Shown: one piece after another, positions 1 through 22,701 of the stretch | Position numbering within the stretch: the stretch's first letter is position 1 | How the letters are laid out: the number at the start of each line of letters is the position of its first letter | DNA from: a virus | Virus record (IMG/VR): IMGVR_UViG_3300020448_000041 | Location: 1-22,701 of that record | Strand: one strand, 5' to 3' | DNA length: 22,701 nucleotides | Made by a program: the position numbers and the translations under genes | Notes under the pieces: model-generated | Databases searched by the model: none | What the model was told of the DNA's origin: nothing | What the model saw: the letters and a program-made list of their open reading frames with translations, nothing else

Positions 1-45
1 ACAAGCATTGCGTCAAGCAAGGAAGCGTCGCAACCAGTTGACAAA
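1..45. other. Unresolved end of an upstream gene
   Basis: The first bases carry no complete gene. A preceding + strand gene may end here: one frame stops at TGA 39-41, inside the TTGACA box, and another stays open to the TGA at 113-115 that overlaps the start of the next gene. The second would have to read through a terminator-like hairpin, so the first is slightly preferred. There are too few residues to identify a product. Confidence 0.25.
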
Positions 46-48
46 GTG
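38..48 (+). repeat. TTGACAAAGTG repeat, copy 1
   Basis: This 11-mer recurs exactly at 2308-2318. In both places it lies just upstream of a terminator-like hairpin, an extended -10 and a CATACACAAC leader. It contains a consensus -35 box (TTGACA), but no -10 lies 16-18 bases downstream of this copy, so its function is unclear. Confidence 0.6.
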
Positions 49-57
49 TCTACTCAA

Positions 58-79
58 CCGTCCCAAGGGGCGGTTTTTT
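58..79 (+). terminator. Rho-independent terminator
   Basis: CCGTCCC (58-64) pairs with GGGGCGG (67-73), including one G-T pair. With the innermost pair open the loop is four bases. Six T follow at 74-79. It probably ends the transcript of the upstream gene. Confidence 0.7.
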
Positions 80-100
80 GCTATCATAGAGTCATACACA
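79..100 (+). promoter_or_regulatory. Extended -10 promoter of the CobT-like gene
   Basis: TGcTATCAT at 79-87 is an extended -10 element right after the terminator's T-run. Five bases later comes CATACACAAC (93-102), the likely start of the transcript. The same order and the same 5-base gap recur at 2350-2373 before the CobS-like gene, which supports a shared promoter design. No -35 is seen at normal spacing. Confidence 0.5.
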
Positions 101-111
101 ACAAAACCGAA

Positions 112-2301
112 ATGAACCTCGTTAAAGAATCACTTGCTAAACTCCTTGCTCAAGAGGATCTAATAGTAGAAAACAGACCAGTAGAAACTGCACAGTTTAA
201 TGTTGAGACTAGAGTTCTAACTCTACCTATCTGGGAGCATGATCAAGTAGAAGTTATTGATAGTCTGATTGCACATGAGGTAGGTCATGCACTATACACT
301 CCTAATGAGTGGGACTTTCTTGCAGAGGTTCCAATGCAGTTTGTTAATTGCATAGAGGACGTTCGTATCGAGAAGTTAATGAAGAGAAGATATGAAGGTA
401 TCCCTAAAACATTTTACAGAGGTTATAAAATTCTTGCTGATCAAGACTTCTTCCAAATCCAAGATAAAGATATTGATACACTAGGTTTTATTGACAGAAT
501 AAATTTACAGTACAAGATCGGTAACTTTGTTGATGTTGACTTCAGTGACGAAGAGAAACCATTCCTTGCTAAGTGTGATGCACTAGAAACATTCGAGGAT
601 GTAATTGAACTTTCTAAAGAGATCTGTGCATTCATGAGAGAGCAGTGGGAGAAGCAACAAGAAGAGAAAGAAGAAGAAGTTGAACTTCCTTCAGCACAGG
701 CAGACAATGATATTACTGATGGTGATAATGAGTTAGAAGATTTATCTGAAGGTCGCACACCTCAACCATCTGAAGGTAAAGAAGATGATAAAGAAGAAGG
801 TCAAGAGAAACCACAACCAAAGACAGCACATGGTAAAGAAGTCGGTAGAAACACAGAGGAACCTCAAGAGTTTGTACCAACTGTGGAAACATTAGATGCT
901 CTTAATGATGGATTAAAAAGTCTTGCTAATGCTGAGGGTCAAGAGTATGATTACATTGAGTTACCTAAGACTATCTCTAGTAAGTTCTTCATATCTAACA
1001 AAGAAGTTAGTGAACTAATGGATACTTTTTACGTAGGTAAAGAGAACCTTAGACATCAAAAAGATTTCTCTGATGATTATGAGTTACACATGGCAAGAGA
1101 GTACACTAAGAATATTGATAACGCTGATGATGAGTACAGAAAGTTCAAGATCTCACAGAACAAAGAAGTTAACTATCTCGTTAAAGAGTTTGAGATGAAG
1201 AAGGCAGCAGACAGTTATGCTCGTGCTACCACATCTAGAACTGGTGTTCTTGATACTACTAAGTTACACACATATAAGTACAACGATGACATCTTCAGAA
1301 AAGTAACTACTATACCTGAGGGTAAGAACCACGGATTAGTTTTCAATGTTGATTGGTCTGGTTCTATGTCCAACTGCATCCTTGATACAATCAAGCAAGT
1401 ACTTACACTAGTATCATTCTGTCGTAAGGTTGGTATTGCTTATGATGTATACCTCTTCTCCGATAACTTTGAGAAGGATGAGCATAAGTATCATGAAGAT
1501 CCAAGACATGAGGGTAAGGTTATCCTACGTGACTTCCGTATGCTCAACGTTCTATCAAGTGCTAGTAACAATAGATCTCATGACAAACAGGCACACAACT
1601 TATTCCGTCTTGCAAGTAGTTTCAGAGGGTACTTCAGTTGTGGAGTTCCTTACAAGATGAACCTAGGTGGTACTCCATTAAATGAAGCAACTATTTCTTT
1701 AAACCACATCATCCCATCATTCAAGAAGAGAACTGGTGCTCAGAAAGTACACGTTATCAATCTAACTGATGGTGAAGGTTATGGTTTAAGATATGGTAAG
1801 AAGGTTGTTTCTCAATACGATGGTGAAGTTAGTGTCATCTCTAGAAACTGCAATTCACAAACTATCTTACGTGATCGTCAAACTGGTAAGCAATACAAGT
1901 TTGTACCAGACAGATATGATCAGACAGATACATTCATCTATCAACTACGTGACAGATTTCCTGAGTGTGAGTTCATGAACATCAGACTTATTACAGGTAA
2001 TGACTGGTACAGATTTAAGAGATCATGCTTAGGTTATGAGTTCGATGGTAACCTTAACGATAACACTGCATGGGCAGATGCAGACAGAGAGTGGAAGAAG
2101 ACTAGATCTTTCATATGCTTATCTTCTGCATACACAGTACAGTATGCTCTAGCAATATCCGCACTCAATACAGACGATGAGTTTACTATTGAGAAAGAAG
2201 ATCCTACCAAGGCAGAGATCAAGAGAGCATTCACTAAGTCTCTTAAGGGTAAGAAAATGAACAAGAAGATCCTATCTTCCTTCATTGAGCGTATCGCATA
2301 A
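112..2301 (+). CDS. cobT: CobT-like HExxH / VWA-domain protein
   Basis: A 729-aa protein. The N-terminal part carries HEVGH at residues 55-59, the zinc-binding HExxH signature of metallopeptidases. A Glu/Lys/Gln-rich acidic linker follows (about 177-253). The C-terminal half is a von Willebrand A domain with a MIDAS site DWSGS starting at D414, a second MIDAS threonine near T521 (GGTPL) and a later LTDGEG. Acidic linker plus VWA is the layout of CobT, the cobaltochelatase subunit that pairs with the AAA ATPase CobS, and a CobS-like gene follows directly. CobT activity itself is not shown; the pair may act as a MoxR/VWA chaperone on another target, and the HExxH may make it a peptidase. The ATG at 112 was preferred to an in-frame GTG at 46, which would translate the terminator hairpin. 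No clear Shine-Dalgarno precedes it. Confidence 0.75.
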   Translation: MNLVKESLAKLLAQEDLIVENRPVETAQFNVETRVLTLPIWEHDQVEVIDSLIAHEVGHALYTPNEWDFLAEVPMQFVNCIEDVRIEKLMKRRYEGIPKTFYRGYKILADQDFFQIQDKDIDTLGFIDRINLQYKIGNFVDVDFSDEEKPFLAKCDALETFEDVIELSKEICAFMREQWEKQQEEKEEEVELPSAQADNDITDGDNELEDLSEGRTPQPSEGKEDDKEEGQEKPQPKTAHGKEVGRNTEEPQEFVPTVETLDALNDGLKSLANAEGQEYDYIELPKTISSKFFISNKEVSELMDTFYVGKENLRHQKDFSDDYELHMAREYTKNIDNADDEYRKFKISQNKEVNYLVKEFEMKKAADSYARATTSRTGVLDTTKLHTYKYNDDIFRKVTTIPEGKNHGLVFNVDWSGSMSNCILDTIKQVLTLVSFCRKVGIAYDVYLFSDNFEKDEHKYHEDPRHEGKVILRDFRMLNVLSSASNNRSHDKQAHNLFRLASSFRGYFSCGVPYKMNLGGTPLNEATISLNHIIPSFKKRTGAQKVHVINLTDGEGYGLRYGKKVVSQYDGEVSVISRNCNSQTILRDRQTGKQYKFVPDRYDQTDTFIYQLRDRFPECEFMNIRLITGNDWYRFKRSCLGYEFDGNLNDNTAWADADREWKKTRSFICLSSAYTVQYALAISALNTDDEFTIEKEDPTKAEIKRAFTKSLKGKKMNKKILSSFIERIA

Positions 2302-2307
2302 AACCAC

Positions 2308-2318
2308 TTGACAAAGTG
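2308..2318 (+). repeat. TTGACAAAGTG repeat, copy 2
   Basis: Exact copy of the 11-mer at 38-48. Here it also sits in a small inverted repeat, CCACTT (2304-2309), GACA, AAGTGG (2314-2319), seven bases after the start of the preceding gene's stop codon. Confidence 0.6.
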
Positions 2319-2324
2319 GCACAC

Positions 2325-2346
2325 GACCCCTACACAGGGGTCTTTT
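2325..2346 (+). terminator. Terminator after the CobT-like gene
   Basis: GACCCC (2325-2330) pairs with GGGGTC (2337-2342) across a six-base loop and is followed by TTTT (2343-2346). It ends or attenuates the upstream transcript. Confidence 0.7.
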
Positions 2347-2349
2347 ATT

Positions 2350-2373
2350 TGGTATTATTAATACATACACAAC
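2350..2373 (+). promoter_or_regulatory. Extended -10 promoter of the CobS-like gene
   Basis: TGgTATTAT at 2350-2358 is an extended -10. Five bases later is CATACACAAC (2364-2373), identical to the leader of the preceding gene. No -35 is visible at 17 bases. Confidence 0.5.
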
Positions 2374-2391
2374 AATTTCCAATTTTTTATT

Positions 2392-3462
2392 ATGGCATTC
2401 GAGAGAAAACTATCCGTCAACTTCATTGATGAACTACGTGACGAATTCGGTAGTGAGATAGATGCATCTCATGTGAAAAAGTTTGCAAGAGCAAACGATT
2501 GTGCATACGCAACAGTTGCACGTAAGTTAAATGCATTCAAAGTTAAGAAGGGTTCATGGAACCTAACTGTAACTGAAGGAAGAGAGATCCTTGAAAAAGC
2601 ATTATCAGCACCCCCTGTATTGCCCTCAGCAGAGCGTAACTTAGTACCTGCTACAGATACTACCTTCGTTCCATTTGGTAATTTTTCTGATGTTAAAAAG
2701 GTTATTACTTCCAAGTTATTCTACCCAATGTTCATCACAGGTTTATCTGGCAACGGTAAGACATTCTCTGTGGAACAGGCATGTGCTAAAGCAAACAGAG
2801 AACTCATCAGAGTTAACATCTCTATCGAAACAGATGAGGATGATCTCATCGGTGGTTTCAGATTAGTTGATGGCAACACAGTATGGCATAACGGTCCTGT
2901 GGTAGAAGCACTTGAAAGAGGTGCAGTTCTATTACTTGATGAGATTGATCTAGCATCTAACAAGATCCTATGCTTACAATCTATCCTAGAAGGTAAGGGT
3001 GTCTTCCTTAAGAAGATAGGTAAGTTCGTACAACCTGCTCAAGGGTTCACAGTTGTTGCAACTGCTAACACTAAGGGTAAAGGTTCTGACGATGGTAGGT
3101 TCGTAGGTACTAACGTATTGAACGAAGCATTCCTAGAGAGGTTCCCTGTTACTTTCGAGCAACAGTATCCATCTCCTGTATCAGAGCAGAAGATCCTTGA
3201 GATCCTTAACCCTAACGATGACTTCAATAAGAAGTTAGTTGATTGGGCAGACATCATCCGTAAGACATTCTACGATGGTGGTATTGATGAGGTCATCAGT
3301 ACACGTAGACTTGTACACATCGTCAGAGCATACCAAATCTTTGGTAACCGTGCTAAGGCAATTACTACTTGTATCTCTCGTTTCGATGAGGAAACTAAGC
3401 AAGCATTCCAAGAGTTATATGACAAGGTGGATGCAGATGTTGACTTTGAAGAGAAAAACTGA
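2392..3462 (+). CDS. cobS: CobS-like MoxR-type AAA+ ATPase
   Basis: A 356-aa AAA+ ATPase. Walker A is GLSGNGKT at residues 117-124, and Walker B is LLLDEID at 180-186, followed by a sensor-like ATANTKG segment and a conserved LERFPV arginine region. The first 70 or so residues look like a small helical domain. CobS is the ATPase of aerobic cobaltochelatase, and CobS-like genes are a known signature of T4-like cyanophages, usually discussed as supporting host cobalamin synthesis. The VWA partner gene directly upstream fits an ATPase/VWA complex. The chelatase subunit CobN is not in this window, so the real substrate is open. ATG 2392 is the natural start after the leader, although no clear Shine-Dalgarno is seen. 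Confidence 0.85.
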   Translation: MAFERKLSVNFIDELRDEFGSEIDASHVKKFARANDCAYATVARKLNAFKVKKGSWNLTVTEGREILEKALSAPPVLPSAERNLVPATDTTFVPFGNFSDVKKVITSKLFYPMFITGLSGNGKTFSVEQACAKANRELIRVNISIETDEDDLIGGFRLVDGNTVWHNGPVVEALERGAVLLLDEIDLASNKILCLQSILEGKGVFLKKIGKFVQPAQGFTVVATANTKGKGSDDGRFVGTNVLNEAFLERFPVTFEQQYPSPVSEQKILEILNPNDDFNKKLVDWADIIRKTFYDGGIDEVISTRRLVHIVRAYQIFGNRAKAITTCISRFDEETKQAFQELYDKVDADVDFEEKN

Positions 3463-3463
3463 T

Positions 3464-3919
3464 ATGATTAATGCATGGAGTTTATTGGGTTCTGTCTTGG
3501 ATGGAACCCTTGACGAGGAATATCCTATTATTATGGACAAAACAAAAGGAAGATGGTCTGAAGAGGATGAAATTCGTGAAATGGATGACTATCCTTTAAG
3601 AGAGGATGTAAATCCCTATGAGTATTACTCTCAGACTGGTAACATAGATCTAACAGTTGACAATAATGTTGTTTGCAAGTATAATGAAGATCAAACACTT
3701 GATTTAGCGAAGGAGTACATTGAAGGTACTTACTCACAGCATTATGCTAACGGTAACTTTCAGACACTTGATCTAATCGAAAGTATTGGTGACGCAGAAG
3801 CATTCTGCAGATCTAATGCAATTAAGTACCTGAGCAGGTACGATAAAAAAGGTCGTCCACAAGATGACATTTTAAAAGCGGTGCACTATTGTGTACTATT
3901 ATATTATTTTAGTAAATGA
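3464..3919 (+). CDS. DUF3310 / T7 gp1.7-like protein
   Basis: A 151-aa protein starting at ATG 3464, one base after the preceding stop. The first 75 residues are acidic and unrecognised. The C-terminal half (about 80-150) matches DUF3310: FQTLDLIES near 99-107, then SNAIKYLSRYDKKG at 117-130 and DDILKAVHY at 134-142. The family includes T7 gp1.7, described as a nucleotide kinase, and the SaV-like proteins of lactococcal phages. Position at the head of the clamp and clamp-loader operon would suit a nucleotide-metabolism role, but that is inference. Its stop overlaps the next start (ATGA at 3916). Confidence 0.7.
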   Translation: MINAWSLLGSVLDGTLDEEYPIIMDKTKGRWSEEDEIREMDDYPLREDVNPYEYYSQTGNIDLTVDNNVVCKYNEDQTLDLAKEYIEGTYSQHYANGNFQTLDLIESIGDAEAFCRSNAIKYLSRYDKKGRPQDDILKAVHYCVLLYYFSK

Positions 3920-4584
3920 AACTTTCAAAAGGAACACTTGACATTCTCAAGAACTTCTCAAACATCAACCAATCAATCTGCTTCAAAGAAGGTACAGAGT
4001 TATCCACTCTATCCATACAGAAGAATATATTATCACGTGCGGTTGTTGAAGAGAAGTTTCCAAAAACTTTTGCTATCTATGATCTGAGCGAATTCCTATC
4101 TGGTCTTTCACTTTTTGAAAATCCTGATTTCAATTTCGAGAACGATAACTTTGTACTCATCAAAGATAGTAAATGTCAATCAAGATATTTCTTTGCTGAT
4201 CCCTCTACCATTACTCAACCTCCTGAGAAGAAGGTTGAACTTCCCAGTAGGGATGTATGTTTTACTGTGGCATGGAGTGACATCTCTAACATCATTAAGG
4301 CAGCTGCAATTTATCAGATCGAAGATCTAGCAGTTGTTGGCGATGGTGCTAGTGTTAAACTTGTCGTACGTGATAAGAAGAATGACACATCAAACAGTTA
4401 TGCTGTCAAGGTAGGGATTACCGACAAAGAATTTAGCTTCAACTTTAAAGTTGAAAACCTTAAGTTGCTACCTGGTGATTATGAGGTTACTATTAGTAAA
4501 GAGAATGCATCTTTATTCAGAGACGCAAACAGAGATCTTGAGTATCTCATCGCACTAGAACCTGATAGTAAGTATGAAGGATGA
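3916..4584 (+). CDS. 45: Sliding clamp gp45
   Basis: A 222-aa protein, close to the 228 aa of T4 gp45. The N-terminus (MKLSKGTLDILKNFSNIN) matches the start of the T4-type clamp, and the body is an alternating pattern of strands fitting two clamp folds, ending in a LEYLIALEPDS strand. It would form the trimeric ring that tethers gp43 to DNA and, in T4, also activates late transcription. The start overlaps the DUF3310 gene by four bases, and the end overlaps gp44 by eleven, consistent with translational coupling. Confidence 0.9.
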   Translation: MKLSKGTLDILKNFSNINQSICFKEGTELSTLSIQKNILSRAVVEEKFPKTFAIYDLSEFLSGLSLFENPDFNFENDNFVLIKDSKCQSRYFFADPSTITQPPEKKVELPSRDVCFTVAWSDISNIIKAAAIYQIEDLAVVGDGASVKLVVRDKKNDTSNSYAVKVGITDKEFSFNFKVENLKLLPGDYEVTISKENASLFRDANRDLEYLIALEPDSKYEG

Positions 4585-5518
4585 TTTTCTGTGGGTCGAA
4601 AAGTATCGTCCACAAACTATTGAGGAGTGTATTCTCCCATCCGATTTAAAGAATACATTTCAATCTTTTGTTACCAATGGAGAAGTACCTAACTTACTCC
4701 TGTGTGGCACCGCAGGTGTCGGTAAGACTACAGTAGCAAAAGCATTATGCCATGAACTAGGAGTTGATTCTTATGTGATCAATGGATCAGATGAGGGTCG
4801 CTTTCTTGACACTGTACGTAACAATGCAAAACAGTTTGCTTCAACAGTATCGTTGACCTCATCATCTAATCATAAGGTCATCATCATAGATGAAGCAGAT
4901 AATACCACACATGATGTACAGTTATTATTACGTGCTTCAATAGAAGAGTTCCAAAATAACTGCAGGTTTATTTTTACCTGTAATTTTAAGAACAAAATTA
5001 TTGAACCACTACATTCTAGAACCACTGTTATTGATTGTAATGTCCGAGGAAAGAACAAGCAACAGATCGCTGCCCAATTTTTTGAGCGATGTCGTGATAT
5101 TCTTACCAGAGAAAATGTACAGTTTGATAATGCGGTGGTCGCTGAGGTCGTCCAGAAGTACTTCCCAGACTTCAGAAGAACACTCAACGAACTCCAAAGG
5201 TATTCTGCGACAGGGAATATCGACACTGGCATTCTGGCGGTACTAAATAACGTCAAACTTGGTGAGTTAGTATCCTCACTTAAAAACAAAGAGTTCTCTG
5301 TCGCACGCAAGTGGGTCAATAGTAATTTAGATAATGATCCTAATGCTATATTGAGAACAGTATATGATAACTTATATGATAGTCTTAAACCACAGAGTAT
5401 ACCTCAAGCAGTTTTGATTATCGCTAAGTATCAATTCCAATCAGCATTTGTTGCTGATCAGGAAATTAATTTATTAGCAGCACTTACCGAGATCATGGTA
5501 GAGTGTGAATTCAAATGA
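4574..5518 (+). CDS. 44: Clamp loader large subunit gp44
   Basis: A 314-aa AAA+ protein (T4 gp44 is 319 aa). It opens with WVEKYRPQTIEE, the standard clamp-loader N-terminus. Walker A is GTAGVGKT (45-52), Walker B with DEAD is at 106-109, and the SRx arginine-finger motif is at S148-R149. With gp62 it opens and loads the gp45 ring using ATP. The start lies within the end of gp45, and the stop overlaps the next ORF (ATGA). Unusually, gp62 does not follow directly but sits 2 kb downstream. Confidence 0.93.
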   Translation: MKDDFLWVEKYRPQTIEECILPSDLKNTFQSFVTNGEVPNLLLCGTAGVGKTTVAKALCHELGVDSYVINGSDEGRFLDTVRNNAKQFASTVSLTSSSNHKVIIIDEADNTTHDVQLLLRASIEEFQNNCRFIFTCNFKNKIIEPLHSRTTVIDCNVRGKNKQQIAAQFFERCRDILTRENVQFDNAVVAEVVQKYFPDFRRTLNELQRYSATGNIDTGILAVLNNVKLGELVSSLKNKEFSVARKWVNSNLDNDPNAILRTVYDNLYDSLKPQSIPQAVLIIAKYQFQSAFVADQEINLLAALTEIMVECEFK

Positions 5519-5847
5519 TTATGACTAAACTGATGAGTAAACGTGACAAGATCAGAGCACAAATGAAATCTAGATTTTATTATCTGTTCTGGGGTGCAGC
5601 AACTGTTGCTGTCGTAGGTGGTCAACTTTATGTTGGTTCATCATATCGTGCTATGGCAAAATCTATGAACAGATGGTTCGACACAGCAGTTGAAGCATTG
5701 ATTGATAATTACCCACAAGAAAGACCTAGAGGTACATACGAACCTATCATTCCTCCACCAACAGGAGATTTTCGTGATTTTGATCGTGGTCTTGTAATGG
5801 ATCCTGATGATTATATTATCTGGTTAGAAGTTGATGAAGAAGTCTGA
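5515..5847 (+). CDS. Small single-pass membrane protein
   Basis: A 110-aa protein of unknown function. After a basic N-terminus (KRDKIRAQMKSR) comes one hydrophobic segment, about residues 21-40 (FYYLFWGAATVAVVGGQLY), predicted to cross the membrane with the positive end inside. The remainder is acidic, with a PPP stretch near 84-87. ATG 5515 overlaps the gp44 stop; in-frame ATG codons at 5521 and 5533 are alternatives. It is first in the block of extra genes between gp44 and gp62. Function not recognised. Confidence 0.65.
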   Translation: MIMTKLMSKRDKIRAQMKSRFYYLFWGAATVAVVGGQLYVGSSYRAMAKSMNRWFDTAVEALIDNYPQERPRGTYEPIIPPPTGDFRDFDRGLVMDPDDYIIWLEVDEEV

Positions 5848-6016
5848 ACTAATACATTGGAGATTACAGGCAATGTTAAGAGAGAATTACTTTAGTGATC
5901 TCTCTTACTTAGGTGTTAGAAAAGATAGTATTGGTATGCCACAGCACTGGTATATGATAGGTGATCAGGAGGTACCAGTAGATTCTATACAAGAATTGGA
6001 GAGTGTTGAAGAATGA
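5831..6016 (+). CDS. Small hypothetical protein (61 aa)
   Basis: A 61-aa ORF that overlaps the preceding gene by 17 bases and the methylase start by four (ATGA at 6013). It is charged, with aromatic residues mid-protein (MPQHWYMIGDQEVPVD) and no membrane segment. Starting at the second ATG (5834) would remove one residue. Tight packing between two coding genes supports it being real. No family recognised. Confidence 0.55.
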   Translation: MMKKSELIHWRLQAMLRENYFSDLSYLGVRKDSIGMPQHWYMIGDQEVPVDSIQELESVEE

Positions 6017-6864
6017 AACTTAAGACACCTCTAAGGTATCCTGGTGGCAAGTCAAGAGCAGTTCCAAAGTTATTGCAATACTTGCCTAGTCGAGAGATAA
6101 CAGAGTATCGTGAACCATTTCTAGGCGGTGGTAGCATGGCTATAGAAATGACTAGAAGATTACCTGAGGAGATACCTATATGGGTCAATGATTTGTATGA
6201 ACCATTATATAATTTTTGGGTACAGTTAAGAGACAATGGTGACTATCTTTATAGTGAGTTGATGAGAGCAAAGAACTTTCATCCTGATGAAGAGAGTGCA
6301 AGGAAATTATTTTTAGATTCAAAGGAGAACTTAAATGACAGTAAAAGATGTCAAGAAGATAGAGCAGTTGATTTTTATATCGTTAATAAGTGTTCTTTCT
6401 CTGGTCTCACTGAGAGCAGTTCATTCTCAAAAGCAGCCAGTAACTCGAACTTTTCCCATAGGGGGATCGAGAGATTGCCAGAGTACAGCAAACTCATCTC
6501 CAGATGGAAAATTACCAATGTGTCATACGAGGAACTCGTTTCCGACGAGACCTTAACATTCATCTATGCAGATCCTCCTTATGATATTAAGGATGCTCTG
6601 TATGGACATAAGGGTGATAAGCATAAAGGATTTGATCATGCAAAGTTTGCTGATACATTTGACAAATGCTTATGTAATGTTATGATAAGTTATAACAACC
6701 ACCCTGATATTGTTATGAGATTTTTAGAGTGGTGTCAGTATGACTTCGCTCATACTTATACAATGAGATCCACAGGTACTTACATGGAGGATCAACACAA
6801 ACGTCGTGAATTATTAATTACAAATTATGGGAAGTTTGGGGGTTCGTGTACTGCCAAGCGGTAA
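6013..6864 (+). CDS. dam: D12-class DNA adenine methylase
   Basis: A 283-aa N6-adenine methyltransferase of the Dam/D12 class. RYPGGKS near residues 8-14 and FLGGGS at 36-41 form the S-adenosylmethionine site. DPPY at 187-190 is the catalytic motif, followed by ISYNNH at 225-230. The order fits the alpha class that includes T4 Dam, which methylates GATC. Specificity cannot be read from sequence alone, but GATC is common in this window. No restriction partner is seen, so protection from host enzymes or marking of phage DNA is the likeliest role. It lies in the insertion between gp44 and gp62, and its end overlaps the next ORF by 38 bases. Confidence 0.9.
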   Translation: MKLKTPLRYPGGKSRAVPKLLQYLPSREITEYREPFLGGGSMAIEMTRRLPEEIPIWVNDLYEPLYNFWVQLRDNGDYLYSELMRAKNFHPDEESARKLFLDSKENLNDSKRCQEDRAVDFYIVNKCSFSGLTESSSFSKAASNSNFSHRGIERLPEYSKLISRWKITNVSYEELVSDETLTFIYADPPYDIKDALYGHKGDKHKGFDHAKFADTFDKCLCNVMISYNNHPDIVMRFLEWCQYDFAHTYTMRSTGTYMEDQHKRRELLITNYGKFGGSCTAKR

Positions 6865-7036
6865 GGCACAACTGTATCACACACGTAGAGGTGCATACTC
6901 TACATTCGGTACCGATATCGCTACCGCAATAATCCAAGGTGGTGAAATCCACTGTAATACAAAACAAGGGAGAACTATGATTTACAGAATAAACAATTCT
7001 GAAACTGGTGTTGTCGGTCCTGTGAGGGTTTGGTAA
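6827..7036 (+). CDS. Small hypothetical protein (69 aa)
   Basis: A 69-aa ORF starting inside the methylase gene and ending in TAATG shared with the HNH gene. It contains VLPSGKAQLYHTRRGAYST, a run of small residues (GTDIATAIIQGGE) and a C-terminal strand-like MIYRINNSETG. There is no membrane segment or known motif. The start is uncertain, since the 38-base overlap could be shortened if a later non-ATG codon is used. The 170 bases between methylase and HNH have no better reading frame. Confidence 0.5.
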   Translation: MGSLGVRVLPSGKAQLYHTRRGAYSTFGTDIATAIIQGGEIHCNTKQGRTMIYRINNSETGVVGPVRVW

Positions 7037-7542
7037 TGAATTTATTTCCAGATTTAACACCACCAGAAGGTGTTGCACAACATCCAGTATTCAAAAGATA
7101 CTACGTAAGTAGGGATGGTGAATCAATATATCGTACACCAGGAGACTATGATCTCAAATATCCAGGTAGGTGGGGTGAGATCAACGAATGGGGAACCATC
7201 AAATTAAATTATGGTCTACAGGGAAATAATAAAGATAAAAAATATCATTATTTCTGTGTGAATGTTTCTCATCACAATCCAATAACGCAAGAAAGAATAA
7301 AATACACAACAAGATCTGTACATCTGATGGTTGCTGATTGTTGGATGAGACCACCTACTCTTGGTGAGGAAATATGTCATGGATCTAAAGGACATAGATG
7401 TAATCATGTTGACAATTTAAGATGGGGAACTCATACTTCAAATATGTCAGAGACTAGAGGGAGACTAAAAACAATTGCTCGTAGACGACGTGTTAAAGGT
7501 ACTGGTGTTGGAAATCTTGCTCCCTTAATCAATGAAGTATGA
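7036..7542 (+). CDS. HNH homing endonuclease-like protein
   Basis: A 168-aa protein. The C-terminal part has the phage HNH layout: VHLMVADCW with H96, then ICHGSKGHRCNHVDNLRWGT with H115 and N127, and a final N136, followed by a basic tail (IARRRRVKG). The NLRWGT box is typical of freestanding HNH endonucleases in phages. The first 60 residues resemble a strand-rich DNA-binding or NUMOD-like region (YYVSRDGESIYRTPG), but this is less clear. ATG 7036 overlaps the previous stop; an upstream TTG at 7030 is not needed. It probably cuts DNA of related phages lacking the gene and may explain the insertion between gp44 and gp62. Its last 11 bases overlap gp62. Confidence 0.8.
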   Translation: MNLFPDLTPPEGVAQHPVFKRYYVSRDGESIYRTPGDYDLKYPGRWGEINEWGTIKLNYGLQGNNKDKKYHYFCVNVSHHNPITQERIKYTTRSVHLMVADCWMRPPTLGEEICHGSKGHRCNHVDNLRWGTHTSNMSETRGRLKTIARRRRVKGTGVGNLAPLINEV

Positions 7543-7918
7543 ACTTAAAGACTGGCTTAACTCTGTCAACTTCAGTAAGAAAGATCTCCTTGCTGATGAT
7601 CCTTCAGCGATATCTTCTTATCCTCCTTACATCGTTAATAGATGCTTGTCTGGTACTGTTGATAGTATCTTATTTGCGAATGAGATGAATATGAATGCTC
7701 ATGTCGATAAGGACATGCAGTATGCTTTCTTCCTATATACTTTGAGGAAAAAGAAAAGGTTTTCTCCGTGGTTGAAGAAAGAACAAGTCAATGACTTGGA
7801 TCTGGTCAAGAAACACTATGGATATAGTAATGAAAAAGCGAAGGTCGCATTAACTCTTCTAACCAAAGCCCAAATTGAATTTTTACATAACAAATATGAC
7901 ATGGGAGGAAAAAGATGA
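7532..7918 (+). CDS. 62: Clamp loader small subunit gp62
   Basis: A 128-aa protein recognised as the short cyanophage-type gp62 (T4 gp62 is 187 aa). It includes LKDWLNSVNFSKKDLL at the N-terminus, YPPYIVNRCLSGTVDSILFA mid-protein and KKKRFSPWLKKE, all typical of the family. With gp44 it forms the clamp-loading complex. It ends four bases into regA (ATGA), keeping the T4 order 62-regA. Separation from gp44 by the methylase and HNH genes is unusual compared with T4. Confidence 0.88.
   Translation: MKYELKDWLNSVNFSKKDLLADDPSAISSYPPYIVNRCLSGTVDSILFANEMNMNAHVDKDMQYAFFLYTLRKKKRFSPWLKKEQVNDLDLVKKHYGYSNEKAKVALTLLTKAQIEFLHNKYDMGGKR
7903..7908 (+). promoter_or_regulatory. Strong Shine-Dalgarno of regA
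   Basis: GGGAGG at 7903-7908 is six bases before ATG 7915. This supports the upstream start of regA, although homology with T4 RegA begins at the internal ATG 7954. Confidence 0.65.
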
Positions 7919-8334
7919 GTGCGATCGAAGAGGTCATCTGGACTGCTGAACAGATGGTGGAAGTTGGGTTGAAGGAACCCGATGACTTCCTTAAAGTTAG
8001 AGAAACATTAACACGTATTGGAGTAGCTTCACGCAAAGAAAAGAAGTTATATCAATCGTGTCACATCCTTCACAAACAGGGTAGATATTACATCGTACAT
8101 TTTAAAGAACTGTTTGCTCTTGATGGTAAGAAAGCAAACTTGTCCATAAATGATGTGCAACGTAGGAACCGCATAGTACAGTTACTAAGTGATTGGGGAT
8201 TAGTATCCATCAACGCTAAAGAAGTTATAGCAGACGTAGCACCTCTAAGTCAGATAAAAGTCCTTGCTTATAAAGAGAAAGGAGACTGGACATTAGAGAG
8301 TAAATACAACATTGGAAAGAAGAAAGAGGATTAA
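7915..8334 (+). CDS. regA: RegA translational repressor
   Basis: A 139-aa RNA-binding repressor of early phage mRNAs. LKEPDDFLKVRETLTRIG, LYQSCHILHKQGRYYIVHF and LLSDWGL match T4 RegA closely. T4 RegA (122 aa) begins at the position equal to M14 here (ATG 7954, MVEVGLKEP), so this protein has a 13-residue N-terminal extension. The extension start has the stronger ribosome site. RegA blocks translation at initiation regions of clamp, loader and other replication genes, including its own in T4. It is last in the operon and is followed by a hairpin. Confidence 0.93.
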   Translation: MSAIEEVIWTAEQMVEVGLKEPDDFLKVRETLTRIGVASRKEKKLYQSCHILHKQGRYYIVHFKELFALDGKKANLSINDVQRRNRIVQLLSDWGLVSINAKEVIADVAPLSQIKVLAYKEKGDWTLESKYNIGKKKED

Positions 8335-8373
8335 CCGAACTTATAGTATCGGTTTATACCATAACGCTTTTTT
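8333..8373 (+). terminator. Probable terminator after regA
   Basis: AACCGA (8333-8338) pairs with TCGGTT (8349-8354), extended inside by ACT/AGT with one bulged A. The T-run (8368-8373) lies 13 bases after the stem rather than directly after it, so termination may be weak, or the hairpin may protect the transcript's 3' end. Confidence 0.45.
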
Positions 8374-8383
8374 ATAGTTCGTG

Positions 8384-8391
8384 CTTAAATA
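8384..8391 (+). promoter_or_regulatory. Possible late-type promoter of hsp20
   Basis: CTTAAATA at 8384-8391 differs from the T4 late box TATAAATA at two positions and lies in the only sizeable gap between regA and hsp20. A transcript from here would start near 8397-8400. No sigma70 -35 is seen at proper distance. Confidence 0.4.
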
Positions 8392-8394
8392 ATA

Positions 8395-8413
8395 GTGTAC
8401 GCTTCGGGTACAC
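8395..8413 (+). other. UUCG-loop hairpin in the hsp20 leader
   Basis: GTGTAC (8395-8400) pairs with GTACAC (8408-8413). Inside, after one bulged G, C8402 and G8407 close a TTCG loop. C(UUCG)G is an exceptionally stable tetraloop. No T-run follows, so it is more likely a leader structure than a terminator. Confidence 0.5.
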
Positions 8414-8434
8414 AAATTAAACACTCGCTTATTT

Positions 8435-8442
8435 AAGGAGAA
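8435..8442 (+). promoter_or_regulatory. Shine-Dalgarno of hsp20
   Basis: AAGGAGAA at 8435-8442 is five bases before ATG 8448. It is among the best ribosome sites in the window and suggests strong expression. Confidence 0.75.
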
Positions 8443-8447
8443 CTACT

Positions 8448-8879
8448 ATGAACTTAGCAAGATATCATGCTGCAAATCTTCCAGAACTTATAGAGAAGAT
8501 TAATCGTAACAGCATAGGAATGGATGATTACCTCAATCGGTTCTGGGATGGAGTAGACACTACATCTAACTACCCACCCTATAACATTATCGAAATTAAC
8601 AATGTTGAATCGAGGTTGGAGGTTGCCTTGGCGGGCTTCAAAAAAGATGAACTCAAAGTCTTTACGGAGTTTGGAAAATTACATGTCCAAGGCACAAAAG
8701 AAAAACAGGAGGATGATAGAACTTTTAGACATAGAGGAGTGGCCGCAAGGGACTTCACTAGGGTCTGGTCACTCTCAGATGATACCGAAATACGAGGAGT
8801 CGAATTCAGAGACGGATTGCTCGTGGTACAACTGGGAAAGATAGTTCCAGAACATCACGCTAGAAAGGATTTTATCTAG
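8448..8879 (+). CDS. hsp20: Small heat shock protein Hsp20
   Basis: A 143-aa alpha-crystallin family chaperone, a core gene of T4-like cyanophages. The alpha-crystallin domain spans about residues 45-130: PYNIIEINNVESRLEVALAGFKKDEL split over strands near 45-70, a KLHVQGTKE strand, RHRGVAARDFTRVWSL, and a closing GVEFRDGLLVVQL, equal to the usual G-x-L core. The N-terminus has a short helical segment (YHAANLPELIEKINR). It would form oligomers that hold unfolded proteins, perhaps during capsid assembly. It is monocistronic: hairpin and late-like promoter upstream, strong terminator downstream. Confidence 0.92.
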   Translation: MNLARYHAANLPELIEKINRNSIGMDDYLNRFWDGVDTTSNYPPYNIIEINNVESRLEVALAGFKKDELKVFTEFGKLHVQGTKEKQEDDRTFRHRGVAARDFTRVWSLSDDTEIRGVEFRDGLLVVQLGKIVPEHHARKDFI

Positions 8880-8887
8880 TCCTACAT

Positions 8888-8920
8888 AGGAGGGGTTGAC
8901 AAACAGCGACCCCTCCTTTA
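8888..8920 (+). terminator. Terminator after hsp20
   Basis: AGGAGGGGT (8888-8896) pairs perfectly with ACCCCTCCT (8909-8917) over nine bases, with a 12-base loop, followed by TTTAT. The loop holds most of the -35 box of the next promoter, so terminator and promoter share DNA. Confidence 0.75.
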
Positions 8921-8924
8921 TAAT
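8896..8924 (+). promoter_or_regulatory. Consensus sigma70 promoter for the gp43 operon
   Basis: TTGACA (8896-8901), a 17-base spacer, and TATAAT (8919-8924) give a perfect match to the host primary sigma consensus. It should drive the paralogue trio and gp43 early in infection. The start codon follows at 8947. Confidence 0.88.
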
Positions 8925-8946
8925 GTTTATATAAGAGCTAGCGAGA

Positions 8947-9339
8947 ATGGCAAAAAAGAAAGAACCAATTAATGTAACTCCCCAAGGTGTTGACAATACA
9001 CTCGTTAATCCTGATAGGATTAAAGTTGTTATACTTCACAATGGTGATCAAGTTATTACAGATTTACAAGAAGCAGTTGATAAGACTACTAACCAACGTC
9101 AAGCGTATATCTTTAACTACCCTTACCTAGTAGAGTACGATAAACCTAAGACAGATGGAACTACTGGAGTAGTACAAGATCCAGAAGTCAAAGTACATTA
9201 CTCTCCATGGTGTCCTCTTACACCAGAAACTAGAATAGCAATCAATCATAATATGGTTGTGACTATCCTAGAACCAGTACCAAGTTTGCGTGATACATAC
9301 ATTACTAATGTACGCAAGATGGGTGGAAACATAGAATGA
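8947..9339 (+). CDS. Possible Sm-like fold protein, paralogue 1
   Basis: A 130-aa protein of unknown function, first gene after the consensus promoter. After a Lys-rich N-terminus, residues about 25-125 hold IKVVILHNGDQVITDLQEA, a YIFNYPYLVEY strand, VHYSPWCPLTPETRIAINH, and MVVTILEPVPSLRDTYI. The next two genes share this pattern: hydrophobic strand, [NS]G turn, long strand, a WxPW or PWP element, a final hydrophobic strand with EP or SP. The opening resembles the Sm1 motif of LSm folds; this is inference from pattern, not a recognised match. The end overlaps the next gene (ATGA). Confidence 0.7.
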   Translation: MAKKKEPINVTPQGVDNTLVNPDRIKVVILHNGDQVITDLQEAVDKTTNQRQAYIFNYPYLVEYDKPKTDGTTGVVQDPEVKVHYSPWCPLTPETRIAINHNMVVTILEPVPSLRDTYITNVRKMGGNIE

Positions 9340-9818
9340 GCGTTTCGCTTTTATTATTAAGATCAGGTGAAGAGATTATAACTGAAGTACAGGAGGTCTT
9401 TGATCCTGAGACTAAAGACCCTGTTGGTTTTAAGTTACATAAACCCTTTCGTCTAGAGATTGTCTCTGATGCTGAGGGTGGTATTGTGCTTGACAGAACT
9501 AAAGGTTATCAAGTATCATGGTTTCCATGGGCACCCCTGAGTAAGGATAGAGATTTCTTTCTACCTGCAGGACATGTTATTACAGCATACTCTCCTTTGG
9601 ATAGTATCTCTGAACAATATGTTAATGCCATTAAGGAAGACTTTTACAATGAAAACTTCAAGAAACATGAGGATGCCATTGCAGGTACTTTTGATGATGA
9701 CTTAGACATGGAAGACATCTTTAAAGAAGCAGAAAAATTATTGGAGGATGATGATGGAAGTGATGGTAGTGATCCTGAGATCGGGAATACACCTGATATC
9801 CAAAGTGGAACAACTTGA
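9336..9818 (+). CDS. Possible Sm-like fold protein, paralogue 2, acidic tail
   Basis: A 160-aa protein. Residues 3-105 repeat the layout of its upstream neighbour: VSLLLLRSGEEIITEVQEV, PFRLEI, VSWFPWAPLSKDRDFFLP, and VITAYSPLDSISEQYV. It differs in having a 50-residue acidic C-terminal tail (DDDLDMEDIFKEAEKLLEDDDG). The last 65 bases overlap the third paralogue in another frame, so the end of the tail is encoded by the same DNA as the neighbour's N-terminus. Such tails often bind partners or compete with nucleic acid. Function unknown. Confidence 0.7.
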   Translation: MSVSLLLLRSGEEIITEVQEVFDPETKDPVGFKLHKPFRLEIVSDAEGGIVLDRTKGYQVSWFPWAPLSKDRDFFLPAGHVITAYSPLDSISEQYVNAIKEDFYNENFKKHEDAIAGTFDDDLDMEDIFKEAEKLLEDDDGSDGSDPEIGNTPDIQSGTT

Positions 9819-9993
9819 CGAGGAACCTAATTGTCATCTAGAAGATCCTTATCTTATTAAGGATGATGGTACATTAGAACCTTGGCCACGTTACACAACA
9901 GATACAGACGTGTTGCTTTATTCTGAAACTCTTGCTACAATAGTAGAACCGACAAACGAAATCAAAAAGAAATACGAGATCGTTACTAAATGA
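9754..9993 (+). CDS. Possible Sm-like fold protein, paralogue 3, short
   Basis: A 79-aa protein and the shortest of the trio. VVILRSGIHLISKVEQL matches the opening strand pair of the other two; EPWPRYTTDTDVLLY matches the tryptophan/proline element, and LATIVEPTNEIKKKYEIV the closing strand. GGAGG at 9743-9747 is six bases before ATG 9754, which favours that start over ATG 9748, 9751 or 9763. The end overlaps gp43 (ATGA at 9990). Function unknown; coupling to gp43 suggests a replication-linked role. Confidence 0.65.
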   Translation: MEVMVVILRSGIHLISKVEQLDEEPNCHLEDPYLIKDDGTLEPWPRYTTDTDVLLYSETLATIVEPTNEIKKKYEIVTK

Positions 9994-12479
9994 GTTTCTA
10001 TACTAACATTCAAATGGTTGGAGACAACTTGCTTTATCTTGGATACGAGAATGGACAACGTATTCAACGTAAGTTTAAGTTTTCTCCAACACTTTTTATT
10101 GTCACAGATAAAAAGACTAAGCACAAAACTCTTGATGGTAGGTATGCCAAACCAGTAAGGTTTGAATCAATCAAAGAAGCACGTGCTTTCAGAGAGAAGT
10201 ACGCTGATATACAAAATTTCGAGGTTCATGGTTATGACAGGTATCTCTATCAATTCATATCGAAAGAGTTTCCGAAGGAAGTTGATTACGACCTTAAAAG
10301 TCTTAAAATTACATCTCTTGATATCGAGGTGGCATGTGAAAATGGCTTTCCTAACGTGCAGGAATGCTCGCAACCTCTTCTTAGCATTACAGTCCAAGAC
10401 CATATCAGTCGTAAGATCAAAGTATGGGGTACCAAACCGTATACAAACAATCGAGATGACGTTGAGTATGTACTGTGTGACGGTGAAGAACATTTGCTCC
10501 GTTGTTTTCTTGACTATTGGATTACTAATTTCCCAGATATTCTCACGGGGTGGAACGTAGAACTCTATGACGTACCATATATCTGTGGTCGTCTTGAAAG
10601 ATTATTTGGTGAGAAAGAAATGAAGCAAATATCCCCATGGGGTATCGTGCATCGAGAGGAGATGGAGATAAAAGGTCGTCAACAAATACTGTACAACATG
10701 TATGGAATTAATGTCGTGGATTATCTTGATCTCTATAAGAAATTTACTTATACAAATCAAGAATCATATCGTCTAGATCACATTGCATTTGTTGAACTAG
10801 GTCAAAGAAAAGTTGACCACAATGAGTTTGAGAACTTCAAAGATTTTTATACAAAAGATTGGCAGAAATTTATTGATTATAACATTCTTGACGTGGAACT
10901 TGTGACACGTTTAGAAGACAAGATGAAGTTGATAGAACTTGCTATTGCTCTAGCATACGATGCTAAGGTAAACATCAGGGATGTATATTATCAGGTGAGG
11001 ATGTGGGACACCATCATATATAATTTTCTTAAGGATAAAGGAGTTGTTGTCCCACCAGCAAAACGATCAGACAAATCAGAAAAATACGAAGGTGCGTATG
11101 TCAAGGAACCGAAACCAGGACGCTATAATTGGGTGGTTAATTTTGACCTCAATAGTTTGTATCCTCATCTCATTATGCAGTACAATATTTCCCCAGAAAC
11201 GCTCTTGGACAGAAAACACCCAACCGCTACGGTCGATAAGCTCTTACAAAAGCAAGTTGAGATAAAAGGTGAGTATTGTGTAGCACCTAATGGTGCACAA
11301 TATCGTAAGGATATACATGGGTTCTTACCTGAGATTATGCAGAAGATTTATGATGAACGTACGTTATATAAAAAGAAAATGCTCCAAGCGAAACGGGATT
11401 ATGAAGTTTCGCCAAGTGCCAAATTACAAAGAGATATTAGTAAATTCAATAACATCCAAATGGCTCGAAAAATACAGCTCAATTCGGCTTATGGTGCCAT
11501 TGGAAACCAGTACTTTAGATACTACAACTTATCTAATGCTGAGGCGATTACTTACGGTGGGCAATTTAGCATCCGTTGGATTGAAAACAAAATGAATGTG
11601 TACCTCAACAGGGTACTGAAAACAAAAGGAGAAGATTATGTTATTGCTAGTGACACTGATAGTATCTACCTCAATATGGGTCCTCTGGTCGAGACTGTAT
11701 ACAAGGGGAGAGAGAAAACTGATCAGAGCGTTGTTGGGTTCCTTAACAAGGTCAGTGAAATGGAACTTGAGCCTTATATTGAAGGTGCTTACAAAGAACT
11801 GGCAGAATATGTCAGTGCCTATGACCAGAAGATGATCATGAAACGTGAGAACATTGCATCGAGTGGTATCTGGACAGCAAAGAAAAGATACATGCTCAAT
11901 GTGTGGGACTCAGAAGGTGTAAGATACAACAAACCAAAACTTAAAATGATGGGGATCGAAGCAGTTAAATCTTCGACACCTGCACCATGTCGTGCTGCCA
12001 TTAAAGATGCTATTAACATCATGATGGATGGCACAGAAAACGATTTGCAATCCTTTATAAATTCTTTTAAGGATGAATTCGATTCGTTACCTCCTGAGGA
12101 CATAGCATTTCCGAGGTCAGTTAATGGACTACGCAAATTTAAAGCATCAGGAACCGTGTATACAAAGGGCACCCCTTTACATGTTCGTGGAACTTTGCTT
12201 TATAATTTTTATATCGCAAAGAACAAACTTGAATACAAGTACCCACTCGTACAAGAGGGAGAAAAAATAAAATACATTTACCTGAGGAGACCAAACAAAG
12301 TTAATAACGAAAACGTGATCTCTTTCCTTAATACATTCCCACGTGAACTGGGAGTGGAAGGGCAGATAGATCGTGATGCCCAATTTAAAAAAGCATTTCT
12401 CGACCCTTTACGAATCATCACAAATGTGATAGGATGGGAGACAGAGAAAGTATCTAATTTAGAATTTTTATTCGCATGA
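9990..12479 (+). CDS. 43: DNA polymerase gp43, family B
   Basis: An 829-aa family B DNA polymerase with proofreading (T4 gp43 is 898 aa). Exonuclease residues: Exo I D111-E113 (SLDIEV), Exo II N189 to D194 (GWNVELYD), Exo III Y297 to D301 (YNILDVE). Polymerase residues: motif A DLNSLYP from D386, motif [10 protein letters not shown] from K494, motif C SDTDS with D555 and D557. All catalytic residues are present and the gene is whole, with no intron or split as found in some cyanophage or T4 relatives. The C-terminus (NLEFLFA) resembles the short hydrophobic clamp-binding tails of family B polymerases. It starts four bases inside the third paralogue, and its end overlaps uvsX. Confidence 0.97.
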
Positions 12480-13507
12480 GCATGACTTCATCATTTTTAA
12501 AAGACATTGTTAAAGAAATTGACAATGACTACGCAGGTCTTCTATCTGAAGGTGGCGTAGGTGACATTGAATCATTTGTTGATACGGGATCATATATTTT
12601 TAATGCTCTTGTTAGTGGTTCAATCTATGGAGGTGTACCCTCTAATAAGATTACTGCACTAGCAGGTGAAAGTGGTACAGGTAAAACTTTCTTTTGTCTA
12701 GGTATTGTACAGAACTATCTTGCTGAGAACCCAGACGCAGGTGTTGTGTACTTTGAGTCTGAAGCTGCTATCACTAAAGAGATGATAGATGAACGTAACA
12801 TTGATGGTTCACGTATGATCTTAGTTCCTGTCACTACGGTTCAAGAATTCAGAACTCAAGCGATACAGATACTAGATAAATATCTTGCATTAGACACAAA
12901 AGATCGCAAACCAATGATGTTTGTGTTAGACTCATTGGGAATGCTTTCCACATCTAAAGAACTAGCAGATAGTGCCGAGGGTAAAGACACTCGTGACATG
13001 ACTAGAGCACAAGTTGTGAAAGCAATATTCAGAATTCTTACACTAAAATTAGGAAAAGCTAATGTCCCTCTTATCGTCACAAACCACACATACGATGTCG
13101 TCGGAGCATACGTCCCCACAAAAGAAATGGGTGGCGGTTCTGGTCTCAAATATGCTGCTTCCACTATCATCTATCTTTCAAAAAAGAAAGAGAAAGACGG
13201 TAAAGATGTCATCGGAAATATTGTCAAAGCTAAGGCAGCAAAGTCTCGTCTGACAGTAGAAAATTCAATAGTAGAAACTCGTTTGTATTTTGATGCACGT
13301 GGTCTTGACAAGTATTATGGTTTATTAGAATTAGGAGAAAAGTATGGAGTCTTTGAGCGTAAAGGAAATCGGATCGTTGTTGGTAATAGCAGTGTATATC
13401 CTTCTGCAATACTTAAGGATCCAGAGAAATATTTCACAGGAGAAATAATGGAGAAACTTGACTGGGCAGCAAGTCAAGAGTACAAGTATGGAACGGAGAA
13501 AGTATAA
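12476..13507 (+). CDS. uvsX: Recombinase UvsX, RecA-like
   Basis: A 343-aa RecA-family recombinase. Walker A is GESGTGKT (64-71). [11 protein letters not shown] contains Walker B, and [10 protein letters not shown] followed by [11 protein letters not shown] matches the segment around the second DNA-binding loop. It pairs homologous strands for recombination-dependent replication and repair. Start ATG 12476 overlaps the gp43 stop; ATG 12482 is an equally possible start two codons on. UvsY, its mediator, is not seen here. Its stop overlaps the next gene (TAATG). Confidence 0.93.
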
Positions 13508-14154
13508 TGTTTGCAGGAATGAAACCTCCCTCTCTCAACATAGAAGATTATAAAGATACTAAACAAGGATCAGATATTAAAGTACTGTTTCCTTCTCTAG
13601 TATTTCAAGCAAAAGCACCAGGTTTTGCACCACTTCAAGATGAAATTATTGGGTACTGTTATGGTGAACGTGGTAGAGATCCACAAGGTACATCAGCAAC
13701 TAATGTAAATGGTTGGCAGTCTCAAAATAATTATCACACAAAGCAATCAACCATACTAACTGTACTATCCAGAGGTCTAGCTACCATTGGTGGATTTAGA
13801 GAAGGATTTGGTTTGAAAATGACAGGTCTATGGATCAATATTAATCCACCAGGTTCACTTAACAATGGACATAATCATCCTAACTGTGATCTTGCAGGTG
13901 TTATGTGGATTAAAAGTCAACCTGAGTGTGGTAAGATAGAATTTGAAAATCCAAATTACTATAGTCATCCTAACATAGCAGGTTATTCTGATGATCTAAT
14001 AGAAAATACAGACATATTTCCTGCATATGATTTTGCACCTCACGATGGTGAGATATTATTATTTCCATCTTACTTACGTCATGGTGTACACGTTAACAAT
14101 TCAAAAGAAGACAGGATATCTGTCGCATTTAACTGTGTTTTGGTGAAGGCATGA
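13507..14154 (+). CDS. 2OG-Fe(II) oxygenase-like protein
   Basis: A 215-aa protein with the layout of the putative 2OG-Fe(II) oxygenases common in cyanophages. GHNHPNCDLAGVMWI holds the first metal motif (H122, H124), a FPSYLRHGVHVN segment the distal histidine (H192 or H195), and DRISVAFN the 2-oxoglutarate-binding arginine (R203). These enzymes hydroxylate proteins, nucleic acids or small molecules with iron, oxygen and 2-oxoglutarate. The substrate cannot be told. It lies between uvsX and gp41, with ATGA overlap to a diverged neighbour of related type. Confidence 0.75.
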   Translation: MFAGMKPPSLNIEDYKDTKQGSDIKVLFPSLVFQAKAPGFAPLQDEIIGYCYGERGRDPQGTSATNVNGWQSQNNYHTKQSTILTVLSRGLATIGGFREGFGLKMTGLWININPPGSLNNGHNHPNCDLAGVMWIKSQPECGKIEFENPNYYSHPNIAGYSDDLIENTDIFPAYDFAPHDGEILLFPSYLRHGVHVNNSKEDRISVAFNCVLVKA

Positions 14155-14714
14155 GAGACGATTTATTTGCAATCCCCGTTAGAAAATATAACGTAGATAA
14201 TAATCAAGATTTTACTGATTTTTGTATGGGTATATGGAAGGAGAATAGGTTCTCTGCTGTCTCTCCTTTTTTATATGGTATACAGCAATTTGACCCTTCT
14301 TTAACTCAGATATATACCGATATAATAGAGCAATTTCTCACTGATATTGGGTGTTATGACACTCATGAAGTCACTATGGATGCTATCATCCTTAAGGTGT
14401 TAGAGAAGGGAGAAAGTACAGACAGATTTGATACTCTACCAAGTCACTATACTATGATACATTACGTTGATGTGGTGGATGGTTCAGCATCCGATACACT
14501 TCATCATCCTGCAAGAGCAATGCTTCAAGCATTCAAACCAGCAATCATTGATGAATGGCAAGATGCAGCAGGCTTGTATATCAACCAAGGAGATGCTATA
14601 ATATACCCATCATACATGGAGCATAGTTCTCCTGTACAAACTGAAAATAGAATTACTTTAACAGTTCCATTAATTTTAAAGCTAAATGAACAAGGTAGAG
14701 AATCTAATACTTAA
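14151..14714 (+). CDS. Divergent 2OG oxygenase-like protein
   Basis: A 187-aa protein related in layout to the preceding gene. LPSHYTMIHYVDV (H99) lines up with the first metal motif, YPSYMEHSSP with the distal histidine (H158), and NRITLTVPL with the cosubstrate arginine (R167). At the position of the second metal ligand it has T101 instead of His or Asp, so it may be inactive or have altered chemistry. It overlaps gp41 by 29 bases. The family call is moderate; the substrate is unknown. Confidence 0.55.
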   Translation: MRDDLFAIPVRKYNVDNNQDFTDFCMGIWKENRFSAVSPFLYGIQQFDPSLTQIYTDIIEQFLTDIGCYDTHEVTMDAIILKVLEKGESTDRFDTLPSHYTMIHYVDVVDGSASDTLHHPARAMLQAFKPAIIDEWQDAAGLYINQGDAIIYPSYMEHSSPVQTENRITLTVPLILKLNEQGRESNT

Positions 14715-16062
14715 GAACCTCCTTCTAGATGAAGTTTTTGTGAGGAAGTCTTTGCCTTTTATCAGGGCAGAATACTTCAATGACCCTCTAGAGAGGAATT
14801 TATTTGAAGTTATTAATAAATATTTTACGCAGTACAATGCGATACCTACTAAGGAAGCACTGGAAATTGAAGTTGGTCAATTAGATACAATATCTGATGA
14901 ACAGCATAAGAATATTGTACATATAATTAAAGAGATAGACGAGGAAAAGTCTGAACCTGAGTGGATCGTAGACGTTACAGAGAAGTGGTGTCAAGATAGA
15001 GCATTGTATATTGCATTGATGTCATCAATTAAAATTGCAGAAGGCAATGATGAACAGAGAGCAGCTGGTTCTATACCAAGTATATTATCAGATGCATTAG
15101 CAGTATCATTTGACAATCATATAGGTCACGATTACCTTGAGGACTACGAAGAACGATACGAGTTCTACCACAGAACTGAAGACAAGATACCTTTTGATTT
15201 GGAATTCTTCAACAAGATTACAAAAGGTGGGTTACCTAATAAAACTCTCAACATTGCTCTCGCAGGCACTGGTGTTGGTAAGTCTCTCTTCATGTGTCAT
15301 GTTGCTAGTTCTGCTCTACTCCAAGGTAAGAACGTTTTGTACATCACTCTTGAGATGGCAGAAGAAAAGATTGCCGAAAGAATAGATAGTAACCTTTTAA
15401 ATTGTGATATACAAAACTTAAATCAGTTACCTAAGATGATGTATGATAATAAGGTGACAAGTATTGCTAAGAAAACTGAAGGTAAGTTAATAGTTAAGGA
15501 ATATCCTACTGCATCAGCACACTGTGGTCACTTCAAGTCATTACTCAATGAGTTAGCCTTGAAAAAATCATTCAAACCTGATATAATATTCATAGACTAT
15601 CTCAATATATGTGCTTCGTCACGTTTTAAAGGCAATGCAGGCAATGTCAACTCTTACTCATACATCAAGGCGATTGCGGAGGAGCTTCGTGGTCTTGCTG
15701 TGGAAGCAAATTTACCGATTGTTAGTGCTACTCAGACTACTCGTTCTGGGTTTGCTTCTAGCGATATTGACCTTACCGACACATCTGAATCTTTCGGACT
15801 TCCTGCTACTGCTGACCTTATGTTCGCTCTCATTTCTAGCGAGGAACTCGAAGGACTTGGACAGATAATGGTTAAGCAGTTGAAGAATAGGTACAATGAT
15901 CCTACTGTAAACAAACGTTTCGTGATTGGTATTGACAGAGCAAAGATGAGGTTGTATGATGTTGAACAAAGTGCTCAACAAAACTTGTCTGATTCAGGAC
16001 AAGATGACATGGAGAAAGTCGAAGAAAATTTATCTAAGAAATTTGCCAGTCTTAAAGTATAA
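14686..16062 (+). CDS. 41: Replicative helicase gp41, DnaB-like
   Basis: A 458-aa hexameric helicase (T4 gp41 is 475 aa). The N-terminal 150 residues are the primase-interacting helical domain. The RecA-like motor has Walker A AGTGVGKS (193-200), LEMAEEKIAERI after it (motif H1a), IIFIDYLNI (Walker B region) and SATQTTRSGF (motif H3). The LKNRYNDPT segment and a GIDRAKMRLY strand end the motor domain. It unwinds the fork ahead of gp43 and works with a gp61-type primase, which is not in this window. Confidence 0.94.
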   Translation: MNKVENLILKNLLLDEVFVRKSLPFIRAEYFNDPLERNLFEVINKYFTQYNAIPTKEALEIEVGQLDTISDEQHKNIVHIIKEIDEEKSEPEWIVDVTEKWCQDRALYIALMSSIKIAEGNDEQRAAGSIPSILSDALAVSFDNHIGHDYLEDYEERYEFYHRTEDKIPFDLEFFNKITKGGLPNKTLNIALAGTGVGKSLFMCHVASSALLQGKNVLYITLEMAEEKIAERIDSNLLNCDIQNLNQLPKMMYDNKVTSIAKKTEGKLIVKEYPTASAHCGHFKSLLNELALKKSFKPDIIFIDYLNICASSRFKGNAGNVNSYSYIKAIAEELRGLAVEANLPIVSATQTTRSGFASSDIDLTDTSESFGLPATADLMFALISSEELEGLGQIMVKQLKNRYNDPTVNKRFVIGIDRAKMRLYDVEQSAQQNLSDSGQDDMEKVEENLSKKFASLKV

Positions 16063-16088
16063 TACATAGATTTGAGAAAGAATTTACT

Positions 16089-16493
16089 ATGACAATAGAT
16101 TTTGATAAGTACAGTCATTTCGTGGATACTGTCACAAGCGATAGTTCTAAAGATTTTGTCTATCTTGCTGATCGTTTGGTTGAACTTGACCAAAAGGGTG
16201 CCAATATTGAACGTCTTACCACTGCTGGCGTTGGCCTTGCTGCTGAGTCTGGAGAGTTTTTGGAAATTGTTAAAAAGATGGTCTTCCAAGGGAAGCCATG
16301 GAACGATGATAATCGAAAGCATCTCATTATTGAGTTGGGTGATGTTATGTGGTATGTGGCACAAGCTTGTATGGCTCTGGACATCAGTTTCGATGAGGTA
16401 ATTGAAGGAAATATTAAAAAATTAGAGAAGAGATATCCTGGCGGTAAGTTTGATATCAACTACTCGGAAGTACGTGCAGAAGACGACCTCTAA
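16089..16493 (+). CDS. mazG: MazG-like nucleotide pyrophosphohydrolase
   Basis: A 134-aa protein with the MazG metal-binding pattern: E53-S-G-E56 and, 26 residues on, E82-L-G-D85, plus conserved tryptophans in GKPWND and VMWYV. MazG enzymes split nucleoside triphosphates to monophosphates. In cyanophages mazG was once proposed to lower ppGpp, while later biochemical work points to hydrolysis of dNTPs such as dGTP and dCTP; the role here is therefore probably nucleotide recycling. A 26-base gap separates it from gp41, and it overlaps the next gene. Confidence 0.9.
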   Translation: MTIDFDKYSHFVDTVTSDSSKDFVYLADRLVELDQKGANIERLTTAGVGLAAESGEFLEIVKKMVFQGKPWNDDNRKHLIIELGDVMWYVAQACMALDISFDEVIEGNIKKLEKRYPGGKFDINYSEVRAEDDL

Positions 16494-17118
16494 ATTTCAT
16501 CAGGCATTTCCATTACTCATATATGAGAAGAAACTTACTGGTTTCTTGAACATATTATACAAAGGATTTGATGATGGTAAGTTTGACAACAGCACTGGTA
16601 AAATAACAGGTGAGTTGAACGGTAAAGTTCTAGTCCATCAAGATAAGAGACTGGAGCAATTTTTTAGAGCCGTGAAAAAATGTGCCATAGAGTACATGGA
16701 TCAGTTTGCAATAGATAAATCCACTTTTGATGTCAATTTTGTCAAGACTTGGTTTACTATATGTGATCCTGGTCAACACTTTCCATGTCACTACCACTCA
16801 TGTGCACATATATCATGGGTGTATTATATACAGACACCTGGTGACCCCTTAATACTACATAAAAAGAACCCTAATGAATGGTTTGGAGATGCGTTTAAAC
16901 TTATTAAAGAAAATAGATTTAACAACGGTGATGGATATGCAATCACCCCTCAACCTGAGCATCTTATTATGTTTCCTGGTTCTCTTGAACACTATACTAC
17001 TCCTCAACCCAGAGAACATAGAAGAATTAGTCTCGCTGGTGACATCCTTTTAACCCTCAAGCATAGAACTGACACAGAATCTGGATTACTCCCTCCTAAA
17101 TATTGGAAAAGCTTCTAG
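16474..17118 (+). CDS. 2OG-Fe(II) oxygenase-like protein
   Basis: A 214-aa protein. HFPCHYHSCAHISWVYYI contains the first metal motif (H106, H108), FPGSLEHYTTPQ the distal histidine (H173), and HRRISLAGD the cosubstrate arginine (R184). The N-terminus (FPLLIYEKKL) is typical of phage 2OG proteins. No ATG fits: the frame opens with TTG 16450 or GTG 16474. GTG 16474 is chosen because GGAAG precedes it at 16466-16470 and homologous-looking sequence begins just after it. It overlaps mazG by 20 bases. Substrate unknown. Confidence 0.7.
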   Translation: MQKTTSKFHQAFPLLIYEKKLTGFLNILYKGFDDGKFDNSTGKITGELNGKVLVHQDKRLEQFFRAVKKCAIEYMDQFAIDKSTFDVNFVKTWFTICDPGQHFPCHYHSCAHISWVYYIQTPGDPLILHKKNPNEWFGDAFKLIKENRFNNGDGYAITPQPEHLIMFPGSLEHYTTPQPREHRRISLAGDILLTLKHRTDTESGLLPPKYWKSF

Positions 17119-17123
17119 TAAGG

Positions 17124-18647
17124 ATGGCATACCAGAACATTGATAGAAAAGATTTAATAAGAGCAATCAAATCCCGTTCCATTAAAGAAGAGATGGAGGG
17201 GGTCATGGATGTTGCGGGTCAAGATGCTATATGGAGACATGATCCTAACATAAAATATGGTAAATGGGATGGTAAAACATCATTTGGTGTCAAACCAGAC
17301 CAACCTTGGATCTCACTCAAGACCAGTGAGAGTGCTGTAAGAAGATTGATCACACGATATAAGAATAGTTACATAGCATCAAAAAATGATCCAATTATTA
17401 CAGGTTCTAAACCACTTATTGCACTGTTTATTGGCACTCAGAAAATAAAATTTCAAGCAACAGGTAAACTAACTGACTCTAGTGGTAAGAGTGTTAGTGA
17501 AGCAACCATGACAGAGATGCAAGAACTTGGTTCTGCCTTTGTTTTTAGGAGAGCAATACAAGATAACGCAACGTGGAAGAATGCAGCTGCATTGAAGGCA
17601 GATGATGTTACCATGAATGGTATTAAAGATATATGGAAGAGAGTTGGTAAGGTAACTGAGGTAGATGACACTTGGTTAGAGAACTTTTTTAAGCAACAGA
17701 AAACATTGCTTGATAAGATAGGTAAACCTGCGTTCACAGAGTTCAATCGTAACGGTGGGTTCATGGAATTTATCACTAAAATAGTCAAAGATAATTTTAA
17801 TATCAGTGCTAAGGACAACTGGAACCCTGCTGACATCTGGTTGATACAAAATGAGGCTACGTGGACAAAAAGGATAGATACTGCGGTAAATTCTGGTGAA
17901 AAAGGACGTTCAAAAGCAAAGTCAATTACCGAATTAAATGCTATAATGAGAGTGTTGTTTGCAAACAAACAAGTGTTTGGTATTTCTCTCAAAAAGGTAG
18001 CTGCAGGAAAGGATGCACGAATAGAATTTGTGAATGATAAGAGTGAGTTCTTTGCCAACTTAGCTAAGTTACGTTTTTCATACATTGCTGCTGACTGTAA
18101 GATGGGTAAGAAGAAAGATAAAGAAGGAGCAATAACTTTATCTACTCAGGACACAAGAGTATATGTAAAGGATGGTGGCAACACATATAATTTCCAGATC
18201 AAAGGTAACAATAGTACTGGGATGTCTAATTTAAAATACGAACCTACTTCATCTGGTGCTACTGCTGCAAGATTAGGTAAAGCAACTGTTGAATTGGTAG
18301 AACAATTACTAAAAGATTATAAGTTAAACTTTACAAAAGATAATGCATCATATCCTCAGACTGCAAAACAGTTTATGGATGATAGTACTGATTGGAAAGG
18401 TCTCATCGACATTCTGAAGAAAAATAGGGTACAAATAGATGCCAAGACTGCAGACGAAGCATACGATAACCTAGCATTTGTATTTGGTACAAAACCTCAC
18501 GTAGCAAACTCTAAATGTCAACAAATTAAATGGTTGAGTGAGTTCTTATCTCTCTCACCTGAGGACAGAGATAAGTTTGGAACTGACATGGTATTTCTTG
18601 CCAAAAAAGAAGGCACAAAATACGGACCATTTGCTAAAATATACTAA
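17124..18647 (+). CDS. Large protein with weak nuclease-like signature
   Basis: A 507-aa soluble protein not assigned to a known family. Residues 230-300 hold WNPADIW (D237), an ELN helix, then FGISLKK (S288-L-K290) and a strand with E301. An acidic residue in PADIW followed by a strand with xLK resembles a PD-(D/E)XK nuclease core, but the spacing is long and the usual Glu is Ser, so this is a suggestion only. Other regions: a basic N-terminus, KGNNSTGMSNLKYEPTSSG and a helical C-terminus. ATG 17124 is preferred to the TTG at 17103, which would overlap the preceding gene. It directly precedes the DUF6267-like and nucleotidylyltransferase genes, possibly as one unit. Confidence 0.65.
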   Translation: MAYQNIDRKDLIRAIKSRSIKEEMEGVMDVAGQDAIWRHDPNIKYGKWDGKTSFGVKPDQPWISLKTSESAVRRLITRYKNSYIASKNDPIITGSKPLIALFIGTQKIKFQATGKLTDSSGKSVSEATMTEMQELGSAFVFRRAIQDNATWKNAAALKADDVTMNGIKDIWKRVGKVTEVDDTWLENFFKQQKTLLDKIGKPAFTEFNRNGGFMEFITKIVKDNFNISAKDNWNPADIWLIQNEATWTKRIDTAVNSGEKGRSKAKSITELNAIMRVLFANKQVFGISLKKVAAGKDARIEFVNDKSEFFANLAKLRFSYIAADCKMGKKKDKEGAITLSTQDTRVYVKDGGNTYNFQIKGNNSTGMSNLKYEPTSSGATAARLGKATVELVEQLLKDYKLNFTKDNASYPQTAKQFMDDSTDWKGLIDILKKNRVQIDAKTADEAYDNLAFVFGTKPHVANSKCQQIKWLSEFLSLSPEDRDKFGTDMVFLAKKEGTKYGPFAKIY

Positions 18648-19858
18648 TGAGTAAGAACACACACCTAGAACACTTAGAAGATAGTATTCTCCTTGATGGT
18701 AAGGAGGGTGCAACAGATGCTTTTATGTTCTTAGATGAACTTGCTAAGACTTTTAGTTCTGGTGGTGACAGTAACTTAAAAATTACTACCAAATGGGACG
18801 GTGCACCTGCTGTATTTTGTGGTACATATCCTGAGACTGGTAGGTTCTTTGTTGGTAGTAAATCTATCTTCAACAAAGATGCTAAGATTAATTTTACACA
18901 CGCAGATGTGGATGCAAATCATGGTAGTTCACCTGGTCTTGCTTCTAAATTGAAGGATTGTTTGACATATCTACCTGCTCTGGGTATCAAAGGGGTGGCA
19001 CAAGGTGACTTACTTTTTACTGATGATAAAGAGAAGAAGAAAATAGATGGTAAAGACTGTCTTATATTCCAACCTAACACTATTACCTATTGTATACCCT
19101 CTGAGGATGACTTATATGATAAGGCAGTGAAAGCAAAACTTGGTATAGTATTTCATACCAGTTATTCTGGTGGTACTATCAGCTCATTGCAAGCTTCTTT
19201 TGGATATAATGTTAAGAAGTTGAATAGTAGTAACGATGTGTTGGTACTGAGTGCTGAGACAGAGCAACTTGGTAATGATATTTTACTCAATAGTTCTGAG
19301 AAGAATGAATTAGTTAAAATAAAATCGTCAAGTGGTACTCTTGTGGCAGGTAGTTTCCTAGACACTATGGCAGAGCACAATGCAGGTAAAGATCAGTTGG
19401 CTGTGGGTACTAGACTAAAGATATTCTTCAACCAGTATGTCAGAAGGGGTCAGAAAATGGGTACATCTACTACAGTTATAAAGGAATTTAAGACATACTT
19501 TGAAGCAGAGTGTAAGAAGGCAGCAGATAAATTAAAGACACCGAAAGGTAAGGCAGGTAAACTTGCTAAGTTATATGAGGGTCAAGATCTTATTGAAAAA
19601 CATGAAAAAGATCTGATTAATACTATTGACTTGTATAAAAATCTTCAGTTAGCAAAGGAAATGTTCATCCGTAAACTAGAGAAGGGTGAAAGATTTGGTA
19701 CATATCTCCGCACGGAGAATGGGTACAAGATAACAGCACCTGAGGGGTACGTTGCTATTCAAGAAGGTAAAGGTGCAGTGAAGTTAGTTGATCGTTTGAC
19801 ATTCTCAGTTGCAAACTTCAACGTAGAAAAGAACTGGGTTGCAGGAGACGGTAAATGA
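18647..19858 (+). CDS. DUF6267-like protein with KxDG motif
   Basis: A 403-aa protein resembling the DUF6267 family of T4-like cyanophages. HLEHLEDSILLDGKEG at the N-terminus is the family's mark. TTKWDGAPAVF carries K49-x-D51-G52, which equals motif I of the covalent nucleotidyltransferase superfamily (DNA/RNA ligases and capping enzymes), where the lysine takes the nucleotide. GVAQGDLLF (116-124) could be motif III and LGIVFHTSY (165-173) motif IV. A clear motif V is not seen. The C-terminal third is helical and Lys-rich. It overlaps the genes on both sides, and the partner downstream is an HxGH nucleotidylyltransferase. Ligase-like activity is inference. Confidence 0.7.
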   Translation: MSKNTHLEHLEDSILLDGKEGATDAFMFLDELAKTFSSGGDSNLKITTKWDGAPAVFCGTYPETGRFFVGSKSIFNKDAKINFTHADVDANHGSSPGLASKLKDCLTYLPALGIKGVAQGDLLFTDDKEKKKIDGKDCLIFQPNTITYCIPSEDDLYDKAVKAKLGIVFHTSYSGGTISSLQASFGYNVKKLNSSNDVLVLSAETEQLGNDILLNSSEKNELVKIKSSSGTLVAGSFLDTMAEHNAGKDQLAVGTRLKIFFNQYVRRGQKMGTSTTVIKEFKTYFEAECKKAADKLKTPKGKAGKLAKLYEGQDLIEKHEKDLINTIDLYKNLQLAKEMFIRKLEKGERFGTYLRTENGYKITAPEGYVAIQEGKGAVKLVDRLTFSVANFNVEKNWVAGDGK

Positions 19859-20400
19859 AGACATGTCATTTTACATTTGGTAGGTTTAATCCACCAACCA
19901 TAGGTCATGAGAAACTTATAAAGGCAGTAGCAAGTTATGCAGGTTCTGGTGACTATTTGATCTACCCATCACAGACATTTAAAAAACCAAATAACCCATT
20001 ACCCTATGAATATAAGGTAGAAATAATGCAGAAGATGTTTCCGTGGGCAAAGATAGAAACTGAAGCATGTTGTAATACTATTATCAAGGTGGCACAGGAT
20101 ATGATGATGAAAGAGTACACTGATATAGTGATGGTGGTAGGTTCTGATAGAGTAGCGGACTTTGATAAGTTATTACAGAAACAAAATAGCATAGACTATG
20201 CATTCAAGACTATTAAAGTTATATCTGCGGGTGATAGAGATCCAGACGGGGATGGTGCAGCTGGAATGTCCGCAAGTAAGATGAGAGAAGCAGCAAAAGA
20301 CGTAAAAACTACTGAATTTATCAAAGGAATACCCGATACTTTGGATACTGATGAGAAGATGGAGCTCATGCAGAAGGTTAGAAGTGGTATGGGCTTATAA
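19855..20400 (+). CDS. HxGH nucleotidylyltransferase, NMNAT-like
   Basis: A 181-aa enzyme of the cytidylyltransferase / NMN-adenylyltransferase superfamily. GRFNPPTIGH at 9-18 is the nucleotide-binding HxGH-type box, GSDRV at 96-100 lies at the second site, and MSASKMR at 138-144 matches the ISxTxxR triphosphate motif. Length and motif order resemble NadM, which makes NAD+ from NMN and ATP; pantetheine-phosphate or glycerol-phosphate enzymes of the same fold are alternatives. ATGA overlap with the KxDG gene suggests the two work together. It is the last gene before a late promoter, which overlaps its stop codon. Confidence 0.8.
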   Translation: MKTCHFTFGRFNPPTIGHEKLIKAVASYAGSGDYLIYPSQTFKKPNNPLPYEYKVEIMQKMFPWAKIETEACCNTIIKVAQDMMMKEYTDIVMVVGSDRVADFDKLLQKQNSIDYAFKTIKVISAGDRDPDGDGAAGMSASKMREAAKDVKTTEFIKGIPDTLDTDEKMELMQKVRSGMGL

Positions 20401-20403
20401 ATA
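20396..20403 (+). promoter_or_regulatory. T4-type late promoter
   Basis: TATAAATA is an exact match to the T4 late promoter box. It overlaps the stop of the upstream gene and sits 24 bases before ATG 20428, with a probable transcript start near 20409-20411. It marks the change to late, virion-type genes. Confidence 0.7.
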
Positions 20404-20427
20404 AACTTGATATGTACACATATATTA

Positions 20428-21516
20428 ATGAAATCCTTTTCTGAGTTCGCAAAGAAGACAAAGGTTGCGGAAGCAAACATCACCAAAGATAAGTTTTATA
20501 AAAACGAAGTCTATAAACAAGGTGAATGGGTGCTTACTGAGAACGGACAAGTAGGAAAGATTTTACGTCGAGGACCTAACTATGTGTTGTGTCTTACTGC
20601 TGAAGAAACAACCTTCCGCACTTGGATCACAAACATAAAAGAAGTATTTGAGACAGGTACTGACGCATATCGTGAGTATGTTATGTCGCTTACACCTGGC
20701 CAGAAGGTACAGAAACCTGAAGGTACAGTCCCAGTTAAGCAAGTTATTCCAACAGACCCCAAAAAAGATAAGATGAGCCATCACGAGGAAAAGACTTTAG
20801 CACAGTTAGCTGCAGAAACAAGTCTAAACACAAAGTTTAAAAGTGTCGAAGAGACATGGAGATATGATTACTCCGCAGTCATGGGTAGCACAGACATCAA
20901 AGGCAAAGGAGCTGATGGTGTTGGAGGTGGTGACGCACCTGGTATGAAACTTGCAGAACCAAAAGGTGAAGAAGGTAAACCAAGCATCAAAAAGGTAAAG
21001 CATTCATGTGCTACTAAGGTAGAACATGCAGAGTGGGGTGAAGGTAACTGTATAAAAGGAGAGCACACACTACTAGAAGATGGAACAGTAACACACTATG
21101 ATGTTATGTTCGATCATGGACTAGAAAAGAATGTTGCTGTCGAAGATATTAAGGTAACAAGAGAAGCAGTGCATGAGCATGTTGCTAGACCAGAAGGAAA
21201 TCCAGATCAGGATGAAGTAAATACAGATCTACCTGCAGGACCACACGGACAGACTTTCGTAGAACCTGCAATCAAGTCAGAAGGATACGGTAAAGGTAGT
21301 AAGAAGAAAAAGGCACAGGAAGAAAGAGCTGAAGTCGTAGGTGAGGGCAAGGGTCTCTATGCTAATATCCATGCTAAGAGAAAGCGTGGTGAGAAGATGC
21401 GTAGTAAGGGTGACAAGGGTGCACCAACTGAGAAAGACTTTAAAGACTCAGCAAAGACAGCTAAGAAAGAATCATTATCTTTCTCAGCATTCAGGAGTAT
21501 CTCTGAAAAAAAGTAA
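20428..21516 (+). CDS. Putative virion protein with capsid-targeting-like N-terminus
   Basis: A 362-aa hydrophilic protein. The N-terminus MKSFSEFAKKTKVAEA resembles the T4 capsid-targeting sequence (MKTYQEFIAEA) that sends internal proteins into the prohead and is cut after Glu by gp21 protease; here cutting after E15 (VAE/A) is predicted. Middle parts contain a KOW- or SH3-like YKQGEWVLTENGQVGKILRR and a GEHTLLEDGTVTHYDVMF repeat-like strand pair. Near the end is GLYANIHAKRKRGEK, a recurring element of phage virion proteins. The last residues are SFSAFRSISEKK. ATG 20428 is chosen over TTG 20407. A late promoter lies upstream and a dnaX-like frameshift site overlaps its stop. Confidence 0.65.
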   Translation: MKSFSEFAKKTKVAEANITKDKFYKNEVYKQGEWVLTENGQVGKILRRGPNYVLCLTAEETTFRTWITNIKEVFETGTDAYREYVMSLTPGQKVQKPEGTVPVKQVIPTDPKKDKMSHHEEKTLAQLAAETSLNTKFKSVEETWRYDYSAVMGSTDIKGKGADGVGGGDAPGMKLAEPKGEEGKPSIKKVKHSCATKVEHAEWGEGNCIKGEHTLLEDGTVTHYDVMFDHGLEKNVAVEDIKVTREAVHEHVARPEGNPDQDEVNTDLPAGPHGQTFVEPAIKSEGYGKGSKKKKAQEERAEVVGEGKGLYANIHAKRKRGEKMRSKGDKGAPTEKDFKDSAKTAKKESLSFSAFRSISEKK

Positions 21517-21532
21517 CCTCGACTATCGAGGT
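21493..21532 (+). promoter_or_regulatory. Candidate programmed -1 ribosomal frameshift site
   Basis: AGGAG (21493-21497) lies nine bases before the heptamer A AAA AAG (21507-21513), read in frame as GAA AAA AAG, followed by TAA (21514-21516). A hairpin follows, ACCTCGA (21516-21522) with TCGAGGT (21526-21532), seven pairs and a CTA loop. A -1 shift reads GTA ACC TCG ACT ATC GAG GTG into ATG 21534 with no stop. These are the elements of the E. coli dnaX site, although the gap before the stem is shorter (about 2 bases). Confidence 0.6.
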
Positions 21533-21533
21533 G

Positions 21534-21689
21534 ATGCCTGAGTTGGAGGATCCCGATGGTCGTAAACATGGCAATGAACCTATGAAGAAGGTCGATGAGA
21601 AGACTGGAAAGGTTAAGGAAGCTTGCAATCACACTACTGAAGGGGTAGAATGCCCTGTACACGGAAAGAAAGACTGTCCGAAAGATTAA
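21534..21689 (+). CDS. 51-aa Cys/His (CPVHG) protein or frameshift extension
   Basis: A 51-aa reading frame: an acidic N-terminal part (PELEDPDGRKHGNEP), then a Lys-rich stretch, then C31-x-H33, C40-P-V-H43-G and C48. The spacing C-x-H-x6-C-x2-H-x4-C suggests a small metal-binding knuckle. It may be translated from ATG 21534, with GAGG (21528-21531) only two bases away and locked in a hairpin, or as the C-terminal extension of the upstream protein by -1 frameshifting, giving about 420 aa in all. The poor, sequestered ribosome site favours the second. Function unknown. Confidence 0.6.
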   Translation: MPELEDPDGRKHGNEPMKKVDEKTGKVKEACNHTTEGVECPVHGKKDCPKD

Positions 21690-21692
21690 TAC

Positions 21693-22394
21693 ATGAGAAA
21701 AATTTGGCAAGAGGATGTGATCTCTGATCTATCCTCGTTTCGTAATCTGAAAAATCAATATAAACAGATCATTCCAGAGATCATACGATTTGTGGAGGTC
21801 AATCAACCCATATTATCTGAGTGGGTACTTGACAAGTGGGTAGAAGATAGAAATTTAGGTAGAGTACAGCTTTGGGATGGATCATGGAAGGTTATACCCA
21901 TGCCACTCAATGCAGTAGGAACCACAGCATCAGAAGAAGACTTTGAACTCAGCGAGATGGTATCATTCGTTGAGTTATTTAATACTACGGTGGAGAAAGT
22001 ACAAGAGGTACTACCTAAACTGACTGAGAGTATGCAAGAACTGTGTCCTACTTTCTATAGTGCTATAAAAGAAGACGTAGATGGTATGTTACTTAAGTCA
22101 TGTACCATAAGTAAGTTGTCACCTGGTACAAAGATCAATCCTCACAGTGGTGACATAGATTCATTACGCTTACACTTCCCTATAATAGATGACCCAGAAG
22201 CATGGTTGAGTGTACGTGGTAGAAAGAGATCATGGAAGGTGGGAGAACTCTTTGCATTCCATGATAACGACAAGCATTGGGCACAACATAATGGTACACA
22301 CGACAGAATTGTGGTAATTATGGACTATGCACTGTCTCAACTAGAGGAAAAGGGTATATTTATAGAGAAATGGGAGGAAGAACTTGCTATATAA
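21693..22394 (+). CDS. Aspartyl/asparaginyl beta-hydroxylase-like protein
   Basis: A 233-aa protein. The C-terminal half matches the Asp/Asn beta-hydroxylase type of 2OG oxygenase: PHSGDIDSLRLHFPI with H151 and H161, then GELFAFHDNDKHWAQHN with H195 and H199, and HDRIVVIMD with R205. The first 130 residues are helical with no clear match. These enzymes hydroxylate Asp, Asn or Pro in proteins or free amino acids. The gene is separate in type from the three other 2OG-like genes in the window. It sits among putative virion genes three bases after the Cys/His ORF, so a virion protein could be its target; that is speculation. Confidence 0.75.
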   Translation: MRKIWQEDVISDLSSFRNLKNQYKQIIPEIIRFVEVNQPILSEWVLDKWVEDRNLGRVQLWDGSWKVIPMPLNAVGTTASEEDFELSEMVSFVELFNTTVEKVQEVLPKLTESMQELCPTFYSAIKEDVDGMLLKSCTISKLSPGTKINPHSGDIDSLRLHFPIIDDPEAWLSVRGRKRSWKVGELFAFHDNDKHWAQHNGTHDRIVVIMDYALSQLEEKGIFIEKWEEELAI

Positions 22395-22395
22395 T
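22388..22395 (+). promoter_or_regulatory. Weak promoter-like TATATAAT
   Basis: TATATAAT overlaps the end of the hydroxylase gene, 20 bases before the next ATG. No -35 box is seen 17 bases upstream, so this is a weak candidate. Confidence 0.25.
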
Positions 22396-22415
22396 ATACA
22401 AATTGCAATTTAATT

Positions 22416-22601
22416 ATGACTAAATTCCTACTCCCCATTGCTATCAACATCATTGATAAAGCAGTAGACAAAATTCCTGAGGATCTAGAAGGTAAGATCA
22501 AAGAGTTCCTTATTGGACTACTTAAAAAGGCAGCTGCCAAATCAGGAAACAAAGTAGACGATCAACTAGTCGCAGCACTAGAGAAAGCACTACTTGAATA
22601 A
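22416..22601 (+). CDS. Small helical protein (61 aa)
   Basis: A 61-aa protein that is probably all helix: MTKFLLPIAINIIDKAVDKI, an acidic turn (PEDLEGK), KEFLIGLLKKAAAKSG and DDQLVAALEKALLE. The heptad-like spacing of Leu, Ile and Ala suggests an amphipathic or coiled helix bundle; the hydrophobic N-terminus is too short and broken for a sure membrane segment. A 21-base gap precedes it and a late-type promoter box overlaps its end. Family not recognised. Confidence 0.6.
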   Translation: MTKFLLPIAINIIDKAVDKIPEDLEGKIKEFLIGLLKKAAAKSGNKVDDQLVAALEKALLE

Positions 22602-22604
22602 ATA
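22597..22604 (+). promoter_or_regulatory. Late-type promoter candidate
   Basis: AATAAATA differs from the T4 late box at one base. It overlaps the stop of the 61-aa gene and is 35 bases before ATG 22639. A second box, TTTAAATA at 22619-22626, is too close to the start codon to leave a leader. Confidence 0.5.
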
Positions 22605-22638
22605 AAATATAGACAACTTTTAAATATCGGAGATTGCC

Positions 22639-22701
22639 ATGTCGCTTTATGGTAAGGACGACAGTAACGCCAATAAAACCAAAGCGGGTATTGGTGTCGC
22701 T
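22639..22701 (+). CDS. Start of a probable virion gene (partial)
   Basis: Only the first 21 residues are present (MSLYGKDDSNANKTKAGIG and two more), cut off by the window end. CGGAGA at 22628-22633 is a Shine-Dalgarno five bases before ATG 22639, and a late-type promoter lies upstream. The opening looks like those of conserved cyanophage structural proteins, but this is from memory of the type and cannot be settled from so few residues. Confidence 0.6.
   Translation, partial: MSLYGKDDSNANKTKAGIGVA

Follow-up and report, generated by a model that had tools for sequence, protein, structure and literature searches.

Organization of the locus

We analyzed a virus record of 22.7 kb, referred to here as the window. 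The gene of interest follows a cytidyltransferase-like gene (19855-20400), and its zero frame closes with GAA (21505-21507), AAA, AAG (21511-21513) and a stop codon. The -1 frame remains open from 21507 to a TAA at 21687-21689 and would add 58 residues to the 362 of the zero-frame protein, giving 420 aa. The original prediction described a heptamer, an AGGAG, a hairpin, a -1 ORF and a product of about 420 aa, and this description held to the base (Table 1). The closest isolates for the window gene are the Prochlorococcus phages P-HM1, MED4-213 and P-HM2, with protein identities of 57-60%.

Table 1. Positions in the window of the gene, its 3' junction and the -1 frame tail
Feature	Position	Strand	Remark
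Zero-frame ORF, 362 aa, EKK-stop end	20428..21516	+	phrog_22379-like; domain common with cyanophage 'cytidyltransferase' family phrog_395
AGGAG, Shine-Dalgarno-like stimulator (putative)	21493..21497	+	9 nt 5' of heptamer
Slippery heptamer A AAA AAG	21507..21513	+	within a run of exactly seven A
Zero-frame stop TAA	21514..21516	+	abuts heptamer 3' end
7-bp stem-loop ACCTCGA-CTA-TCGAGGT, putative 3' stimulator	21516..21532	+	arms 21516-21522 and 21526-21532, triloop CTA; 2-nt spacer from heptamer
-1 frame continuation, 60 codons (KKVTSTIEVMPELED...CPVHGKKDCPKD) + stop	21507..21689	+	phrog_32143 match
ATG within VEVMP, expected gene-caller start	21534..21536	+	without SD at usable spacing
Cys/His segment CNHTTEGVECPVHGKKDC of the tail	21624..21677	+	sequence reading

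Neither the zero-frame protein nor the window's tail has a match in Pfam. Residues 20-125 of the 362-aa protein match the C-terminal part of phrog_395 'cytidyltransferase'. The neighborhood comprises DUF6267, cytidyltransferase-like, hydroxylase and head genes, and in isolates the downstream genes run toward one encoding a structural protein of the head or virion. The T4-GC190 cytidyltransferase, which has been detected in S-SM1 virions (PMC3037559), is encoded by a neighboring gene, and its longer homologues have a domain in common with the window protein. On the basis of this neighborhood and the shared domain, association of the window protein with the virion or prohead is a reasonable inference, but no more than that, the evidence being indirect. 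The label "virion-type" used in the original prediction has the same standing. An AlphaFold2 model of the 362-aa protein, built with 22 relatives, gave a pLDDT of 37; it was uninformative and was not used.

Two annotations around the gene deserve mention. The gene past the tail (21693-22394) belongs to the aspartyl/asparaginyl beta-hydroxylase family (PF05118) and is labelled TlmH in P-HM1. In many cyanophages, the gene studied here is preceded by a small gene bearing the label 'ribonucleotide reductase alpha subunit / NrdB' (L278:2035-2310, L280:1990-2271, L425-L427, L429-L433). This small gene belongs to phrog_4808, a family with a match to the N-terminal domain of the 362-aa protein in the window, and so the name 'NrdB' is in all likelihood wrong.

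Conservation of the proposed slip site and its putative stimulators

A homology scan of viral contigs with the window gene retrieved 70 loci. The A AAA AAG heptamer is kept in all 36 relatives that reach the junction, in each of which the -1 frame is open and the zero frame ends GAAAAAAAG followed by TAA or TAG (in L051 the stop, TAG, comes one codon later). Most of the tails read KKV-x-G-P-V-E-V-M-P...CN...CPVHG. Homologous genes with the heptamer at their end also occur in P-HM1 and P-HM2, where two genes are annotated, in MED4-213, where the tail is unannotated, and in S-CAM3, a phage of another genus in which A AAA AAG is followed by TGA, the C-terminus is different and the -1 tail contains VEVMP. 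The heptamer likewise closes the gene in S-PM2 (NC_006820 and the separate record LN828717), S-RIM32, Sf-FP1, Sf-CH11, S-H9-2, S-CAM1 and Syn1. A second homology scan and a pattern scan raised the total to 117 distinct cyanophage sequences in which the heptamer is followed by a stop, either immediately or after one more codon, and the -1 frame is open and encodes a conserved VE[VI]MP tail. The pattern scan selected for the heptamer, and hence its sequences count toward diversity only. The stop abutting the heptamer is TAA in 70 sequences, TGA in 36 and TAG in 9.

The C-termini encoded upstream vary (SEKK, EEEKK, ETEKK, RSSKK, KGKK), and thus the heptamer is retained while its protein context changes. 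Outside the junction, the 40,061 codons of these ORFs contain in-frame A AAA AAG 7 times, and AAA AAG accounts for 122 of 1215 Lys-Lys pairs. When 14 slippery heptamers were screened in the fetched loci at junctions with a -1 ORF, A AAA AAG was found at 112 and the others at 0-6 each, although the former figure is partly fed by the heptamer-selected pattern scan.

A one-base sequencing or assembly error in the A run, breaking a single continuous gene, would produce a similar picture, and homopolymer runs are prone to such errors. The original prediction raised this caution for the A7 run. However, the run recurs in independent metagenomes and in separately sequenced isolates, both S-PM2 records included, and no relative examined has an in-frame fusion of the zero-frame gene and the tail. 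At least seven genera are represented among the isolates that carry the site and were sequenced independently (e.g., P-HM1, S-CAM3, S-PM2, S-RIM32, S-H9-2, S-CAM1, Syn1), and therefore this explanation is all but excluded; with more than 100 distinct sequences in hand, the caution is removed.

The flanking elements are conserved as well. Pairing with the 16S anti-SD peaks 8 nt upstream and reaches -6 kcal/mol or below in 91% of 88 distinct upstream sequences, compared with 32 ± 4% in synonymous-codon resamples at the same threshold. Downstream, the 40-nt segment lying 12-52 nt from the heptamer start has a mean folding energy of -11.9 kcal/mol, compared with -5.9 ± 0.24 kcal/mol in resamples preserving the -1 protein. 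This excess is position-specific, being gone by +30 and much smaller elsewhere. For the window itself, the 45-nt region gives -13.3 kcal/mol versus -5.1 ± 3.0 in resamples preserving the -1 protein. These controls ignore the kinship of the sequences and overstate significance, so the margins weigh more than the nominal significance.

The stem begins about 5-8 nt after the heptamer in most relatives, compared with 2 nt in the window. The original caution that the window stem lies unusually close therefore held, and it is possible that this hairpin is partly melted when the ribosome occupies the slip site. The strength of the two elements trades off between groups, and some copies do not have all three. 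In S-PM2-like sequences the SD is at its strongest (AAGGAGG), whereas the downstream structure is weak (mean z -1.0). Conversely, the SD-like element ~8-14 nt upstream, present in the window, is absent in the L094-L103 group; these sequences, together with L112, have no strong SD and carry an AGGCUUG..CAAGCCU stem from ~6 nt past the heptamer. Differing stems occupy the same place in L093 and in L094-L112, which is suggestive only. A fixed-offset covariation count for the S-CAM3-like stem gave mixed pairing and was set aside as evidence.

Transcriptional slippage, in which one A is added at the run in some mRNAs that are then translated normally, would yield the same fusion, as A7 plus one A gives the same product. 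Such realignment is documented at runs of 9 A (PMC5009743). In contrast, the runs here comprise 7 A (103 sequences) or 6 A (14 sequences) and in no case reach 8; the final G is invariant, and slippage of the polymerase would leave the SD-like and stem elements unexplained. We consider this alternative very improbable.

Ribosomal slippage at the heptamer is the reading we favor. With tRNA-Lys(UUU) as the sole lysine tRNA, A AAA AAG is very prone to shifting in E. coli (PMC5009743). A single tRNA-Lys, with anticodon UUU, is likewise found in Prochlorococcus MIT 9201 and in Synechococcus RCC307. This survey covers two host-group genomes, not the window's own host, and long-arm Leu/Ser/Tyr-class tRNAs were not all typed.

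Coding in the -1 frame and the separate start codon

Between the heptamer and the first ATG, the nonsynonymous/synonymous ratio, computed from nearest-neighbor differences, is 0.32 in the -1 frame versus 0.86 and 6.3 in the other frames. The -1 frame is thus under purifying selection 5' of any ATG. The V/I of VEVMP is written with many different synonymous codons, and its MP is invariant. SD-like pairing of -6 kcal/mol or below at 3-9 nt spacing before the internal ATG is found in 0 of 114 sequences.

The tail modules differ between phages: CPVHG, YERMVKHIKK, DUF3008 (S-PM2) or a longer array. The latter is found in L051 (4251-4895), where the same slip site is followed by a 215-aa -1 tail combining CPVHG, YARMVKHIKK and a DUF6321-like C-terminal array. 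Three small orphan families, phrog_32143, phrog_30268 and phrog_11250, would be, at least partly, frameshift tails, which calls for an annotation correction. In another member of the protein family (L152:3577), A AAA AAG lies just 5' of the stop and the -1 ORF encodes a YERMIKHIKKGYAKDG module; its relatives L150, L151 and L153 are without that arrangement.

Two alternative ARRANGEMENTS occur: the heptamer junction, or a tail encoded by a separate gene that starts at an ATGA overlap. In the heptamer-less relatives (L111-L146, S-CAM4, S-WAM2, S-RSM4, Sf-CH1b), the tail starts at the ATGA overlap, typically with MK[ST]FKQ[FL]RE. Every heptamer-less relative with a readable tail has this ATG start, and no relative was found with a readable VEVMP tail and neither the heptamer nor the ATGA start. 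The two solutions therefore replace each other. Relatives with two genes and no heptamer had been named in advance as a finding that would refute frameshifting. They do occur, but only where the tail has its own ATG; they thus complement the heptamer and do not contradict it. In the more distant S-CAM8 and P-SSM7, an overlapping separate downstream gene (MLSFKxLxEKKTKVKINP) is a possible counterpart of the tail, with weak similarity. A tree built from 118 zero-frame proteins has the heptamer on both sides of its deepest split, and two changes suffice to account for the ATGA class; the direction of change between the two forms remains unsettled.

Two motifs touch on the fate of these proteins. 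A [LIVM]xE motif, like the site of the T4 prohead protease (gp21), lies just 5' of KK and the slip site in 103 of 117 sequences, although this is weak evidence for cleavage because the composition is E-rich. The separate-gene form of the tail has a T4 capsid-targeting-like start, MK[ST]FKQ[FL]. Together they could hint at prohead processing, which we regard as a possibility only.

An alternative is that there are two separate genes throughout, the tail being translated by termination-reinitiation from the internal ATG, or from a GTG overlapping the stop, with the heptamer incidental. Public annotation lists two genes, sister lineages truly have a separate tail gene, and the invariant MP of VEVMP also counts in favor of this view. 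In addition, the TGA group (36 sequences) has GTGA, with GTG over the stop, and reinitiation is possible there. However, the TAA and TAG sequences have no start overlapping the stop, and neither the protein-level constraint on codons 5' of the ATG nor the lack of a strong SD at usable spacing before it fits this view. Moreover, close relatives of S-CAM3 exchange TGA and TAA yet hold the heptamer, and reinitiation would not preserve A AAA AAG. This explanation is therefore very unlikely.

Proposed mechanism and known frameshift systems

Conservation of the three elements and of the -1 reading frame, and complementarity with the start codons of relatives, is established by these comparisons. We propose that the 3' end of this T4-like cyanophage gene is very probably the site of a dnaX-type programmed -1 ribosomal frameshift, a conclusion resting on sequence criteria only, without a peptide, reporter or ribosome profile. 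The original proposal of a dnaX-like frameshift is thus strongly supported: heptamer, SD and structure are conserved above synonymous-codon controls, the structure in much of the family, and the tail is selected 5' of any ATG.

In the proposed mechanism, ribosomes would arrive at A AAA AAG with both the P and A sites occupied by tRNA-Lys(UUU), whereupon the SD-like sequence behind the ribosome and the mRNA stem ahead of it would promote a one-base slip. Some ribosomes would stop at once, giving the 362-aa protein, and others would read on in the -1 frame to give the 420-aa form. Both products may be forms of one virion- or prohead-associated protein, carrying the C-terminal module (CPVHG in the window; YERMVKHIKK, DUF3008 or DUF6321-like elsewhere) on a set fraction of copies. 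Slippage in cells, its efficiency, the fusion protein, the ratio of the products and their role are all inferred.

A bolder reading is that T4-like cyanophages evolved two interchangeable ways to express one gene pair, the slippery heptamer replacing a start codon, with two head-associated modules linked in a set ratio and C-terminal domains swappable behind one slip site. We lean toward this reading, with limited confidence. These phages also provide a natural set of variants, with SD strength, stem and start codon substituting for one another, in which the evolution of recoding is directly testable.

The closest parallel is E. coli dnaX (tau/gamma), which has the same A AAA AAG, an upstream SD-like element, a downstream stem-loop and a host with a single tRNA-Lys(UUU) (PMC5009743, PMC3711429). 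In contrast to dnaX, whose frameshift product is the shorter one, the cyanophage frameshift product is longer, the zero-frame stop lying just past the heptamer; such an arrangement has been proposed for some other dnaX genes (PMC5009743). The cyanophage site also lies in a different protein, encoded by a phage gene, and its stem is often shorter or closer. Phage T7 makes its capsid proteins 10A and 10B by a -1 shift near the 3' end of gene 10, which places a C-terminal extension on a fraction of copies, and 10B is experimentally proven. The cyanophage gene likewise lies near virion genes and would acquire a C-terminal extension by a -1 shift close to its 3' end, but the slip site and protein differ and virion membership is inferred. 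IS3-family transposases use A AAA AAG with a stem-loop and sometimes an SD stimulator (PMC4066793); there, however, the product is a transposase fusion in mobile elements, unrelated in protein and location.

Our search of the open-access literature returned no report of cyanophage frameshifting at such a site; the mechanism is already known, and the gene family is apparently unreported in that literature. If the proposal is correct, a conserved programmed frameshift operates in a phage group that ranks among the most abundant in the ocean. The reference phages S-PM2, Syn1 and P-HM1 carry the site, annotated as two genes or omitted, and published proteomes and gene lists would miss the fusion protein.

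The G/GT tail assembly chaperones of phages likewise involve a conserved -1 shift toward the 3' end of an ORF. The chaperone gene is expected just 5' of the tape measure gene, a position that the cyanophage gene does not occupy; it has no tape-measure context and is flanked by the cytidyltransferase-like gene on one side and head genes on the other. According to a study cited as ref. 44 in PMC10885494, T4-like phages produce their chaperones without frameshifting, by another mechanism. A AAA AAG is also paired with a -1 ORF at three further loci from unrelated phages, L189 (- strand, 488), L226 (- strand, 1971) and L222:8203, and these resemble ordinary frameshifts of tail assembly chaperone genes.
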